Shown here: positions 1-64,000 of the stretch, one piece after another
Numbering within the stretch: position 1 is the first letter of the stretch
Layout: every line of letters starts with the position of its first letter
Assembly: GCF_004212215.1 (NCBI RefSeq)
Contig: NZ_QVFV01000002.1
Coordinates: 1,053,528-1,117,527, forward strand
DNA length: 64,000 bases
Source of the DNA: Leptolyngbya iicbica LK
GTDB lineage: Bacteria; Cyanobacteriota; Cyanobacteriia; Phormidesmidales; Phormidesmidaceae
Reading direction: 5' to 3'
Program-made: the position numbers and the translations under genes
The notes under the pieces: model-generated
What the model was told of the DNA's origin: nothing
The model's database searches: none
The model's input: only the letters and a program-made list of their open reading frames with translations

Positions 1-87
1 ACCCTCAAGCATTTGAACGCGGAAACCAAGGTCGAATCATCTCCCGATACAACGGTTGATTCGCGCCTGAACGTGATGATCTCTTAG
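1..87 (+). CDS. possible 3' end of an upstream gene (28 codons visible)
   Basis: The first frame is open from the window edge to a TAG at 85-87 and would encode a polar tail ending in RLNVMIS. Codon use looks reasonable, but 28 codons are too few to assign a family or even to be sure the frame is coding. The gene, if real, lies upstream of the window. Confidence 0.25.
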   Translation, partial: TLKHLNAETKVESSPDTTVDSRLNVMIS

Positions 88-506
88 TAGCCCAACAGCC
101 TTAAGTCAGCGCTGACTAATGAAGCAAAGCGGCTGGCTAGAGGCGTCAGGGTGGGCTGTTGTTGCTGCTCCATGGCATTTGAGCGAGAGCAGCTTGATCA
201 TCTTTCGCTATGAAGATGTCAGCGTGAAACTTTGCAGATTCTGGCTTGTCAGGGGGCTCTGCTCGGTTTCTTGTGATTGTGGCAAAGGGATTTGTCGGGG
301 GCAACCGCGCCGGGGCCTTGGTCAGGTTTAGGGGACGCTTCTCTCGAAGCGAACCGTCCCCTAGATGCCCACTATATTTTTGAGACAGTAGTGCCCGCTC
401 TTAGGCTAATGGCGCGGCGGTGCCGATAGCGTTGCAGGGGGACATCGGGGCATCAATGGGCTGGGATATACTGCGGCTGTTCTGTCGTGCCATAGGGGCA
501 AAGTCC
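88..506. other. intergenic region before marC
   Basis: About 420 bases with no convincing gene. The one open frame here (119-331, plus strand) has cysteine- and tryptophan-rich, low-plausibility composition. The only clear structure is the inverted repeat at 329-363. The rest should hold the marC promoter, which I could not pin down. Confidence 0.4.
329..363. repeat. palindromic hairpin, possible terminator
   Basis: TAGGGGACG at 329-337 is complementary to CGTCCCCTA at 355-363, and an inner GCTTC/GAAGC stem sits between them, giving an imperfect long hairpin. No strong T-run follows. The string AACCGTCCCCTA recurs near 10388-10399 after purU, also opposite a GGGAC arm, so this may be a dispersed palindromic repeat and not a terminator. 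Confidence 0.4.
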
Positions 507-1151
507 ATGGATCAAAGCCTGTCGCAATTTATCATCACGGCCTTCGTCATGCTGATCGTGGTGGTAAACCCCGTCGCGGTGGCCCCGGTATTCGTCTCCC
601 TCACCACTGGTATGAGGCTCACCGAGCGGCGACGCCTGTTGAACCGATCGCTGATCATCGCGTTTTCCGTCACCCTCTTCTTTCTGTTTGCCGGACGGCT
701 ACTGCTCTCTTATCTAGGCGTGACGACCCATGCCTTTGCTGTGAGTGGCGGCATGCTGCTATTTTTGCTGGCGCTGCCGACGCTGTTTGGTGAGCGATCG
801 TCCATTCAATCGCCGGAAAAGGGCGACGCCAGCAATACGGGGGAAGATGTCGCAGTGTTTCCGCTGGCGCTGCCGCTGCTGGCTGGCCCCGGCACCCTGG
901 CGACGGTGCTGGTGTTGGCGACCCAGGCAGGCAGTGACATGGTGCGGATTGGCTTGCTGGCGATCGTGCTGGGGGTGACATATCTCGCTTCGTGGCCGAT
1001 TTTATACGCCAGCGATCGCCTCATTACCCTCTTGGGCGAAAGCAAGGTCAGCATTCTCACCCGCGTGTTGGGCATCATCTTGGCGGCGCTAGCCGTGCAA
1101 TACGTGTTCAACGGCATCACCGGCTATTACGACGCGCTGGTCAGCCGTTGA
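507..1151 (+). CDS. marC: MarC family integral membrane protein
   Basis: A 214-residue multi-pass inner-membrane protein of the MarC/UPF0056 family, whose function is unproven despite the old multiple-antibiotic-resistance name. The start at 507 (MDQSLSQFIITAF) gives the usual family length and opens directly into the first hydrophobic helix with the VVNPVAVAPVFVSLT motif. An in-frame ATG at 420 would add an uncharacteristic 29-residue leader. Further hydrophobic segments include PLALPLLAGPGTLATVLVLA, typical of the second half of the family. It converges on murE with 33 bases between stops. Family assignment is firm; role is unknown. Confidence 0.88.
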   Translation: MDQSLSQFIITAFVMLIVVVNPVAVAPVFVSLTTGMRLTERRRLLNRSLIIAFSVTLFFLFAGRLLLSYLGVTTHAFAVSGGMLLFLLALPTLFGERSSIQSPEKGDASNTGEDVAVFPLALPLLAGPGTLATVLVLATQAGSDMVRIGLLAIVLGVTYLASWPILYASDRLITLLGESKVSILTRVLGIILAALAVQYVFNGITGYYDALVSR

Positions 1152-1184
1152 GCCTCTGCGGTGTCGCCGTTCTGAGCATCACGC

Positions 1185-2693
1185 TTAAGCGCTCAAGGCG
1201 GCGCGGGCTTGTTCGCGATCGTCGAAGTGGATTTTTTCAGTCCCCAGGATTTGGTAGTCTTCGTGACCTTTGCCCGCGATAAGGACGCAGTCGCCCGGTT
1301 GGGCTTGGGCGATCGCGGACTGAATAGCCGCCGCGCGATCGCCCACCACCTGCTCTTCCGGCAACTGGGCGGGAATACCAGCGAGAATATCGTCGAGGAT
1401 GCGCTGCGGATCTTCCGTGCGGGGATTGTCGGAGGTAACGATCGCCACATCGGCCAGGTCGTAGGCGATTTTGCCCATTTGGGGACGCTTGGTGCGATCG
1501 CGATCGCCACCACAGCCAAACACGCAAATTAGCCGACCCGCAACAAAGGGACGGGCGGCGGTCAGGGCATTTTGCAAACTGTCAGGGGTGTGGGCATAAT
1601 CCACAATCACGCTCACGGGCTGGTCGGGATTCACCACGACCCGCTCCATGCGGCCGGGCACGCCGCCAAACTGGGGCAAACAAGCGCCCACCTGCTCTAG
1701 GGTGATGCCTAGATGCAGCGCCGCACCGACCGCCGCCAGCATATTGGACAGGTTGAACTGGCCCACCAGTGGCAGGCTGAAGGGCAGGGTGCCCTCGGGA
1801 GTGTGCAATTGGCCCTGCACGCCGTTGGCTCCGTAGGTCAGATCCGAGGTATATAAATCCGCCTGGGAATTGGCGACGCTGTAGCTCCAGGCGCGATCGC
1901 CCAACCGTTCCACCAGTTTTTGACCGTAGGGATCATCCAGATTCACAATCGCCCGCCCCTTTAAATAATCCTCACTAAACAGCAGGGCTTTCGCCTCAAA
2001 GTAGGCGTCCATCGTCTCGTGATAGTCGAGATGGTCTTGGGTGAGATTGGTGAACACTGCCACCTCAAAGGGGCAGCCCCAAACGCGCTTTTGGTGCAGG
2101 GCGTGGGAACTGACTTCCATCACCAGGGCTTGGCAACCGGCATCGCGGGCGGCAGCGAGGTCGGCCTGCAAGTCCACGGCAAAGGGGGTGGTGTGAATGG
2201 CGACAGCATCATGGCCGGGCCAGCGGGCGTACAAGGTGCCCAGTAATCCGGTAGCGCGATCGCCTTGTTTCAGCAGCGCTTCAATCAGGTGAGTGGTGGT
2301 CGTTTTGCCGTTGGTGCCAGTGACCCCGACCAGCTGCATCGCCTGCCCCGGAGCGTCGTAAAACGCGACTGCGGCATGGGCACAGACTAACGCCATATCG
2401 GCAAAGGACAGCACCAGAGCCGCAGGATTGTGCACCTCAGGGGGACGATTTTGGGCCGCTTCGGGAGAAACGAAAGCCGCGATCGCTCCCGCCGCGATCG
2501 CCCCTGGCCAAAAGTCACCGCCATCGACCCGCGTCCCCGGCATCCCAATAAACAAATCCCCTGGTTGGCAGGCTTGGGAGTTGGTGCACAAGCGCTTGAT
2601 CGGCTGCGAGAGGGCCGGATGCTCTGACGACGGAGCCACTGCGGGGACGATGCCCACTTTTGCCAACTGCGCTAGCAACCCTTGCAAATCCAT
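1185..2693 (-). CDS. murE: UDP-N-acetylmuramoyl-tripeptide synthetase MurE
   Basis: A 502-residue cytoplasmic Mur ligase that adds the third residue of the peptidoglycan stem peptide to UDP-MurNAc-L-Ala-D-Glu using ATP. The N-terminal substrate domain carries the CTNSQACQPGDLFIG region (about 36-50). The ATP loop GTNGKTTTTH lies at 125-134, followed by the EVSSHAL motif of the central domain. The C-terminal domain has DNPRTEDP near residue 415; DNPR is the signature selecting meso-diaminopimelate over lysine, as expected for a cyanobacterium. Length is normal. The upstream thioredoxin-fold gene on the same strand ends 30 bases away, so the two may be cotranscribed. Confidence 0.96.
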   Translation of the reverse strand: MDLQGLLAQLAKVGIVPAVAPSSEHPALSQPIKRLCTNSQACQPGDLFIGMPGTRVDGGDFWPGAIAAGAIAAFVSPEAAQNRPPEVHNPAALVLSFADMALVCAHAAVAFYDAPGQAMQLVGVTGTNGKTTTTHLIEALLKQGDRATGLLGTLYARWPGHDAVAIHTTPFAVDLQADLAAARDAGCQALVMEVSSHALHQKRVWGCPFEVAVFTNLTQDHLDYHETMDAYFEAKALLFSEDYLKGRAIVNLDDPYGQKLVERLGDRAWSYSVANSQADLYTSDLTYGANGVQGQLHTPEGTLPFSLPLVGQFNLSNMLAAVGAALHLGITLEQVGACLPQFGGVPGRMERVVVNPDQPVSVIVDYAHTPDSLQNALTAARPFVAGRLICVFGCGGDRDRTKRPQMGKIAYDLADVAIVTSDNPRTEDPQRILDDILAGIPAQLPEEQVVGDRAAAIQSAIAQAQPGDCVLIAGKGHEDYQILGTEKIHFDDREQARAALSA

Positions 2694-2723
2694 GTCAGCA
2701 ACCTCTCACAAAAATGATTGGGC

Positions 2724-3008
2724 TTATTTTGCCTTATCAGGTTCCAAATATGTCTGTAACATTTGCTCCACTCGCGCGATTGGTGCGCGGGGCGACAGCC
2801 GAGGTAAGGCAGCTTCCTGTTCTCCCTGGGGCGTTTCCACCACGCGGCACAACACGGGAATTTCGTATTGATAGCGCTGAAACCAGGCAGCTTGCGTCGT
2901 GATATCGCGAATTTCCAGGTCAAAGTCGAGGTGGGCCAATGCCGCCAATTTTTCCTCTAGCCCTTCGCAGAGGTGGCAGCCTGGCTTGCTGTAGAGCACT
3001 AACTTCAC
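2724..3008 (-). CDS. glutaredoxin-like (DUF836-type) protein
   Basis: A 94-residue thioredoxin-fold protein with a CHLC active-site motif (KLVLYSKPGCHLCEG), followed by a helix and the conserved cis-proline segment EIPVLC. This matches the short glutaredoxin/DUF836 group, presumed to act in thiol-disulfide chemistry or glutathione-linked redox. I chose the GTG at 3006-3008 because an AGGAGG Shine-Dalgarno sits just upstream; the longer open frame to 3173 encodes unrelated, proline- and arginine-rich sequence. It lies just upstream of murE on the same strand. Confidence 0.8.
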   Translation of the reverse strand: MKLVLYSKPGCHLCEGLEEKLAALAHLDFDLEIRDITTQAAWFQRYQYEIPVLCRVVETPQGEQEAALPRLSPRAPIARVEQMLQTYLEPDKAK

Positions 3009-3368
3009 CCTGTTCCTCCTGTCCGAATATTGTCCGTGATTACCCCATTTACTATGACAGGTCACGCCACCCTCCTGCGGTCGGGGTGCAGTCCTATCAA
3101 TCACGACTTTTCCCAGCCCTCGAAGAGTCTGTAAGGGGTTGGCAGTGCCCAACCCTAACGGCCAAGGAGGCAATTTTTCAGCAACTGCCTGACGGAGATC
3201 GCCCCCTCAGCAGATTCTTATTTGGCTGCGAAAGCCCTGCCGCCAAAGTATTGAGACGAATCACCAGAATAATCCCCGAAATCCCGACCGGATTATGTGT
3301 GTTTATCAAGCGCATCCGGTGTATAACTGAATGTGGCACTGTCGATACGCAACACAGGTAACGAATTT
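3009..3368. other. intergenic region between the glutaredoxin-like gene and cysH
   Basis: About 360 bases between divergent genes. Open frames here are short and unconvincing. It must hold both divergent promoters; a GTGTATAAC string near 3318-3326 could be part of the cysH promoter, but I found no well-spaced -35. Confidence 0.35.
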
Positions 3369-4097
3369 ATGGTTCAGTGCATGACTTCCGCCTCCGCGAT
3401 CGCCCATTCTCTCGATCTCGACGCTCTCAATCGCCGGTTTGAAACAGCGACGCCCCAAGACATTTTGCGCTGGGCGATTCGCACTTTTCCCACCGGACTG
3501 GCTCAGACCAACTCCTTCAGCATTCCGGTGACGGTCCACATGCTCTACGCCGAGTTATGCCCCCCGCGCCGAGTCCCCGTGATCTTCCTCGATACGCTGC
3601 ACCACTTTGAGGAAACGCTGGCCACTGCCGAGCGCGCCCGCCAGCGCTATGACCTGGATTTGCACGTGTACCAAGCGGCAGGAGCGACGACACGGCAAGA
3701 GTTTGCGAACCGCTACGGCGACGAACTCTGGCAGCGAGACATTGACCAGTTTCATTACTTGACCAAAGTGGAACCCCTGCAACGGGCTTTGCAAGCTGTG
3801 GAGGTGCGGGCCTGGGTGACAGGTCGCCGTCGCGATCAGTCTGCAACCCGTCAGGCCATGCCCATTTTGGAAGCGGACAGTGATGGACGGTTAAAAATTA
3901 ATCCCCTGGCGAATTGGACGCGCAAAGACCTGTGGGGCTATGTCTTCCAACACAACGTCATTTACAACCCGCTGCACGATCGCGGCTATGCCAGCATCGG
4001 TGACGAACCACTGACCACTCCCGTGCAACCGGGCGAAGACGAGCGGGCCGGACGTTGGCGCGGTTCCGCTAAAACCGAGTGCGGCATTCATTTATAG
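3369..4097 (+). CDS. cysH: phosphoadenosine phosphosulfate reductase CysH
   Basis: Assimilatory sulfate reduction: reduces PAPS to sulfite and PAP with electrons from thioredoxin. The protein shows the adenylyl-sulfate-binding PP-loop-like start (TFPTGLAQTNSFSIPVTVHML), the LDTLHHFEETL segment, the GRRRDQS arginine motif and the C-terminal KTECGIHL carrying the catalytic cysteine. The paired CC motifs of iron-sulfur APS reductases are absent, so this is the thioredoxin-dependent PAPS type. The start is uncertain: 3369 and 3381 both fit the family, while 3333 adds a few poorly conserved residues. Confidence 0.9.
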   Translation: MVQCMTSASAIAHSLDLDALNRRFETATPQDILRWAIRTFPTGLAQTNSFSIPVTVHMLYAELCPPRRVPVIFLDTLHHFEETLATAERARQRYDLDLHVYQAAGATTRQEFANRYGDELWQRDIDQFHYLTKVEPLQRALQAVEVRAWVTGRRRDQSATRQAMPILEADSDGRLKINPLANWTRKDLWGYVFQHNVIYNPLHDRGYASIGDEPLTTPVQPGEDERAGRWRGSAKTECGIHL

Positions 4098-4156
4098 CTT
4101 GATAGGCCTGACTGTAATGATTCACTGAAGTGACTCAGGGTGACGCCAGGGTCGCT

Positions 4157-4630
4157 TCAACTTTTCTCAAAGCGGCGTTTGAGGGTGCGGATGTTGCTAA
4201 CGCGGCTGACAAAGATGGCGGACTCGCCGCGCTGCTGGACGAAAATATCTCCCGAAAAAAAGCGACTGGCATTGGGCTTTTGATAGCGATCGACGGAACC
4301 TTCGGTCGTATCCAGAGCGTATCCCATCCCCGTCATCACCTCCTTAAGCTGCTGGCGAAATTGCTTTTTGCTGGTGAAAGGAATTTCTAGCGTGGTGGAG
4401 CGGTTGAAGAAAATTCCCAGCAGGCCCGCAAGGCCGCCGCCCAATAATCCCAGTTCGGCGGGTAGGGGGGTCGTCAGCCCAATGCCAAATAGACGAGCCA
4501 CAAACAGCCAGGTGATCACGCCCGCCGTCACGAAATAGTAAAGAAACGTGAAGCTGGTGCCGGGGCCGATGGGCAATTCATCGTCCAGGCTTGAGGCGAT
4601 GTTTTTTTGGGAATCAGGGGATTTTGTCAT
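4157..4630 (-). CDS. conserved cyanobacterial membrane protein, function unknown
   Basis: A 157-residue protein with a polar N-terminus, two hydrophobic helices (about 28-48 and 60-77, FTFLYYFVTAGVITWLFVAR and LGLLGGGLAGLLGIFF) and a soluble C-terminal half of about 80 residues. The general shape resembles the cofactor-assembly-of-complex-C subunit B group, but I cannot confirm that. It converges on cysH. Codon use and GATCGC content match the neighbours, so it is a native gene. Confidence 0.6.
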   Translation of the reverse strand: MTKSPDSQKNIASSLDDELPIGPGTSFTFLYYFVTAGVITWLFVARLFGIGLTTPLPAELGLLGGGLAGLLGIFFNRSTTLEIPFTSKKQFRQQLKEVMTGMGYALDTTEGSVDRYQKPNASRFFSGDIFVQQRGESAIFVSRVSNIRTLKRRFEKS

Positions 4631-4837
4631 GGGTCTTTGAAAGTCGCAGATCAGACTTTATTATCTTCTGGTGTTTGTTGGCGAGTTTGTCTTAATCAAC
4701 AGATCGATTGATGAGCGCTAGAGTGTTAGTCTTTGCTGGCAAATCTGCGGTGTCGGGAACAGCGATCGCCCTTAGCCGTCGGTCAGTCTGTTGCGAGTTC
4801 ACCGCATCGAACGTTAAGGAGAACGGTCGTTACGCCC

Positions 4838-5923
4838 ATGATTGAAGTTGATCATCTCCATAAAGTGTACGGCTCAACCGTCGCCCTCAAGGATGTGTCC
4901 TTTGCGGTCGAGCCGGGCGAGATTTTAGGCTTTCTCGGGCCAAATGGCGCGGGCAAAACCACCACTATGCGAATTTTGACGGGCTATTTGCCCGCCACCA
5001 GCGGCACCGCCAAAGTGGCTGAGTACGACGTGCATGCCGACTCGATGGCGGTGCGGCAGCGCATTGGCTACTTGCCCGAGCGGCCCCCGCTGTATCTCGA
5101 CATGACGGTGGAGGCGTTTTTGCATTTTGTGGCTCGCATCAAGGGGGTGGCGGCGGGCGATCGCCCCGCGCAAGTGACCTATGCCATCCAGCGGTGCGGC
5201 TTGGCAGAAAAGCAATCGGTGCTGATTCGCAAGTTGTCCAAAGGCTTTCGGCAGCGGGTGGGCATCGCCCAAGCGATCGTCCATGATCCCCCGGTGATTG
5301 TGCTGGATGAGCCCACTTCTGGTCTAGATCCGCGCCAAAACAACGAAGTGCGGCAGTTGATTAGCAGTTTGGCGGGCGATCACACGATCATTTTGTCCAC
5401 CCACATTTTGCCGGAGGTGAATGCCACCTGTGACCGGGTAGCCATCATCAACCGGGGGCAGTTAGTGGCGGCGGGCAAGCTCGATACCTTGATGGCGCAG
5501 CTCACGGGGACGGTCAGTTACGACCTGGAGGTGCGGGGCGACTTTGAGGGGATTCGCCAGACGTTGGGAGCGATTCCGGGCGTCGATGCGGTGGAATCAG
5601 TCGGCCATCCATTAGAGCCGGAGTCGCGACATCGGTTTCAACTCCAGGCGGGGGAGACCGATCCTGGCGAAGCGATCGCGGCGGCGATCGTCCAAGCCGG
5701 ATTTGGGCTGTATGAATTGCGCCGCCACCAGGCCAGTCTGGAAGATGTCTTCCTCAATTTGACTACGGAAGAACCAACCGAAGGCACGGCCAAGGCAGCG
5801 ACAACTCCTGAGTCGGAAAATGACGCCGATACCGCCAGCAGCTCTGAGGTGCCGGAAGCGGCCAGCATGGCAGATCAAGCAGACCAAACCGACCACGAAG
5901 TCTCCCCAGAGACGAACCACTAA
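4838..5923 (+). CDS. ABC transporter ATP-binding protein (GldA-like)
   Basis: A 361-residue ABC ATPase, first gene of a four-gene operon with a permease, a GldG-like protein and a DUF4340 protein. Walker A is GPNGAGKTTT (about 34-43), the signature is LSKGFRQR in place of LSGGQ, and Walker B is VIVLDEPTSGLDP, as in DrrA/GldA-type ATPases. The ATG at 4838 gives the canonical MIEVDHLHKVYGS start; upstream in-frame sequence is not conserved-looking. The C-terminal 50 residues form an acidic, Ala/Ser/Thr-rich tail not needed for ATPase function. It energises export or assembly of an unknown substrate. Confidence 0.9.
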   Translation: MIEVDHLHKVYGSTVALKDVSFAVEPGEILGFLGPNGAGKTTTMRILTGYLPATSGTAKVAEYDVHADSMAVRQRIGYLPERPPLYLDMTVEAFLHFVARIKGVAAGDRPAQVTYAIQRCGLAEKQSVLIRKLSKGFRQRVGIAQAIVHDPPVIVLDEPTSGLDPRQNNEVRQLISSLAGDHTIILSTHILPEVNATCDRVAIINRGQLVAAGKLDTLMAQLTGTVSYDLEVRGDFEGIRQTLGAIPGVDAVESVGHPLEPESRHRFQLQAGETDPGEAIAAAIVQAGFGLYELRRHQASLEDVFLNLTTEEPTEGTAKAATTPESENDADTASSSEVPEAASMADQADQTDHEVSPETNH

Positions 5924-5939
5924 CCCTTAAAGGTAAAGA

Positions 5940-6770
5940 GTGAAGCAGGCTATGACCGCATTGCGAACTGTGCTCGGCAACGTGCTGGCGATTTATCGCC
6001 GCGAACTCCAAAGCTATTTGGCGTCGCCCCTGGCTTATGTGATTGCGGCGATTTTTTGGCTGCTGGGGGGCTTTTTTCTCGTCGTCATCCTGTTCAGCCC
6101 TGAAGGGTTGCTGGCCCAGGTGGCGCGGCGTGATCAGGTCTTGCAAATGGGCATGACCCTGCCGCCCCTGGATGTCGCCTACGAATTTTTGCAGGGCTAT
6201 TTTGGGGTGCTGGGCTCCCTCTCAATGTTCGTGCTGCCGATCCTCTCGATGGGACTCTACACCGAGGAGCGCAAGCAGGGAACGTTGGAACTGCTCGCCA
6301 CCTCGCCCGTAATGAATTGGGTGGTGGCCCTGGGTAAGTTGCTGGCGGTGGTGACCTTTTACGTTGGCATGGTGTTGCCACTGATGCTGGTGGTGGCGAT
6401 CGCCCTCGGCACTGCCGAACCCGCCGTCTCTCCGAACCTACTACTGGTGGGCAATCTGGGGCTGATTTTGTTGGCGGCGAGTGTACTGTCCCTCGGCATG
6501 TTTCTGTCTTCCCTCACCAGCAGCACCGTGGTCGCCGCGATTCTCACCTTTGCCCTGGTGATTTTCTTATGGATTGTGGATGCCCTGGCACGGGCGGTTC
6601 CCGGTTGGCTCGGGGATGCCCTCAATCACCTGTCGATGTTGCAGCATTTCACCAGTTTTACCCAAGGCATTTTGGATACCAGCAGCGTGGTGTTGTTCGT
6701 GTCTTACGGTTTGTTGGGCCTGTTTCTCACGGCGCAATCCATTGAAGCACTGCGGTTCCAGCGTAATTAG
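5940..6770 (+). CDS. ABC transporter permease (GldF-like)
   Basis: A 276-residue ABC-2-type permease with six predicted helices, starting 16 bases after the ATPase gene. The N-terminal IYRRELQSYLASPLAYVIAAIF and the internal GLYTEERKQGTLELLATSPV motif are hallmarks of the GldF/NosY-like permeases. The start is a GTG at 5940; an ATG at 5952 is an alternative. With the preceding ATPase it should form the membrane core of the transporter. Confidence 0.9.
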   Translation: MKQAMTALRTVLGNVLAIYRRELQSYLASPLAYVIAAIFWLLGGFFLVVILFSPEGLLAQVARRDQVLQMGMTLPPLDVAYEFLQGYFGVLGSLSMFVLPILSMGLYTEERKQGTLELLATSPVMNWVVALGKLLAVVTFYVGMVLPLMLVVAIALGTAEPAVSPNLLLVGNLGLILLAASVLSLGMFLSSLTSSTVVAAILTFALVIFLWIVDALARAVPGWLGDALNHLSMLQHFTSFTQGILDTSSVVLFVSYGLLGLFLTAQSIEALRFQRN

Positions 6771-6818
6771 TCGCTCGCAAGCCAGATTTAATCCACTCAT
6801 GATGACAGCGTAAACGGT

Positions 6819-8564
6819 ATGAAACGGTTGGCATTTTCTGCGAAATGGCTGAAATTTCTCACCTGGCCGGGGCTTGCCTGCGCCACGGCGGGATTAGTGG
6901 CAGGCAGTTTGTCTGGTTGGCAACTGTTGCCGACGGCACTGATGATTTTTGGCATCGGCCTGTTGCTGCTGGGCCTCAGCTTTACGGGCCAGACAGCGGG
7001 AGCGTTTTGGCAGCAGCGATCGACCCAAAGCGGCACCAATGCGGTGGTCGCCACGATCGCGGTACTCGTCATCCTCGGTTTGGTGAATTTTCTCGCGGTG
7101 CAAAACGCCGTGCGCTACGACCTCACCGAAACGCAACTCTTTACCCTGGCTCCTGCGACCCAGCAGGTGGTGCAGACCCTGGAAGCGCCCGTGCGCGTGG
7201 TGATTTTTGACTCGGTGCAAAATCCCCAAGACGTGCAACTGCTCGAAAGCTATCGCGAAGAGAGCGATAACTTTGATTTTGAATACGTTGATCCGTTTGC
7301 CAATCCCCGACTGGCAGAGGCGTTTGGGGCGACCCAGGCTGGCATGGTGTTTTTGGAAGTGGGGGACGATCGCCGCTTTTTGCAAACCATTGGCACCACC
7401 GTCGACGCCCAAGCCCTCGGCACCGCCCAACCCCTGTCAGAACAAGACCTGACCAATGCCTTAGCGCAGTTGAACAGCGATCGCACCCTGACGGTGTATT
7501 TCATGCAGGGCCACGACGAGCCCCCCATCGACGGTTCGGAACCCGGTTTTGCTGAGGCGGTGCAAAGCCTGACCGACCAAAATTATCAAGTCGAGCCGCT
7601 CAACTTAGTCGAGACCCAAACCGTACCCAGCGATGCCAACGTGGTTGTCGTGGCTGGCCCCGTTCAAGACTTCTTTCCGGCAGAGGTGGCCGCCCTCGAA
7701 GCGTATCTCACCCGAGGCGGCGGTGTGCTGCTGCTGCTCGATCCGCGTGCCGATGCCGGCTTGAACCCGCTGCTGGATGACTGGGGCGTCATTTTGGACG
7801 ATCGCCTCGTGCTCGATACATCTGGAGCCGGGCAGTTTGTCGGCCTTGGCCCCGCTGCCCCCATCGTCACCACCTATGGCGACCACCCCATCACCCAAGA
7901 TTTTGGCGACGGGCGATCGTTCTATCCCCTGGCTCGCCCGGTGGAAAGCCGCGAACTGCCCGACACCGACACCGCCCCGCTGCTGCTCACGAATCCCCAA
8001 AGCCGCGCCGAAGCGATTACTGATGAAGGCGACCTCACCTTTGACCCCAACGCTCCCCCCGAAGGTCCCTATGTACTGGGCGTGGCCCTCAGTCGCGAGG
8101 CCGATCCCGATGCGCCCCTACCCGCGATCGACGATGCCAACGATGCGACTGACGAGATCGGAGACGACGACGACGTTGAGACCGACATTGAGGAGGAGTC
8201 AGTCGATGCGACTGACGAAGACGAGATCACGGATGAGACTGCCCCCACGGAGTCTGAAACCATTGACGCAACTGAGGCGACTGAAAATCTCCCCGATGAG
8301 TCACGGCTCGTGGTGATTGGCAACTCCACCTTTGCTCTGGATGGCTCCTTTAACCAGCAGTTAAATGGCGATGTGTTTCTCAACTCGGTGAACTGGCTGA
8401 GCCAGGAAGCCGACGCCACCCTTTCTATCCGCCCCAGGACGATGACTGATCGCCGCTTGGCCATCACCGGGCAGCAAGCTTGGGGATTAGGCATTTTCTC
8501 GCTAGTGGTACTGCCTCTGACGGGCATTGCTCTGGCAATTTTGATGGCGTTGCGGAGACGGTAA
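6819..8564 (+). CDS. GldG-like ABC auxiliary protein
   Basis: A 581-residue membrane-anchored protein: two N-terminal helices (about 12-75), a large extracytoplasmic GldG/IntraFlagellar-transport-52-like region (NRYDLTETQLFTLAPATQ-like start of the domain at about 95), and a C-terminal helix (about 556-578). An Asp/Glu/Thr-rich low-complexity insert of about 60 residues lies near 430-490 (coded by 8110-8290), just before a conserved SRLVVIGNSTFALDG block. In Bacteroidetes GldG works with GldA and GldF in gliding; in cyanobacteria the role of this conserved set is unknown. It begins 48 bases after the permease. Confidence 0.85.
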   Translation: MKRLAFSAKWLKFLTWPGLACATAGLVAGSLSGWQLLPTALMIFGIGLLLLGLSFTGQTAGAFWQQRSTQSGTNAVVATIAVLVILGLVNFLAVQNAVRYDLTETQLFTLAPATQQVVQTLEAPVRVVIFDSVQNPQDVQLLESYREESDNFDFEYVDPFANPRLAEAFGATQAGMVFLEVGDDRRFLQTIGTTVDAQALGTAQPLSEQDLTNALAQLNSDRTLTVYFMQGHDEPPIDGSEPGFAEAVQSLTDQNYQVEPLNLVETQTVPSDANVVVVAGPVQDFFPAEVAALEAYLTRGGGVLLLLDPRADAGLNPLLDDWGVILDDRLVLDTSGAGQFVGLGPAAPIVTTYGDHPITQDFGDGRSFYPLARPVESRELPDTDTAPLLLTNPQSRAEAITDEGDLTFDPNAPPEGPYVLGVALSREADPDAPLPAIDDANDATDEIGDDDDVETDIEEESVDATDEDEITDETAPTESETIDATEATENLPDESRLVVIGNSTFALDGSFNQQLNGDVFLNSVNWLSQEADATLSIRPRTMTDRRLAITGQQAWGLGIFSLVVLPLTGIALAILMALRRR

Positions 8565-8569
8565 AGCCC

Positions 8570-9262
8570 ATGAAACTTCAGCGCAGCACAGTAATTTTGG
8601 TCGCCGCCGCTTTGTTGTTGGGCGGGGTGGTGTTAGTCACCCAGTCCCGGCAGTCTGGTTCCAATCAGACCGCGACGACGGCCTTGACCGACTCGACCGC
8701 TACCCCGGTCTATGACTTTGCGGAAGCGGATGTCGTGTTTTTGCAAATTGAGACCGCCGACCAGACGGTCGTATTTGAAAAAGATGACGATGGCTTTTGG
8801 CAAATGATTGAGCCGGAAGAGCAGCCCGCTGAGGAAGCGGCGATCGCCTTTCTGCTCAGTCGCCTGGTGACCGATGGGTTAGTCAACACCACGACCGTTG
8901 AGGCCGCGACTCCCGCTGACTTTGGGTTAGATAATCCCTTTGCCACCGTCGATCTCACCCTGGCGGATGGCACCACCCACCAGCTCATTGTGGGGGATGC
9001 GGATTTCAGCGGCCAGAACTACTACGCCCTGATTGATCCTGAGACCTTTCCCCTGCCTAGCGAGGCTAGTGACATCGAGGTCGCGATCGTTGGCGAAAAT
9101 ATTTTCAACGGCGTCGATCGCCCCTTAGAAGAATGGCAAGCCGTCGTTGAAGAGAACACCACGGAGGATGGCGAGACGGCTCCTGAGGATGAGGCGGATA
9201 CCGACCCTGAGGTTGGGGAAGAATCGGGTAATAATTCTGAAGAGTCTGACCGCGATCGCTAA
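8570..9262 (+). CDS. DUF4340 domain-containing protein
   Basis: A 230-residue protein with one N-terminal signal anchor (STVILVAAALLLGGVVLV), then the DUF4340 fold with the WQMIEPEEQPA and FGLDNPFATVDLTLADG segments, and an acidic C-terminal tail of about 50 residues. It starts five bases after the GldG-like gene, so translation is probably coupled. DUF4340 proteins regularly follow GldG-like genes and are presumed periplasmic partners of the transporter. The ATG at 8570 is chosen because the signal anchor follows at once. Confidence 0.85.
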   Translation: MKLQRSTVILVAAALLLGGVVLVTQSRQSGSNQTATTALTDSTATPVYDFAEADVVFLQIETADQTVVFEKDDDGFWQMIEPEEQPAEEAAIAFLLSRLVTDGLVNTTTVEAATPADFGLDNPFATVDLTLADGTTHQLIVGDADFSGQNYYALIDPETFPLPSEASDIEVAIVGENIFNGVDRPLEEWQAVVEENTTEDGETAPEDEADTDPEVGEESGNNSEESDRDR

Positions 9263-9449
9263 AAGTCCGATACAACCGATGCAGCAGACATCCCCTCGGA
9301 TTGTCGCAACTTAGGGCTGGGTGCTGAAAAACGCTCCAGTCCAGCCAAAGTCGCTGTGCGGGTTGGACAATGCTCAACCCCGACGGTTGGGGATGCTATT
9401 GGCAAGCAACTCCCGTAATTTCCAAGAGTTTCAACGCTGTTTTTGAGTC

Positions 9450-10316
9450 ATGACGCAATCTACCCTCTATCCGTCGGCGACCTTGCTAATTTCCTGTCCC
9501 GATCAGCAAGGTTTAGTGGCTAAAATCGCCAACTTTATCTACGCCAATGGCGGCAATATCATTCATGCGGATCAGCATCGCGACGAGGCTAGCGGTCTAT
9601 TTCTCTCGCGCATTGAGTGGAGCCTGGGCGGCTTTAATCTGCCCAAAGAGTTGATTGGTCCCGCTTTTAACGCGATCGCTCAACCCCTAGGAGCCGACTG
9701 GCAGCTGTGCTTTTCCGACGCGATACCCCGCATCGCTATTTGGGTGAGCCGCCAAGACCACTGCCTGCTTGATTTGCTGTGGCGACACCAGGCCAAAGAG
9801 TTCGCAGCGGCGATTCCCCTCATCATGAGTAACCATGCCACTCTGAAACCCATCGCCGAGCAGTTTGGCATTGACTTTCACCATGTGCCCATCAGCCGCG
9901 ACACCAAAGCTGAGCAAGAGGCCCAACAACTAGCGTTGCTAGAGCAATACAACATCGATCTCGTAGTGCTGGCTAAATATATGCAAATTCTCAGCGGGGA
10001 CTTTTTAGAGAAATTCCCCCAAGTGATCAATATTCATCACTCGTTTTTGCCCGCATTTATGGGGGCACAGCCCTACCACCGAGCCCATGAACGCGGCGTC
10101 AAAATCATCGGCGCCACCGCCCACTATGTGACAGAAGACCTGGATGCTGGCCCCATCATCGAGCAGGATGTAGTGCGCATTACCCACCGCGATGATGTCA
10201 AAGATCTTATTCGTAAGGGCAAAGATTTAGAGCGCATTGTCCTGGCAAGAGGTGTCCGGCTCCACTTACAAAACCGTGTTTTAGTCTATGGCAACCGGAC
10301 AGTCGTCTTTGCTTAA
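9450..10316 (+). CDS. purU: formyltetrahydrofolate deformylase PurU
   Basis: A 288-residue cytoplasmic enzyme that hydrolyses 10-formyl-THF to formate and THF, balancing one-carbon pools and feeding formate to PurT-type purine synthesis. The N-terminal ACT domain opens with LLISCPDQQGLVAKIANFIY. The catalytic formyltransferase half shows the SNH motif (MSNHATLKPIAEQFG), KYMQILS, NIHHSFLPAF and the IGATAHYVTEDLDAGPIIEQ stretch. Length is typical. It is transcribed alone, 187 bases after the ABC operon. Confidence 0.95.
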   Translation: MTQSTLYPSATLLISCPDQQGLVAKIANFIYANGGNIIHADQHRDEASGLFLSRIEWSLGGFNLPKELIGPAFNAIAQPLGADWQLCFSDAIPRIAIWVSRQDHCLLDLLWRHQAKEFAAAIPLIMSNHATLKPIAEQFGIDFHHVPISRDTKAEQEAQQLALLEQYNIDLVVLAKYMQILSGDFLEKFPQVINIHHSFLPAFMGAQPYHRAHERGVKIIGATAHYVTEDLDAGPIIEQDVVRITHRDDVKDLIRKGKDLERIVLARGVRLHLQNRVLVYGNRTVVFA

Positions 10317-10419
10317 AAAGCCCGGAGATAGCTAAGGGGATTGTTCCTGAGGGGTAAGGTAACAGGGACCTTTCCCAACTCTCTAGAAACCGTCCCCTAG
10401 CAGATACTCGGATGAGAAT

Positions 10420-10656
10420 TTACTCTTCCTCTTCCCAAGATTCCACCGCGAGCAGATCACTGATGGGATCTTTGGTGGAAAACTCAAATTCTTCTAATTC
10501 GCGCTTCCAGTGAGCCCATTCGTCGCCAAATAAAAGCGCGATTTTCCAAATGCTGTCTTCCGGTTGCACGATGTTGCGCTTTACCAAAGACTTGACTTGC
10601 CTTTGAAACTTCACCATGGGATGGACAACCTGGCGGCTGGTCAGCGTTTCACTCAT
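10420..10656 (-). CDS. DUF4327-like small cyanobacterial protein
   Basis: A 78-residue soluble protein with the pattern HPMVKFQRQVKSLV...SIWKIALLFGDEWAHWK...DPISDLLAVESWEEE, which I recognise as the cyanobacterial DUF4327 family. No function is known. The ATG at 10656 is preferred to a TTG two codons upstream. It converges on purU. The strongly acidic end (WEEEE) is typical of the family as I recall it. Confidence 0.7.
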   Translation of the reverse strand: MSETLTSRQVVHPMVKFQRQVKSLVKRNIVQPEDSIWKIALLFGDEWAHWKRELEEFEFSTKDPISDLLAVESWEEEE

Positions 10657-11151
10657 ATTCAAAATCGAAAAATTCCAAAAAAACGTCGTTCAATTGCGAT
10701 CTCAGCCGACAAGACTCCCCGTTCGAGAAATCAATCATTCGTCAAACTCTATCGACAGAGGTGTTAGCCCTTACAACGCATTGCTAACTAACTCTGCGAC
10801 CGATGAATTTGAACGTGTAAAAAATTTCCTAAACAGCCGTTGAAACTGTGGCTGAACCGCTTATTTGATTTTCACATGAGTCAAGATAACACACGAAATT
10901 GAGATGTACACATGAATTTACGTTCGGTTAACCGTCAAGTTGGCTCTGGGCCAAAATTTCTCCGCTAGGCCCGCGGTGGTTAATCCTGATTGCCCATCCA
11001 CGAATAGCTAAGAAAACTTGTCTCACTGATCCCATTGGCTTCTGCCTGACAATGGATTGTAACCCCAGCGAGCTCTACCCCTTTCCACCGTTGAGCAGGT
11101 GCGGAGAGCGATGGAGAGAGCTATCGTAATAATAGACATCCTGGAACAACT
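10657..11151. other. intergenic region, divergent promoters
   Basis: About 495 bases between the divergent DUF4327-like and DHH genes, rather A+T-rich in its first half. Open frames are short with no recognisable products. I see no structured RNA or repeat; it presumably carries both promoters. Confidence 0.35.
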
Positions 11152-12390
11152 GTGACTGATTCGACTTCTGCTCCTGCCAATGGCTCTGCCTCGGCGTCTG
11201 CCATGAATTACGGCCCTGTGCAAGCAGTGCCGGCGACGGTGGGCAAGCCTGCCAGCGCGGCAAACCACCAGCGCGGCCGTATTGATCTGGTTGAGCAACT
11301 AGATAAGTTGCTGTCACAGCGTTCAGGCGATCGCCATCTCGTCCTGATCCAAGATTTTCCTGATCCAGACGCGCTATCTTCAGCATGGGCCTATCGCCTT
11401 ATTTGTCAGCAATATGACATCGACTGCGACATTTACTACGGCGGCACCCTGAGCCATCAAGAAAATATTGCGCTGGTGCGGCTCTCAGGTTTGCCGGCTC
11501 GACGCTGGAATCCCCAGACCAAAACTGGTCCCGACTTGAGCAAGTATCAAGCCTACGTCATGCTCGATACGCAGGGCACGACTTCCCAGTTAACCCGACA
11601 GGTCGAGGAAGCCAATCTGTCGCTGTTTTTGGTGGTCGATCACCATGCGCCACAAAAAGATATCAATGCCACCCTGATCGACGTGCGGCCCCACATTCGA
11701 GCGACGGCGACAATTCTCGCTCAATACTTACAGAGCGAAGTACTACTCACTCTCGATCGCAGCAACAGCACCCATGTGAAATGTGCCACAGCCTTGATGC
11801 ATGGTCTGCGATCAGATACCAATAACCTGATGCATGCGGCCGAAGCTGACTTTATGGCAGCGGCCTATCTAAGCAATTTTTATGATCCGCAGCTTCTGGC
11901 AGCCATCTTGCGGGCCGCCCGTTCTAAGCGGGTGATGGATGTGATTGAGCGATCGCTCCGCAACCGCACCATCCAAAATAACGTGTCCATCGCAGGGGTA
12001 GGTTACTTGCGCTATGACGATCGCGATGCCATTCCTCAAGCCGCCGATTTTCTGGTCACCGAGGAAAATATCCACACCGCAGTAGTCTACGGCATCGTGC
12101 ATGACGAAGATGAAGAGCGTGAGGTCGTCATTGGGTCTTTGCGCACCAGCAAAATCACCCTAGACCCCGACGAATTTATCAAAGAAGCCTTTGGTCAAGA
12201 TCTCGAAGGGCGATTTTTTGGCGGGGGTCGTACAACCGCCGGAGGCTTTGGGATTCCCGTCGGCTTTCTATCCGGCTTCTATGAAAACAGTGACTATAAC
12301 CGCCTAAAATGGGAGGTCTTCGATATGCAGATCAAACAAAAACTCTGGCGACTCGTCAATCCTGAAGATGGCCTCATCTCCACAGACTGA
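11152..12390 (+). CDS. DHH family phosphoesterase (NrnA-like)
   Basis: A 412-residue DHH/DHHA1 protein, likely a nano-RNA or cyclic-dinucleotide/pAp phosphoesterase. Visible motifs are DFPDPDALSSAWA (metal-binding DxD, about 68-80), MLDTQG, VVDHHAP (the DHH triad) and the C-terminal DHHA1 glycine motif GGGRTTAGGFG. The start is a GTG at 11152; a downstream ATG at 11202 would remove only the low-complexity N-terminus. Its end overlaps sixA by 23 bases, so the two are translated from one mRNA. Confidence 0.85.
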   Translation: MTDSTSAPANGSASASAMNYGPVQAVPATVGKPASAANHQRGRIDLVEQLDKLLSQRSGDRHLVLIQDFPDPDALSSAWAYRLICQQYDIDCDIYYGGTLSHQENIALVRLSGLPARRWNPQTKTGPDLSKYQAYVMLDTQGTTSQLTRQVEEANLSLFLVVDHHAPQKDINATLIDVRPHIRATATILAQYLQSEVLLTLDRSNSTHVKCATALMHGLRSDTNNLMHAAEADFMAAAYLSNFYDPQLLAAILRAARSKRVMDVIERSLRNRTIQNNVSIAGVGYLRYDDRDAIPQAADFLVTEENIHTAVVYGIVHDEDEEREVVIGSLRTSKITLDPDEFIKEAFGQDLEGRFFGGGRTTAGGFGIPVGFLSGFYENSDYNRLKWEVFDMQIKQKLWRLVNPEDGLISTD

Positions 12391-12880
12391 ACTGTATTTT
12401 ATTCGTCACGGCATCGCCGCTGACCGGGGCACTTATGCCCAAGACGCAGAGCGCCCCCTGACTGAGCAGGGTGAACTGCGCACTGCGGCGATCGCTGACC
12501 GCTTAGTACAGCTAGGTTGCCGGGTCGAGCATATTTTGACGAGTCCCCTGGTGCGCGCCCACCAGACGACACAAATCTTACTGGAAGCGGGCGTCGCTCC
12601 GACCTCGACAACGTTAGACGTGCTCGCACCTAACGGTAACTTGCATACCTGGCTAGATTGGCTGACCGACTGGCAACTCTCACACCCGGTTAGTCGCCTG
12701 GCACTCGTCGGCCACGAACCAGACCTGAGCAACTGGGCACAACTCTTCGTACATGGGGAAGCCACCCATAACTGGCGACTCAAAAAAGCGGGTGTGATTG
12801 GTGTTGAGGTACCTGCCGCGCAAAATGCGATCGGGCATAGCATCCTGTTTTGGTTCGCTCCCCCCAGATTACTCCTGTAA
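12368..12880 (+). CDS. sixA: phosphohistidine phosphatase SixA
   Basis: A 170-residue histidine-phosphatase-fold protein: the catalytic RHG is in LYFIRHGIAADRG near residue 13, with RPLTEQG and VGHEPDLS as further family motifs. SixA removes phosphate from phosphohistidine, in Escherichia coli from PtsN-pathway or HPt proteins. A partner HPt-containing regulator is encoded about 6 kb away, though no link is shown. It overlaps the DHH gene by 23 bases. Confidence 0.92.
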   Translation: MASSPQTELYFIRHGIAADRGTYAQDAERPLTEQGELRTAAIADRLVQLGCRVEHILTSPLVRAHQTTQILLEAGVAPTSTTLDVLAPNGNLHTWLDWLTDWQLSHPVSRLALVGHEPDLSNWAQLFVHGEATHNWRLKKAGVIGVEVPAAQNAIGHSILFWFAPPRLLL

Positions 12881-12964
12881 GCCTTATACGACCTTCAAAT
12901 CGCTCCTCACTTACAAAATACTGAGCGCACGAGGCATCTCCAAACGGCTAGCCAAAAAATAAAA

Positions 12965-13002
12965 TGGCGTATTTTGCAGCATTAAGGCAACAAAATACGC
13001 CA
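12965..13002 (-). terminator. rho-independent terminator of the DUF4278 operon
   Basis: TGGCGTATTTTG at 12965-12976 and CAAAATACGCCA at 12991-13002 form a perfect 12-bp stem with a 14-base loop. On the minus strand the stem is followed by TTTTATTTTTT, a proper U-tract, so it ends transcription of the small-protein operon. On the plus strand it may also serve sixA, but the tract there is weaker. Confidence 0.8.
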
Positions 13003-13062
13003 CTCCCTCACTTTTTCTCCCTAGACTTGGTTAAGCACCATGGCCTAGAAAACAGGTTGTAA

Positions 13063-13233
13063 CTATTTAACTTTGGCGCCGCGATAGATCAGGCCATCAA
13101 CATGCTCGGCATGTAGGTTCTTAGCTACATGGCGGGTAACGGTTGCGCCACGATATTGACCGATCACTTCTTCAGCCAACTGCACTTGAGGAGTGTGAGT
13201 AGCGTATTCGGCGCCGCGATAACGTAAAGTCAT
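13063..13233 (-). CDS. DUF4278 (YRG-repeat) small protein, copy 1, PirA-like
   Basis: A 56-residue soluble protein starting MTLRYRGAEYATHTP with three YRG motifs (residues 5-7, about 28-30 and 51-53), the DUF4278 signature. Family knowledge, from memory: the Synechocystis PII-interacting protein PirA, which tunes flux into arginine synthesis, is a small protein of this group. The ATG at 13233 follows an AGAGGCG Shine-Dalgarno eight bases upstream; longer readings to 13353 run through the riboswitch and are not coding. It is the last of three paralogues in one operon and differs from copy 2 at five residues. Confidence 0.85.
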   Translation of the reverse strand: MTLRYRGAEYATHTPQVQLAEEVIGQYRGATVTRHVAKNLHAEHVDGLIYRGAKVK

Positions 13234-13278
13234 GATTTTTTCGCCTCTTGCGAAAGGTTTGCAGTGAATTGAGAGGCG

Positions 13279-13341
13279 CGTTCCTTCAGAGAAACTTTCC
13301 CTTACTTCCGTCCTGGCCAAAAAACTGGCTGGATGAACGAT
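13279..13341 (-). promoter_or_regulatory. glutamine riboswitch (glnA / downstream-peptide class), unit 1
   Basis: On the minus strand the leader reads ATCGTTCATCC, a variable hairpin, GGACGGAAGTAAGG, a second hairpin, then CTGAAGGAACG. These are the conserved blocks of the glutamine aptamers known as glnA and Downstream-peptide RNAs. P1 is CGTTC/GAACG. Immediately 3' lies CGCCTCT (13272-13278 in plus coordinates), perfectly complementary to the copy 1 Shine-Dalgarno AGAGGCG (13242-13248), suggesting translational control. Confidence 0.88.
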
Positions 13342-13356
13342 TAAACGAAGCATTGA

Positions 13357-13527
13357 TTAGCGAACTTTGGCGCCGCGATAGACGAGACCGTCAATATGGT
13401 CAGCGTGTAAGTTTTTAGCTACGTGACGGGTCACAGTAGCACCACGATATTGACCGATAACTTCTTCAGCTAACTGCACTTGAGTGGTGTGAGTAGCGTA
13501 TTCAGCGCCGCGATAACGTAAAGTCAT
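13357..13527 (-). CDS. DUF4278 (YRG-repeat) small protein, copy 2, PirA-like
   Basis: A 56-residue paralogue starting MTLRYRGAEYATHTT and ending GLVYRGAKVR, with the same three YRG motifs. It differs from copy 1 at only five positions (P/T, E/D, V/I, I/V, K/R), all but the first conservative, so the duplication is recent or kept similar by gene conversion. It is shorter than 60 codons and easily missed. Its own aptamer lies upstream at 13572-13634, and the aptamer of copy 1 starts 15 bases after its stop, which is also why a shared transcript is likely. Confidence 0.85.
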   Translation of the reverse strand: MTLRYRGAEYATHTTQVQLAEEVIGQYRGATVTRHVAKNLHADHIDGLVYRGAKVR

Positions 13528-13571
13528 GATTTTTCGCCTCTAACGAAGAGTTTGCAGTGAATCGAGAGGCG

Positions 13572-13634
13572 CGTTCCTTCAGAGAAACTTTCCCTTACTT
13601 CCGTCCAAACCAGAATCCTGGTCGGATGAACGAT
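13572..13634 (-). promoter_or_regulatory. glutamine riboswitch, unit 2
   Basis: Same block order as unit 1: ATCGTTCATCC, hairpin ACCAG/CTGGT, GGACGGAAGTAAGGG, hairpin, CTGAAGGAACG. The adjacent CGCCTCT (13565-13571) is again complementary to the downstream AGAGGCG Shine-Dalgarno (13535-13541). The apical hairpin has changed sequence relative to units 1 and 3 while keeping pairing, which is covariation supporting the fold. Confidence 0.88.
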
Positions 13635-13651
13635 TGAACAAAAGAAGCAGA

Positions 13652-13822
13652 CTACTTAACCTTAGAGCCGCGATAGGTTAAACCATCAATATGCTGGCTC
13701 GGAGCGTTCGTCGCAACTCGACGAGTCACAACTGCTCCTCTGTAAGTACCAATCACTTCTTCAAAGTAATTGAAACCATTTTGGCAGGGTTCGTAATCTG
13801 CACCACGATAACGTAAGCTCAT
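13652..13822 (-). CDS. DUF4278 (YRG-repeat) small protein, copy 3, PirA-like
   Basis: A 56-residue paralogue starting MSLRYRGADYEPCQNG and ending DGLTYRGSKVK, first gene of the operon and more diverged than copies 1 and 2 (it has one cysteine and an aromatic patch NYFEEV). The three YRG motifs and spacing are conserved. The ATG at 13822 follows GGAGGCG six bases upstream; an ATG eight codons further upstream is unlikely because it precedes this Shine-Dalgarno. The strongest promoter of the locus lies upstream of its aptamer. Confidence 0.85.
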   Translation of the reverse strand: MSLRYRGADYEPCQNGFNYFEEVIGTYRGAVVTRRVATNAPSQHIDGLTYRGSKVK

Positions 13823-13875
13823 AATTTCGCCTCCAAATGACAACAAGAGATGTTGATCGTGTAGTGAAAGAGGCG

Positions 13876-13939
13876 CGTTCCTTCAGAGAAGATATCTCTT
13901 ACTTCCGTCCTGTCCAGATGCGCTGGTCGGATGAACGAT
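13876..13939 (-). promoter_or_regulatory. glutamine riboswitch, unit 3 (promoter-proximal)
   Basis: Begins about 10 bases after the predicted transcription start: ATCGTTCATCC, hairpin CCAG/CTGG, GGACGGAAGTAAGAG, hairpin, CTGAAGGAACG. The adjacent CGCCTC (13870-13875) pairs with the GAGGCG Shine-Dalgarno of copy 3 (13828-13833), six pairs here against seven in the other units, with a longer loop. Conserved aptamer blocks are identical to units 1 and 2. Confidence 0.88.
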
Positions 13940-13948
13940 TTGCTTTCT

Positions 13949-13962
13949 GTATTCAAAGATAC
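13949..13962. promoter_or_regulatory. NtcA box GTA-N8-TAC overlapping the -10
   Basis: The 14-base palindrome GTATTCAAAGATAC fits the NtcA consensus GTA-N8-TAC exactly. It covers the whole predicted -10 hexamer and reaches the start site. NtcA-activated promoters usually have the box near -41; a box over the -10 fits repression, as described for the gif genes of glutamine synthetase inactivation. A chance match is possible for six fixed bases, but the position is telling. Confidence 0.65.
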
Positions 13963-13984
13963 GGTTTATATTTGATTTTGTCAA
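13956..13984 (-). promoter_or_regulatory. sigma-70-type promoter of the DUF4278 operon
   Basis: On the minus strand TTGACA (13979-13984) and TATCTT (13956-13961) are separated by exactly 17 bases. The predicted start near 13949 lies about 10 bases before the first aptamer base. No other promoter of this quality was seen between the three units, so one transcript spanning all of them, ended at the 12965-13002 hairpin, is the simplest reading. Confidence 0.75.
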
Positions 13985-14275
13985 GCAGATATTCCTCTTT
14001 GAGGATGAATTATGACCAAACGTGAACTTAGGTCAGTTGGGTAGGTTGCCAACCCAGGGGCAATCCTGAACTTTACAGATCTGGTCAACTTCAAAAGACA
14101 TTTACCTTCTAGAGCACCGTAAACATCCAAGCTCCCCGTTACGTGAGTAACGTGTGTTAATTCAATCGTCGCCATCGGGAGAGCCTTTGGCTGCGCCTGG
14201 GCTGTTTCGTCAAAGGCTGTTTTGGCGATCGCTCTTTCAGATCTCGCTAAGCCTGATAAAATATGGAACTGCAAT

Positions 14276-14347
14276 GCCGATGTGGCTCAGTGGTAGAGCA
14301 CTCGATTCGTAATCGAGCGGTCGCGGGTTCAAATCCCGCCATCGGCT
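14276..14347 (+). tRNA. tRNA-Thr (anticodon CGU)
   Basis: A 72-base cloverleaf: acceptor GCCGATG/CATCGGC with discriminator T, D-arm GCTC/GAGC, anticodon stem CTCGA/TCGAG around TTCGTAA (anticodon CGT), and T-arm GCGGG TTCAAAT CCCGC. The 3' CCA is not encoded, as is common in cyanobacteria. It is read from the plus strand, divergently from the DUF4278 operon. Confidence 0.95.
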
Positions 14348-14367
14348 TTTAGAAATAGCAACAAATA

Positions 14368-14407
14368 GAACGCCTGAATCCCCTACCAGAAAGGACTTCA
14401 GGCGTTC
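14368..14407 (+). terminator. terminator after tRNA-Thr
   Basis: GAACGCCTGAA (14368-14378) and TTCAGGCGTTC (14397-14407) form a perfect 11-bp stem, followed by TTGCTTTAT. The tract is modest, but position 20 bases after the tRNA and stem strength support termination. Confidence 0.65.
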
Positions 14408-14670
14408 TTGCTTTATGCGGCCGGAGAGAATAACGAAGATAGAGAGAGAATAAAACAGACGCGATTGAGATAAAACAGTGCTGGTAACCTGAGTTCTAAG
14501 TCCGATTGATCTATTTGATCTATTAGATTTATGGGTTGTGAAGATGTCGGCGAATTCGTTGCGCTCTTGGCGCAAGTCAAAATCGGGAACCGTATAGGCT
14601 CGGAGTGATTGCTGAGGCTTTGGCTGATGTGTCTCGCAAGTGAGTGGAGAGCTGTCTCTCCCAGTGGAAT

Positions 14671-15042
14671 CTACCAACTGAGTAGGCTAGCCACTTGTTG
14701 CCAGATGGTCAGCGGGTTAAAGGGCTTAGTGATGACGCCAGCAATACTGAGGTCGGCGAACCGTTTACGATCGCGCGCCAGCACTTTTGAGGTCAACAAA
14801 ATCACGGGAATATCCTGCAGATCAGGATTCTCGCGCAGGTGCTCAAACATCTGAAAGCCATCCATGACTGGCATCGACACATCCAGTAAAATTGCGTCCG
14901 GGCGTTTGGCTTGGGCAACGGTCAGCCCCTCTGCCCCGGAATGGGCCAAAAATGTTTGCCATCCGCCAAATTCTTCGAGGGACGCTTGCACGACCTGGCA
15001 AATGTCTGCTTCGTCATCAACAATCAGAATGCGTTTAGTCAT
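14671..15042 (-). CDS. CheY-like single-domain response regulator
   Basis: A 123-residue receiver with all key residues: the DD pair in ILIVDDEAD, the phospho-acceptor aspartate in AILLDVSMPVMDG, the T/S switch in LLTS and the lysine in ITKPFNP. It has no output domain. Its start overlaps the end of the PAS-rich histidine kinase by eight bases, so it is almost surely the direct partner of that kinase and could act as an intermediate carrying phosphate toward the HPt domain of the regulator encoded upstream. Confidence 0.92.
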   Translation of the reverse strand: MTKRILIVDDEADICQVVQASLEEFGGWQTFLAHSGAEGLTVAQAKRPDAILLDVSMPVMDGFQMFEHLRENPDLQDIPVILLTSKVLARDRKRFADLSIAGVITKPFNPLTIWQQVASLLSW

Positions 15043-18000
15043 TGAACTGGCTCTCTTGTGCTGTTTCGCGATCGCCCACTTGCCATAACGGCACGGTGAA
15101 GTAAAACGTGCTGCCTTGCCCCAGCTGACTTTCGACCCAGATATCGCCGCCGTGTTGCTGCACGATTCGTTCGCAAATCGCCAGTCCTAATCCAGTGCCC
15201 CCCTTTTGGCGAGCATCCGAGACATCTACCTGCTGAAACTGGTCGAAAATGTTCTCCAGCTTGTCAGCGGGAATCCCCCGGCCCTGGTCTTTGACGGAGA
15301 ACAGAACGAACTGGTCGGGTGCAGCAGGGGACGAACTGAACCTCTCCGCTAGGCGCTGGGGCGCTGGGGCGCTGGGGCTCCAGATTTGGGCTTCGAGCCA
15401 AACCATCTGCCTGGGGTTAGAAAACTTAATCGCATTGCTGAGCAGGTTGGTCAGCGTTTGCAGCAGGGCGTCTGGGGCAGCATACAAGGTGGCCGAACAG
15501 GGCGTCATCCTTAAAGTGACAGCCGCGCGATCGGCGATCGCACTCACGCTATCGATCGCCTGCTGCTGCAGGTCATCAACCTGACAAGGCTCCATGAGCA
15601 GCTCGACCTTGCCAGATTCCAACCGTTCGAGGCTGAGAATATCGTCAACTAGGCGCACTAGACGATTACTGTTTTTGATGGCGATATCGAGCATGGCTTT
15701 CGCTTTTTGCGGGCGGGTGTCATAAACCCCAGAGCCCAGTAGCGTTAATGAGCCTTCGATAGAGGTGATGGGCGTGCGCAGTTCGTGGCTGACGATGGAG
15801 ACAAATTCGTCTTTCATGCGATCGACTTCAAGCTGTTCGCGAATGTCTTGCACATGACCGACGGAATACAAGGGCGTGCCCTCAGCATCGCGGACAGACG
15901 AAGCATAGAGAAAGACCGGGATAACAATGCCGCTTTTAGTGATGTAGCGCTTTTCGAGTTGAAAGGTTTGGATTTCCCCTTGGTTTAACTGCTGCAATGC
16001 AGCGAGGTCGGCGGCTAAATCATCCGGATGCGTAATTTCCTGAAACTGCATTTGCATGAGTTCTGCCTGGGAGTATTCCAGCAGATCGCAATAGCACTTG
16101 TTGACGCGCAGATAACGGCCTTCTGGAGAGATTAAGGAAATCCCAATCGGGGCGTCATCAAAGGCGCGGCGAAACAGTTCTTCGTTATCTCTCAACGCCT
16201 GTTCGAGCCGTTTGCGGTCGGTGATGTCGTCGGCGATGCCCACAATTCGCAGGGCATCGCCTTGCTCATCCCGCACGATCAGCGAGTCTGATTCAATCCA
16301 GCGGATGTCGCCATTCGCCGCAAAGATGCGATACTGCAGGCGTTTTTGCGTGCCTTCCAGGAGCTGGGTCAATCCGTCTAAGACGTAATCCAGGTCTTGA
16401 GGGTGAATCTTGTCGAGCCAGGACTTGCGGTCTTGGTAGAGACTTTCGCAAGAGTAGCCCCATAACCTTTCGTATGAAGGACTGATGTAGAGATACTCGG
16501 CACTCGGCACCGAGATCACGTAGGAAACTTGGTTAAGGGTTTGGGCAATTTCGGCAAAGCGGGTTTCGCTTTCCTGGAGGGCGAGTTCTGCTTGCTGGCG
16601 TTCGGCGAGTTGTGATTGCAACTGCTGAAAGAGGCTGGCCTGGTCGATCGCGATCGCTAACTGGGTGCTCAACCGCTCTAGCAGGTTGACTTCTGAGGCT
16701 TGCCACTGGCGATCGCGGGCGCAAGTTTGCACTATCAGCAGTCCCCAAACCTCATGTTGGGCAGGCGTCCCCAATAGCTGCACAATGGGGGCCACAATTT
16801 GCGATGTTGCCCCCATCGTGGGCAGGCAATCAACCCATGGGTCAGCCTGATCGCTGGTAGCTACACTCGGCACAATGCGGGCTTGTCCTTGGCCGTCGGG
16901 GGCATACCGTTCTAGAGGGCACTGTATGGTGCTCCAGTCCATTTCGGTTACCGGATAGGCAGGCTCTACCGCTGCTTTGATGATTTGGCCAGTGCCTGCT
17001 TGCAGTCTGACAATTAGAGCGCGATCAGCCTGAAAGGTTTGCTGAATGGCGCTGACGGTCGTGGCCAACAGTTCGTCCAGGTCAAGGGGCTGCCGAATTT
17101 TTTGGGTGATGGTGGTGAGCAGACGCTCCTCGGCAGCTTGAGAGCGCAGAGAGGCTTCTAACCGTTTGCGATCGGTGATGTTTTCGACCGTACCGACAAT
17201 GCGCACAGTTTTGCCAGTTTCATCGACCAGGGGAAAGGCTTTGGACCGGAGCCAGAGCAGGCGACCGTCGGGATGCAGAAACCGATATTCGGCATCAAAA
17301 GGGGCGCCCCGACTCTCATCCTGTAGTTGAGCTTCGACGCGATCGCGATCTTCAGGATGAATGTGGTTTAACCAGTGAGCCATGCCTCTAGCATGGGCGA
17401 GTTCGGCAGGCAATGGGCCTTGGGGCATCCCAGTCAGGTTCAGAATCGCAGGATTCAAGTATGAGTATTGAGCCGTCGCTGTTTCAAAAACGAAGAACCC
17501 TTCTTGCACCGTTTCGGCCAGTTGACGAAAGCGGGTTTCACTTTCTTGTAAGGCCATTTCAGCGCGTTTGCGATCGGTGATATCCAGAGCGGTGCCACAC
17601 AGCTTCAGTCCCTGCTGATGTTCCGGTTCGACGATTTCGCCCCGGCTGACGAGATAGCGCTGTGTACCATCCGGGCGTTGAATCCGGTGTTCAAAACTGT
17701 AGGGAGTCCCGTCAGCGATCGCCCGTTCAACTAGGCTTTTCAGATGCTCACGATCCGCCAGCGGAATCATCGCCATAATGTTGTCGTAGCTCGGTTCCGC
17801 CTGGTTAGCATCTAGACCAAAAATGCGAAACATCTCTTCTGACCAAGTGACGGTGGATGTTTGCAAGTCCAGTTCCCAACTGCCTACCTGGGCAATGCGC
17901 TGAGCCTCGCGGAGGCTGGTTTCGCTCTGGCGCAGGGCCGTCTCAATCTGCAATCGCTGCGACAGATCGCGCACGACAATCATGACTTCATCGGCGGTGA

Positions 18001-18529
18001 GCGGGGCAATTCTGATCTCTTCCCACAGAAACTTCTCACCCACCCAAAAGGGCGATTCGTAGACTTGTAGGGTGCCAGTTGCAAGGGCCTGTTGCGCCGC
18101 CTTGAGAGTCTTCTGAGCAACCTCTTTCGGCACGAGGTCGGCAATATTTTTGCCAACCGAGTCAGGCGTTAGCAGCGTGACAAAATCATCAGCGACATGA
18201 AAATCCAGATAGGTACCATCGCGATGCATTCGAATGATTAAGTCGGGGACGGCTTTAAGCAGTACCTGATGCAGGTTTGCTGACTGCTGTCGGGCGGCAG
18301 CGAGCTGACGATTAGCCAGGTTTGATAGCCATCCGGTGAGGGCGATCGCGCTCCCGAGGGAGACACCGATGCTAGCGATCGCAGTAACCCCCAAACGGTC
18401 TTGCGCTGCTAGATAACCGGCGAGGCCCACTGCACCAACGGCGATCGGCATCAGGGGAAGCCAGACCAACCACCGCAATGGCAGGTCGACCCAGTTGATA
18501 CGCAACGCTCTGGAAAGAACAAAAGTCAT
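15035..18529 (-). CDS. multi-PAS/GAF sensor histidine kinase
   Basis: A 1164-residue membrane-anchored kinase. Two N-terminal helices (about 18-70) are followed by PAS domains near 85-190, 205-325 and 330-455, a GAF domain near 470-640, PAS domains near 655-780 and 785-910, and the kinase core. The H-box is FVSIVSHELRTPITSIEG; N-box LLSNAIKFS, G1 DQGRGIP and GTGLGLAI are intact. The GAF lacks an obvious bilin-binding cysteine motif, so it is probably not a phytochrome. It is in one transcript with the regulator 58 bases upstream and the receiver downstream. Confidence 0.92.
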   Translation of the reverse strand: MTFVLSRALRINWVDLPLRWLVWLPLMPIAVGAVGLAGYLAAQDRLGVTAIASIGVSLGSAIALTGWLSNLANRQLAAARQQSANLHQVLLKAVPDLIIRMHRDGTYLDFHVADDFVTLLTPDSVGKNIADLVPKEVAQKTLKAAQQALATGTLQVYESPFWVGEKFLWEEIRIAPLTADEVMIVVRDLSQRLQIETALRQSETSLREAQRIAQVGSWELDLQTSTVTWSEEMFRIFGLDANQAEPSYDNIMAMIPLADREHLKSLVERAIADGTPYSFEHRIQRPDGTQRYLVSRGEIVEPEHQQGLKLCGTALDITDRKRAEMALQESETRFRQLAETVQEGFFVFETATAQYSYLNPAILNLTGMPQGPLPAELAHARGMAHWLNHIHPEDRDRVEAQLQDESRGAPFDAEYRFLHPDGRLLWLRSKAFPLVDETGKTVRIVGTVENITDRKRLEASLRSQAAEERLLTTITQKIRQPLDLDELLATTVSAIQQTFQADRALIVRLQAGTGQIIKAAVEPAYPVTEMDWSTIQCPLERYAPDGQGQARIVPSVATSDQADPWVDCLPTMGATSQIVAPIVQLLGTPAQHEVWGLLIVQTCARDRQWQASEVNLLERLSTQLAIAIDQASLFQQLQSQLAERQQAELALQESETRFAEIAQTLNQVSYVISVPSAEYLYISPSYERLWGYSCESLYQDRKSWLDKIHPQDLDYVLDGLTQLLEGTQKRLQYRIFAANGDIRWIESDSLIVRDEQGDALRIVGIADDITDRKRLEQALRDNEELFRRAFDDAPIGISLISPEGRYLRVNKCYCDLLEYSQAELMQMQFQEITHPDDLAADLAALQQLNQGEIQTFQLEKRYITKSGIVIPVFLYASSVRDAEGTPLYSVGHVQDIREQLEVDRMKDEFVSIVSHELRTPITSIEGSLTLLGSGVYDTRPQKAKAMLDIAIKNSNRLVRLVDDILSLERLESGKVELLMEPCQVDDLQQQAIDSVSAIADRAAVTLRMTPCSATLYAAPDALLQTLTNLLSNAIKFSNPRQMVWLEAQIWSPSAPAPQRLAERFSSSPAAPDQFVLFSVKDQGRGIPADKLENIFDQFQQVDVSDARQKGGTGLGLAICERIVQQHGGDIWVESQLGQGSTFYFTVPLWQVGDRETAQESQFND

Positions 18530-18587
18530 GACAGCACGATAAGGCAGGAGCTTGCCTATTGGCAGGGGTTGAAAAAACTACGTTAAT

Positions 18588-19703
18588 TTACTCCGTATTC
18601 TGATCCGGTTTAGTAGCGGCAGTGCAGTGATTTTTTGGTGGGGCCAGGGTCAAGAGTTCCTGCTGCAAACTGGCTAACGACGTTGAAAACTGCTGAGCCC
18701 ACTGTGTTTGCTGATTTATTTGCTCCAGCACGGACTGCTCAAGACTAGCGGCGATTTCTGCGGCTTGGTCATAACCGAAGGTCCCTAAACTACCCGCTAG
18801 CTTATGGATCTGACTCAAAATTGCTTGCAATTGCGTGAGACTAAAATCCCCGGACTGAATGGCCTGCTCCGTTTTTGCCAGGGTCGCGAATCGCTGCGGC
18901 CAGGTCGCGCGAAATCTGTCCCCAACTTCTTGCAGCACCGCCTGCACCCTGGCCGCGCTGGAGCTCTCTGGCGATGCTAAAGGTGTCCCCCAGTCAGCGG
19001 CAGTGGCTGAGGACAACGCCTCGTGTGGACAAGGTTTGAGACGATAGCCCAGACCATAGACCGTTTCGATCGGATCTTCTGTCATGCCAGCAACTTTGAG
19101 CCGTCGCCGCAAATCTTTAATCAGCGTGGTGACCGAGCCCTCTACCGGGGCGTCGTCAAACGACCACAGGTGATCAATAATGTTGCTGCGGCTGAGTAAC
19201 CGCTGCGGATTACGCAGAAACAGTTCCAGCAGGGTGTATTCTCTGGGGCGGCAGGGGACAGCAGCCTGCCGAAAGGTCACCTGTGCCGAGGCTGGATCTA
19301 GACACAAATCTCCCCAAGTCAACAACGGACTCGGCGATGCCTCGCCGCCTCGCCTGAGCAAAGCGCGGACTCTGGCCAAGAGCTGATCCGGTTCGCAGGA
19401 TTTCACCACGTAATCATCAGCCCCGGCATCTAAGCCAGCAATCACATCTTGGCTGGCCTCGCGGGCAGTGAGCATCAAGATGGGTGTCTGGCATCCTCTA
19501 AACCGTAACTGCCGACAGACTTCAATGCCGTTTAGCTTCGGCAGCATCAAGTCCAGCAGAATGAGGTCGTAGGGCCATTGAGTCGCCATTTCTAGCCCTG
19601 TCTCGCCGTCAGCGACGACATCGACGGCATAACGATTGGCCTCCAGAATGCCGGAGATTAAGTCGCCAGTATGCGGGTTATCTTCCACAAAGAGAATTTT
19701 CAC
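18588..19703 (-). CDS. OmpR-type response regulator with C-terminal HPt domain
   Basis: A 371-residue protein: receiver (about 1-120, KILFVEDNPHTGDL with phospho-acceptor in DLILLDLMLPKLNG), winged-helix DNA-binding domain (about 128-225, ending VYGLGYRLKP), then an HPt domain (about 260-350) with the phosphorylatable histidine in IHKLAGSLGTFGY. The GTG at 19703 is preferred because it opens directly at the receiver beta-strand after a GAGAGG Shine-Dalgarno; an ATG at 19751 would add 16 residues. An HPt fused to a transcription factor is unusual and implies a multistep relay with the neighbouring kinase and receiver. Confidence 0.88.
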   Translation of the reverse strand: MKILFVEDNPHTGDLISGILEANRYAVDVVADGETGLEMATQWPYDLILLDLMLPKLNGIEVCRQLRFRGCQTPILMLTAREASQDVIAGLDAGADDYVVKSCEPDQLLARVRALLRRGGEASPSPLLTWGDLCLDPASAQVTFRQAAVPCRPREYTLLELFLRNPQRLLSRSNIIDHLWSFDDAPVEGSVTTLIKDLRRRLKVAGMTEDPIETVYGLGYRLKPCPHEALSSATAADWGTPLASPESSSAARVQAVLQEVGDRFRATWPQRFATLAKTEQAIQSGDFSLTQLQAILSQIHKLAGSLGTFGYDQAAEIAASLEQSVLEQINQQTQWAQQFSTSLASLQQELLTLAPPKNHCTAATKPDQNTE

Positions 19704-19850
19704 AACCGGATACCTCTCAGAGCGCTGTCTCGAATGGGGGCTACTCATTTCAGAGGCGATCGCCGCTACTCTGTCCCTGCTGCCGAGGCCGCTGATCGTA
19801 TGACCTGCCACCGTTCAGCCCCCCAATCTTACGGTGAACAATCTTTCAAT

Positions 19851-20458
19851 CTAAAGAAATGTGTCAGGCGCATTCCGATGACGACTCACTTGCTGAATCA
19901 GCAGTAGCGCCACCCCGACCCCGACGAGGCCAGCCGCGATCGCATGCACCAACGCCTGAATGGCCAGCATATTGGAGGGTGAGATCAGGGCTCCTTGAGC
20001 GATCGCCTGGTCTGGCGTGACAACGGTCGCGCCTTGAGGGATTCTCAGCATTCGCAGAGTCAACCGACTGACTTGACTCAGGGCCATCACCACCGCCACC
20101 GTCAGCACCGCTAAATTGCTCAGGAGGCCAATCGTCAATGCTCGCTTGACCCCTGATTTAGACGGGCGCGAGTCAGGGCTTTCTAACCGGGCGGCTATGC
20201 GGGTATAGCGATAGCTCCAAACCATGCTGAAATCAGAAACCCCAGACAGAGCAAGGCTAGCCACAGGCCCAGAGAAAACCAGCCACTCGGCCACTGGCCC
20301 AAGCGGGTCAGCACCAAGCCGATCACCACCAACAGGGGAATCAGCCCCAGCACTACCTGTAGCCAGAAACCCAGCCAGCCCAGGTAACGACAGTTACGGG
20401 CGATTTGCTGCGGGGTGGGGCTCCCCGACCCCGGCCTGAAAATGCTAGCCATGGCCAC
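19851..20458 (-). pseudogene. DUF3611 family membrane protein, frameshifted
   Basis: Two overlapping frames together make one DUF3611 protein. The first (20458 down to 20195) gives the N-terminal helices with LGWLGFWLQVVLGLIP and LALLCLGFLISAWFG; the second (from about 20294 to 19851) continues with SYRYTRIAARL...PSKSGVKRALTIGLLSNLAVLT and QPQGA-like sequence (IPQGATVVTPDQAIAQG). The switch lies near 20215-20222, where one extra base in TGGTTTGGAGC would restore WFGSYRYTRIA. Neither frame has stops elsewhere, so this is a very recent mutation or a sequencing error. Confidence 0.75.
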
Positions 20459-20464
20459 AGGTCC

Positions 20465-21343
20465 TTAACTCGCTGGAGAAAACTGCATGGTGCCACTGTC
20501 AAACTTCAGCTCGATGAACAGGTCACCATCTTGGAAAAAGAAGGAATTGGCCGCATCGATAAAGCGCAGATAATCGTTGCTGATGGAGTCGGGCGGGCAC
20601 GCCGCTAAGGTCGTTGGCCCCAGGGTGATGGCCATGCGATTGTCGCGCCCCAGGGTGTAGGAGCCGATAGAGCGATTACAGTCCGCCTGCACGAAGACTT
20701 CGCCACTCGGCGTGAACTCCAGGGTGTAATTCTGCGGGGGATCAGCGGTGAATACTTGACCGTCATTCAGCTGAATCTGCTGGAGTTCCCAGGTCGTTCC
20801 GGTCAAACCGGAGGAATCGACTTCGGAGCTAGATTCACAAGCGGCGATCGCAATGGTGTAGAAATTGCCATTAACCCCACCAACTCGCGCATTCACGATC
20901 GCAGGCTGACGCCCCGTTGGCGATTGAAACGGAATGGAGTAAGTCATGCCGGCCTGAATGTCACCGCTACGGCGCAGCGCAGTTTCTGTGCCGCCTTGAG
21001 GAAACACGAGATTCGCCATAAATTCGTAAGGCCCCGTATTTTCGGGCGTAATCAGCGCGACAAAATAAGCAAAATTCTGGTCATTCGGCACCAAAAAATC
21101 CGTATTCCAGTTGCCTTGGAGAACAAGACGATTTTCGATCCGCTTGCGGATTTCTGTTTGGCCAGTGGTGACCTCCTGTAGCGCCACACAGGCTTCTGCC
21201 GGCTCCGCAGTAGAGGTTTGGGCTAGCCTTTGGGGTGCGGCGGCGGCGATCGCGCTAACAGCCACCTGGTTCAGGCATAGTCCCAGGCCAGCTAATGCAC
21301 TACAGCTTAAGGTGAAATATCGCTTGAGTTTAGGCCGCTTCAT
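20465..21343 (-). CDS. META-domain secreted protein
   Basis: A 292-residue exported protein. An N-terminal signal peptide (about 1-42, with LAGLGLCLNQVAVSAIAAAA) is followed by a region of unknown fold (45-170) and a C-terminal META/HslJ-type domain (about 178-290) with GTTWELQQIQLNDG, ADCNRSIGSYTL and LAACPPDS. META domains are linked to heat-shock HslJ and stress resistance. It ends only a few bases from the DUF3611 start on the same strand, so the two may be cotranscribed. Confidence 0.82.
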   Translation of the reverse strand: MKRPKLKRYFTLSCSALAGLGLCLNQVAVSAIAAAAPQRLAQTSTAEPAEACVALQEVTTGQTEIRKRIENRLVLQGNWNTDFLVPNDQNFAYFVALITPENTGPYEFMANLVFPQGGTETALRRSGDIQAGMTYSIPFQSPTGRQPAIVNARVGGVNGNFYTIAIAACESSSEVDSSGLTGTTWELQQIQLNDGQVFTADPPQNYTLEFTPSGEVFVQADCNRSIGSYTLGRDNRMAITLGPTTLAACPPDSISNDYLRFIDAANSFFFQDGDLFIELKFDSGTMQFSPAS

Positions 21344-21549
21344 GCAGTTGCTCCTGAGAAAAAATAACCACCATACAGAGCAAACCAGCGATCGCTCCAG
21401 ATTGGCTCAAAGCTCAAGCTAAACCAAGAAGCTATGAAACTAATATGAATCGATGAATCGCAAGGATTTTGGATGAAAGGTTAGTCACTTCAGCAGAATT
21501 CGTTACTTAAATACGCCAGAATCACCCACAGCAACGACCAAGCGATCGA

Positions 21550-22497
21550 CTAGGTAATCGTTTCGCGGCGGCGACTACCAAACAAGTGGGCATAGATATA
21601 AGAAATTTCACAACCGACCAGGAAGATCTGGCAAGTCAGAAATATCCAAAGCATTAAAATCATTACGCTCCCGATGACGCCATAGGATAAGAACCGCCCC
21701 CCGATAGACACCACACTATTCGTCGTAAGCTGCTGCAATCCTACCAGCAGGAATGCCGTGATTATCGCGCCCAGCCAAACATCATTCCAAGCCAGTTGAA
21801 TCGAGGGAAGCACTTTAAATAAAATGCTGATCGCCAGGGACAAAATCAACACCGAAGAGCTGACCTGCAACCCACTGGTAAGTTGAAGTTCATCAATTTC
21901 CAGAAAGGCAAAGGTCTCAGTAAAATTGGTAGTTAGCTCAATAATAGCTTTGACCACAATATTGGAAACGAGAGAAGCCACCATCAGCAAGGCCGTCCCC
22001 AGGACTAATAGAAAAGCAAACAGCTTATTCGTGACAAAAAACATCACCATTTGCAGAACTGACCCGGACTCAGAAGCCCGACTAGGGGTTTGCCAGATCC
22101 GATTTACCGACTGTCTGAGAATGCTAAAGACCGTTGTAGAAGCCCAGAGCAATAGCATAGAACCGATGATACCCGCCCCCACGCTACTGCTATTGAGAGC
22201 TATGACGGTGTCTCTGATCAAACCATGAACTTCGGTCGGCAAGTACCGCACGATCGCCATTTGAATAGAACGAAAAGCTTCAGTGTCTGGCCCTACGAGG
22301 GCTCCAAATATACTCAGCAAGACGAGTAATAAAGGAAACAAAGAAAACAGCGAGTAATATGATAAGGCGGCTGCCATCCCAGAGACATTATCACGATCCC
22401 ACTTAAGCCCGGTTTGGATTAATAGCTGAGCCGGCTTTGAGGGTAAAACCCTTGTCCGCAAATAGGGCAGTACGAAGCGTTTCAAATCCCGAAACAT
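21550..22497 (-). CDS. YihY/BrkB family inner-membrane protein
   Basis: A 315-residue protein with about six helices and the family pattern: GMAAALSYYSLFSLFPLLLVLLS near the N-terminus, RIWQ, and a SYGVIGSVMILMLWIFLTCQIFLVGCE helix near the C-terminus. YihY (formerly ribonuclease BN by mistake) is of unknown function. A 315-residue length is normal. It stands alone, with a leader of about 50 bases between it and the DUF3124 gene. Confidence 0.88.
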   Translation of the reverse strand: MFRDLKRFVLPYLRTRVLPSKPAQLLIQTGLKWDRDNVSGMAAALSYYSLFSLFPLLLVLLSIFGALVGPDTEAFRSIQMAIVRYLPTEVHGLIRDTVIALNSSSVGAGIIGSMLLLWASTTVFSILRQSVNRIWQTPSRASESGSVLQMVMFFVTNKLFAFLLVLGTALLMVASLVSNIVVKAIIELTTNFTETFAFLEIDELQLTSGLQVSSSVLILSLAISILFKVLPSIQLAWNDVWLGAIITAFLLVGLQQLTTNSVVSIGGRFLSYGVIGSVMILMLWIFLTCQIFLVGCEISYIYAHLFGSRRRETIT

Positions 22498-22549
22498 GGT
22501 GTCAAGCTTGCCGATAATTTGTAAGGAAGTATTCTACTGCCTAACAAAT

Positions 22550-23110
22550 TCAAGGTCGAGTTTCGATCACTCGCCCGATGCTAACAAACGATAGCCCCTG
22601 GTTTCCTTGGGTATTGATCATGACAGCTTCGATCACCGGCTCGGAAATCTCTGCGTGGGCGACCCAATCTACTAAGAAAGCAGCACCGATGCCGCCAGTG
22701 ACGTCTTCTTGTCGAATCACAAACTCTGTAGCCATCAGCGGTCCAAGCTCCACAGGGTTTTCCAAGTAATTTCTCACCAGGGTGCCTTGACTGTCATGAT
22801 AGTCAACCGCCGTCAGAATCATCGGCTCTGTACGGCTGGTGTTGCGAATACTCAAAGTCGTCGTCAGGTTAATGGTGCGCTCCTCATTCACCATAAAAAT
22901 ATAGGAATAAACTGGCACATACAAAGTTTGGCCAACTGCAATTTCGACGGTGTCATCGAGGACCACAGGCTGGAGTTCTGGAGCGGGAGGCAGCGAAGCC
23001 GGCACACTGGACTCACAAGCAGTGCTCATGAGAATCCCCAACCCTAGCACTGAGGCTAAGCCCAGTCCTCGACTAACGCTGCGTAAGATTGCCAAACCCT
23101 GTTTCATCAT
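22550..23110 (-). CDS. DUF3124 domain lipoprotein
   Basis: A 186-residue exported protein with a lipobox-like LMSTAC at the end of a signal sequence (about 12-32). The mature part has VAVGQTLYVPVYSYIF-like sequence, the TTLSIRNTS strand, DYHDSQGTLVRNYLENPVELGP and a VTGGIGAAFLVDW loop, which I recognise as DUF3124. Function is unknown. Only eight bases separate it from the YggT-like gene upstream on the same strand. Confidence 0.82.
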   Translation of the reverse strand: MMKQGLAILRSVSRGLGLASVLGLGILMSTACESSVPASLPPAPELQPVVLDDTVEIAVGQTLYVPVYSYIFMVNEERTINLTTTLSIRNTSRTEPMILTAVDYHDSQGTLVRNYLENPVELGPLMATEFVIRQEDVTGGIGAAFLVDWVAHAEISEPVIEAVMINTQGNQGLSFVSIGRVIETRP

Positions 23111-23118
23111 CCACTCCG

Positions 23119-23580
23119 CTAACTACCGTAGGGGTTACGCCCTTGCAAATAATGCAAAAAGGCGAGGGCCAATGCGCCTAAAAGGGCATAAATGCTCATA
23201 GCAAAGATTACATTCAGATCAAAAATACGACTAGCATCAGCATTCGTTGGACTGATAAATAGCGTGGAGAATGGGGCAACAAAGGGATCAGAGACCCTAA
23301 AAATAAAACCAGCAAAAGTATTGTTGGGATTCGAAAGTGTTAAGCGCAGAAATAGGCGTAACGCCAGCAAAATTTCTAACGCTCCCACCAATAGAATGAC
23401 GGTATTGCGCAGCCAGGCAAAGGTTCGCTGACGCTTAGCCGCTTTGAGTCGGGCCGTTTCCTGTCTGAGCCGTAAGGTTTCAAGTTCTTGTTGTTGTTTT
23501 TGTCGCCGTTCGCGATCGCTCTGTTCGTAAGGGTTATTATTGTTGGGCTGATCCATAATCTTAGTCAACTCAGTTCTCAT
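23119..23580 (-). CDS. YggT-like membrane protein with charged N-terminus
   Basis: A 153-residue protein. The first 55 residues are polar, Arg/Gln-rich and probably helical or coiled coil; two helices follow (about 58-80 and 125-145) separated by LSNPNNTFAGFIFRVSDPFVAPFS, the sort of loop seen in YggT proteins. The start could be the ATG at 23580 or 23556 (MDQPNNNNPYEQ), with no clear Shine-Dalgarno to choose. It forms a pair with the DUF3124 gene. Confidence 0.7.
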   Translation of the reverse strand: MRTELTKIMDQPNNNNPYEQSDRERRQKQQQELETLRLRQETARLKAAKRQRTFAWLRNTVILLVGALEILLALRLFLRLTLSNPNNTFAGFIFRVSDPFVAPFSTLFISPTNADASRIFDLNVIFAMSIYALLGALALAFLHYLQGRNPYGS

Positions 23581-23806
23581 AGGTGTGTGGCCAAAAATTT
23601 ACCTGACCATAAAATTTCCATTGGATCTGTCGGCAAATTGCTCACATGAATCGGATTCAAAAACGATCAGGCATCCTATCACTACAGGAATAATAAAGCT
23701 CTGCTTTGAGGATTCATCGCCAGAGTTGTCATTTTTCATAAACTGCTCTTTTCATCACATTTTTTCTGCATCAAGGAATTCTTATGCCCAGTTGACTCTC
23801 GCATTC

Positions 23807-24388
23807 TCAGGATGATTGATGAACCGCCTCACGAAAATAAACGGGAGCATGCAGGAGTTTCTTAAACATTTGATAACGGTGATAAATTTCACGCTTGCTG
23901 AAAAAGAACAGTGAGACTGCTTCCCAGAGAAACACCCAACCGCCAATAAAAATCCCCTCTGTGGCGACCCTGGCCCAGTCGGTTTCGAGTTCGTAGCCGG
24001 GATAGGTGACTCCTACCCACAACAGCAAAAACCCAATCACCACATATCGCAATAACCGAATATTGATCTTTCTCAGTTCTCGGCGAAGAAAATATAGTCG
24101 GAAACCAAAGTAGTTTTTGAGCGCAATACGAACCTCTTCTTCTCTCTGAGTGTCTTGTCGGTCGGTTGGCAGCATAAAAATCAACTCAATGGGAAATCGA
24201 AAGGGAATCTCTTCGACACTGCCCTCTAAATACAGCTCTAACTCGGAATCGATTTCGCGTTTTTTGAAAGGGGCTGGATCCCATTCATTGAAGATATCCT
24301 CGTAGCGATCGAGGGCAATCTCAATCATGTAGCGATTGGTCGATTTATCAAGGGTATAAACTTCGCTAAATAATCGATCAGAGTTCAT
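23807..24388 (-). CDS. conserved membrane protein of unknown function
   Basis: A 193-residue protein with a soluble N-terminal half containing RYEDIFNEWDPAPFKKREID, then two helices (about 113-130 and 143-163), and a basic C-terminal tail. The EWDPAPFKKR segment recurs in bacterial hypothetical proteins I have seen, but no function is known. Base composition is slightly more A+T-rich than the neighbours. Confidence 0.65.
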   Translation of the reverse strand: MNSDRLFSEVYTLDKSTNRYMIEIALDRYEDIFNEWDPAPFKKREIDSELELYLEGSVEEIPFRFPIELIFMLPTDRQDTQREEEVRIALKNYFGFRLYFLRRELRKINIRLLRYVVIGFLLLWVGVTYPGYELETDWARVATEGIFIGGWVFLWEAVSLFFFSKREIYHRYQMFKKLLHAPVYFREAVHQSS

Positions 24389-24531
24389 ACATTGCCCTTC
24401 GCGAGATTAAAACTGTCCCATAGAGAAAAACAGCATTTTCATGACAACGAGAAAGAGGCTAAATGGGAATTTGTTTACCTTGAGGCTTTTGGGTTCGCTG
24501 CATGAGGAGAATCGGTGACAGCCAGTTTACG

Positions 24532-26010
24532 TTAGGTTTCATTCAGCCTAGCGACAGGCAGCTTTTCGATTTTGAACCCTGTAATGCCGTATCCCAAAGA
24601 CAACAGCGGACTGGCAATATTGAAGATGCAGTAGGGCAAATACAGGAAGGTTGACACCCCCAGAGTTGCCGCCATAAAGGCCCCGCAAGAATTCCAGGGC
24701 ACTAGCGGCGAGGTGACCGTGCCCGCATCGGCTGCCACCCGAGAGAGGTTTTGGGGTTGCAACCCGCGCTTTTGAAACTCCACTTTAAAGATGCGGACGG
24801 GCAGCACCAGGGCAATGTATTGGTCGCCTGCGAAGATATTGAGCCCGATCGCAGTAAAGACGATCGTCAAAAACAACTTGCCCGTCGTCCGGGCGCGCAA
24901 CAGTACGGGATTAATCAGTCTGGCCAACAGCCCAAACTCCTCCATCAAACTGCCAAACGTGACTGCCCCGATGATGATCCACAGAGTATAGAGCATGCTG
25001 TCCATGCCGCCACGAGATAGCAGTCGGTCAATATCGGCAATCCCCGACGTCTCCTGATACCCGTTGGCCATCGCCATCCAAACGCCTTTGATGAACACCA
25101 GCGGCGTGGCCAGGTCGGGCTCATCGACAAAGCGCACCACCACCTGCGGCTGCAAAATGATGGCGGTGAGGCCACCCACCAGCGCGGCCATCATGATCGC
25201 TAACGAGGCTGGGACTTTGCGGAACGAGAGAATCCCCAAGATCAGCAGCGGTATTAGAGCTAACGGCGTAATCCAAAAAATCTGGTCGAGCTGCGCCAAA
25301 TCGGTCACGGTTTCAACCCCCTCGACCACCTCAGTTTGACTGCCGATAATGGCAAACACGATGAGCGCCAGCATGAAGGCTGGCCCCGAAGTCCAGAGCT
25401 GGGCGCGAATGTGGGTGTAAATATCGACCCCGGCCAACTGGGCGCTGAGTACCGTCGTCTCCGACAGGGGGGAGGTCTTGTCCCCAAAGTAACCACCGGA
25501 AATGACGGCCCCGGCAGTCACCACCGGCGAAACGCCCAGTAGGGAGGCAATGCCGACCAAGCCAACGCCAATGGTGCCCACCGTCGTCCAAGAACTGCCG
25601 ATCGCGCTCGAAACGATGCCGCAGATGATGCCGGTAGCCAGGTAAAACCAACTGGGCTGAAGAATTTGGATGCCGTAGAACACCAGCGTTGGAATTGTCC
25701 CGGCCATGTTCCAAGTGCCGATCAGCGCACCCACCGCCAACAGAATGAAAATGGCACTGACAATCGAGGAAATGGCTTGCCCGCCAGCGGCATTGATCTC
25801 ACCCCAGGAATGACCATTTTTGAGAATGATCAAAGCTGCCACCATACTGCTAAGCAGCAAGGCTACCTGCACCGGGCCATCAATGGCGTTCAGCCCAAAT
25901 AGGAAAACTGCCCCACCAATCAACAGGATCAACATCACCAGAGGAATTGTGGCGTCTAAAATGCTCGGTTCTCGAACGGGGCGAGGAGCGGCAGAAGGGG
26001 AATCAGTCAT
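24532..26010 (-). CDS. nhaC: NhaC-family Na+/H+ antiporter
   Basis: A 492-residue transporter with about twelve helices. The GYFGDKTSPLSETTVLSAQLAGVDIYTHIR region and SSWTTVGTIGVGLVGIASLLGV are classic NhaC features; the C-terminal half repeats the fold with GDQYIALVLPVRIFK and VTSPLVPWNSCGAF. NhaC exchanges internal Na+ for protons and supports pH and salt tolerance. It sits at the start of a cluster with arginine-catabolism and general-stress genes. Confidence 0.92.
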   Translation of the reverse strand: MTDSPSAAPRPVREPSILDATIPLVMLILLIGGAVFLFGLNAIDGPVQVALLLSSMVAALIILKNGHSWGEINAAGGQAISSIVSAIFILLAVGALIGTWNMAGTIPTLVFYGIQILQPSWFYLATGIICGIVSSAIGSSWTTVGTIGVGLVGIASLLGVSPVVTAGAVISGGYFGDKTSPLSETTVLSAQLAGVDIYTHIRAQLWTSGPAFMLALIVFAIIGSQTEVVEGVETVTDLAQLDQIFWITPLALIPLLILGILSFRKVPASLAIMMAALVGGLTAIILQPQVVVRFVDEPDLATPLVFIKGVWMAMANGYQETSGIADIDRLLSRGGMDSMLYTLWIIIGAVTFGSLMEEFGLLARLINPVLLRARTTGKLFLTIVFTAIGLNIFAGDQYIALVLPVRIFKVEFQKRGLQPQNLSRVAADAGTVTSPLVPWNSCGAFMAATLGVSTFLYLPYCIFNIASPLLSLGYGITGFKIEKLPVARLNET

Positions 26011-26055
26011 CGGGTTTACCTGGACTCCAGATTGGGTTTGTGGATGTGTCGAGAT

Positions 26056-26376
26056 TTAGACCAAGAGCTTGTTTTTAGCCTGTTGAAATTCGTCTTCGGT
26101 GAGGGCACCTGCCGCCTTGAGATCGGCGAGTTGGGCCAGTTGCGCGACCAGGTCAGCGGTGGCGGCATCGGCGGGGACGGGATTTGCGACGGGTTGAGGA
26201 ACGTAAGCCACTTGGGCTTGCTGGGGTTGGGCCATGGTCCGCTGATTGGCTTGGGGGGTCATGCGGTTGTGGACGGCGTTGCTGGTGGCGGTAGCGGTTC
26301 CAGCAATGACAGCAGTGCGAGCGGCAGTGCGGGCGGTGCTACGGAGGAGGCCGGGGCTACGGCGGTTTCTGGGCAT
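26056..26376 (-). CDS. SHOCT domain protein
   Basis: A 106-residue protein: a basic, Ala/Thr-rich N-terminus, a glycine/glutamine-rich linker, and a C-terminal SHOCT motif (LVAQLAQLADLKAAGALTEDEFQQAKNKLL). SHOCT modules mediate oligomerisation and often sit in small membrane-associated stress proteins. The ATG at 26376 follows an AAGGAAC Shine-Dalgarno; the much longer frame to 26736 runs through repeats and is not coding. It is 45 bases before nhaC on the same strand. Confidence 0.82.
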   Translation of the reverse strand: MPRNRRSPGLLRSTARTAARTAVIAGTATATSNAVHNRMTPQANQRTMAQPQQAQVAYVPQPVANPVPADAATADLVAQLAQLADLKAAGALTEDEFQQAKNKLLV

Positions 26377-26522
26377 GGGTGGTTCCTTGGGAGGGGGTGG
26401 GTGGGATGAGTGAGGTAAGTGGGTAGCTAGGTGATTGGGTGGTTGGGTGGTCGGGTCAGTTTCGAGTGAGCGAGTAGGGATTGACGGACGAATTAAATGC
26501 CAAAATTGGAATTCTCCGTAGG

Positions 26523-26557
26523 GGCGCACAGCCGTGCGCCTAAAGTCAGGATTTGAC
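26523..26557. repeat. 35-base hairpin repeat, copy A
   Basis: GGCGCACAGCCGTGCGCC, an 18-base near-perfect palindrome, followed by TAAAGTCAGGATTTGAC. Copy B at 26595-26629 repeats both parts in the same orientation. A related GTAGGGGCGCACCGCG string is at 28312, so this belongs to a dispersed REP-like family. Confidence 0.7.
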
Positions 26558-26594
26558 GGATGCGAATAACTGACTGTGCCAACACAACAACAGT

Positions 26595-26629
26595 GGCGCA
26601 CGGCTGTGTGCCCAACGTCAGGATTTGAC
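26595..26629. repeat. 35-base hairpin repeat, copy B, overlapping the DUF6325 stop
   Basis: GGCGCACGGCTGTGTGCC, then CAACGTCAGGATTTGAC, matching copy A with compensating changes in the palindrome. Its right end overlaps the last four codons and stop of the DUF6325 gene, so either the repeat carries a piece of gene end or it supplied the present stop codon. Confidence 0.7.
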
Positions 26630-27037
26630 TGTGGTAACAGCTTCGATGACGCTGTGATGAATGCGATCGCTGAGTACGAGTTGACCGTCGGCTTGCACAA
26701 CCGCATCGCGCAATTGGGTAGCCCAGGTATTTTCAAACAGCATCACCGCCGCAAACGAATCGGTGTCGAGCCGTTGCCCAATGTCAGCCACATCTTCTTC
26801 GGAAATGAGGCCCGAGATTTCGGCGATAGCGGGGTCTAAGAGGCTGTGATCGACATCGGTCATTTCGTCGAGTTCGGTGATCGTGACTTCGCCGCTGGCC
26901 GTTTTGCGGATGAATAAAATGTCGACGATGCGAATAGTTTGGCGATCGACTAAGTCTTTGAGCTTGAGGGTGATGTCGTCGGTAATGGCGGTTTCCGGGA
27001 ATTTGATGCAGATTAGCTCAACTGGACCGAAGGGCAT
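26618..27037 (-). CDS. DUF6325 family protein
   Basis: A 139-residue cytoplasmic protein with FGPVELICIKFP at the start, a DRQTIRIVDILFIRKTASGEV strand-turn block and a C-terminal LFENTWATQLRDAVVQADGQLV segment, the pattern of DUF6325 (DUF1269-related). Function is unknown; such genes often lie beside SHOCT and DUF1269 genes, as here. The ATG at 27037 is chosen because the family starts at this point; the frame to 27091 adds an unrelated leader. Confidence 0.8.
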   Translation of the reverse strand: MPFGPVELICIKFPETAITDDITLKLKDLVDRQTIRIVDILFIRKTASGEVTITELDEMTDVDHSLLDPAIAEISGLISEEDVADIGQRLDTDSFAAVMLFENTWATQLRDAVVQADGQLVLSDRIHHSVIEAVTTVKS

Positions 27038-27068
27038 AAGAGGTGCTCCAGAACGTGGGTTTGGGGGC

Positions 27069-28151
27069 TCAATATCGCAAGATGAGGGCAATTTTTTGAT
27101 GGTTGGCTAGTTCGCCGTCATCCATGAGTTCGACCTCGCCGCCTTTGAGCAAAACGGCTTCGATAATTTCATCCACCGCATCGTCCATGACGTCCGTACC
27201 GCCGGGCTCGGCGACCGTTTTCAAGCCGCCGTTTTCAGTGACCACGGCGGGGACGTGGTAGTTCTTTTCCACCAGCAGCAGTTGGCCGCGGCCGTCGTTG
27301 GCCAATCGCCACACTTCCTCGATGGCAGACACGACTTTTTGCTGGCTCATGGCCCGGTCGAGGGCTTGCAGGGCGTCGTCGTGGCGTTGTTGCCGAATGG
27401 TTTGCGCGATCGCCCAAATGTCGGGGGTGAGTTCTGCCAGGGTGGCGCGATCGTGGCTGCCGGTGAGCGTCCCGACGATATCGCCCTTGTACTCCGACAC
27501 TTCTCGGAAGAAGGAGATTTGTCGCTTGACCCCACCGAGAATGAGCGGTAAATGCTTGGGTTCATCTTGGGCGTAGGCAGCAAAGGCGCGATCAACCTGT
27601 TGGAAAAACCGACGAAAGCGATCGTCGACATAGGCGGTATCTGCCTCATAGGGAATCGGTTCCGTCGCCGCAGGCCCCGTCATTTGCATCGGAAAGCGAT
27701 CGTCAAACACTTCTTCGAGGGTTTCCCCAGTGCCGGCGATGAGTCGGGTCGCATTTTGGCTGAGCAAAAATACCCAATAGCACACCATCCGGTGCATGCC
27801 GTACAGCAGGTCGCGCGTCGCAAATGTCTGATCGATGATGACCCGCTCAGGAACCGGGAAGGGCAGATAAAACTTCTTGGCAACATCGTGGCTAACGAAT
27901 AAAGCCAATCCATCCAGCGTGTGGTTGTAGTCGATGTCGGCGACCAGGGTTTCGAGCCGAATCAGCAAGGGCTCAATATCCCGTTTATCAAATTCCTGGC
28001 TCAGTCGTTCCCGCGCCTCGTCGACCAGATTTTTGACCCGGATCGGGTCTTTTTGGTGGTCGGGAAAGTGGCGATAGGTCGGCAGCAAAATGGACAGAGC
28101 CGGAACGCTGACCATCGATTGCAGTGCTTTCAAATCATGGCGAGTAATCAT
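27069..28151 (-). CDS. baeRF-family (eRF1-like) protein
   Basis: A 360-residue protein of the bacterial archaeo-eukaryotic release-factor-like group (baeRF, probably family 3). It starts with LKALQSMVSVPALSILLPTYRHFPDHQKDPIRVKNLVDEA, and the C-terminal domain has the release-factor-like VWRLANDGRGQLLLVEKNYHVPAVV. The family is thought to act on ribosomes or in stress, without a proven activity. The ATG at 28151 is preferred to one at 28202. It is 31 bases upstream of DUF6325 and probably in the same transcript. Confidence 0.82.
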   Translation of the reverse strand: MITRHDLKALQSMVSVPALSILLPTYRHFPDHQKDPIRVKNLVDEARERLSQEFDKRDIEPLLIRLETLVADIDYNHTLDGLALFVSHDVAKKFYLPFPVPERVIIDQTFATRDLLYGMHRMVCYWVFLLSQNATRLIAGTGETLEEVFDDRFPMQMTGPAATEPIPYEADTAYVDDRFRRFFQQVDRAFAAYAQDEPKHLPLILGGVKRQISFFREVSEYKGDIVGTLTGSHDRATLAELTPDIWAIAQTIRQQRHDDALQALDRAMSQQKVVSAIEEVWRLANDGRGQLLLVEKNYHVPAVVTENGGLKTVAEPGGTDVMDDAVDEIIEAVLLKGGEVELMDDGELANHQKIALILRY

Positions 28152-28359
28152 GTTAATTTCCTTAGCGATCGCAATAAATCGGTGCGAGCAGAGACAAGTC
28201 AACGGCAGGTATCGGAGACTGGATTAACTAGGCCCTGCTACCTTTCGGCGGGGAAATTTCCCCTCAGACATCGGTTCGTGGATGGGGGAACCGACGATGA
28301 TGTTTGGCTGTAGGGGCGCACCGCGTACCTGCTTGGCGTGAATTTTGCTCGGGTGTGCT

Positions 28360-28510
28360 AACCTCACCGCCTGCGGCACCTCTCCTAAGCCCTTCGGGCA
28401 GGCTGCGCCAACGCAAGGAGAGGTTTGTTCACGTTGTGCTCAACAGTTTTGACTGACTTTGAGCACAACTTCCGATTCCTCTCCTTAGCAAGGAGAGGTC
28501 AGGTGAGGTT
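28360..28510. repeat. MITE-like nested palindromic element
   Basis: Terminal inverted repeats AACCTCACC (28360-28368) and GGTGAGGTT (28502-28510) bound 151 bases. Inside are a CCTCTCCT/AGGAGAGG hairpin (28379-28386 with 28416-28423), a perfect 11-bp stem GTTGTGCTCAA/TTGAGCACAAC (28433-28443 with 28459-28469) and a CCTCTCCTT/AAGGAGAGG hairpin (28478-28486 with 28490-28498). It has no coding capacity. The arms resemble short interspersed repeats of other cyanobacteria. It lies between the baeRF and arcA genes. Confidence 0.7.
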
Positions 28511-28605
28511 CTACAACCTTGCAAAGCTAGGCTCGATAATTCGGTTGTGGAGGCGCTAAACAGGTACCGTACCGCCGTGCGCCCTGGCTCAATTTTCTAA
28601 ACCCT

Positions 28606-29877
28606 TTAGAAATCCACCGCATCGCGAATGATGGGGCAGGTCATGCAGTGACCGCCGCCGCGCCCGCGCCCCAGTTCGGCCCCGACGATGGTGACGACTT
28701 CGATGCCCTCTTTGCGCAAGGCGGTGTTAGTAACCGTGTTGCGGTCGTACATGACGACGACGCCCGGCTCTAGGCAGACCGCGTTGTTGCCGCTGTCCCA
28801 CTGTTGGCGCTGCTCTTGGTAGGCATTGCCCCCCGTCTCGACCACCCGTAACTTTTTCAATCCCAAAGCCTGGGCCACGACCTCGACAAACGACTTGTCT
28901 TCTTTGACGATTTCGTAGCCGGGAGCCTTGTCACTGGGGTAGATGGAGAAGGGCACCACCTGATTCATGATGGGCGGGAACAGGGTGACGAGGTCGCGAT
29001 CGCAGAACGTGAACACCGTATCCAGGTGCATGGCCGATCGCAGCTTGGGCATCCCAGCCACAATCACCCGCTCAGCGCCGCCTTTGGCAAACAAGTTCGC
29101 CGCCACCTGGGTGATCGCTTGATAAGAGGTGCGCTCACTCATCCCCACGAGCACAATCCCGTTGCCAACGGGCATCACGTCGCCCCCTTCAAAGGTCGCA
29201 GCACCGTGATATTCGGTCGGGTCGCCCCACCAAATTTCAAAGTCGGCATCGACAAAGTCGGGGTGGAACTTGTAAATCGAGGTGGTGAGAATGGTTTCCT
29301 CATGGCGGGCGGGCCAGTACAGCGGGTTCAGCGTCACACCGCCGTAAATCCAGCAGGTGGTGTCGCGGGTATAGAGGGTATTGGGCAGAGGCGGCAGCAG
29401 ATAGCCTGCGTAGCCGTCATTCTCTTGGGCCAGCTTCAGCAGTTCACTGCCAAAGTCTTTGGGCATGTCGTATACCGCGAGGCCGCCGATCAGGTATTCC
29501 GCCAATTTCGCGGGGGGGAGTTCCTCCAGAAACGAACGCACGTCGTCGATCAGCCCTAACCCCACTTCGTTGGGCACCATGCGCTGGTCGAGAATCCACT
29601 TTTTGGCATCGGCAATGGCAACGGTTTCCGCCAGCATTTGATGCATTTCGACGACATCAATGCCGCGATCGCGCATCTTCAGCACAAAATCGGCGTGGTC
29701 GCGTTTGGCCATATCGACCCACAGCACATCGTCAAACAGCAACTCATCATTATTGCTGGGGGTGAGTCGCGAGTGCGCGAGGCCCGGCGAGCAGACCATC
29801 ACTTTGTGCAATTTGCCCACTTCAGAGTGGACGCCGTAGGGTTTGGTTTTGGGTTGAGTAGGGGTTGTAGCTGTCAT
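28606..29877 (-). CDS. arcA: arginine deiminase
   Basis: A 423-residue enzyme hydrolysing arginine to citrulline and ammonia. Motifs: [21 protein letters not shown] at the start, [12 protein letters not shown] (substrate-binding), MHLDTVFTF with the catalytic histidine, and GGGHCMTCP carrying the catalytic cysteine near residue 412. It lacks the extra C-terminal domain of cyanobacterial arginine dihydrolase (ArgZ/AgrE), so it should be a classical deiminase. Its neighbour is an amino-acid antiporter; the partner genes arcB and arcC are not in the window. Confidence 0.93.
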
Positions 29878-29922
29878 AGTGTGTTTGGGGATAAAGAGGG
29901 TGAACTCAACAGTTGAGCGGAA

Positions 29923-31395
29923 TCAAAAAGCAATTTGTCCAGAAATCAGGCCGACCAGCGCGGTGATGGCCGCGATCGCGGCCACCGTAAAGACAAACCA
30001 TTCCACAGGGGTAAAGATGCGCAGCTGCTGTTCGCGTCGGGCCAGGAAAAACAGAATCGTGCCAGGTGCCAAAATCAACGCCGCCAGCAGAAGCTTGTCC
30101 AGCCCCCCGGCCACCAGCATGAGAATGGCGTAGGCCGTGGCAATCAGGGCAATGATCAGTTCCCGATTGCGGGCCGAAGCGTCCCGTTCATAGGTCTCGC
30201 GGGTCAGTGCTAGCTTGAGGGCATAAGCGGCCACCGTCAGATAGGGAATCAGCGACATCGCACTGGTCAGTTCCAGCGCCAGGTCGAAGGCGTTTTCAGC
30301 AAACAGGGTCGTAATCAGGAACCCCTGCACGACCAGATTGGTCATCCATAGCGAGATGGCGGGCACCTTTTGCGCATTTTCCCGATTCAAAAAGTTCGGC
30401 ATCAGGTTGTTCTTGGCGGCCATAAAGGGCACCTCAGCGGCAAATAGCGTCCAGGCTAGATAGGCCCCGAGGACAGAAATTAAGAGGCCAACGCTGACGA
30501 AAATATTGCCCCAACGACCCACGACCATTTCTAAAGCCCCCGCCATCGAGGGATTCCGTAACTCAGCCAGCTCGGCCCGTGGCAGCAATCCGTAGGGCAG
30601 TACCGTGACCATGATCAGCAGGCACAAGACGCCGACAAAGCCCAAGACGGTGGCGACTCCGACATCCGATCGCTTTTCGGCATAGCGGGAATAAATACTG
30701 GCCCCCTCAATACCGATGAACACGAAGACCGTCACCAGCATCGTGTCGCGCACCTGCGCCCAGAGCGGCTCGTCATACCCCTGTCCGCCTAGCAGATTGG
30801 CGGTGAAAACATCGAAGTTAAAGGCGAATAGCAGAATAAAGACAAACGTGAGAATCGGCACAATTTTGGCGATCGTGACGATGGTGTTGACGCCAGCCGC
30901 CTGTTGCACCCCCCGCAAAATCATGAAGTGAAACAGCCAGATGATGATCGACGAACCAACCACGGCGGCTACGGTGTCCCCATCACCAAACACCGGGAAA
31001 AATTCCCCCAATGTCGATTTGATCAGGACAAAGTAAGAGACGTTGCCCACGCAGGTGCTGGACCAAAATGCCAAAGCGGCGAGAAAGCCAATGTAGTTGC
31101 CAAATCCGGCTTTCGCGTAAATGAAGACGCCGGAATCAAGTTTGGGCTTGCGCTGCGCCAAGTTTTGAAAAACAAACGCCAGCATAAGCATGCCGACGCC
31201 AGCGATCGCCCAGGCAATCAAGGCGCCGACGACGCCAGTCGCCCGTCCAAAGCGGCCTGGCAAGGTAAAAATACCCGCCCCCACCATGGAGCCGACGACC
31301 AAGGCGGTGAGTGCCCAGACCGACAGGGTTTGATTTTCCTGCTCGGAACTAGAGGAGGTATCAATCGCGGAACTGTAGTCCTGTGGTGAAGTCAT
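29923..31395 (-). CDS. arcD: APC-family arginine/ornithine-type antiporter
   Basis: A 490-residue transporter with about twelve helices, starting from a disordered Ser/Gln-rich tail. ALTALVVGSMVGAGIFTLPGRFGRATG and IEGASIYSRYAEKRSDVG place it in the basic amino-acid/polyamine antiporter (ArcD/LysP) branch of the APC superfamily. It lies 45 bases upstream of arcA on the same strand, so import of arginine with export of ornithine or citrulline is the natural inference. Exact substrate is not proven by sequence. Confidence 0.88.
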   Translation of the reverse strand: MTSPQDYSSAIDTSSSSEQENQTLSVWALTALVVGSMVGAGIFTLPGRFGRATGVVGALIAWAIAGVGMLMLAFVFQNLAQRKPKLDSGVFIYAKAGFGNYIGFLAALAFWSSTCVGNVSYFVLIKSTLGEFFPVFGDGDTVAAVVGSSIIIWLFHFMILRGVQQAAGVNTIVTIAKIVPILTFVFILLFAFNFDVFTANLLGGQGYDEPLWAQVRDTMLVTVFVFIGIEGASIYSRYAEKRSDVGVATVLGFVGVLCLLIMVTVLPYGLLPRAELAELRNPSMAGALEMVVGRWGNIFVSVGLLISVLGAYLAWTLFAAEVPFMAAKNNLMPNFLNRENAQKVPAISLWMTNLVVQGFLITTLFAENAFDLALELTSAMSLIPYLTVAAYALKLALTRETYERDASARNRELIIALIATAYAILMLVAGGLDKLLLAALILAPGTILFFLARREQQLRIFTPVEWFVFTVAAIAAITALVGLISGQIAF

Positions 31396-31563
31396 ATTCT
31401 TCTGAGAGTGAAGTTCAGACAGATATCAAGCGAAGCCAGGGAATGTCATAATTGAGCGGCTAAATTTCCTTGTGCCAAGGGATGCAGCCCCGAGCTCATA
31501 GGGATAGTGTGGGTACGGTCATGCTTTTAGCTCCAGGCTTCTAGAATTCATTGCTGACCAGCC

Positions 31564-32046
31564 CTAGAACTGCTCCACTCCTAAAAAGCGGGTAGAGCTG
31601 TTATCGGTCACAGTGCTGCAATTGCTGTCAACGATTCGCGCGTCAAACACTTCGAGGCGGCAGGTGCCCGCAGTGTTGGAAATAACTCGCAGCGTTTCAG
31701 AAGAATCGAAGCTGCGCACCCGAGTCAACAGCACGAAGTTGTTCTGTCCACCGGGTTCGGCATTCCGGCGGGTAATGACGCCCCGATATTCAACTCGACT
31801 GGGCGCCCGGTTGCGGTTGCTGCTTGCCTGAGGTTCCGTCATCTCTAGACGAAAATTTTCACCGTCTAGGGTTAACAACACATTGGCATTGCGCCCCCTG
31901 GCAAAGACAGAGCCCTGGGCAACGCCTCGGCCCTGAAAAAACTCTTGATTGGCATTCGTTTGGGCGATCGCTACGGGAGCTTGCAGCAGCCCTACCACCG
32001 CTGCACCACCCACGATGCCCATGAGCAAATGGGACTGTTTCCACAT
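31564..32046 (-). CDS. secreted protein of unknown function
   Basis: A 160-residue protein with a signal peptide (HLLMGIVGGAAVVGLLQAPVAIA, about 6-28). The mature part is beta-rich with GRNANVLLTLDGENFRLEM and two cysteines near the C-terminus (TCRLEVFDARIVDSNCS) that may form a disulfide. I do not recognise the family. It stands between the arcD and DUF1269 genes, all on the same strand but with spacers of over 50 bases. Confidence 0.65.
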   Translation of the reverse strand: MWKQSHLLMGIVGGAAVVGLLQAPVAIAQTNANQEFFQGRGVAQGSVFARGRNANVLLTLDGENFRLEMTEPQASSNRNRAPSRVEYRGVITRRNAEPGGQNNFVLLTRVRSFDSSETLRVISNTAGTCRLEVFDARIVDSNCSTVTDNSSTRFLGVEQF

Positions 32047-32103
32047 TTCAAATCATCCAAAATAACTGAGCGATCGCCCTGATCTGCGTCAGAGATAGCG
32101 CTT

Positions 32104-32598
32104 TTACAGCTCTGCGCCAAAATCTTCTGCGAGCTTGGCCTCTTGCTCCGTCGTCAGGTTCGACTGCACCAGTTCGCCTCGCTCTGCTGGCGCAAACGCA
32201 TCTTTCACCTTGTCCACCGTGACTTGCCCCGTCAGCAAAAACAGCGCCGAAGTCCCCTCGGTCACCTTTTCCCGCACTTGCTTGATGAATTCGTCATTGA
32301 TGCCGTAGTCGGTAAACTTGCCTGAAACCGCTCCGGCGGTAGCGCCCACAATCATGCCAAACAGAGGGGTGAGAAAAATCAGACCAAACAACATGCCCCA
32401 AAAGGCACCCCCCAAGGCACCCACGCCAGCCGTGTTCACGGCCTGATAAGTTTTCGGCTTTTTACGCCCCTCCGGCCAGTACACGATCGCCGCGTCCATA
32501 ATCTTGACGATTTCTTGTTTTTGCAGACTCTGTAGCTTCTTTAGAGCCTTCTCAGCACCATCGGCACTGTTAAATTTCCAAACTGTCAAAGTAGACAT
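32104..32598 (-). CDS. DUF1269 family protein
   Basis: A 164-residue protein starting STLTVWKFNSADGAEKALKKL, with a glycine-rich hydrophobic hairpin (GALGGAFWGMLFGLIFLTPLFGMIVGATAGAVSG, about 73-110) and a C-terminal region FIKQVREKVTEGTSALFLL, which identify DUF1269. Such proteins are induced by stress in several bacteria and often co-occur with SHOCT and DUF6325 genes, as in this cluster. Molecular role unknown. Confidence 0.85.
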   Translation of the reverse strand: MSTLTVWKFNSADGAEKALKKLQSLQKQEIVKIMDAAIVYWPEGRKKPKTYQAVNTAGVGALGGAFWGMLFGLIFLTPLFGMIVGATAGAVSGKFTDYGINDEFIKQVREKVTEGTSALFLLTGQVTVDKVKDAFAPAERGELVQSNLTTEQEAKLAEDFGAEL

Positions 32599-32684
32599 AT
32601 TTTCTCCAGTAACTTATCCAAAGTCTCCGAGCAAAAAAGCACTTAATCAGACCATCAAGTCTTGAACGTTCATTTGAGGCAAAC

Positions 32685-33074
32685 TCAAGGATCGGCTTCT
32701 TCCCACTTCATTAATTTGGCAATGTAATGGGGTAGCGTGGATGGATTAAATGGTTTCGCGATCGCCCCAGCAAACCCCATCTGACGAAGCTGATCAGCGG
32801 TAAAGAAAACGGCTCTCGACGAAATCAACAAGATCGGGATCGATTGCCGATGAGTGTGAGTTTTCAACTGCTCAATGAACAACAACGCATCCGTTTCAGG
32901 AGTTGATGTATCCACCAAAACCACATGAGGTTTCTGCTGTTCACATAAACAAATCCCCTCCCGAATAGAGTCCGAAAGCACTACATGCCAACCACCAAGT
33001 TCTCTTAGGCAAGCTCCTAAAACCTCTCGCAGGCTGGTTTCATGTTCGATCAATAAAATGGATCGAGTCGCCAT
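32685..33074 (-). CDS. partly degenerate single-domain receiver
   Basis: A 129-residue CheY-like protein related to the receiver at 14671-15042 (both share the GGWxxx...EG spacing and a KPFNPxT ending). The Mg-binding DD pair is replaced by EH in ILLIEHET, while the phospho-acceptor aspartate (VLVDTSTPETDA), switch serine and lysine (AKPF) remain. It may be poorly phosphorylated or signal constitutively. No kinase gene is adjacent. Confidence 0.8.
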   Translation of the reverse strand: MATRSILLIEHETSLREVLGACLRELGGWHVVLSDSIREGICLCEQQKPHVVLVDTSTPETDALLFIEQLKTHTHRQSIPILLISSRAVFFTADQLRQMGFAGAIAKPFNPSTLPHYIAKLMKWEEADP

Positions 33075-33421
33075 AAATAACCCCTTCTACATATGGCAGG
33101 GGCAAGGTCAGAGGTTTCCCGACCGGGCAATATGCGAGTGATTTAGCCGGACCTCATTTCCTTAGCCATCAAGGTAGAACAAGAAAATATGAAACTAATA
33201 GCATCAAGATTCGAGTGCATCAGTGGCAAATAATCAGCCCAAATTCTTCCTCATCTCAGAGGATTTATTACCGGCAAGAGGGGTGAATGATGACAGATCT
33301 AGAACCCGCCACGACGAGCTATCCAGCCCAGTTTGAATCATTTTTCCGAGCTGCGATCGCCATCACAACTCAGCGCAAATCTTCAGACTCTATTAAATTT
33401 CAAGATTCATGAAGGCAGGAA
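33075..33421. other. intergenic region with one possible small ORF
   Basis: About 350 bases between the degenerate receiver and the hydrolase gene, A+T-rich. Apart from the 41-codon frame at 33287-33412 I see no gene, repeat or strong hairpin. Confidence 0.35.
33287..33412 (+). CDS. possible small ORF (41 codons)
   Basis: Begins ATGATG after GAGGGGTGA, a good Shine-Dalgarno, and encodes MMTDLEPATTSYPAQFESFF plus a short basic tail. It contains a GCGATCGC site. No family recognised; it ends 9 bases before the stop of the opposing hydrolase gene. Could be spurious. Confidence 0.3.
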   Translation: MMTDLEPATTSYPAQFESFFRAAIAITTQRKSSDSIKFQDS

Positions 33422-35101
33422 TTATGGTTCGCCCAAACCTGAGGACTCAGATAGGTCGCGAATCAAATGCATCGAAAAGGGTGGCTGACTAATGTAATTG
33501 ACATAGGAGGCGGCTAAATAAGGGCGATATTCGTCGCGCTCGGCCACATGAGTTTGAGCAAACGCGACGACCAAGGCTCCGTAGTTACTTCTCAGCCAAG
33601 CTTGCGCCAGTTCCAACTCTAAATCATCTTCAATGGAGTAAATAAATTGCGACAGCGTGCGCGTCGATTCCTCACTATGCGCTTTTTGATCCACTAATAA
33701 GAAATATTTTTCTGGGGTTGTTAACCACGCAAACGTCACCGCCTGTTCTGGGATCACTGGCGTCACGTAATCATAAACGCCACCCGCAATTAAGGTGGGA
33801 ACTTGAATTTTGGCGGTGCCACTCTGGCCAAATAAATTGCTGACGGTATTAAACGCCATGACCAACTTGATCCGCTCATCCCTCAAGGTGCCTTGGCTCA
33901 GCGCCGCCATATCTTGGGGCGAATTTTCTAACTCCAGGGCTCGACATTGCAGCAGTCGGGAAATATTAGCGATGAAGGCTGCATCCGGTTCACACTGGGC
34001 TTTGAGCCAGTCAAAATCTACCGTAGCTCCGGCATTGACCAGCACCGTGTAGCCCCCAAAAGAATGACCGATCGCCCCAACTGACTCGGTGTTGAGCTGT
34101 TCGCCCAACTGAGTCTCGTTCAATCGCTGTAGTTCATCCAATAGAAAGGACACGTCTTGCGGCCGATTCACAAATTCCCGCCGCTGAAAAAATTCATCCG
34201 CCAGCCAGGCCTCTAACTCGCGTCTCTGGGTTTCGTTGCTGCCGACATGTTCGGGCATGGCCACCGCAAAGCCATAGGAGGCCACATGCGCGGCGATATC
34301 TCTGAAATAGATGCGGCTATGGCCTAAACCGTGGGAAAACACGATGATGGGAATGGTTCCAGCATCGGCGTTGGGGACCTCAGGCAAAAACAAATCGGCA
34401 GGAACGGGGCGATCGCGACGCTCATCCACTAAATTTAGCGGGATAAATCGCACCGGATAGGGACCGCGATCGCGTAAATCTGGCAGGGCCGCATAGTCGG
34501 TCGGATTATTCTCAGCGTCGAGGCTGGATTGATTGACCACCGATGCTGTAAATGAATCGGTCTCCGCGATCGCCCGTCGGAGCTGACGATTCACCGCCAA
34601 GACCCGCAACAGATCCACCGTGATCGTCTCCGTCGGAAAGAGCCGCAGCAAATCGATCACAGAGCCGCCTTCGGGTGCTTGCATCGCCTGACTCAGGGCC
34701 GATCTGAGGGCCGTTTGCCCGTTGAGCCCACTCCCCGTGCGCACTGTTAAGCCCGTCGATTGCAACAGTCGAGTCCCCATCGGGGAATACAGCTTTTGAG
34801 AAAAGGCAACGGGATCCTCAGCTCTGGGGGTAGCCAGAGCCGCCTGAAACGTCGCCAGAGTTTCGTCGTCTAGCGATTGAAAAAACGGTGCCAGGTGTTC
34901 ATCCACTGTGCCGTCGTTCGCAAAGGTTACCAGCGAAGACACCGGCACCGTCCGGCTCAGAAACCCAAATTGCAGCTTGACTCGCTCTGCGCTGAAGCCA
35001 GGCGTCGCTGGCACAACACTAATGGTTGCGGCAGCCACAATTCTCGCCAGCCACGACCACAGACGATAACGCGATCGGGCACCGGGAGCTGATGTGTTCA
35101 T
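33422..35101 (-). CDS. exported alpha/beta hydrolase with N-terminal DUF1400
   Basis: A 559-residue exported enzyme. Signal peptide (about 15-38), a DUF1400 domain (about 40-190, AERVKLQFGFLSRTVPVSSL and ITVDLLRVLAVNRQLRRAI), then an alpha/beta hydrolase resembling platelet-activating-factor acetylhydrolases: oxyanion/HG motif IIVFSHGLGHSR, nucleophile elbow IGHSFGGYT, and a late histidine in QKAHSEES. This fusion is frequent in cyanobacteria; the natural ester substrate is unknown. Confidence 0.88.
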   Translation of the reverse strand: MNTSAPGARSRYRLWSWLARIVAAATISVVPATPGFSAERVKLQFGFLSRTVPVSSLVTFANDGTVDEHLAPFFQSLDDETLATFQAALATPRAEDPVAFSQKLYSPMGTRLLQSTGLTVRTGSGLNGQTALRSALSQAMQAPEGGSVIDLLRLFPTETITVDLLRVLAVNRQLRRAIAETDSFTASVVNQSSLDAENNPTDYAALPDLRDRGPYPVRFIPLNLVDERRDRPVPADLFLPEVPNADAGTIPIIVFSHGLGHSRIYFRDIAAHVASYGFAVAMPEHVGSNETQRRELEAWLADEFFQRREFVNRPQDVSFLLDELQRLNETQLGEQLNTESVGAIGHSFGGYTVLVNAGATVDFDWLKAQCEPDAAFIANISRLLQCRALELENSPQDMAALSQGTLRDERIKLVMAFNTVSNLFGQSGTAKIQVPTLIAGGVYDYVTPVIPEQAVTFAWLTTPEKYFLLVDQKAHSEESTRTLSQFIYSIEDDLELELAQAWLRSNYGALVVAFAQTHVAERDEYRPYLAASYVNYISQPPFSMHLIRDLSESSGLGEP

Positions 35102-35306
35102 ATCAGTTTCCTATGTTTGACAGCTACATTACTGATGCCACTCAGCCATCATCAAGACCATCAAACGGGCTCTAAAGTCAAAAACACCTCCCTATCCTCT
35201 CATAGATAAATGGCTAGTGAATTTTCGCGCATCGCCAGATTCTCTATCCCATTCGCTAGTGACATTCCTTAACAGACGCCTGCTGCGCCGCTGATCGAGT
35301 CATCCC

Positions 35307-37097
35307 GTGAGTTACCCTTCATCACGCCCTTCGCCATCCCGCCACCACTCCACGAGGCAGATATTATCTGGTCTGCCGGGCCTAAAGGTTTGGGCTGCAG
35401 TCAAGTATCCTGTCCTCGCATTGTGCGGCCTGGCCCTACTCATCCTGGTTAATTTAGTCAGTTTGCCTGCCGATGCCGTCGTCCAACTGCCCCCGCTAGT
35501 CCCACCCAGCAACCACACCTTACCCGCTGGGGTCGAGCAACAGGGCACCCTGGAAACCGCACCCGTCAAACTAGATGGCAAAACGCTATTTAGGATTGCC
35601 GCGCCAGCAGTGACTAACCGCAGCGACCTGGGCACTCAGGTGCCAGTAGAGGTCCGAGCCAGCCAAGTTGAAGGCAACCTCCAACGACTCTTACCTGACA
35701 CGTGGTCTCATGAAACCGCAATTCAGCCAGCTAACCTCAATGTTGTCGTCGAGACTGTGAATGGCTTTCCCGTCTTGTTTGCCGAAGGAGCGTCCTTTGC
35801 TCAGCCGCGGGTAATTCTGACCGTCACCGATGCCGACGCTCAATACTACGGCATCAGTCAAGCTGAGTTAGCCAGCCAATGGCAGGATGAACTGGAGCAA
35901 AATCTGCGTCAGGCATTGGAAATTCGTCAACCAGAAGCCCTGAGACAGACCCTGAGAACCTTTTTCAAGGTATTGATCGCGACTATTTCAACGTCTCTGT
36001 TGCTGGGCATTACCTGGATGGTCCTCGGTCGTCGAGAAAAAGCCCTACGCCAGCAGCGTCACTGGCAGTCATCATGGTTGCAAACGCAGCCAGCTAGCAC
36101 AGAAATTCTTGAAGCAGATCAAGCCACACCATCCCCCACTCAGGGACTGATCTACTTTCTCAGCCTGCAGCGGCGGCTGCAATTCGTGCGCTTTTTGCGA
36201 TGGCTAAACTTTTGGGTTGTGGCGTTTACTTGGGCCATTGGGTCAGCTTATGTCTTCAGATTGTTTCCGCAAACCCGGCAACTTGCTCGCAAGTTAGTGA
36301 TCGCCCCCTTAGTGCTGTTGATTGCTTGGTTTGTCATCGGGCTAATCAATCGGTTGATCGATTTCACTGTCGATAAATTTATCCAGCAGTTGGCCGAAAG
36401 CCAGACTCTAACTCAGGCCAATCTGCAACGCATCAACACCATCACGAAAGTGATCAAAGGGGTCAAAGCAGTTCTGGTGTATGCCATCGGCGTACTGCTG
36501 GTATTGCAGTGGTTAGAACTCGTGCCTGGTTCAGTATTGGCGCTAGGAACCGTATTAGCGCTGGTCATTTCCTTTGCCGCCCAAAACCTGATTCGTGACT
36601 TGGTAAATGGATTCATGATTCTGCTCGAAGACCAGTACCGGATCGGCGATGTGGTCAAGATTGGTGAAAAAAGTGGCCTGGTGGAGACCTTTAATTTACG
36701 AATTACTCAACTCCGTAATCCTGACGGCAATTTGATTACGTTGCCCAATAGCTCGATTGTCGAAGTCGAGAATTTTTCTCGCGACTGGTCACGGTCAGAT
36801 TTTCGCGTTGAAGTGGCCTATGACACCGATGTCGATCTGGCCCTGGCCATCGTGCGAAATACTGCCGAAACCATGGCCCAAGACCCTGACTGGCAGGCGC
36901 ATATTTTGGATACGAGTGAGTTCCTTGGAGTTGAGCATTTATCCCATCAGGGTATGGTTATTCGGATTTGGGTCAAAACTGTGCCAATTCAACAGTGGGT
37001 CGTAGCGATGGAACTGCGCCGCCGTCTTAAGAAAGCGTTTGACTTGCAAGGTATTCGTATCGGCATTCCTCAACAACTTTGGATACAAGACAATTGA
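35307..37097 (+). CDS. MscS-type mechanosensitive channel
   Basis: A 596-residue membrane protein with a long periplasmic N-terminal domain (signal/TM near 30-50, domain to about 215), then five predicted helices and the MscS core: LALVISFAAQNLIRDLVNGFMILLEDQYRIGDVV is the pore-lining TM3 plus beta-domain entry, and NSSIVEVENFSRDWSR the beta barrel. It should open on membrane tension to release solutes on hypo-osmotic shock. The start is a GTG at 35307; the initial 25 residues are Ser/Arg-rich. Confidence 0.88.
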   Translation: MSYPSSRPSPSRHHSTRQILSGLPGLKVWAAVKYPVLALCGLALLILVNLVSLPADAVVQLPPLVPPSNHTLPAGVEQQGTLETAPVKLDGKTLFRIAAPAVTNRSDLGTQVPVEVRASQVEGNLQRLLPDTWSHETAIQPANLNVVVETVNGFPVLFAEGASFAQPRVILTVTDADAQYYGISQAELASQWQDELEQNLRQALEIRQPEALRQTLRTFFKVLIATISTSLLLGITWMVLGRREKALRQQRHWQSSWLQTQPASTEILEADQATPSPTQGLIYFLSLQRRLQFVRFLRWLNFWVVAFTWAIGSAYVFRLFPQTRQLARKLVIAPLVLLIAWFVIGLINRLIDFTVDKFIQQLAESQTLTQANLQRINTITKVIKGVKAVLVYAIGVLLVLQWLELVPGSVLALGTVLALVISFAAQNLIRDLVNGFMILLEDQYRIGDVVKIGEKSGLVETFNLRITQLRNPDGNLITLPNSSIVEVENFSRDWSRSDFRVEVAYDTDVDLALAIVRNTAETMAQDPDWQAHILDTSEFLGVEHLSHQGMVIRIWVKTVPIQQWVVAMELRRRLKKAFDLQGIRIGIPQQLWIQDN

Positions 37098-37117
37098 GGA
37101 GTTGCAGCCAATCGCTG

Positions 37118-37489
37118 ATGACATTCAACCGCATCCCTCTTGAAACCTGGGGTTTGGGGATGTTTCCGATTAGCCTGTCAATAGGATTTTGGATGAGTTC
37201 CAATTCTCTTGGCCGGACACAAATTTCCTTCTATTCACGGTTAGGGCAAACGGTCGATGGGTTCTTTGCAGATCCGGAAATGCGGGGCCAAGGGGTCGGG
37301 CGATCGCGGATGGATCATGCTGTTCAGCTTCGGGACACCCTTGACGTTGAAGTATTTGAGCAGACCGCGATCGCCCGACGGTTTTACGATCGCTACGGGT
37401 TTATCCCGGTGGGTCAGTCTTGCCACGACGAAACTGAACAAACGCTCATTCAAATGGAGTGTATCGAACCCGATGCAGTGGCTCAATGA
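37118..37489 (+). pseudogene. truncated GNAT acetyltransferase fragment
   Basis: The last 70 codons (from about 37260) encode a recognisable C-terminal half of a GNAT enzyme: VDGFFADPEMRGQGVGRSRMDHA (acetyl-CoA loop), then EVFEQTAIARRFYDRYGFIPVGQS. Sequence upstream to 37118 has no GNAT N-terminal strands and poor coding character. I therefore call it a 5'-truncated remnant following the MscS gene; a functional short acetyltransferase is less likely. Confidence 0.6.
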
Positions 37490-37663
37490 ACCGCCCCACT
37501 GGCAACAAGACGACGTTGGCATAGCTGCTCCAGAGGAGCGTCGCTTAGCCGTCAAAACGGAGCGTTGCTGGGTGGGAGATGATTTTTAAGGTGATCAGAG
37601 AAGACACTTTGAGGATTTAGTCATGCAATGTCCCCGGTGTAATGCCTCTAACCTCTCTATGCA

Positions 37664-38455
37664 TTATTGCGAGATGACGCTTTGAGTTAAGTATGTGACA
37701 GCACTACTTAAGTCGCGGCAAACCTCTGTGGGCGAAAACCCTTTGAGATATAAAGCGCTGCGGATACCGCAGGTCAACGCCAGCGTTGGCAAATCAAACG
37801 CTTGACCAGCGCTGATATCCGCTTCCGTATCGCCCACCATCCAGCTCTGGCGGGTATCAAATCCGAGGCGGTTTTGCTCTGCGATCGCGGCCTGCAGGTG
37901 AGCAATTTTATGCTCTGTCCGATTGGCATAGGCCGTCTCAGCGTCATCCGAGCCGTAGATTTGGCTAACCATCGTAGCCAGGTCATACTGATGCAAAAAA
38001 TCTAAGACTTGGGATGACTGGCGTAGGGTGACAATCACGATTCTGATGCCGCGATCGCGCAGGTTAGCAAACGCAGCTCGCACCCCTGGCTGCAACTGGT
38101 CTTGGTGGAGCAGGGTCGGCTGATTTACTAAAGCGGGAATGCGCTGCAAAAAGTCATCAATTTGGTGACCTGATAGTCCCGACCAGTCCGCAATGGTCGT
38201 ATCGGGCACCCGATTTTGCTTCATATACCAAAATTGGGCTTTGGTCAGTCGTCTCACAGGCAGCGCCATCTGCCGCCGGGCGTAGTCGGCTTGGGTAGCT
38301 TTGAGCGCTAAACAGTAGGTGTGATAGTAGCGATCAGAGACGTCAGCAATCGGCCCGTCGAAATCACAAAATAGAGTACTGCCAGCCGTCAACTTAAGCG
38401 ACGTCCCCGCAATTGAGGAGAGTGAAGTTGCAGACCGGGACACAACATCCTGCAT
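37664..38455 (-). CDS. HAD-superfamily phosphatase
   Basis: A 263-residue soluble hydrolase. Motif I is LFCDFDGPIADVSD (aspartate nucleophile, about 28-41), motif II is VIVTLRQSSQ, and motif III/IV is WMVGDTEADISAGQA. A helical cap domain lies between motif I and II. Substrate unknown; sequence is closest to phosphoglycolate-phosphatase-like HADs (inference). Alone on its strand, 270 bases from the HIT gene. Confidence 0.85.
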   Translation of the reverse strand: MQDVVSRSATSLSSIAGTSLKLTAGSTLFCDFDGPIADVSDRYYHTYCLALKATQADYARRQMALPVRRLTKAQFWYMKQNRVPDTTIADWSGLSGHQIDDFLQRIPALVNQPTLLHQDQLQPGVRAAFANLRDRGIRIVIVTLRQSSQVLDFLHQYDLATMVSQIYGSDDAETAYANRTEHKIAHLQAAIAEQNRLGFDTRQSWMVGDTEADISAGQAFDLPTLALTCGIRSALYLKGFSPTEVCRDLSSAVTYLTQSVISQ

Positions 38456-38559
38456 GGGCCAAACCTTAAGAAAGATTAAAAAACGTTACCGATTTTCTAC
38501 ACTTTAGCAGTCCCATTCTCAAACGAGGGGGATGATTAGCAGGTTTCATATAGGCCAAG

Positions 38560-38585
38560 CTTATTCCTTATGGGTTAGGAATAAG
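38560..38585. terminator. possible bidirectional hairpin
   Basis: CTTATTCC (38560-38567) and GGAATAAG (38578-38585) form an 8-bp stem with a 10-base loop, in the gap after the HIT gene stop and before the HAD gene start. A TTTT follows on the plus strand only, so its role as a HIT terminator is uncertain. Confidence 0.35.
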
Positions 38586-38727
38586 TTTTAGTGGATTTTA
38601 CGGAAGCCATGTGGGGACGATCGCCCTCAAAAGACAACTCACGGTTTGAGGGGCTCCGTGACAACTTCTTTAGCAGTTAGCGATCGCGAATATCCTGAGC
38701 GAGCCATCATCCACTGACGAAAGGCAA

Positions 38728-39228
38728 TTAATGGGTGGTGATGGAACCTTGATGCGCGATGGCCTCGTAAGCGGCCCGAATCTTATCGGCAATGTCAATT
38801 ACGGTTTGCGCATCGGGGGGATTTTGGAGCGATCGGAAAATTTGGAGCTCTAACCCTTGCAGCCCTAATTCGGTTTTGCCGGCGAAGCGAGGTTGCAGCA
38901 CAAAGTGGATGTGGTAAGGCGGTTGGTCAACCCAAGAATTGATATAGATGCGCTCGGCTCCCAATGCCATCTGCATCGCCTGGGTCATTTGCTGCAAAAA
39001 CGGCCCGAGGGAAGCGGCTTCATTGGGAGAAAGTTCCCAAAAATTTTCGCGGTGGGCACGGGTTTTGATGACGATCGCCCCTGCCCCATGCTTGCCAATG
39101 CAGTGATCGGCTAACCACCAAGCGTTTTCAGCAATGATGCCCCCTGGCACCGTACGACTGCCATTCACAATTTGGCAGGCCAAGCAGTTGGCAACGGGGG
39201 CAGGAGCAGGGGAGTGAGAATGATGCAT
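38728..39228 (-). CDS. HIT-domain hydrolase
   Basis: A 166-residue histidine-triad enzyme, probably cleaving dinucleoside polyphosphates or nucleotide adducts. A zinc-type CLAC pair is near residue 16 and the triad region is PPYHIHFVLQP, with His-phi-His preserved but the third triad histidine replaced by a glutamine (canonical HxHxH), as in GalT/Ap4A-like members. The ATG at 39228 (MHHSHSPAPAP) is preferred to 39255. Reasonably confident of the fold, less of the substrate. Confidence 0.78.
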   Translation of the reverse strand: MHHSHSPAPAPVANCLACQIVNGSRTVPGGIIAENAWWLADHCIGKHGAGAIVIKTRAHRENFWELSPNEAASLGPFLQQMTQAMQMALGAERIYINSWVDQPPYHIHFVLQPRFAGKTELGLQGLELQIFRSLQNPPDAQTVIDIADKIRAAYEAIAHQGSITTH

Positions 39229-39588
39229 CTCAATGAATTGGATGAGAACGGGCACAACTCCGGCATGGAGTATGACGCAATTATCTTACGGGGTGTGTCT
39301 GAGAGAGCCGCATTCCGCACAAGGACTGTTACAAAGCGCAGCCATGGAAGTCAAATCTATGCCCCACAAAATAGCGGCGGCATACTGCTTGAAGTCTGCA
39401 CCAAAGGGCGACGACCAAGGAGCGACACGGCATCAAGAGACAACAGCGGCATAGCTGTTTTCAGGGCTTAATCTCAATCCAGAGATCGCACAAGTCAGCC
39501 GCCATTCGGGGCAGAAGCATTGGGGAGCACCCACCGCGCCACCGGACTCAGCGGGCGAGACGACCCTCTCGGTACTCAGGCACGCGCT
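39229..39588. other. intergenic region
   Basis: About 360 bases between the HIT gene start and the CobW stop. Frames here are short and without recognisable products; no strong hairpin or repeat was seen. Confidence 0.35.
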
Positions 39589-40740
39589 TTAGCCGAAACC
39601 TTTGCCGCGATCGCTAGAGGGTAAACAGAGACAGTTATTCAGCTGTTCTCGCAGCGCCGCGTGATCGAGATTTTGGCCAATGAGCACGAGTTGGTTTTTG
39701 GGCTCACCCTTCCACTGATCATCATCCAGGGAAAAGCGCTTGCCGCTGAGGTGGAAGATATGCCGCTTGGGGCTTTCGTCAAACCAGAGAATGCCTTTGG
39801 CCCGGAAAATATTCTCCGGCAGCTGATTGTCGAGGAAGTGCTGGAACTTACGGATGGCAAAGGGGCGATCGCTCTCAAAAGAAATCGAGGTAAACCCATC
39901 GATCGCTAAGTGATCGGAGTGGTAATGGTGATGCTCATGGTCATGATCGTGGTCATGCTCACAGTGACCATGATCGTGGTCGCAGTTGCTGTGGTCATGG
40001 TGATCATGCCCGTGGTGGTCGTGATCATGATGCTCGTGATCGTGGTCGTGTTCAGGGTCATGATCTTGACCAAAATACTGGTCAGATTCGAACAGACCGA
40101 CACTCAAAATCAGTGGCAGCGGCACTTCGGAGCGAGTGGTCCGAATGATGCGAGCCCCTTCTTTGACGTCACGGATTTTGACTTCGAGCAAATCAAGGTC
40201 GGCTTCATCCACGAGATCTGCCTTATTCAGCAGCAAAATGTCCCCGTAGGCGATTTGGTTGTATGCGGCTTGGCTATTGAACAAATCCAAGCTGTAATTC
40301 TCAGCATCGACGACGGTAATGATGGAATCGAGCCGCGTGAGATCCCGCAATTCCGTCCCTAAAAAGGTCAGGGCGATGGGCAACGGATCGGCGAGCCCGG
40401 TGGTTTCAACCACGAGGTAATCAATTTTATCTTGCCGTTCGAGCACTTTGTACACGGCATCCATCAGGTCGTTGTTGATGGTGCAGCAAATGCAGCCGTT
40501 GCTGAGCTCGACCATGGTGTCGTCGCTGTCTTCGGTGGTGATTAGCAAGTCATTATCAATACCGATTTCGCCAAATTCGTTCACCAGTACGGCGGTCTTC
40601 AGCCCTGCTTGGTTGCTCAAAATGTGGTTGAGCAGGGTAGTTTTGCCACTGCCCAAAAAGCCAGTGATGATGGTGACGGGCATGCCATGCTTGGCTTCTT
40701 CCATACCCGCAGCTGGGTTAGACGTAACGACTGAAGTCAT
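39589..40740 (-). CDS. CobW/COG0523 GTPase with His-rich metal loop
   Basis: A 383-residue G3E GTPase, probable zinc (or other metal) chaperone. Walker A is GFLGSGKTT (about 27-35), the metal-binding CICC lies at 84-87, NKAD is the guanine-specificity motif, and the C-terminal CobW domain follows. Between them residues about 224-272 form a His/Asp loop with more than twenty histidines and two cysteines, marking it as a metal-storing variant. A Zur box was not visible in the 270 bases upstream. Confidence 0.92.
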   Translation of the reverse strand: MTSVVTSNPAAGMEEAKHGMPVTIITGFLGSGKTTLLNHILSNQAGLKTAVLVNEFGEIGIDNDLLITTEDSDDTMVELSNGCICCTINNDLMDAVYKVLERQDKIDYLVVETTGLADPLPIALTFLGTELRDLTRLDSIITVVDAENYSLDLFNSQAAYNQIAYGDILLLNKADLVDEADLDLLEVKIRDVKEGARIIRTTRSEVPLPLILSVGLFESDQYFGQDHDPEHDHDHEHHDHDHHGHDHHDHSNCDHDHGHCEHDHDHDHEHHHYHSDHLAIDGFTSISFESDRPFAIRKFQHFLDNQLPENIFRAKGILWFDESPKRHIFHLSGKRFSLDDDQWKGEPKNQLVLIGQNLDHAALREQLNNCLCLPSSDRGKGFG

Positions 40741-41014
40741 AAGCTACTGCCAGAATTCGCGACATCTTCCATCATAATGTCGATTTTGTCAGGCGATCGC
40801 GATCGCATTCTCTAGGCGATGAATTGAACCCATCAGCACCGCACCTGACCAATGGAAGCAATGTGTAGCTTCTATTACAGTTCTCATGGTGCGGCGTTAG
40901 CATCAAAACACAGAGCCATGTGCCCGCGATCGCGGCAAGTGCAGGTAAAGCGTTTGCCACTTCTGTCCACTAGACGCAGGCGGAGTTGGGGCCGATTAAA
41001 TCGTTGAGTAAAAG

Positions 41015-43741
41015 GTGAAAGTGCAGTTAGCAGGAAACTCTCAGTCCTTTCATGCCGCATCTGGGGAGCATCTGGCAACCCATTTTCAGACCAACCTGGA
41101 AACGGGGCTGACGGCGGAGGACGTGGCCAACCGCTACGAAACCTATGGGCGGAACGAATTGTCAGTCAAACCGGGCAAGCCTGCCTGGCTCAGGTTTTTG
41201 CTGCAGTTTAACCAGCCGCTGCTTTACATATTATTGCTGGCGGGGGCGGTCAAAGCCTTTCTCGGCTCTTGGACGAATGCGGCAGTGATTTGGGGCGTCA
41301 CGGTGATCAACGCCATCATCGGCTACGTGCAGGAGGCCAAAGCTGAAGGCGCGATCGCGTCTCTCGCCAAAGCCGTCACCACCGAAACCACGGTGCTGCG
41401 AGGGGGGCAGATGCTGCGGGTGCAATCTCAGGATTTGGTGCCGGGGGATCTGGTGCTACTGGCGTCGGGGGATAAAGTGCCCGCCGATTTGCGGCTGCTG
41501 AAGTCGCGCAATCTGCAAGTGGATGAATCGGCGCTGACGGGGGAATCTGTGCCCGTGGAGAAGGCGATCGCGCCACTCCCCATCGATACGCCCCTGGCAG
41601 AACGAGTCAACATGGCCTACGCGGGCAGCTTTGTCACCTTTGGGCAAGGCACTGGACTGGTGGTCGCCACCGCCGGAGCCACCGAGGTGGGGCAAATCTC
41701 CCAATCGATGGAGCAGCGGGTTAACTTGGCGACGCCGCTGACCCGCAAGTTCGCCGCCTTTAGCCGCACTCTGCTCTACTGCATCCTAACCCTGGCGACA
41801 CTTACCTTTGCCATTGGGCTCGGTCAAGGTGAATCGTGGGAATACATGTTTGAAGCGGCGGTGGCGCTAGCGGTCAGTGCGATTCCTGAGGGGTTGCCTG
41901 CGGTGGTGACGATTACGCTGGCGATCGGGGTCAACCGCATGGCTCGCCGCAACGCCATCATTCGCAAACTGCCAGCGGTCGAAGCGCTGGGCAGCGCCAC
42001 GATCATTTGCTCTGACAAAACCGGCACCCTCACCGAAAACCAAATGACCGTGCAGGCCATTTATGCCGGCGTGCAAACCTACCGGGTCAGCGGCAGCGGC
42101 TACAGTCCCAAAGGCGCGATCGACCTGGGAGATGACCTCCCAGAAACGGTGGAGACACTGGCGGATCATCTGCCAGATCCCTTACGGGAATGTCTGGTGG
42201 CGGGGGTGTTGTGTAACGATAGCCAGCTCAAACAATCGGGTGACTATTGGACTGTGGTAGGCGATCCGACCGAAGGAGCCCTGCTGGCCGCCGCCGCTAA
42301 AGCCGATTTGCATCAGACCAGCATGGCGAATTTGATGCCTCGGCTCGACTCGATTCCCTTTGAGTCGGAATATCAGTACATGGCAACGCTGCATGACGCT
42401 TGTCCCCGTGTGGTGTATGTGAAAGGCTCGGTGGAGTCAATCCTGCAACGCTGTGCCCAGGCCATGACGGCGTCGGGGCAATTGATGCCGCTCGATCAAT
42501 CAGCGGTGGAGCAAGCAGTCGCCACGATGACCGCAAAAGGACTGCGGGTGCTGGCTTTTGCCCGCAAAACCGTGGCGGATCATCACCACACCCTCGATCA
42601 CGATGATATCCAGTCGGACTTGGTCTTCCTGGGCTTGCAGGGCATGATTGACCCGCCGCGCCCTGAGGCGATCGCCGCCGTTCACGCCTGCCAGTCGGCG
42701 GGCATTCAGGTGAAGATGATCACCGGCGACCACATTGCGACGGCAAGAGCGATCGCCCACCGCATGGGCATTCAACAATCTGAACAGGTGGTGGCCTTTG
42801 AAGGGAAGCAGCTCGTGGCGATGGATGATGCGCAACTGGCTCAAGCCGTCACCGAGGGCGATGTGTTTGCCCGCGTGGCTCCGGCCCAGAAACTGCGATT
42901 GGTGGAAACCCTCGAACGCAAAGGCAATATCGTGGCCATGACGGGTGACGGGGTGAATGACGCCCCCGCGCTGAAACAAGCGGATATTGGCATCGCCATG
43001 GGCAAAAATGGCACGGAAGTGGCCCGCGAAGCAGCGGACATGCTGCTCACCGACGACAACTTTGCCTCCATCGAAGCGGCGGTGGAAGAGGGCCGCACCG
43101 TTTATCAAAATTTGCGCAAAGCGATCGCGTTCCTGCTGCCCGTCAACGGTGGGGAATCGATGACCATCCTGATCAGTGCTTTGCTGGCAAGGGATTTGCC
43201 GATTCTCTCCTTGCAGGTGCTGTGGTTGAACATGATCAATTCCCTCACAATGACGGTACCTTTGGCGTTTGAGCCCAAGTCCGCTGGCTTGATGCAACAA
43301 CCGCCCCGCAATCCCAGCGAATCCTTGCTCACCGGAAAACTGCTGAGAAGAATTCTGGCGGTTTCCCTCTTCAACTGGGTGCTGATTTTTGGCATTTTCG
43401 AATGGGCCAAAACCACGACGGGCGATTTGGCTGTCGCCCGCACGATGGCCATTCAAGCGCTCGTGGCGGCCCGCATCATTTACCTGCTCAGCATCAGTCA
43501 GTTGGGACTGAGCCTGTGGCGGTTCCTCCGTCGCCGGTCGACCACCATTCCCAAAGCGCCGATTTTGCTGGCCGGCATTTTTGGGGCCGTCGCCTTACAG
43601 GTGGCTTTTAGCCAGTGGGGACTGATAAATACGCTGTTTGCCACCGCGCCGTTGACCTGGCAGCAATGGCTGATTTGTCTGTTGCCGATGCTGCCCATGT
43701 TGCCTTTTGCCATATTGGTGAACTGGCTTGACCCTCGGTAA
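41015..43741 (+). CDS. P2-type cation-translocating ATPase
   Basis: A 908-residue P-type ATPase. Phosphorylation motif [23 protein letters not shown] and [12 protein letters not shown] are intact. M4 carries AIPEGLPA as in SERCA/Na+ pumps. M5/M6 are unusual: NGGESMT in M5, and [17 protein letters not shown] in M6 where Ca2+ pumps have N..TD, so the acidic M6 ligand is replaced by serine. Ion specificity may be H+, Na+ or another; I would not call it Ca2+. Start is GTG at 41015. Confidence 0.88.
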
Positions 43742-43979
43742 GCAAACGCTCAGCCGCGACTCCCGGCCCGCTGTTGAGGGGAGTGATCACGGGTGAATTA
43801 CGTTACCCAATGCCCGCTCTGAGCCCGCATCCATTGACGGTTGGCAGTCTGCCAAGTGCATCACGTTCCCGTAAATGACCAGGAATTCGCATTTGCCCAT
43901 GTCATGTTGCGAAAGCTGGCATATCATTAGCGCCATTGGCGTAGTTGCAGGTTGGCTAGCTGAGTGGAGGAGATGAACG

Positions 43980-45389
43980 ATGAAATTGTCCCAACTGACC
44001 ATAGCTTTGCTGGGAACCGCCGCACTGGTGACGGCTGTTCCAGCGTATAGTCCGGCCCAAGAAGCGACGACGCCCGAGGCGACAGTCCCCGAAGCCACCG
44101 GGCCATCGGCGATTGACCTTTATAACCAGGGTATTGAGCAATTTGAAGCGGAGGAATACGCCGCGGCGATTGTCTCCTTTACCGAAGCCATTCAAATCAA
44201 CCCCAGCTTTGCCGAGGCTTACGTTTACCGAGGCGCGGCGTATCGCGCGCTGGACGAAACTGAGGCGGCGATTATCGATATCGATCGCGCGATCGCGCTC
44301 AATCCCCAATTGGGGCGGGCCTATCTGCTGCGGGCTGAAATTAATTACGAACTCGGGAACGCGCAGCAGGCGCTCAGCGATGCTCAACTCGCCTTGTCGC
44401 TCGATCCGACCCTGGGGGGTGCCCGCCTGTATGAAGGGTTAGTCGCACTGCAAGAAGGCGATAGTCAAAAAGCCATTAGCGATTTCACGGCAGCGATTAC
44501 TCAAGACCCGACTGACTTGCGGGCCTATTTGCTGCGGGGCTTTGCCTACGATCAAGCGGAAAACTATTTTGCCGCGATCGCCGACTTCTCCTACGTTTTA
44601 GAGCAGGAAGATGACAATGTGATTGCCCTGATTGGTCGGGGCGCAGCCTACTATCACGAAGGCGAATTGTCCGAAGCGGAAGCCGATCTGTCCCGCGCCA
44701 TTGAACTCAATCCTGAATTGCCCTACGCCTACTACAACCGCAGCTTTATCTACGTAGCGCAAAATCGCTTGACCCCCGCGATCGCGGATTTAGATCAGGC
44801 GATCGCGCTACAACCCATTTTTCCGCGCGCTTACCTTAACCGGGGGTTACTCCTAGCGCGAGTGGGACAAGAAGGCCCCGCGATCGCTGACTTTGGCCGC
44901 GCCTTAGATCAAGACCCCGACTTAGCTGAAGCGTTGACCGGACGGGCCAATGTGCAACTGTCGCGAGGCCGCGAAATTGACGCGATCGCCGACTATACCC
45001 GCGCCCTCGCCATCACGCCAGATAGTGCGGTCAACTATAAGCTCCGGGGCGATGCCTATCTAGCCGATGGCAACACCACAGCCGCCTTATCCGATTACAA
45101 CCAGGCGATCGCCATTGACCCCAGCTACACTGCGGCCTATGCCGCGCGGGCTGAAGTTTACAACCTGGTGGGTGATAGTCAGCGAGCATTTGATGACTAT
45201 TCCCTCGTGATTTCGGTGGATGATGACGACGTTGACCCCGACGTGCTGTACAAGCGAGGTTTAGTGCGAATGCGCTTGGGCGATCGCGCTGGCGCTCGGG
45301 CCGACCTGCAACAAGCCGCAGATCGCTACTTGGAAACCGGCCAAACTGATGGTTATCGTGAAACGGTGATCTATCTTCGCCAGCTTTAA
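43980..45389 (+). CDS. secreted or periplasmic TPR protein
   Basis: A 469-residue protein with an N-terminal signal peptide (LTIALLGTAALVTAVPAYSPAQA-like) and about twelve consecutive TPR units (for example AYVYRGAAYRALDETEAAI, AYYNRSFIYVAQNRLTPAI). TPR arrays scaffold protein complexes; the partner is unknown. A GGAGGAG Shine-Dalgarno lies at the right distance. The DUF3122 gene follows after 19 bases, so the two form an operon. Confidence 0.88.
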   Translation: MKLSQLTIALLGTAALVTAVPAYSPAQEATTPEATVPEATGPSAIDLYNQGIEQFEAEEYAAAIVSFTEAIQINPSFAEAYVYRGAAYRALDETEAAIIDIDRAIALNPQLGRAYLLRAEINYELGNAQQALSDAQLALSLDPTLGGARLYEGLVALQEGDSQKAISDFTAAITQDPTDLRAYLLRGFAYDQAENYFAAIADFSYVLEQEDDNVIALIGRGAAYYHEGELSEAEADLSRAIELNPELPYAYYNRSFIYVAQNRLTPAIADLDQAIALQPIFPRAYLNRGLLLARVGQEGPAIADFGRALDQDPDLAEALTGRANVQLSRGREIDAIADYTRALAITPDSAVNYKLRGDAYLADGNTTAALSDYNQAIAIDPSYTAAYAARAEVYNLVGDSQRAFDDYSLVISVDDDDVDPDVLYKRGLVRMRLGDRAGARADLQQAADRYLETGQTDGYRETVIYLRQL

Positions 45390-45408
45390 CGAGGTTGGCC
45401 GCATCCCT

Positions 45409-45963
45409 ATGACATGGCAACGCATACGATCCCGATGGCAGTTTTGGTGCAGTCTGGGACTCCTGGCTTTGGCCCTGTGGTGCGGGGCGATGCCGACAGC
45501 GCAAGCCAGCGTTCACGTCTATCGCGAACGGCCCGGGCAGGTCACAGTGCGATCGCGCCTGAGTCTTAGAGATTTAAGCGATCGGGCCTGGCAAGTCATC
45601 GCCTTTAAACGCACTCAGGGAACTGCCCTGCAAGGCTACTATTTACGGCTGGTGGGTTTTCCGGGCGCGGTAGAAGTGGATCAGCAGCACCCTGCCACGG
45701 TGACCGCGCCTACGGGGCAAAGTCGCCAACTGCCGTGGATTGTCGATCCTCAAGCGAAGACCCTGCCGCCCAATGTCGGCCAGTTTGACCTCGCGCCGCT
45801 GCTCACGGAGCTCGATCAAGCCCTGCCGCTAGAGGTGCAGGTGCCTTTGCTGGGAATGGAGCCGGCTGAGATGGCGATCGCCCCCTTCATCGTTGAAGAA
45901 TGGCTGCAAGTGAAACGCAGTGACGAATCACCAGCGCCAATGGGAGCGTCCTCGGGAGAATAG
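45409..45963 (+). CDS. DUF3122 family protein
   Basis: A 184-residue exported protein: signal peptide (FWCSLGLLALALWCGAMPTAQAS, about 12-34), then VYRERPGQVTVRSRLSLRDLSDRAWQVIAFKR, the DUF3122 signature, and LRLVGFPGAVEV. Cyanobacterial family without a known function; probably periplasmic or lumenal. Translationally close to the TPR gene upstream; its 3' end overlaps the end of the opposing membrane-protein gene by 36 bases. Confidence 0.8.
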   Translation: MTWQRIRSRWQFWCSLGLLALALWCGAMPTAQASVHVYRERPGQVTVRSRLSLRDLSDRAWQVIAFKRTQGTALQGYYLRLVGFPGAVEVDQQHPATVTAPTGQSRQLPWIVDPQAKTLPPNVGQFDLAPLLTELDQALPLEVQVPLLGMEPAEMAIAPFIVEEWLQVKRSDESPAPMGASSGE

Positions 45964-46350
45964 CCCCAACATCATCCCGACTAGCTGTATATAGCTAATG
46001 CCCACCAAAAAGCTGGGAATGGGCAGCAAGCTTTTGAGCCACAGCACCAGCGCCAAGCAGCCCACCAACGCCCACAACGAGGCCGCATCTAACCGCACGA
46101 CGCGAAAGAACCGCTCCATCAGCTCCACGGCTAATGCCCCAATGCCGCCTGCTGCCACCACCTGCAACAGCAACCCCACCACGCCCCCTTGCAGCAGCGC
46201 CGTGGCCCCCGCTGACCAAACCGTCAACATCGCTGATAGCAAAAAAATCAGCGCAATGTCCAACACCGTCGCCAGCAAGACCGTCAGTAAGGCATTCTGA
46301 ATTAGGGGAATCCAAGGCAGTGACTTCACGCGCCAAAGGGGATCTCTCAT
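45928..46350 (-). CDS. conserved membrane protein, four helices
   Basis: A 140-residue, highly hydrophobic protein (start MRDPLWRVKSLPWIPLIQNALLT). Four helices are predicted. I recognise no family; presence of GATCG-rich codons and full hydrophobic pattern support a real gene. It overlaps the DUF3122 gene end by 36 bases on the opposite strand and is divergent from the small membrane gene at 46379. Confidence 0.62.
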   Translation of the reverse strand: MRDPLWRVKSLPWIPLIQNALLTVLLATVLDIALIFLLSAMLTVWSAGATALLQGGVVGLLLQVVAAGGIGALAVELMERFFRVVRLDAASLWALVGCLALVLWLKSLLPIPSFLVGISYIQLVGMMLGLFSRGRSHWRW

Positions 46351-46378
46351 TGCCAAACTGCTTACGCTCACAAAATTG

Positions 46379-46606
46379 ATGCCCTCATCCTATCTCACTG
46401 ATTTACCTGACTTGGCAGCGATCGGCCTGCCCCTCTCGGTGGTGGTCATGACGCTATTGCACTGCCTGATTGGCTTGGTGGCAGCGCAAATCGCTCAGCG
46501 CAAAGGGGCTGACCTCGGTTTTTGGTTGATTTGGGGCATGGTCGGCGGCACTTTATCATTGATTACTGCCCTCCGACTGCCACCGGCTGCTTCATCCGAC
46601 TCATGA
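46379..46606 (+). CDS. small membrane protein upstream of tsaE
   Basis: A 75-residue protein with two hydrophobic helices (LPLSVVVMTLLHCLIGLVAAQIA and LGFWLIWGMVGGTLSLITALRL). Its TGA overlaps the tsaE ATG (ATGA), a typical coupled arrangement. No family recognised. A TTG at 46376 is an alternative start. Confidence 0.62.
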   Translation: MPSSYLTDLPDLAAIGLPLSVVVMTLLHCLIGLVAAQIAQRKGADLGFWLIWGMVGGTLSLITALRLPPAASSDS

Positions 46607-47100
46607 TGATGTCCAAGACGCTTTTGCTACCTGACGATCGCGCCACCTTTGCCCTGGGACAATGGCTAGGGGTGCGACTAGAGGCCGGGACGGTGGTGTT
46701 GCTGACCGGGGATCTCGGGGCAGGCAAAACAACACTGACGAAAGGATTGGGGCAGGGCCTCGCTATTCCCGACGAAATTGATAGCCCAACCTTTACGCTG
46801 ATCAATGAATATGACCGGGGACGCCTGCCGCTCTATCACGTCGATCTGTATCGGCTGGAAGGGGCCGAGAGCGATCGCCTATTTTTAGAAAGTTACTGGG
46901 AGGGGATAGAATACCCGCCGGGGATAGTGGCGATCGAGTGGGCGGAGCGGCTGCGCTATTTGCCGCCAGAGCCCTTAAACATTGCCCTCTCCCATCATCC
47001 GGCGGCGGGACGCGAAGTCACACTGACGCCCAGTAATGCCGCCCAAACTTACTTACTAGAGGCCCTCACCACCGATGCGCTATTGGCTGATGAAATCTGA
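46603..47100 (+). CDS. tsaE: tRNA threonylcarbamoyladenosine biosynthesis protein TsaE
   Basis: A 165-residue ATPase of the t6A37 tRNA-modification complex with TsaB and TsaD. Walker A GDLGAGKTTLTKGLG (about 33-47), the SPTFTLINEY switch region, LYHVDLYRLEG and IEWAERL are all present. The ATG at 46603 overlaps the stop of the preceding membrane gene and its own end overlaps the EVE gene by 26 bases. Confidence 0.95.
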   Translation: MMMSKTLLLPDDRATFALGQWLGVRLEAGTVVLLTGDLGAGKTTLTKGLGQGLAIPDEIDSPTFTLINEYDRGRLPLYHVDLYRLEGAESDRLFLESYWEGIEYPPGIVAIEWAERLRYLPPEPLNIALSHHPAAGREVTLTPSNAAQTYLLEALTTDALLADEI

Positions 47101-47533
47101 ACCCGATGTGTACAGCATCGCTGATTTAGCAAACGACCCCACGGAGATTTGGGACGGGGTGCGCAACTATCAGGCGCGGAACTTTTTGCGGGAAATGCAG
47201 GTGGATGACCTGGCGTTTTTCTACCATTCCAATACCAAGCCACCGGGCATTGTCGGCCTGATGAAAATTATTGAGGCGGATATCGTTGACCCCACTCAGT
47301 TCGACGAGTCGAGCAAATATTACGACCCCAAATCGCAGCCCGAGGAACCCCGCTGGCGCACCGTCAAAGTCGGCTATGTGGAAACCTTTGCCGAGCAAAT
47401 CACCCTCGACACGCTGAAGGCGACCTTCTCACCAGAAGAGTTGCTGGTGGTGAAGCGGGGTAATCGCCTCTCGGTGATGCCCGTCGATGAGGCTGTAGCC
47501 GAAAAGTTGCTCGAAATGGGGCGATCGGCTTAG
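47075..47533 (+). CDS. EVE-domain protein
   Basis: A 152-residue protein of the EVE/PUA-like superfamily, starting MRYWLMKSEPDVYSI, with IWDGVRNYQARNFLREM and KPPGIVGLMKIIEAD, the canonical family pattern. EVE domains bind modified bases in nucleic acids; in bacteria the role is unclear. Start overlaps the 3' end of tsaE by 26 bases in another frame, so translation is coupled. Confidence 0.9.
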   Translation: MRYWLMKSEPDVYSIADLANDPTEIWDGVRNYQARNFLREMQVDDLAFFYHSNTKPPGIVGLMKIIEADIVDPTQFDESSKYYDPKSQPEEPRWRTVKVGYVETFAEQITLDTLKATFSPEELLVVKRGNRLSVMPVDEAVAEKLLEMGRSA

Positions 47534-47702
47534 GGCGTTGCTGGCAAGTAGCATCCCTAATGGGTGAGGTTGGGCAATGCCCAATTCGTCCAGACATTGA
47601 CGGGGCTGAGGCATTGATGGCCACGCACAGCCCTTCAGTCAGTCAGTGATGGTTGATTTCGAAAAACCGCACACCTTCGGTCACCCCCATCAATGGCTTG
47701 GT

Positions 47703-48464
47703 TCACAGCCATCCCCAGCCTTCAACCATAGCGACAAAAACGTGAAAGAGGGCATGGGCGATAATGGCGGCTTCGAGGCCCCATTGCCAATAGAGGTAAC
47801 CCGCGATCGCCCCGACAATCGCATTCGCCCCGATGATGTACACCACGAGCGAGATCGTGACGGTTGGGCTGAGCAAAAATGCCAGGGGCAAATGTAGCAC
47901 CCCAAAGATGACGGCAGTCAGGCTGAGGGCAGCGATGTAATAGCCTGGATGCAGTGGCAGGTCGCGCTGTCTTTGCGCGATCCGCCAGGGCAGCCACACA
48001 ACCAGCGTCATGAGTCCCCACCGCATCAAAATCTCTTCACTCATGCCGCCGCGCAAAATGCGGGCAAAGAGCGGCAGCTGATAAGTCTTCGCTGCCGTCA
48101 GAAACTCCGGCGGCAGGGCGGGTTGCCACCCGGCCAACCAGAGCAGAGCCAGGCTTGCACTGACCAGGCCCCCGATCGCCCCCCAAACAAGTGGCGGTTT
48201 GAGGGCTCTTTGAGAGAGCGGCATCCCCTGGGCGATCGCCTCTAACCAGGGGGCTGCAAGCTGCACCCTGGGAGCCAACACCACCCCCAGGACAACTGCG
48301 ATCGTCAGCAGCACCATCCCTTGCAGCAACATCAAGGCTTTGATCGTAGACAACGGCAACGGTAAGGGACCAGGCGGTAGCGGCAAATCGGCCCACAGGA
48401 GGGCGACTTCTCCGGTCATGCCGAGCAACCATAACAAGGCGAAAAGCTTGAATTGGCGATTCAT
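47703..48464 (-). CDS. CPBP-family intramembrane protease
   Basis: A 253-residue membrane protein with about seven helices. The EE motif is GGMSEEILMRWG, followed by VIFGVLHLP (H motif) and NAIVGAIAGYLYWQWGLEAAIIAHALFH, all signatures of the CAAX/CPBP peptidase family. Start at 48464 (MNRQFKLFALL) chosen over 48497. Substrate unknown. Confidence 0.85.
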   Translation of the reverse strand: MNRQFKLFALLWLLGMTGEVALLWADLPLPPGPLPLPLSTIKALMLLQGMVLLTIAVVLGVVLAPRVQLAAPWLEAIAQGMPLSQRALKPPLVWGAIGGLVSASLALLWLAGWQPALPPEFLTAAKTYQLPLFARILRGGMSEEILMRWGLMTLVVWLPWRIAQRQRDLPLHPGYYIAALSLTAVIFGVLHLPLAFLLSPTVTISLVVYIIGANAIVGAIAGYLYWQWGLEAAIIAHALFHVFVAMVEGWGWL

Positions 48465-48566
48465 AACAGCAAGCAACACACGGGTTGGCAGAGGCAAGAG
48501 TTAACTTTGCGGAGGCTGCGCCTTCCCAGTTCCTCATGGGCGTTGCAGACGACCTCTGGCCAAAGA

Positions 48567-49244
48567 TTAACCGGCATGGCGAGGGGCGCGGGCGGCAAGG
48601 ATGCGGCAGATCGCATATCCCAAAGCGAGGAGCGGAATGATGTAAATCGAAATCACGCGATCGGCAATTTGCGGCTCCTCAATCCCGAAATGAGTCAAGA
48701 CGGTTTCTACCGTAATGCTGAAATTCAGCATCAGAAACAAGCCTAGCAAGGTTTGAATCGGCGTCCAGACCCAAGGAAAATGCCGGTAGCCCATAAACAC
48801 GTGCCCCGGCCGAGGGGGATAGTAGCGAACGGGAAAGGTGCGGAGATTTGAGTAGTGATCGACGATCGCCGCAACGCTTTCGCGGCCAAAGTAAAAGGCA
48901 TGCCGGTTATGAGGAGCGAGGTTATCAGTTGCGACCTCAGTGCCCTGATGATCGTAGGTAAAGCGCAACTGCGGATAGTAATAGCGAGTGGTGGCAAAGG
49001 AAAAAAACGGCCCCGCATCAACGCTGTGATAATAGTTGCGATCAATGTTGTCGTAGGGGTCTTCAACCAAGGTGCGCGATTCGGTGTAAGCCACTCGGGA
49101 ACCGCCGCGTAGTTTAGCGATCGCTTTTGGCCAGGTGCGATGGGAGATCAACACTGCCCATTTTTTCACCGCTTGGTCAAACTGCCAGCAGCCCAGCAAG
49201 CCCAGCACCCCATACGCAATTTCAAATACCCAATCTGGGGCCAT
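48567..49244 (-). CDS. DUF3592-like membrane protein
   Basis: A 225-residue protein with N-terminal helix (8-24), an extracellular or cytoplasmic beta-rich region with YYYPQLRFTYDHQG and VRYYPPRPG, which resemble DUF3592, and two C-terminal helices (about 165-215). ATG at 49244; a GTG at 49250 is an alternative. Function unknown. Confidence 0.62.
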   Translation of the reverse strand: MAPDWVFEIAYGVLGLLGCWQFDQAVKKWAVLISHRTWPKAIAKLRGGSRVAYTESRTLVEDPYDNIDRNYYHSVDAGPFFSFATTRYYYPQLRFTYDHQGTEVATDNLAPHNRHAFYFGRESVAAIVDHYSNLRTFPVRYYPPRPGHVFMGYRHFPWVWTPIQTLLGLFLMLNFSITVETVLTHFGIEEPQIADRVISIYIIPLLALGYAICRILAARAPRHAG

Positions 49245-49397
49245 AATCACTCCATACTTTCAACCTCAGCTCCTGGTGACTTTCACCACCCCAGGAGCAC
49301 CCTCAACGTGCCATAGTCGCCCCTTCGACCAGGCGCGATCGCACCCATCGCATCACCACTCAAGCATCAGAATTTGATCAAATCCAAGTCTTATCGG

Positions 49398-49440
49398 GCA
49401 GGCATCTTGCCTGCTCTTGAACAGCCGAGACGGCTGTTCA
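49398..49440 (-). terminator. tandem hairpins after speG
   Basis: Two hairpins lie in the gap behind speG: GCAGGCA/TGCCTGC (49398-49404 with 49408-49414) and TGAACAGCCG/CGGCTGTTCA (49418-49427 with 49431-49440), each with a 3-base loop. The U-tract is poor, so they may be interspersed repeats working as a terminator or RNA-stabilising structure. Confidence 0.5.
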
Positions 49441-49461
49441 CACTTAATTTAATTCCAATTC

Positions 49462-50001
49462 CTAAGTGGCGCTACTCTGCCGACGTGATAATTCGAGATA
49501 CTGACGTTGCAAGATATACATCCGGATGGCATCGCAGTATTTGCCGTTAATAAAAAACTCTTCTATCAAGTGTCCTTCTTCAATAAATCCTGAGGCTTTA
49601 TAGAGATGAATCGCTTTCTCATTGTCTTCGGCAACGACCAAATAGACTTTATTCAAGTTCAGAATTGTGAAGGCATAATCTAACGCTAATTTGATGAGTT
49701 TTCTGGCATATCCTTGCCCTTGATGCTCAGGGGTAATAATGACCTGAAACTCTGTACTTCTATGGATATAGTCAATTTCAACCAGCTCGACCAAACCGAT
49801 TGGCACGTTTTCGGCATTAACCGCAATAAATCGTCTCTCGGCATTGTCATGGATGTGTTTGTCGTAGAGATCTTCAAGCTCATCAAAAGATTCATACGGT
49901 TCTTCAAACCAATATGCCATGATGCTGCGGTTATTATTTAGGTGATGAATAAAGCGTAGATCTTCCTTTTCCAGAGCCCTCAGTCTCACATTTGCCATCA
50001 T
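49462..50001 (-). CDS. speG: spermidine N-acetyltransferase SpeG
   Basis: A 179-residue GNAT enzyme that acetylates spermidine and spermine. [58 protein letters not shown] (acetyl-CoA site) and [15 protein letters not shown] match SpeG almost end to end, including the family's polyamine-site acidic residues. Length is normal. Local base composition is a little A+T-rich, so recent acquisition is possible. Confidence 0.92.
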
Positions 50002-50138
50002 CGTTTTTATCCCTCACAGCCTGAGAAATGGTTAATGCCTGGGGCGATCGCTGAGATTCAATCCTGAGCGATTAGGAATCGCCTGATTTTTTTCGGCATT
50101 AGCGGCCCCTTAACGAAAGTTGCAGTCCATCCGGGTCT

Positions 50139-50249
50139 TTAATCTGAGCGCGAGGTCGAGGCAATCACCGCCCCCACCACAAAGACCAGAAACGAGAGAT
50201 AGCCAGCGACAAACAGCCATTCTTGCAGGTTGCTTTCAGAAGACATCAT
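50139..50249 (-). CDS. possible single-helix small membrane protein (36 codons)
   Basis: Starts MMSSESNLQEWLFVAGYLSF and continues with LVFVVGAVIASTSRSD: a polar N-terminus, one clean transmembrane helix and a short polar end. It begins 11 bases after the xth stop on the same strand, so it may be cotranscribed. It is too short for standard gene calling. Possibly a small subunit of a photosynthetic or NDH complex, but I recognise none. Confidence 0.45.
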   Translation of the reverse strand: MMSSESNLQEWLFVAGYLSFLVFVVGAVIASTSRSD

Positions 50250-50260
50250 CTTGGGCCAAG

Positions 50261-51046
50261 CTAAATTTCAACAATCACGGGGGTATGGTCGCTGGGCTTT
50301 TCGCGGCGGCGGGGTTCCACATCAATCACGCAGCTTTGGGCGCGATCGTACAGCTTGGGCGACAGGTAGTGATGGTCGATGCGCCAGCCCCGATTGCGCC
50401 GGAAGGAGGCCGCCCGATAGTCCCACCAGCTAAAGTGTCCGCCTTCGTCGGTGAACTTGCGAAAGGCATCTTTGAGCCCCACCGACAGCACCTCCGTCAG
50501 CATCTCCCGCTCTTTGGGCGACGACATAATGTGGGTCTCTTTGCCCTCGGGATCATGGATGTCGCGGTCTTCGAGGGCAATGTTGAAGTCGCCACAGACG
50601 AGTAACGCATCGTGATCGGCGAGCAACTTTTCCAGGTAGGTTTTGAGCAGCGTGAGCCAGCGCATCTTGTACTCGTATTTTTCACTGCCGATGGAGGAAC
50701 CATTGGGAACGTACAAATTCACAATCCGCACGCCATCGAGCATGCCTGTGATCACTCGCTTCTGGTCATCCAGGTCGCCGACCGCCGCCGCACCGACGAT
50801 GGGGGTAAAGCCCCTGCTGACGTCTTGCAAAGGCTGTTGGCTCAACAGAGCAACACCGTTGTAGGACTTTTGGCCGCTGATCTCAGCTTGATAACCGACC
50901 GCTTTAATCGCCTCATGGGGAAAGTCTTGATCCACGACTTTGGTTTCTTGCAGGCACAACACATCGACGGGATGTTCGGCTAACCAATCGGTCACGTGGG
51001 TGAGGCGGCTGCGGACGGAATTGACGTTCCAGGTAGCGATTTTCAT
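50261..51046 (-). CDS. xth: exodeoxyribonuclease III
   Basis: A 261-residue AP endonuclease/3'-5' exonuclease for base-excision repair. MKIATWNVNSVRSRL at the start, LQETKV, GDFNIALEDRDIHDP and the C-terminal SDHTPV catalytic histidine are present. Start at 51046 is the canonical MKIATWNVNS. Length is typical of XthA. Confidence 0.95.
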   Translation of the reverse strand: MKIATWNVNSVRSRLTHVTDWLAEHPVDVLCLQETKVVDQDFPHEAIKAVGYQAEISGQKSYNGVALLSQQPLQDVSRGFTPIVGAAAVGDLDDQKRVITGMLDGVRIVNLYVPNGSSIGSEKYEYKMRWLTLLKTYLEKLLADHDALLVCGDFNIALEDRDIHDPEGKETHIMSSPKEREMLTEVLSVGLKDAFRKFTDEGGHFSWWDYRAASFRRNRGWRIDHHYLSPKLYDRAQSCVIDVEPRRREKPSDHTPVIVEI

Positions 51047-51250
51047 GCAGGGAGAATGACCCACAAAACGACTAACAAAGGGACTCACGCGGAACCGGGC
51101 GAGGGGCCAGACCTGGGGGCGATCGCACCCTGCCCCGCCATCGAACTGCCAGCACCACTAAGGCCCCGTGTAGATACTGTCACATAGCGGTCTTTTGGAG
51201 AAGCCTGGCACACTAGAGAACAACCGTTTAGAGAGCTTCAGAAAGTTGAG

Positions 51251-51568
51251 ATGCCTGCTTCTCAAGAACCGCTGAAAGGGGATGCCCTCGTCAAAGAAGT
51301 GTGCCGTCGCATTCGAGTGGCCCGCAGCTATTGGGATGCCCACAACAATGCCGCTTGCCGGGGCGAACGAGAAAAAGCCTTGGCGTTATACAACACCTTG
51401 ACCAAAGCGGAAAAAGAAAAGATTCCCCAACAGCTGCGCATCTGGCTGCGATATCGCAGCGAAAAGTATTTTGGCGCGCACCGCACGCCTCCTACCGGCC
51501 AAGGCAAAGGGAAAACGCCGAAGCATTCATCCCGGCGGGGCAAAAAGTCGCGATCGCCCCGGCGCTGA
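51251..51568 (+). CDS. small basic cyanobacterial protein, unknown
   Basis: A 105-residue soluble protein with a helical region (LVKEVCRRIRVARSYWDAHNN, ALALYNTLTKAEKEKIPQQLRIWLRYRSEKYFG) and a very basic, disordered C-terminus rich in K/R/S. The composition suggests nucleic-acid binding (inference). No family recognised. Codon use is native. Confidence 0.65.
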   Translation: MPASQEPLKGDALVKEVCRRIRVARSYWDAHNNAACRGEREKALALYNTLTKAEKEKIPQQLRIWLRYRSEKYFGAHRTPPTGQGKGKTPKHSSRRGKKSRSPRR

Positions 51569-51852
51569 CCCTAATATTACAAGCCGCTACAGCAGATAAA
51601 TATCTGCAACGAACCTCAACAGACTGTGTGATCCCCAGGGGCGATCGCGGTTTTCAGAGCGGCTGCCGTTAGCATTTGAGTGAGGTTGCCTGCTCCCGCC
51701 TACACACTACAGTCAAGCAATCTATCCATTTTGAGCCGGGGATCACATCAATCCGCCTGAGTTGACGAGGCGTGGGATCGTGGCAAGCAAGAGGCGATCG
51801 CCTCTCGACCAGTGCTCCCGGGTTGTCTGATGCTCCACCACCGGAGACACCT

Positions 51853-52095
51853 ATGAATATTGAACAATTATCTATCCGCACTGCGACGCGGAGTGCGCCA
51901 CACTCGATTTGCCACACAGTCGAAGCCCTCATGGTGCAAGCGGCCAGCGATGGACAAATCACCCATGAAGAAGAAACCAGCATCAAAGCCGCAATGCTGC
52001 GATCGGGGCACATCACGCCAGAGATGTGTCGCCTCTTTCGCCAAATGCAAGAGCGCGTCTGGGACGGCGAGTTGACCCTCGAAGAGCGGAACTGA
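51853..52095 (+). CDS. small conserved hypothetical protein
   Basis: An 80-residue soluble, helical protein starting MNIEQLSIRTATRSAPHSIC, with an ITHEEETSIKAAMLR helix resembling a short TerB-like or EF-hand-like helix pair (ASDGQITHEEE). GGAGACACC lies upstream. The antisense frame here (51669-52262) has no protein-like pattern and is rejected. Confidence 0.6.
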   Translation: MNIEQLSIRTATRSAPHSICHTVEALMVQAASDGQITHEEETSIKAAMLRSGHITPEMCRLFRQMQERVWDGELTLEERN

Positions 52096-52275
52096 ACCCT
52101 GATGGGCGGCGGCTCAGCCCTCAGTCCTGTCGCCCCTTCTCCACCGCCCTTTACCCCGCATCCCTGCCTGGCTGACAGGCGTCCCTGGCGCAGCCTCAGC
52201 CACGACTGCATTGGGCTTTCGCGAAAGGGGGCGATCGCCTCTAAGCTAGTCCATGACCTCATTTAGCCAAATGAC

Positions 52276-53109
52276 ATGGATATTCAGTGGCAAGCTGCCA
52301 AAACCTACGAAGACATTCTTTATCACAAGGCCGAGGGCATCGCGAAGATCACGATCAATCGCCCCCACAAACGTAACGCCTTTCGCCCCAAGACCGTGGT
52401 CGAAATGTATGACGCCTTTGCCGATGCCCGCGAAGACACCGCCATTGGCGTGGTGTTGCTCACCGGCGCCGGACCGCACACCGACGGCAAATATGCCTTT
52501 TGTGCCGGTGGGGATCAGAGTGTGCGGGGGCAGGCAGGCTACATCGACGAAGGGGGTATGCCGCGTCTCAATGTCTTAGATTTGCAGCGCCTGATTCGCT
52601 CGATGCCGAAGGTGGTCATTGCCCTGGTGGCAGGCTATGCGATCGGGGGCGGTCACGTTTTACACGTGTTGTGTGATCTGACGATCGCTGCCGACAACGC
52701 CATTTTTGGTCAGACTGGTCCCAAAGTGGGCAGCTTTGACGGCGGCTTTGGCGCTAGCTATCTCGCTCGCATCGTCGGCCAAAAAAAAGCTCGGGAAATT
52801 TGGTATCTGTGTCGCCAATATTCGGCCCCGGAGGCACTTGAAATGGGCTTAGTTAATACCGTGGTGCCGATTGATCGCTTAGAGGCCGAAGGGGTGCAAT
52901 GGGCACAAGAAATCTTGGCAAAAAGTCCTATTGCAATTCGCTGTCTTAAAGCCGCATTTAACGCCGACTGTGATGGCCAAGCCGGCCTGCAAGAACTCGC
53001 TGGCAATGCCACCCTGCTGTACTACATGACTGAAGAAGGTAGTGAGGGCAAACAAGCCTTTTTAGAAAAGCGATCGCCCGATTTTCGAGACTATCCCTGG
53101 CTTCCCTAA
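52276..53109 (+). CDS. menB: 1,4-dihydroxy-2-naphthoyl-CoA synthase MenB
   Basis: A 277-residue crotonase-fold enzyme making DHNA-CoA in phylloquinone (vitamin K1) synthesis, needed for photosystem [18 protein letters not shown] at the start, [15 protein letters not shown] (oxyanion hole and the MenB-type loop), [15 protein letters not shown] and [16 protein letters not shown] are diagnostic. Length is normal. Alone on its strand. Confidence 0.96.
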
Positions 53110-53202
53110 CGCCCCGACACCAGGCACAAAATTGGGGTGGCCTGGTGTCAATTCAACCATTGCCTCATGAGTGACCACACCAACAATGTGTCACCTCACG
53201 GG

Positions 53203-53463
53203 TTAAGCCGTCTCTTTTAAATAATCAGATTCCAACTGTTCAAAATCGGGATGGTTGAGCACAATGCCTTGCGGCCAAACGGCCACTGGTGGTTGAGTAA
53301 CGGCACTCATCGGTTCCATAAAGACGGGAGCCGCTAACGAGCACGCTGACCAGTTGCCCTTGACCGTGACGTTGAGCTGACCACATTGACCACCTCGTCG
53401 TCCCGCCAGCGTAAAGTAACGGCAGCGTTGACAACAAGAAACACCCAACTGAGAAGCGTCCAT
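53203..53463 (-). CDS. small Cys-rich conserved protein
   Basis: An 86-residue protein with CCQRCRYF at residues 9-16, GRRGGQCGQL and NWSACSLAAPVF: five to six cysteines arranged like a zinc or iron-sulfur site in its first half, and an acidic tail. It follows a pattern I associate with short cyanobacterial proteins; function unknown. Confidence 0.65.
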   Translation of the reverse strand: MDASQLGVSCCQRCRYFTLAGRRGGQCGQLNVTVKGNWSACSLAAPVFMEPMSAVTQPPVAVWPQGIVLNHPDFEQLESDYLKETA

Positions 53464-54021
53464 TATAGATTGATTCCAAAATATACTTAAGTCATTATTT
53501 TCTCTAATAAATTCTTCTGCCTTTCGTAGATAAAAAATAGCAGACCCAAGCCTAGCAATTGTTGTAGGTCTATTTTTGCCTTTTCGGCAGTTTATATTCT
53601 CTTTATGTTTGCTTCAAAAATCTATAATGGATTTCTTCGCAGAGAAAACGATAGTTTATTGTCGGCATATTGTCAGGGATCCAGTTTTGACAATTCCGCA
53701 AATCATTTAGTGTTTTTAAATACAGTTTGACTTTCGATCTTTTCGGCTGATTTGTTAGTTCAGCAGCAGCGATTTTATGCAGAAATTTAGGCTTTCAAGC
53801 TGTCTTGAGCCCCATGTTCTACTCGCCAATGCCGTCAATTTCGACATTTGCCTTTCCTGCAAACTAGATGTGTTTTCAGTCTTTTTGAGCGACTTTGCCT
53901 GGTCATCAATAGCGTCCGCGATCGCTCCATGAGACTTTGGATGGTCCACCGCCTTGCTCGGACGACTGCTGGGTGCCTACCTTACAGCCAAGGGCTCCCA
54001 GCTGAAACACGAGTACTCGTC
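53464..54021. other. A+T-rich gap without supported gene
   Basis: About 560 bases, visibly richer in A+T than its surroundings over the first 330. A 64-codon frame on the minus strand (53755-53949, MDHPKSHGAIADAID) has no recognisable family; it might be a remnant of a mobile-element gene. No terminal repeats were found. Confidence 0.35.
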
Positions 54022-54594
54022 TTAACTGAGGCGATTTTGGTTCTGAGGTCGATACCACTGATGGGAAATGCACACGGCACACATGCCCCAACGACCCACC
54101 TCCATAGCTGGACAAGGGCTGCCACATTGTGGACAGTTGCCCTGACTCGCGAGCTGGGTACGCTTGCGCTCAGCCCACTGCTGAAAGGCGGCATGGGCAC
54201 TCGGAGGCACAACCGGGGGGCGCTCGTGAGGGGACTCAGCCCAGCTCGGGTGATCAGCCAGGGTGGGGCGTGCGGTGGGGTGCGATCGCTGGGTGAGACG
54301 CTGCCAGTCAGCGGGGGCAAACCGCAAGTCATGAATGGTTGACTGCGTCTCCGGCAGGGCCGTATGCAGTTTTTGCAAAATGCGCGATCGCTCAAAGGTC
54401 AACGTCTGCGACCAGGCGGCACTCGAAACCGACACCTGCAACACCTGGCGATAGATTTTGGTCGGACGACTATGCTGCGCCACGGCCTCACCCACCAGCT
54501 GCGGCCAGTGGGCTAACACCCGCCGCAAGCTGGCATTCGCCTGCCATTGCGGCGATCGCTCGAGGGTTTGCATCAGGGCGTGAATCGACTGCAT
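54022..54594 (-). CDS. DciA-like (DUF721) protein with C-terminal zinc ribbon
   Basis: A 190-residue protein. The first 100 residues form the DUF721/DciA-type module (VLAHWPQLVGEAVAQHSRPTKI, LQVSVSSAAWSQTLTFERSRIL), linked to loading of the replicative helicase in bacteria lacking DnaC/DnaI. A Pro/His-rich linker and a C-terminal CPQCGSPCPA...CAVC zinc ribbon follow. The ATG at 54594 gives the usual family start; 54648 adds 18 residues. Confidence 0.78.
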   Translation of the reverse strand: MQSIHALMQTLERSPQWQANASLRRVLAHWPQLVGEAVAQHSRPTKIYRQVLQVSVSSAAWSQTLTFERSRILQKLHTALPETQSTIHDLRFAPADWQRLTQRSHPTARPTLADHPSWAESPHERPPVVPPSAHAAFQQWAERKRTQLASQGNCPQCGSPCPAMEVGRWGMCAVCISHQWYRPQNQNRLS

Positions 54595-55026
54595 AAAAGC
54601 TGAAAGCAACAGTTGAGTAGCGGGGCGACTAACCCGCGCATAGAGCACCAGGCGGATCGTTCAAACGTTCTAGTCCAAAGGGTGTGGCCGCCACTGCTAG
54701 AGAATATCGCCTAACCACACCCCTAAATATAGAGACTTTCACAAAAAATGAGCAAAACTTCTGGGATCAACTGTTCACTTTTCGGCTGACATTGCTATAA
54801 CTAAATGCGAGTTTTGGTCTGCGATCGCCGCCCACGGCGTCACATGGCCTAACACTTGCCGTATCGATTAGCCGCGTGCCGAGAGGGCCGTATCCTGAGA
54901 CTCGTCCCTAGCCGAGCCATCTCGCCGATAACACGCGCTCCGGTCTGCTTTGAATGCGATCGCGATGCGGCTGTCTGACTATTTCAGTTCAGACCTGTAG
55001 TTCTTGTCCCTCTGTGAGGCGAGCCC
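54595..55026. other. intergenic region
   Basis: About 430 bases between the divergent DciA-like and SPOR genes. No gene, repeat or clear promoter recognised, apart from scattered GCGATCGC sites. Confidence 0.35.
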
Positions 55027-56337
55027 ATGACCCCCTCTACTGCGCCCCAGCGGCCCAATTTTGCGGCCCCCAGTGCCCACACATCCTTAGTAGAAGGATT
55101 GCAGCCCGCGCTGAGGAGCACCCTGTCGAGCCTAAATATCAACTTAGACTACGAGTTGGCCCGTTATCGCTATGCGAAACGCGGCGAAGCGTATCCCGGG
55201 GGCTCGCCCACCCAGTTTCGGCTCCGCCGCCAGCCTTCCCCCAATTTGATCAACGTGCCCACCTCGACTCCCGGTGCCCGAGCTGGCGTCATGCCACCCC
55301 CACCCCCACCGAACCCTCGGCTGCAACAAATTGAGTCGCCCCCCGGTATGACGACGGCATCAGCCTCAGAAGTAGCCGCCCTGAGAAGCGCTATCGTGCC
55401 TCAACCTCACGCAGCGCAAGACACCTATATGCCTTCTTCCGCAGCGTTGTTAGAAAATCTTGAGCAGGCCGCGCCTTACCCCGGTCAGTCCCCCACCAGG
55501 CAGGCAACCCGCCGTCGTCCCAAATCATGGCTGACGCCCTTAGGCCTCGGCGCTTTATTACTGTTGCTAGTCTCTAGTGCGGGTCTGGGCTTTTTGCTCG
55601 TCAACCCCACCGCCGCCAGCAATTTGTTTCAGCAGACGCCGCTGGCACGATTTTTCCCCAGTGATGAGCTTGACTCTGAGGCGACGGCTGAGAATGAGGC
55701 CGATGTTGCCACGACTGATTTAGATGAGACCGCTGAGCCACCTCTGACGCCGCTAAGTCCTGACCTGTCCCAGCGTGAGTTTGCTGATTTGGGGCTCAAC
55801 AATCTGAGTACCGTGCCCTCTGGTGAAACCGCTCTGTCAGACGAGCTGGCGACGGCCCCGACCACTGACGACCCCCAGGCGCTTTCAGAGACCCAGCGAG
55901 CCGCAGCGATGAGACGCGAGGCTGCGAATACGCCCGCCACGGTGAATCAAATTCCCACCACCACCACTCCGGCCCCACAGCCCGCAGCGCCGATTTACCA
56001 AGCCCCGGCACCAGCGGCGCCCGCACCAGCCCCCACCCCCCAACCAGCGGCCCCAGTGCAAACTCAAACCCAGCCGTCACCGCCTAGCTCAGCAACTTCA
56101 TCGGTTAACAGCGGAGCCACGAGTGTGTCACCCCAAAGTGCCTATTACGTAGTCACTGACTATACGGGGGATCCATCTCTGGATGATGCGAGAACGGTGG
56201 TGCAAGATGCCTACGTACGCAACTTCGACGTCGGGGCACGTATTCAGCTCGGGGCGTTTAATACTTCTGAAGGGGCTAGCGCTTTGATCGAAGAACTACG
56301 CAACCAAGGGCTGGAAGCGGAAGTGTACGCCCCTTAA
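55027..56337 (+). CDS. membrane protein with C-terminal SPOR domain
   Basis: A 436-residue protein: a cytoplasmic N-terminal half with proline-rich stretches (about 75-100), one transmembrane helix (LGLGALLLLLVSSAGLGFLL, about 174-196), a long Ala/Pro-rich periplasmic linker, and a C-terminal SPOR-like domain (about 370-436, IQLGAFNTSEGASALIEELR). SPOR domains bind denuded glycan at division sites, so a cell-division role is plausible (inference). Confidence 0.72.
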   Translation: MTPSTAPQRPNFAAPSAHTSLVEGLQPALRSTLSSLNINLDYELARYRYAKRGEAYPGGSPTQFRLRRQPSPNLINVPTSTPGARAGVMPPPPPPNPRLQQIESPPGMTTASASEVAALRSAIVPQPHAAQDTYMPSSAALLENLEQAAPYPGQSPTRQATRRRPKSWLTPLGLGALLLLLVSSAGLGFLLVNPTAASNLFQQTPLARFFPSDELDSEATAENEADVATTDLDETAEPPLTPLSPDLSQREFADLGLNNLSTVPSGETALSDELATAPTTDDPQALSETQRAAAMRREAANTPATVNQIPTTTTPAPQPAAPIYQAPAPAAPAPAPTPQPAAPVQTQTQPSPPSSATSSVNSGATSVSPQSAYYVVTDYTGDPSLDDARTVVQDAYVRNFDVGARIQLGAFNTSEGASALIEELRNQGLEAEVYAP

Positions 56338-56496
56338 GGCAGCCGCGATAGCAGTTTGGTTTTCCATGCCGCCGCTGGCCCACCTCTATTCGTGTGGGCC
56401 AATTGCTCGTCTAGCCGATGCTCTGATGGGTTCTGAAAAAAGAAACGCCAAACAGGCTATTCAATCGTGAAACTGTCGGATAGTATAGATAAACCT

Positions 56497-56579
56497 GCGG
56501 ATGTGGCGGAATTGGTAGACGCGCTAGATTTAGGTTCTAGTGTCCTCGTGACGTGAAGGTTCAAGTCCTTTCATCCGCA
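56497..56579 (+). tRNA. tRNA-Leu (anticodon UAG), complete copy
   Basis: An 83-base leucine tRNA with the long variable arm. Acceptor GCGGATG/CATCCGC plus discriminator A, anticodon stem CTAGA/TCTAG around TTTAGGT (anticodon TAG), T-arm GAAGG TTCAAGT CCTTT. All stem pairs are intact. A near-identical second copy lies 2439 bases downstream. Confidence 0.95.
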
Positions 56580-56580
56580 T

Positions 56581-57460
56581 CCTGAATTGTGTCAGTTGCA
56601 ATTGTTCTAACTGCTACGCAACTTTTCTTCTAAAAGTATGGAACTGATGTATCTCCTTGGAGGCAAGGATTTCTGAGTTCCTGGAAGTAGCTGAGAGTAT
56701 TTGTTTAGAGTATCTTTTCCTTTATAGTGAGTAGGTTATCAATAAGGCAATCTCTAATACCTGAGATTTTTCGCTAAAACGACGGAATATTGTTCATCAG
56801 ACAGTTGCCCGTCACACGGGCGTTGTTTAAGAGTGAATCCGATCTGGACAGGGTGGTATCAGTTCATAACCTAGGAACTGATAGGTAAATTCTTTGAAGA
56901 TAATTTGCTGCCTTAGCCCATACGTCATCAATGGTGTGAACGCGAGATCGAATGGTTACGCTTTTCGCCAAATCAGAAGCTTCTTAAGACGTTACACATC
57001 TTGGGTTTCCTATCTGGGGGGCACTTTTCTCCAAATCTTTCTCTTCCATTAAAATCACTTTAATTAATAGAGCGAGGCAAAAAAGGTTAAGTTTTGCCTC
57101 GCACAAAGACATTGCCCCAATCTCGCAAAGACTCAAACAAATTGGTTCAGATCGCATCAACCGAGTCTACAATCAGATTCACTACTAAGGCGATCTCCAC
57201 ACTCCACAACCGCATAGAGTTGTCCAGCAACACCTCCATGGGCGGGTCGGTACTGCGCTGCTTAAAAGTATTCATCGAATAGAATCACTCTGATGTTTAT
57301 CTTAATGCAACTCAATTTCAAGTATCTTTCTATTAAGCAATAGAGATCCTTGTTGCTATAAAGGGAATAGTCTGAATATCCATATCCGCAATCAAATTCA
57401 ATCAAAAGATTATCACCATTTGAAAGGTAGCTGCTGATCCGCATCCGTTTTAGTGAAAAT
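56581..57460. other. non-coding stretch with several hairpins
   Basis: About 880 bases with no convincing gene. It holds inverted repeats TATCAGTTC/GAACTGATA (56857-56865 with 56875-56883), GCCCGT/ACGGGC near 56807-56821, and an 11-bp stem GCGAGGCAAAA/TTTTGCCTCGC (57072-57082 with 57092-57102). Frames at 57094-57282 (plus) and 57262-57480 (minus) have no recognisable product. Confidence 0.4.
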
Positions 57461-58636
57461 ATGAACAGAAAGATTCGCAAATCACTTGAATACTTTCATA
57501 AGGCTAAAAAAAGCCGGAATCCAGATCAAGCTATCAACTTCCTTAATCAGTCGATCAATTGTGACGAAAATCATCTAGAAGCATACTTGCTAAGAGCTAT
57601 AGAGTTAACTAAAAAAAAGAATTTCTTGGGTGCTGAACGTGACTTAGAAAAGGCTAATTTAATACAACCAAATTCAATTAGAGTCTCCTTTACTAGTATT
57701 TGGTATCTCTTTCTTCGCGATAAACATGAGCTAGTTATAGAGAAAGCTTCAGAGGTGATCGAGGAAGCTGAATCAGACGAGAAATTGATCGCACTTAATC
57801 AGATCGGGGTCAAAAAGATATTTCAGCATACTATTACCACAAAGTTAACAATAGACGAGTTTGCAACCTGTTATTTGCTTCGAGCAAAATCCTTGGCTAA
57901 ATACAAAAAATATGAATTAGGCCTAGAGGACATCCAAAAATCTCTCTTGCTAATGGTCAGCAAAGATTTAAAGATAGAGATTTCTGTCTTTAAATCTAAA
58001 GTCTTGAAATTGATGCAAGCTGAAAAAGAACAGATAGCACTCAAGAGAAAACAACAACTTCAGTCAAAACTTGATTTCAGACTAAAGAATTCCTTTACTT
58101 CTATGCCAGAAGTTATTTTTTGGGTACTATACACTTTTCTGGTAACAAGTTCAGTCACCTGTTATGTAACCTCTGAAATCTTGACAGCTTATAAATTGTT
58201 TGGACTTAGTTTCCTGATTTTTCCGCCTACCATTATTGTTTTTAGCTGGATTATTTCTAGATTTTTTCCTACCATAAATTTGATTCACTTCGAAAAGTCA
58301 GCATACTTTTATTTCTTGATTCTATTCTTTTCAGTATCTACAGTTTTGACTGTATCTTCTATGTCTGACAGCTATTTTGTCGACAATTCAGCGCCAGAGC
58401 CAACTTTAGATCGGTATGTTTCTGTTGGCATGGATTCTGATAGGGCCGTTGACAAAATCAACATGTTTGCGAAGGACAATGGTGGCGAGGTTGACTGTCG
58501 ACCAAAATCACCAATGTATTGTGAATATAAGGCGGATAATGGCAAAGTGACACTTGTGCATTTTGAGCACGAATTCACTTACTATGCAATGAATCCGAGG
58601 AAAACCAAAGTGACTCAAATAGAGTATAGATATTGA
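57461..58636 (+). CDS. orphan TPR/membrane protein in the A+T-rich insert
   Basis: A 391-residue protein: N-terminal TPR-like helices (about 5-165, with AINFLNQSINCDENHLEAYLLRAIELT-type repeats), a basic Lys/Gln-rich helix (185-205), three transmembrane helices (about 216-238, 243-270, 280-302) and an 85-residue extracytoplasmic C-terminal domain with two cysteines in CRPKSPMYC. Codon use is A/T-rich (AAA, ATT, TTT), unlike its neighbours, indicating foreign origin. No family recognised; no partner gene adjacent. Confidence 0.75.
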   Translation: MNRKIRKSLEYFHKAKKSRNPDQAINFLNQSINCDENHLEAYLLRAIELTKKKNFLGAERDLEKANLIQPNSIRVSFTSIWYLFLRDKHELVIEKASEVIEEAESDEKLIALNQIGVKKIFQHTITTKLTIDEFATCYLLRAKSLAKYKKYELGLEDIQKSLLLMVSKDLKIEISVFKSKVLKLMQAEKEQIALKRKQQLQSKLDFRLKNSFTSMPEVIFWVLYTFLVTSSVTCYVTSEILTAYKLFGLSFLIFPPTIIVFSWIISRFFPTINLIHFEKSAYFYFLILFFSVSTVLTVSSMSDSYFVDNSAPEPTLDRYVSVGMDSDRAVDKINMFAKDNGGEVDCRPKSPMYCEYKADNGKVTLVHFEHEFTYYAMNPRKTKVTQIEYRY

Positions 58637-58935
58637 TTTGCTTTGAAAGAAAGGATTTGAAGCCTCAAGGCTCTTGATCTGAGCAGCATGTTTACCTCAT
58701 TTCCTAACATTATTTTTTTCATATGTCTTTGAAATCTGTAATTTGATCAGAGATTTTTTTGTGTAACTTGAAAAGAGAAGAGTGCGTAAAAGAGGCGTCA
58801 GAAGAAAAAGAAAGTAAGAAGTGATGGCAAATAGAACAGAGTTCTTTGCGGCTTACTAATTCTGCCCGAAACTGATCGCATTAGCAGAAATAGAGACTGC
58901 TGACGATACAATGAAACTCTCAAATGCTGGACATT

Positions 58936-59018
58936 TCGGATGTGGCGGAATTGGTAGACGCGCTAGATTTAGGTTCTAGTGTCCTCGTGAAGTGAAGGTT
59001 CAAGTCCTTTCATCCGCA
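58936..59018 (+). tRNA. tRNA-Leu (anticodon UAG), second copy with acceptor mismatch
   Basis: Identical to the first copy except for C to A in the variable arm and T in place of G at position 1. Position 1 T faces C72, so the terminal acceptor pair is lost; RNase P and leucyl-tRNA synthetase may handle it poorly. It may be a degenerate att remnant or a working isodecoder. Confidence 0.75.
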
Positions 59019-59097
59019 TTTGAATTTAAAGATGCAATGGTTTTAGGGTTCCCAGATTGGGCTAGTGAACCCAGTATCGGGCTGCCGAATAAACGCT

Positions 59098-61404
59098 CTA
59101 AGCAGAGTGGAGAGCAATGGGCTGCGTCAGCTCGACTCGCTTGAGAGAGGTAAGCGCTTGGGTCACCTGAGCCAACGCTTGATGGTCGCCCTGGGCATGC
59201 ATGAGCGAGGCAGCCGCTTCTAAATCGTGAATGGCCCGGTTGAAGTCGCCCTGCCGTTGATAGGCTGCGCCACGATAGCAATAGGGTAAAGCCGCTCGGG
59301 GATTGCTTTGAATGGCCTGGGTAAAGTCGGCGATCGCCCCCAAGCTATCCCCCAGATTTTGCCGCGCATAGCCGCGATAAAAATAAGGAATCGCTACGTT
59401 CACCGGGGTTTGAATTGCGTGGGTAAAGTCCGCGATCGCTTCATCCAAATAGCCTCGCTGCATCTGTAACCAACCGCGATTGCAGCGGGCAGAGAAGAGG
59501 TGGGGGTCACGGCTCAGGGCATGGTCAAAGTCTTCTAACGCTCGCTGGTACTGCTTTCTCTCGGCCCAAATCAGGCCCCGATTGTTTAAGGCAACGGCAT
59601 CCCCCGGCGTCAACCGCAGGACTTGGGCATAGTCATTCATGGCCCCTTCGGCATCACGCAGGTCGTAGCGAGTGACGGCGCGATTAAAGTAGGCGTCAGC
59701 ATCTTCGGGCAGCACATCGGGCTTTTCAAAGCGTTGCAGCAGTTGGGTAATCACCGCCGGGTCGTGAGTTTTGACCCGCACGTCCAATTCTGGAAACACA
59801 CTGCTCGTGGCGGGTAAGGACTGCAAGCCGACGATCGCATATTGCTGATCGCACACGATGAACTGCTCTTTAGTGCCCAGAATCTTGAAGGAGAAGCGAT
59901 CGGGATATTTTTGCTTGAGCGGCAACAGCTGGTTGAGAGTCGATTTCAGCAGGCGGCGCTGGGCAGTCGTGAGTCGCCATTGCTGGGCGATGGACTTGAG
60001 CAAACGACCCTGGTGGCGATCGCCCGGATGACACCAGCCAATTTCTAACCGACAGCCCCCCGCCAGCAATTCTTCAAAACGCTCGACCAAATGCTGATCT
60101 AACGCCACCGTCTCCGACCAAGGCCACACCAACACCAAACGCTCAGTCACCTCATCCAAGGCCTGAAAGAGCGCCTGATCGACCACTGACCAACCCGGCT
60201 CTGAGGTTTGCCCCCTTAGAGCCATCAACCATTCGCAGCGCTGGTGATCGGGTTGGCCACTTTCTGGCAGACGGTGCAGGGCCCCAGGCAAACGACTATG
60301 GGGCAAGGCCGTCAATCCCCGCTGTTGCTCCATCAAATCTTGGGTTTGCTGTTCGAGCAGAGAGAGTTGCCACTGCAAACCGCTCAGGTAAGTAGCGGTC
60401 GTGCCACGAATTTCTGCAGTGATGTCAAAGGGAACGGAAATATCTTCCAAGCGGGTCTCGACTTGTTTGAGCCCCGATGACAGTGCGGTCAGTTCGATTT
60501 GGAACTGCTGCAGGTCAAAGGTAGAAGCGGCCTGGGCATGACCATTCAGCACAGTTGGATCAGTCGCTGAGCGCAGTTGATCGAGGGTCTGTCGCAGAGA
60601 GTCTTGGCTCTCCTGCACGATGGCGAGCTTTTCACTCAGGGCCATGAAATCGCGGCGGGGCACCAGGTCAGAGACGGCTTTGATCAGCTCCCGCACTTCA
60701 CCTTTGAGCATGTTGGGGTCAGCCCCGTTGGGGACTTGGCGCAAACGGCGATCGAGGTGTCGCACGGCGTCTTGCAAAGTAGCCTGGGCGGTTTTACTTT
60801 CGCTGCCCACACTTTCCAGGCTGACGCGCAGCTGCATGATTTCAGTTTTCAACTGGGCGACATCAGCTTCGGTCGACTCCATGCGAGGCAGGTGTGACAA
60901 GCGCTCGACTTGCTTACTGAGGTTACTGACCGAGGTGCAAATTTCGGCATATTGGTCGCGCAGGGCGGCGGTCTCTTGATGCAGACCGCTCAAGTCGGGA
61001 GCAGCGAGCTGGTCAAGGCGCTGGTTGAACGATCGCTCGACCCGGTCAATGGACTCGATGCAGTGGGTGATGTTGCGATCGCTATAGGCGATGGCCGAGC
61101 GCTGCAACTGGGTGATCGCTTCCGGAGTCGGCAGGGCTGACACTTGGTCTGACAAGGCCGTGACTTCGGTCGTGAGCTTGGCTTCCAGATCGGTCAGGGA
61201 GCGATCGCCGCGCTGCATCATCTGATCAAGGCGACGTCGGTTGAGCAAGCCCATGGCCACCAACGCCGTCATCGGGACGGTTGCCACCGCCGCATTTTGC
61301 GTAGCTAGAGAGGCGACTGCGCCCACCCCCGACCCCAGCAAGACGGCGTAATCGGCGAGGGGAGACCAGCGACGAGAAACAGATTGATTATTCACAGGAT
61401 GCAC
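59098..61404 (-). CDS. coiled-coil, PLD-like and TPR multi-domain protein
   Basis: A 768-residue protein: N-terminal hydrophobic pair (about 15-50), a long coiled-coil region (about 60-350) with alternating AVSDLV/LSEKLAI-type heptads, a region around 390-560 that reads like a degenerate phospholipase-D fold (KEQFIVCDQQYAIVGLQSL matches the PLD HxK...D...G strand but the HxK histidine is lost), and a C-terminal TPR array (about 565-755) with DADAYFNRAVTRYDLRDAEGAM. No family recognised as a whole; probable scaffold in the membrane. Confidence 0.72.
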   Translation of the reverse strand: MHPVNNQSVSRRWSPLADYAVLLGSGVGAVASLATQNAAVATVPMTALVAMGLLNRRRLDQMMQRGDRSLTDLEAKLTTEVTALSDQVSALPTPEAITQLQRSAIAYSDRNITHCIESIDRVERSFNQRLDQLAAPDLSGLHQETAALRDQYAEICTSVSNLSKQVERLSHLPRMESTEADVAQLKTEIMQLRVSLESVGSESKTAQATLQDAVRHLDRRLRQVPNGADPNMLKGEVRELIKAVSDLVPRRDFMALSEKLAIVQESQDSLRQTLDQLRSATDPTVLNGHAQAASTFDLQQFQIELTALSSGLKQVETRLEDISVPFDITAEIRGTTATYLSGLQWQLSLLEQQTQDLMEQQRGLTALPHSRLPGALHRLPESGQPDHQRCEWLMALRGQTSEPGWSVVDQALFQALDEVTERLVLVWPWSETVALDQHLVERFEELLAGGCRLEIGWCHPGDRHQGRLLKSIAQQWRLTTAQRRLLKSTLNQLLPLKQKYPDRFSFKILGTKEQFIVCDQQYAIVGLQSLPATSSVFPELDVRVKTHDPAVITQLLQRFEKPDVLPEDADAYFNRAVTRYDLRDAEGAMNDYAQVLRLTPGDAVALNNRGLIWAERKQYQRALEDFDHALSRDPHLFSARCNRGWLQMQRGYLDEAIADFTHAIQTPVNVAIPYFYRGYARQNLGDSLGAIADFTQAIQSNPRAALPYCYRGAAYQRQGDFNRAIHDLEAAASLMHAQGDHQALAQVTQALTSLKRVELTQPIALHSA

Positions 61405-61638
61405 TCACAACTCGATGGTAGGCAGGGCTACGACCAACCGCTGTGGGGGCTAGCGCGATCGCATACTCATAGACGAATCAGGATGGGTTGCACGCCGCTG
61501 GAGACACCAGATTAAAGTCATCCAAGCAGCGGCAATGATCCTGTTTTCCCAACTTGAGATCACAAATCAGGAAAAAAGTCCCACGCCGAATTGTGAGCGT
61601 TTGATGAACCGCGTCGGCTCAGGCTCAGGCACCGACGA

Positions 61639-62376
61639 CTAATTAGCCGGGGGATTATTCGCCGGGGGATTGATATACACAATCATTTCATCCACCACCA
61701 AATTGAGCTCGGGCAGACTTGGATTATCTGAGGCAATTAACTTGTCGCCCAGCAATGCCTGAAAGGCCCCCGCCTGCTGCTGAAAGAGGTCAGGATCGGC
61801 AGGCTGAACGCGCAAAATGAGCACGCCGTAATAGTCTGAGAGATTAGAGCCTTCGAGCACGAGGGTGCCGCCATAGTCCCAGCCAAAGCCATACAGCTCA
61901 AACGGCCCCAAAATTTCTTGCAGTTCCGCAAACGAGGTGCCGATGCTAATCCCCTCTGGCGTGGCCCAGTCGGTGCCAAAATCTTTAACGGTGGCGGGCT
62001 CGGCCTGACTATCATCCACCCAGATCACGGCAAAGGCACTGTCACTCCCTGCGGCAACCACAGTCCCCGATTCAGTAAAGCCTTCGCCCACAGCAACTTC
62101 GGTGTCCGTCAGGGCGGCTTCGCCAAATAGTTCGACCAGGCGATCGCGGCTAGTGTCGCTGGTGATCGGCCCCACGCGATCGCCCGGCACAATTAACGTG
62201 TCAGACAACTGGACATCGACCGCAGCGGTGGCATCTGTGTCCGTGCTGGCGACATCCGTCGACGTCGCCTCTTCGGTCGTGCTATCAGACGCGGTGGAGG
62301 AAGCGTTAGAGGTCGGCTCACAGGCACCCAAAAGCGCGCAAAGTCCAAGTCCGATAAGCCAATGCCAGCGAGCCAT
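61639..62376 (-). CDS. probable lipoprotein of unknown function
   Basis: A 245-residue exported protein with signal and lipobox LGACEP (cysteine near residue 19), a Ser/Thr/Asp-rich linker (about 20-55), then a globular region with VGPITSDTSRDRLVELFG and DWATPEGISIGTSFAELQEILGPF, which has the rhythm of the small exported fold seen after lipoprotein linkers in cyanobacteria. No family identified. Repetitive NPPAN ends the protein. Confidence 0.7.
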   Translation of the reverse strand: MARWHWLIGLGLCALLGACEPTSNASSTASDSTTEEATSTDVASTDTDATAAVDVQLSDTLIVPGDRVGPITSDTSRDRLVELFGEAALTDTEVAVGEGFTESGTVVAAGSDSAFAVIWVDDSQAEPATVKDFGTDWATPEGISIGTSFAELQEILGPFELYGFGWDYGGTLVLEGSNLSDYYGVLILRVQPADPDLFQQQAGAFQALLGDKLIASDNPSLPELNLVVDEMIVYINPPANNPPAN

Positions 62377-62754
62377 GATGGTGTCCTCTGGAAATTAGAT
62401 GACGAGCAGCAACGCCCCGCGCGATAGGCAACTCAGTCGCCGGCTCAGGGCTGTTACCTTTGTACCCTATCGAAGTTAGGCTCAGCGGCAGGGGTGACAA
62501 TCCCCAAGGCGTTGCAGTCAGCGAGGGGCGATCGCCAACCGCTATCTTAATCACGTTTGGCCCACAGCGCCTCAGTCTGCGGGGCTGTAACGTGTAATTG
62601 AGCCCACACAATCACCCTGGCCGAAAATGCTTAAATCAAAATAGAGTCTGGCGAGCAAGTTGGTGGGCTAGTGATGGGCGGATACCACTTCCGGAAAACC
62701 GTACCCTACCCCTGAAGCTTGACTCCAAGCACAATGAAATTAGGGAATTGACTT
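62377..62754. other. intergenic region
   Basis: About 380 bases between the lipoprotein gene and the 41-residue gene. No other gene, repeat or strong hairpin seen. Confidence 0.35.
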
Positions 62755-62880
62755 ATGTCTAGCATCCAGAACTCCGGCTATACCTCAGCGCGGGCCCAAC
62801 GCCGCAATCGCCACGCCAAACTTTATCGCCCCAGTCAACGGGGCACCCCTGCCCGTACCCGGGGGGCAGGTACTCGGTAA
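62755..62880 (+). CDS. small basic protein (41 residues)
   Basis: Starts MSSIQNSGYTSARAQRRNRH and ends in an Arg/Gly-rich tail (RGTPARTRGAGTR); nine to ten arginines in 41 residues suggest nucleic-acid or ribosome contact (inference). AGGG lies about 12 bases before the ATG, and a strong terminator follows 36 bases after the stop, which supports an expressed short gene. Too short for standard calling. No family recognised. Confidence 0.55.
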   Translation: MSSIQNSGYTSARAQRRNRHAKLYRPSQRGTPARTRGAGTR

Positions 62881-62916
62881 GGCGCTGAGGGCATCTCAAT
62901 CTGCATGTCACTCAGT

Positions 62917-62941
62917 AAGGGCTTGGCAATGCCAAGCCCTT
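62917..62941. terminator. strong bidirectional terminator
   Basis: AAGGGCTTGGC (62917-62927) and GCCAAGCCCTT (62931-62941) form a perfect 11-bp stem with an AAT loop, followed by TT on the plus strand. It lies between the converging small basic gene and the ABC exporter gene and can serve both. Confidence 0.75.
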
Positions 62942-62955
62942 TTGCATGGGCTCTC

Positions 62956-64000
62956 TTAACCGACAGAAGAATAGAGCGGTTCATCACGATAGCTGCTGGC
63001 CTGGCGGGTAAACATGCTGTGATAGCGTCCCTGCTGGGCCATCAGCTCATCATGGGTACCGGCTTCGAGAATCTGCCCATGCTCTAACACAATGATGCGA
63101 TCGCACAGCTTAGCCAGAGCCAAGCGATGGCTGACCACTACCGCCATGCGGCCCTGCGCGATGGACCGAAAGATGCGGTAGATTTCGTGCTCATTTTTGG
63201 GATCGAGGGCAGCGGTGGGCTCATCAAATACCAGCAGTTCCGCTTGATGGAGCCGCATCAGTGCCCGCGCGATTGCGACCCGCTGCCACTGTCCGCCAGA
63301 GAGATCGATGCCGTTTTCCAGTTGGCGACCGAGCGGCGTTTCGAGCCCATGCTTGAGCGTGTCGGTCAGGTAGGCGATGCCCGCTTCTTGCAATACCGTG
63401 TGAATGGCATCGTCATCTTGCAGATCCGCCATTTTGCCCCAACCCACATTTTCTCGCAGCGTCGCCGGAAAGCGCGCATAGTCTTGCATCACCACGGCAA
63501 TGCGCGATCGCAAGGCGGTTAAATCCAGCGTCTTCAAATCTTGCCCATGCCAGAGGATTTGGCCAACAGTGGGATCGTACAGACGCACCAACAGCTTGGC
63601 CAGAGTGGTTTTGCCCGCGCCATTTTCCCCGACCAACGCTACCATCTCTCCCGGCTGAATGTGGAACGTCAGGTTCTCTAGCACAGCGGGTTGGTCAGTA
63701 CCGGGATAGCGGAACCCCACCTGCTGAAACTGGATACCCTGGTGAGCGCGATCGCTTCCTGAGGGCAACACCCGCTGCGACCCCGAGACCAGCTGCGGCT
63801 CCAAATCCAATAATTGAAAGATGGGCGCCGTCGCCAGGGACACATCGTACAAATCGCCCGTATGGGCAATCAAAATAAAGAGACTGCGACGCAGCTGCAA
63901 AATGATACCGGTATACAGCGCCAAATCACCCACGGTAAACGTGCGATTGAGCACTCCCAGCACAACAAAAATGTAAGGGGCCGCAACGCCGAGCCCGCCC
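62956..64000 (-). CDS. ABC exporter, C-terminal half (gene continues past the window)
   Basis: At least 348 residues of a TMD-NBD fused exporter (MsbA/MdlB type). The open frame continues to the window edge, so the N-terminus is missing. The visible end of the TMD is followed by an NBD with Walker A GENGAGKTT, Q-loop MQDYARFP, signature DLSGGQWQR, Walker B LLVFDEPTAALD and the H-loop SHRLA. Substrate cannot be told from this part. Confidence 0.9.
   Translation of the reverse strand, partial: GGLGVAAPYIFVVLGVLNRTFTVGDLALYTGIILQLRRSLFILIAHTGDLYDVSLATAPIFQLLDLEPQLVSGSQRVLPSGSDRAHQGIQFQQVGFRYPGTDQPAVLENLTFHIQPGEMVALVGENGAGKTTLAKLLVRLYDPTVGQILWHGQDLKTLDLTALRSRIAVVMQDYARFPATLRENVGWGKMADLQDDDAIHTVLQEAGIAYLTDTLKHGLETPLGRQLENGIDLSGGQWQRVAIARALMRLHQAELLVFDEPTAALDPKNEHEIYRIFRSIAQGRMAVVVSHRLALAKLCDRIIVLEHGQILEAGTHDELMAQQGRYHSMFTRQASSYRDEPLYSSVG

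Follow-up and report, generated by a model that had tools for sequence, protein, structure and literature searches.

A candidate gifB-type NtcA-repressed promoter preceding a three-unit glutamine-riboswitch/DUF4278 operon in Leptolyngbya iicbica LK

The DUF4278 operon and its promoter region

The window, i.e., the whole 64,000-nucleotide stretch analyzed here, carries on its minus strand an operon of three units, each consisting of a glutamine riboswitch aptamer followed by a 56-aa DUF4278 open reading frame (Table 1). All three aptamers score above the curated cut-off of the RF01739 covariance model (35 bits), and the three proteins, with PF14105 scores of 46.0, 42.4, and 38.1 bits, all pass the gathering cut-off of 25.3 bits. 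Units 2 and 3 (window 13063–13634) are close copies of each other, including their aptamers, which points to a probable recent tandem duplication.

A comparison of one 56-aa product of the operon with NCBIfam yielded no match to the C-terminal IF7-like inhibitory segment or to any other family, and a search of the whole genome with NF052599 returned three matches at other places and none in the DUF4278 operon. Apart from IF7A-like matches, neither Pfam nor NCBIfam assigned a function to DUF4278 or to the remaining riboswitch-linked small proteins that were scanned, and a search of solved structures found no convincing relative. The AlphaFold model of protein 1 consists for the most part of β-strand, with a pTM of 0.36, i.e., low certainty.

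Table 1. Features of the promoter, leader, and coding units of the operon (window coordinates).
Feature	Position	Strand	Basis
-35 hexamer TTGACA	13979..13984	-	sequence; promoter scan; conserved in orthologous promoters
Candidate NtcA box GTATCTTTGAATAC (minus-strand reading, 13962-13949)	13949..13962	.	exact GTAN8TAC; conservation
-10 hexamer TATCTT, inside the candidate NtcA box	13956..13961	-	sequence; promoter scan; orthologue alignment
Inferred transcription start (+1), about 13947-13949	13948	-	deduced from -10 spacing
Glutamine riboswitch aptamer 1, RF01739	13872..13939	-	cmscan 49.3 bits, E 8.7e-08
CGCCTCT, predicted pairing with unit 1 Shine-Dalgarno	13869..13875	-	fold; complementarity, 7 pairs
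Shine-Dalgarno GGAGGCG, unit 1	13828..13834	-	sequence; complementarity
DUF4278 protein 1, 56 aa	13652..13822	-	PF14105 E 2e-09
Glutamine riboswitch aptamer 2, without own promoter or NtcA box	13568..13634	-	52.5 bits
DUF4278 protein 2, 56 aa	13357..13527	-	PF14105 E 9e-11
Glutamine riboswitch aptamer 3, without own promoter or NtcA box	13275..13341	-	52.3 bits
DUF4278 protein 3, 56 aa	13063..13233	-	PF14105 E 7e-12

The TTGACA/TATCTT pair, separated by a 17-nt spacer (13978–13962, minus strand), was the top-ranked sigma-70-like pair in a promoter scan of 12800–14300, with 10 of 12 matches, although its -10 agrees with the consensus at just four of six positions. A weaker promoter-like pair at 13916–13889, also returned by the scan, sits within the aptamer. 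The element GTATTCAAAGATAC at 13949–13962 covers the -10, ends at the inferred start, and is separated from aptamer 1 (13939–13872) by ten nucleotides. The preliminary description had reported a GTA-N8-TAC element holding the -10 of a TTGACA-17-TATCTT promoter, and both sequence and promoter scan confirm its coordinates; its ‘perfect palindrome’, by comparison, survives in the half-sites (GTAT-N6-ATAC), while the inner six bases are asymmetrical. With a start at 13948, as deduced from the -10 spacing, the box would be centered at -7.5.

Directly after the aptamer lies CGCCTCT, complementary to the Shine-Dalgarno of each unit, an arrangement that fits translational control; the complementarity is strong, and one genome has CACCTC/GAGGTG in place of CGCCTC/GAGGCG at loci L026 and L053. 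In the RNA fold by itself, the helix that pairs the Shine-Dalgarno is present together with the aptamer closing stem. That glutamine would turn translation on is a direction taken from the literature.

Placement and conservation of the box

Taken on its own, GTAN8TAC occurs at chance level: the window contains five matches versus 3.39 ± 1.90 expected, which is not significant. We therefore gathered glutamine-riboswitch loci for comparison, drawing on the organism's own genome (seven aptamers), 291 genomes of the phylum, 65 genomes of the family, and two named loci, to obtain a set of 128 non-redundant aptamers. An exact GTAN8TAC ending 8–18 nt before the aptamer CGTTCA was found for 68 of the 128, while composition shuffles gave a mean of 1.1 and a maximum of five at the same placement (kinship among loci uncorrected). 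When no motif was preset, GTA-N8-TAC outnumbered every other palindromic dyad within 48 nt upstream, with 68 occurrences against 23 for the runner-up and a maximum of 18 in shuffled sequence. In the phylum sample, exact boxes occurred in 28/51 genomes, 21/35 genera, and 17/22 families. Thus, unlike the bare box, its placement upstream of the aptamer is significant. A chance occurrence of the 6-base pattern, plausible from the window alone given five matches against an expected 3.4, is refuted by this position-specific enrichment and by conservation in relatives, and its probability is practically nil.

Conservation was read from an alignment of 26 promoters of orthologous DUF4278-only genes, which were picked on their protein sequence, irrespective of the box. 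All 26 retain GTA and 25 retain TAC, TTGAC is present in 26/26 (mostly as TTGACA), and the CAGAA after the box is conserved along with the -35, while most of the spacer and all upstream sequence varies. The close relatives L131, L140, and L141 have TATATT at the -10 position. Two of these, L140 (Halomicronema sp. CCY15110) and L141 (Leptolyngbya sp. SIOISBB), share the identical three-unit layout with a single box in front; no box precedes units 2 and 3 in the three arrays (0/6 internal aptamers), as expected if a single promoter serves each array.

The box could instead lie where NtcA acts as a class II activator, i.e., near -41.5 of a start directed toward the operon or onto the opposite strand. 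NtcA activator promoters usually do without a good -35, whereas a good one is present here. As read from the sequence, neither strand has a TAN3T at about 22–24 nt past the box, and an operon-ward -10 would sit inside the aptamer, so that the RNA would lack the 5′ half of the aptamer. Although GTAN8TAC also serves as an activator site, according to PMC3898017, NtcA activation is very improbable because there is no -10 at the required distance.

Association of the box with DUF4278 genes

The distribution of the box follows gene class. It precedes 61 of 84 DUF4278-headed units versus 7 of 44 other riboswitch genes (Fisher p = 7e-10). Classes were set by simple motif rules, which makes the numbers close to class boundaries approximate; in addition, sequences from relatives do not count as independent. 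Within the latter, the box is found at none of 15 loci of a ~75-aa membrane-protein class and at one of nine loci of stand-alone IF-like proteins. Being tied to gene class and rare at other riboswitch genes, the box is therefore not a by-product of the aptamer. The 23 DUF4278-headed units without an exact box comprise, by eye, six internal units, about nine with one mismatch, and eight others. Where a good -35 was found, the box mostly lies either 15–16 nt (47 cases) or 12–13 nt (eight cases) after it and covers the -10 in both registers.

These observations bear on a rival account, in which a strong constitutive promoter not bound by NtcA would have GTA and TAC only as part of its -10 and the surroundings of its start. 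The box does overlap the -10 and start region, where conservation is expected anyway. Yet the TAC downstream of the -10 is conserved equally; the second register, with TTGACA 12–13 nt before the box, retains GTAN8TAC with the -10 in the other half; and the membrane-protein and IF-like classes (0/15, 1/9) often keep -35-like and A+T-rich -10-like sequence without the box. We regard a purely constitutive promoter as improbable.

Several small riboswitch-linked protein groups emerged from the same loci. The ~75-aa membrane protein, conserved as MLVPSL...NTxEE... behind a glutamine riboswitch at ~15 loci with no NtcA box (among them L054, L065, L075, L083, L087, L089, L090, L092, L096, and L097), had no match for the one member compared with Pfam and NCBIfam. 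Stand-alone IF7-like proteins of ~45–56 aa, preceded by the riboswitch without an exact box, occur at L016, L019, L023, L025, L028, L030, and L034. Proteins of ~60 aa with an FDLWA/FSLWA motif (L052, L062, L073, L074, L094) and of ~93 aa with a QWQTY.ELxP motif (L057, L059) also lie behind glutamine riboswitches; one member of each group was scanned, and neither was assigned to a family. At L001 (own genome, C2:1044288–1044364, ~9 kb left of the window), L003, L078, and L099, the riboswitch precedes predicted membrane peptides of 40–53 aa whose hydrophobic stretch ends in LCW; an NtcA box is present at L001 and L078, and the L001 and L003 peptides had no match in Pfam.

The genome of L. iicbica LK encodes one clear NtcA (TIGR03697, 379.8 bits versus a cut-off of 244.95). 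Its gifA, gifB, and a third IF-like gene also have boxes, the true gifB lying at a separate locus (L002/L148). The same genome contains further DUF4278 genes absent from its seven riboswitch loci. In one group (L040–L045), several of which are clustered on C1 and C2, the products start like MKLSFLGQSYE, and L041 is the one member with a GTAN8TAC in the 260 nt before the gene; at another such gene (L039, C4:152331–152501), GTATCAATGAATAC lies 64 nt before the start codon.

Relation to gifB and the predicted dual control

The closest known system is gifB (IF17) of Synechocystis PCC 6803, which, according to the review PMC6316151, shares with the operon a box at about -7.5 (the center here being counted from the inferred start), an RF01739 leader aptamer, and a DUF4278 protein. 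In that text, NtcA sites are centered at -30.5 in gifA and -7.5 in gifB, both genes are repressed by NtcA, and the glutamine riboswitch of Synechocystis gifB raises IF17 expression. Since gifB was published with both an NtcA site and a glutamine riboswitch, an NtcA box over the -10 combined with this riboswitch is an already known layout, a precedent that the preliminary description missed, as it did the chance-level frequency of the bare box. The operon differs from gifB in that its products are DUF4278 only (56 aa), with no IF7/IF17 inhibitory part, and in that the aptamer–ORF unit appears three times behind one promoter.

Other systems share fewer of these features. PMM1846 of Prochlorococcus and marine picocyanobacterial genes of its type encode small DUF4278 proteins with a glutamine riboswitch and an NtcA motif in the promoter (PMC6316151); their aptamer is type 2 (RF01704), whereas those of the operon are type 1, and the likeness in the NtcA motif is one of presence. 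In the portions of PMC3898017, PMC10907346, and PMC6316151 considered here, the NtcA-repressed promoters of gifA, nirP1, rbcL, and gor likewise place the box past the -35, either within the core promoter or across the start: in rbcL and gor it follows the -35 (PMC3898017), and in nirP1 it lies over the start (PMC10907346). The same portions mention no glutamine riboswitch for any of these four genes, in contrast to the operon.

At the operon, GTAN8TAC is placed as expected for an NtcA-repressed promoter, past the -35 and over the -10. Conserved placement, the footprint in orthologues, and the link to DUF4278 genes leave the predicted NtcA-repressor logic well supported, and we assign a probability of roughly 0.85 to a gifB-type NtcA-repressed promoter in front of the three-unit operon. 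This conservation and the published gifB case back what was first proposed, namely a box over the -10, a placement suited to repression, and joint control by NtcA and the riboswitch. On the model of gifB and other NtcA-repressed genes, which supply the binding by NtcA, the repression, and the activating sense of the riboswitch, control would proceed as follows. (i) Nitrogen shortage: 2-oxoglutarate-loaded NtcA, with PipX, would occupy the box over the -10 and block RNA polymerase. (ii) Nitrogen excess: 2-oxoglutarate would drop, NtcA would be released, and the operon would be transcribed from about 13948. (iii) Glutamine binding: on each of the three aptamers, glutamine would increase translation of the ORF behind that aptamer.

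A more tentative and rather doubtful proposal is that stand-alone DUF4278 proteins form a separate, dose-amplified effector of nitrogen excess that may act without the IF inhibitory part, e.g., on glutamine synthetase or on inactivating-factor stability; a single NtcA operator and a riboswitch for each of the three cistrons would govern it.

The double control, by 2-oxoglutarate through NtcA and by glutamine through RNA, was known from one Synechocystis gene and would now represent a conserved promoter–leader cassette, found, on the strength of comparison alone, in at least 21 of the 35 sampled riboswitch-bearing genera and with two alternative spacings from the -35. The cassette is linked to DUF4278 genes and not to the riboswitch as such, and the three-unit array offers a handy natural test of the role of DUF4278 without the inhibitory tail.

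Follow-up and report, generated by a model that had tools for sequence, protein, structure and literature searches.

The 2.36-kb segment at 56580-58935 of the analysed window (64,000 nucleotides within a 1.57-Mb contig of a 5.7-Mb genome, G000) is, as judged by comparison with relatives, a lineage-specific insertion at a tRNA-Leu(UAG) gene, since a genome of the same genus (G004) possesses an empty site with a single tRNA and two copies were found in this genome only among the 63 family genomes searched. Insertion at a tRNA is an ordinary kind of genome change; the unusual aspect is the boundary, a repeat of nearly the whole tRNA gene. We tentatively propose, rating it somewhat short of an even chance, that the arrangement arose through a single crossover, by homologous recombination, of the resident gene with incoming DNA carrying nearly whole tRNA-Leu(UAG). 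The features of the locus, in window coordinates, are:

56455..56496, + strand: upstream region of copy 1, presumed tRNA promoter; nearly identical in G004, conserved in G005 and G012 (another genus) and alignable in G001, G002 and G003.
56497..56579, + strand: tRNA-Leu(UAG) copy 1 at the left junction, presumed working gene; called by ARAGORN, Infernal score 58.7 bits.
56580..57093, no strand: left part of the insert, A+T-rich and without a recognised gene; no DNA match in 58 relatives save via the ABC-transporter fragment, and none in plasmids or phages.
57094..57266, - strand: 173-bp decaying ABC-transporter gene fragment, approximately codons 68-125, 82% identical to the intact gene at G000:C2:1117999-1118171.
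57461..58636, + strand: orphan ORF of 391 aa, the only long ORF of the insert, with weak sub-threshold TPR-like Pfam matches at its N-terminus.
58637..58935, no strand: right part of the insert, reaching copy 2, without promoter-like sequence resembling that of copy 1.
58936..59018, + strand: tRNA-Leu(UAG) copy 2 at the right junction, probable pseudo-tRNA; nt 1 is T, facing C72, and a pair of the variable arm is disrupted; Infernal score 50.4 bits.
59019..59033, + strand: ancestral right flank of the tRNA, TTTGAATTTAAAGAT beside copy 2 and TTTGAATCAAAGAT at the G004 empty site; at most 1 of 2000 shuffles as good in the anchored test.

Both ARAGORN and Rfam RF00005 called the two tRNA-Leu(UAG) copies on the + strand, and the ends assigned by Infernal (56497-56579 and 58936-59018) make each of them 83 nt long with starts 2439 apart. 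The copies form a direct repeat that extends from tRNA nt 2 to nt 83 plus one further base and contains one internal mismatch, a C to A change in the variable arm. A preliminary description made from the sequence had reported these two 83-base repeats accurately, without mentioning that nt 1 also differs (copy 1, G; copy 2, T). Together with one tRNA copy, the segment between them accounts for ~2.44 kb of extra DNA.

The different base composition claimed in that description was confirmed, the GC content of the insert being 37.4% against 54.1% for the window, and the only sliding windows of insert size with less than 45% GC are those overlapping the insert. HIP1-type octamers point to a cyanobacterium. 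The claimed scarcity of GCGATCGC, which we take to be such an octamer, was likewise observed, as it occurs 104 times in the window (1.69 per kb outside the insert) and not once in the insert; this absence is weak by itself, 32 of the 617 insert-size windows (insert-overlapping ones included) also holding none. GC3 of the insert ORF is 36%, compared to 60% and 66% in the two flanking genes. Part of the A+T richness may reflect decay rather than origin, since the ABC-transporter fragment is a decaying pseudogene whose changes are mostly from G/C to A/T.

Concerning the outer flanks, the G004 locus (L034) is colinear with the window for both neighbour genes, a SPOR-domain-like gene to the left and a TPR gene to the right of tRNA-Leu(UAG), and its single tRNA is identical to copy 1. 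The left flank of this tRNA corresponds to that of copy 1 (0 of 2000 shuffles as good in the anchored test) and its right flank to that of copy 2 (0 of 2000 shuffles within 20 bases; a fraction of 0.0005 within 40), so that the ancestral left flank now adjoins copy 1 and the ancestral right flank adjoins copy 2. These outer flanks show that either one crossover within the tRNA repeat joined the new DNA to the resident gene, or a doubling of the tRNA came first and the copies were separated afterwards. The preliminary description had suggested integrated DNA at a tRNA site and had proposed a comparison with sister strains; the single tRNA, colinear genes and matching flanks of G004 agree with this, and conservation of both copies and the insert in relatives, named there as contrary evidence, was not seen in the genomes searched. 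An accretion hotspot, which it had also suggested, is not borne out: the G004 site is empty, and G005, which has the left neighbour gene in common with the window, carries a transposase-like ORF to the right of the same tRNA (L035:8268-12719; putatively of IS110 type, as read by eye) with the TPR gene inverted. The loci of G001-G003 have nothing in common with the window beyond the tRNA and a short sequence upstream of it. In other genera (L109 of G074, L040, L041, L067, L068 and L039), tRNA-Leu(UAG) adjoins a DnaK-like gene, named by eye, and the neighbourhood of the tRNA has thus changed in the genus of the window.

At E 1e-20, the 63 family genomes comprised this genome with two copies of tRNA-Leu(UAG), 58 with one and 4 with none, three of the latter being at most 83% complete and the other (G022) 98%. 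In a separate comparison, each of 38 other genomes matched the tRNA at E 0.001, and a second copy (90% identity, full gene) was seen in none of them, only the genome of the window having one. When compared to 59 genomes, positions 56583-57460 matched this genome and G011 only, G011 through the ABC fragment, while positions 57461-58935 matched no genome but this one. Insert DNA had no match in plasmids or phages, viral_contigs contained no exact match to the tested tRNA-Leu(UAG) stretches, and full-length tRNA matches among those listed (25 phage and 25 plasmid, with 584 and 202 further records outside the listing) were at most 89.2% identical. A donor combining an identical tRNA-Leu(UAG) with the flanks of the insert was found neither in viral_contigs, phages and plasmids nor in the relatives searched. 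G074 was considered as a donor on account of its 100% identical tRNA (most of its genus are at most 98% identical) and rejected, as its tRNA neighbours are those of other genera and it has no match to the insert.

With respect to function, the upstream region of copy 1 contains a -10-like TATAGAT that we read as part of the presumed tRNA promoter, and this region is missing before copy 2. In our reading, the acceptor end of copy 2 is also mismatched (T/C) and one pair of its variable arm is disrupted, and its Infernal score of 50.4 bits is the lowest among the 42 tRNAs matched in the genome; on these combined grounds copy 2 is probably a pseudo-tRNA.

The insert is not simply foreign because it contains a decayed piece of a native ABC-transporter gene; the label applied to it in the preliminary description is therefore correct in part only, failing for these 173 bp. 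The intact copy, named by eye from its translation, extends from window position 62956 past the end of the window to G000:C2:1118372, and lies downstream of the insert, 7.4 kb from the fragment, in the same neighbourhood and orientation. The fragment differs from it at 31 of 173 positions (15, 9 and 7 at codon positions 3, 1 and 2, respectively; 23 being G/C to A/T) and holds one in-frame stop codon, all of which marks 57094-57266 as a decaying pseudogene fragment. Since the tRNA core has changed at only 1 of 82 positions (Fisher p 3e-5), the fragment and the tRNA decayed in step only if selection or conversion intervened. A single large tandem duplication spanning the tRNA and the ABC gene was rejected on account of this very unequal decay and the lack of any remnant of the genes between. 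G004 has lost the ABC-transporter gene, and a stretch aligning as its 3' end remains there (L034 ~12220-12340), for which reason the gene probably predates the split from G004.

The genome encodes six PF00589 matches, none of which lies between the tRNA-Leu(UAG) copies, and a tyrosine integrase was not found in the insert by the PF00589 search or by the Pfam scan of its long ORF, which returned weak TPR matches only. Five fetched regions covered all six matches, and in two of the five the integrase (394 and 387 aa, respectively) adjoins a tRNA. Both of these loci look like canonical islands: tRNA-Val(GAC) (C2:1285239-1285312) is matched by a 54-bp repeat at C2:1236147 (96% over nt 27 to 6 bases past the end), bounding ~49 kb (G000:C2:1236147-1285312, L062), and tRNA-Gly(CCC) (C2:615338-615409) by a 49-bp repeat at C2:734778 (100% over nt 25 to 1 base past the end), bounding ~119 kb (G000:C2:615338-734826, L065). 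In contrast to these 3' repeats of 49-54 bp with an integrase, the Leu locus repeats nt 2-83 and has no integrase, which upholds the earlier remark that the full tRNA and not only its 3' half is repeated, and gives no support to the earlier suggestion of an integrase element that had lost its integrase.

The single crossover that we tentatively favour would have involved a circle or concatemer with nearly the whole tRNA-Leu(UAG) sequence, most likely recombining with the resident gene by ordinary homologous recombination over roughly 82 shared bases. Donor and host would need to share only the strongly conserved tRNA gene, as a result of which the repeat would end almost exactly at the ends of the gene. 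Copy 1 would have remained functional with its native promoter, while copy 2, promoterless and dispensable, would have begun to decay, as would the interior DNA with the exception of one intact orphan ORF. Since G017, of another genus, has the same 83-nt gene at 100% identity between different flanks, tRNA-Leu(UAG) can serve as homology between species, and homologous recombination is favoured because the repeat stops at the ends of the gene, this being the extent conserved between genera. The empty site in G004, the doubling of the copies here only, the confinement of the insert to this genome bar the ABC fragment, the repeat from nt 2 to the end, the lack of PF00589 inside and the degraded copy 2 all count in favour of such a crossover. 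Against it count the failure to find a donor in the collections searched and the length of the repeat, ~82 bp being short for efficient homologous recombination. Furthermore, the first base of a functional donor tRNA would be G, and that of copy 2 is T, which needs a later mutation or an already damaged donor copy, and the right flanks of the two copies are faintly alike, a likeness that the crossover does not predict.

tRNA genes are classic attB sites, and the locus could instead be the remnant of a canonical island, in which a tyrosine recombinase crossed over in the anticodon/T loop using an attP with almost the whole tRNA, the integrase and most cargo being deleted later. The order and orientation of the copies fit this course, two bona fide islands exist in the genome beside tRNA-Val(GAC) and tRNA-Gly(CCC), and T7-like cyanophages use tRNA-Leu as a general attB for integration (PMC8776855). 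We nevertheless regard it as rather unlikely, as it requires a long attP besides the loss of an integrase of which no PF00589 match is left between the copies, and as the 5' half of copy 2 is also tRNA, which integrase sites do not need and which the native islands, repeating nt 25 or 27 to the end, do not have. Alternatively, the tRNA with little flank may have been duplicated in tandem, the ABC fragment and orphan ORF being inserted or rearranged between the copies afterwards and all but the tRNAs decaying. A whole-gene repeat is the expected product of such a duplication, which would also accord with the derivation of the ABC fragment from a nearby gene of like orientation. There is indeed a weak alignment between the right flanks of the copies (anchored score 18, reached by 0.45% of 2000 shuffles), and among the flanks of 29 relatives none scores above 10 against that of copy 1; yet comparing the right flank of copy 2 with a genome of another genus gives a score of 19, so that this likeness is not decisive, and the left flanks show no significant likeness. 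Local tests between copies gave p 0.24 (left) and 0.19 (right) over 100 bases, and p 0.07 for 40 bases on the left and 0.008 for 30 on the right. Given also the unequal changes in fragment and tRNA core (31/173 against 1/82; Fisher p 3e-5) and the absence of detected remnants of intervening genes, we judge duplication before insertion to be unlikely. That both copies work, with selection maintaining the second as an additional gene brought in by the insert, is highly improbable: only two substitutions separate the copies in 83 nt and both ARAGORN and Infernal accept copy 2, but it has no promoter region, a mismatched acceptor end, a broken variable-arm pair and the lowest of 42 scores.

Islander recognises tRNA islands by the combination of an intact tRNA with a fragment and an integrase, and its filters discard candidates without an integrase as well as matches within a full-length tRNA gene (PMC4383910); on that account it would not list the Leu locus. 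The locus resembles those islands in being an insertion of more than 2 kb between direct tRNA copies, with the intact gene on one side and an empty site in a sister genome, and differs from them in its almost full-length second copy, in place of a 3' or 5' fragment, and in the absence of an integrase. Among island criteria, the direct orientation of the copies and an element of at least 2 kb are found here, whereas the far end has nt 2-83 of 83 rather than a displaced partial tRNA (3' or 5'). Defective junction (attR) tRNA fragments called as tRNA genes are described in PMC9897764, and copy 2 is likewise defective and low-scoring, an additional tRNA that gene finders accept at the distal end of inserted DNA; in the example PYG1 given there the repeat is 44 bp, unlike the whole gene from nt 2 seen here. 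Tycheposons, according to PMC10872708, are 4-200 kb elements carrying a tyrosine recombinase; like them, the Leu insert is DNA adjoining a tRNA gene in a cyanobacterium, but it measures 2.4 kb and has no tyrosine recombinase. Literature searches on full-length tRNA repeats at islands, as judged from their listings, turned up nothing pertinent apart from PMC4383910 and PMC9897764.

Taken alone, the Leu locus is of modest interest. It offers a single clearly delimited example, complete with an empty site, of inserted DNA that duplicates nearly a whole tRNA gene. It also cautions that additional tRNAs listed in genome annotations may be non-functional copies at a junction, and it shows what escapes an island finder requiring both an integrase and a partial tRNA. 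A collection of several such cases would allow the role of plain homologous recombination at tRNA genes to be tested. It is a doubtful, speculative extension that conserved tRNA genes act as ready-made homology arms, permitting capture of DNA across species by ordinary recombination without an integrase, and that insertions bracketed by full-length tRNAs form a class rejected by island-mapping software by design.

Two further candidates within the insert were dismissed, namely a DABA-DC-AT RNA match at 57135-56999, which is noise (17.4 bits against a gathering threshold of 56.1), and a third tRNA remnant (ATCCGCA at 57384 and 57437), the tRNA-insert alignment being no better than shuffles (p 0.24 to 0.995). 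The one orphan gene mentioned in the preliminary description corresponds to the 391-aa ORF at 57461-58636. Comparison with 192 genomes gave two weak matches in others and nothing more; no match was obtained in genome_contigs, viral_contigs, plasmids, phages or the PDB, PHROGs and PADLOC gave no family worth naming, and the AlphaFold model from the single sequence was useless (mean pLDDT 42.5). By our reading, the predicted protein has hydrophobic stretches at approximately residues 215-300. Inside the ORF, a minus-strand self match at 57964-57997 reveals 34 bp of self-complementary sequence (88%).
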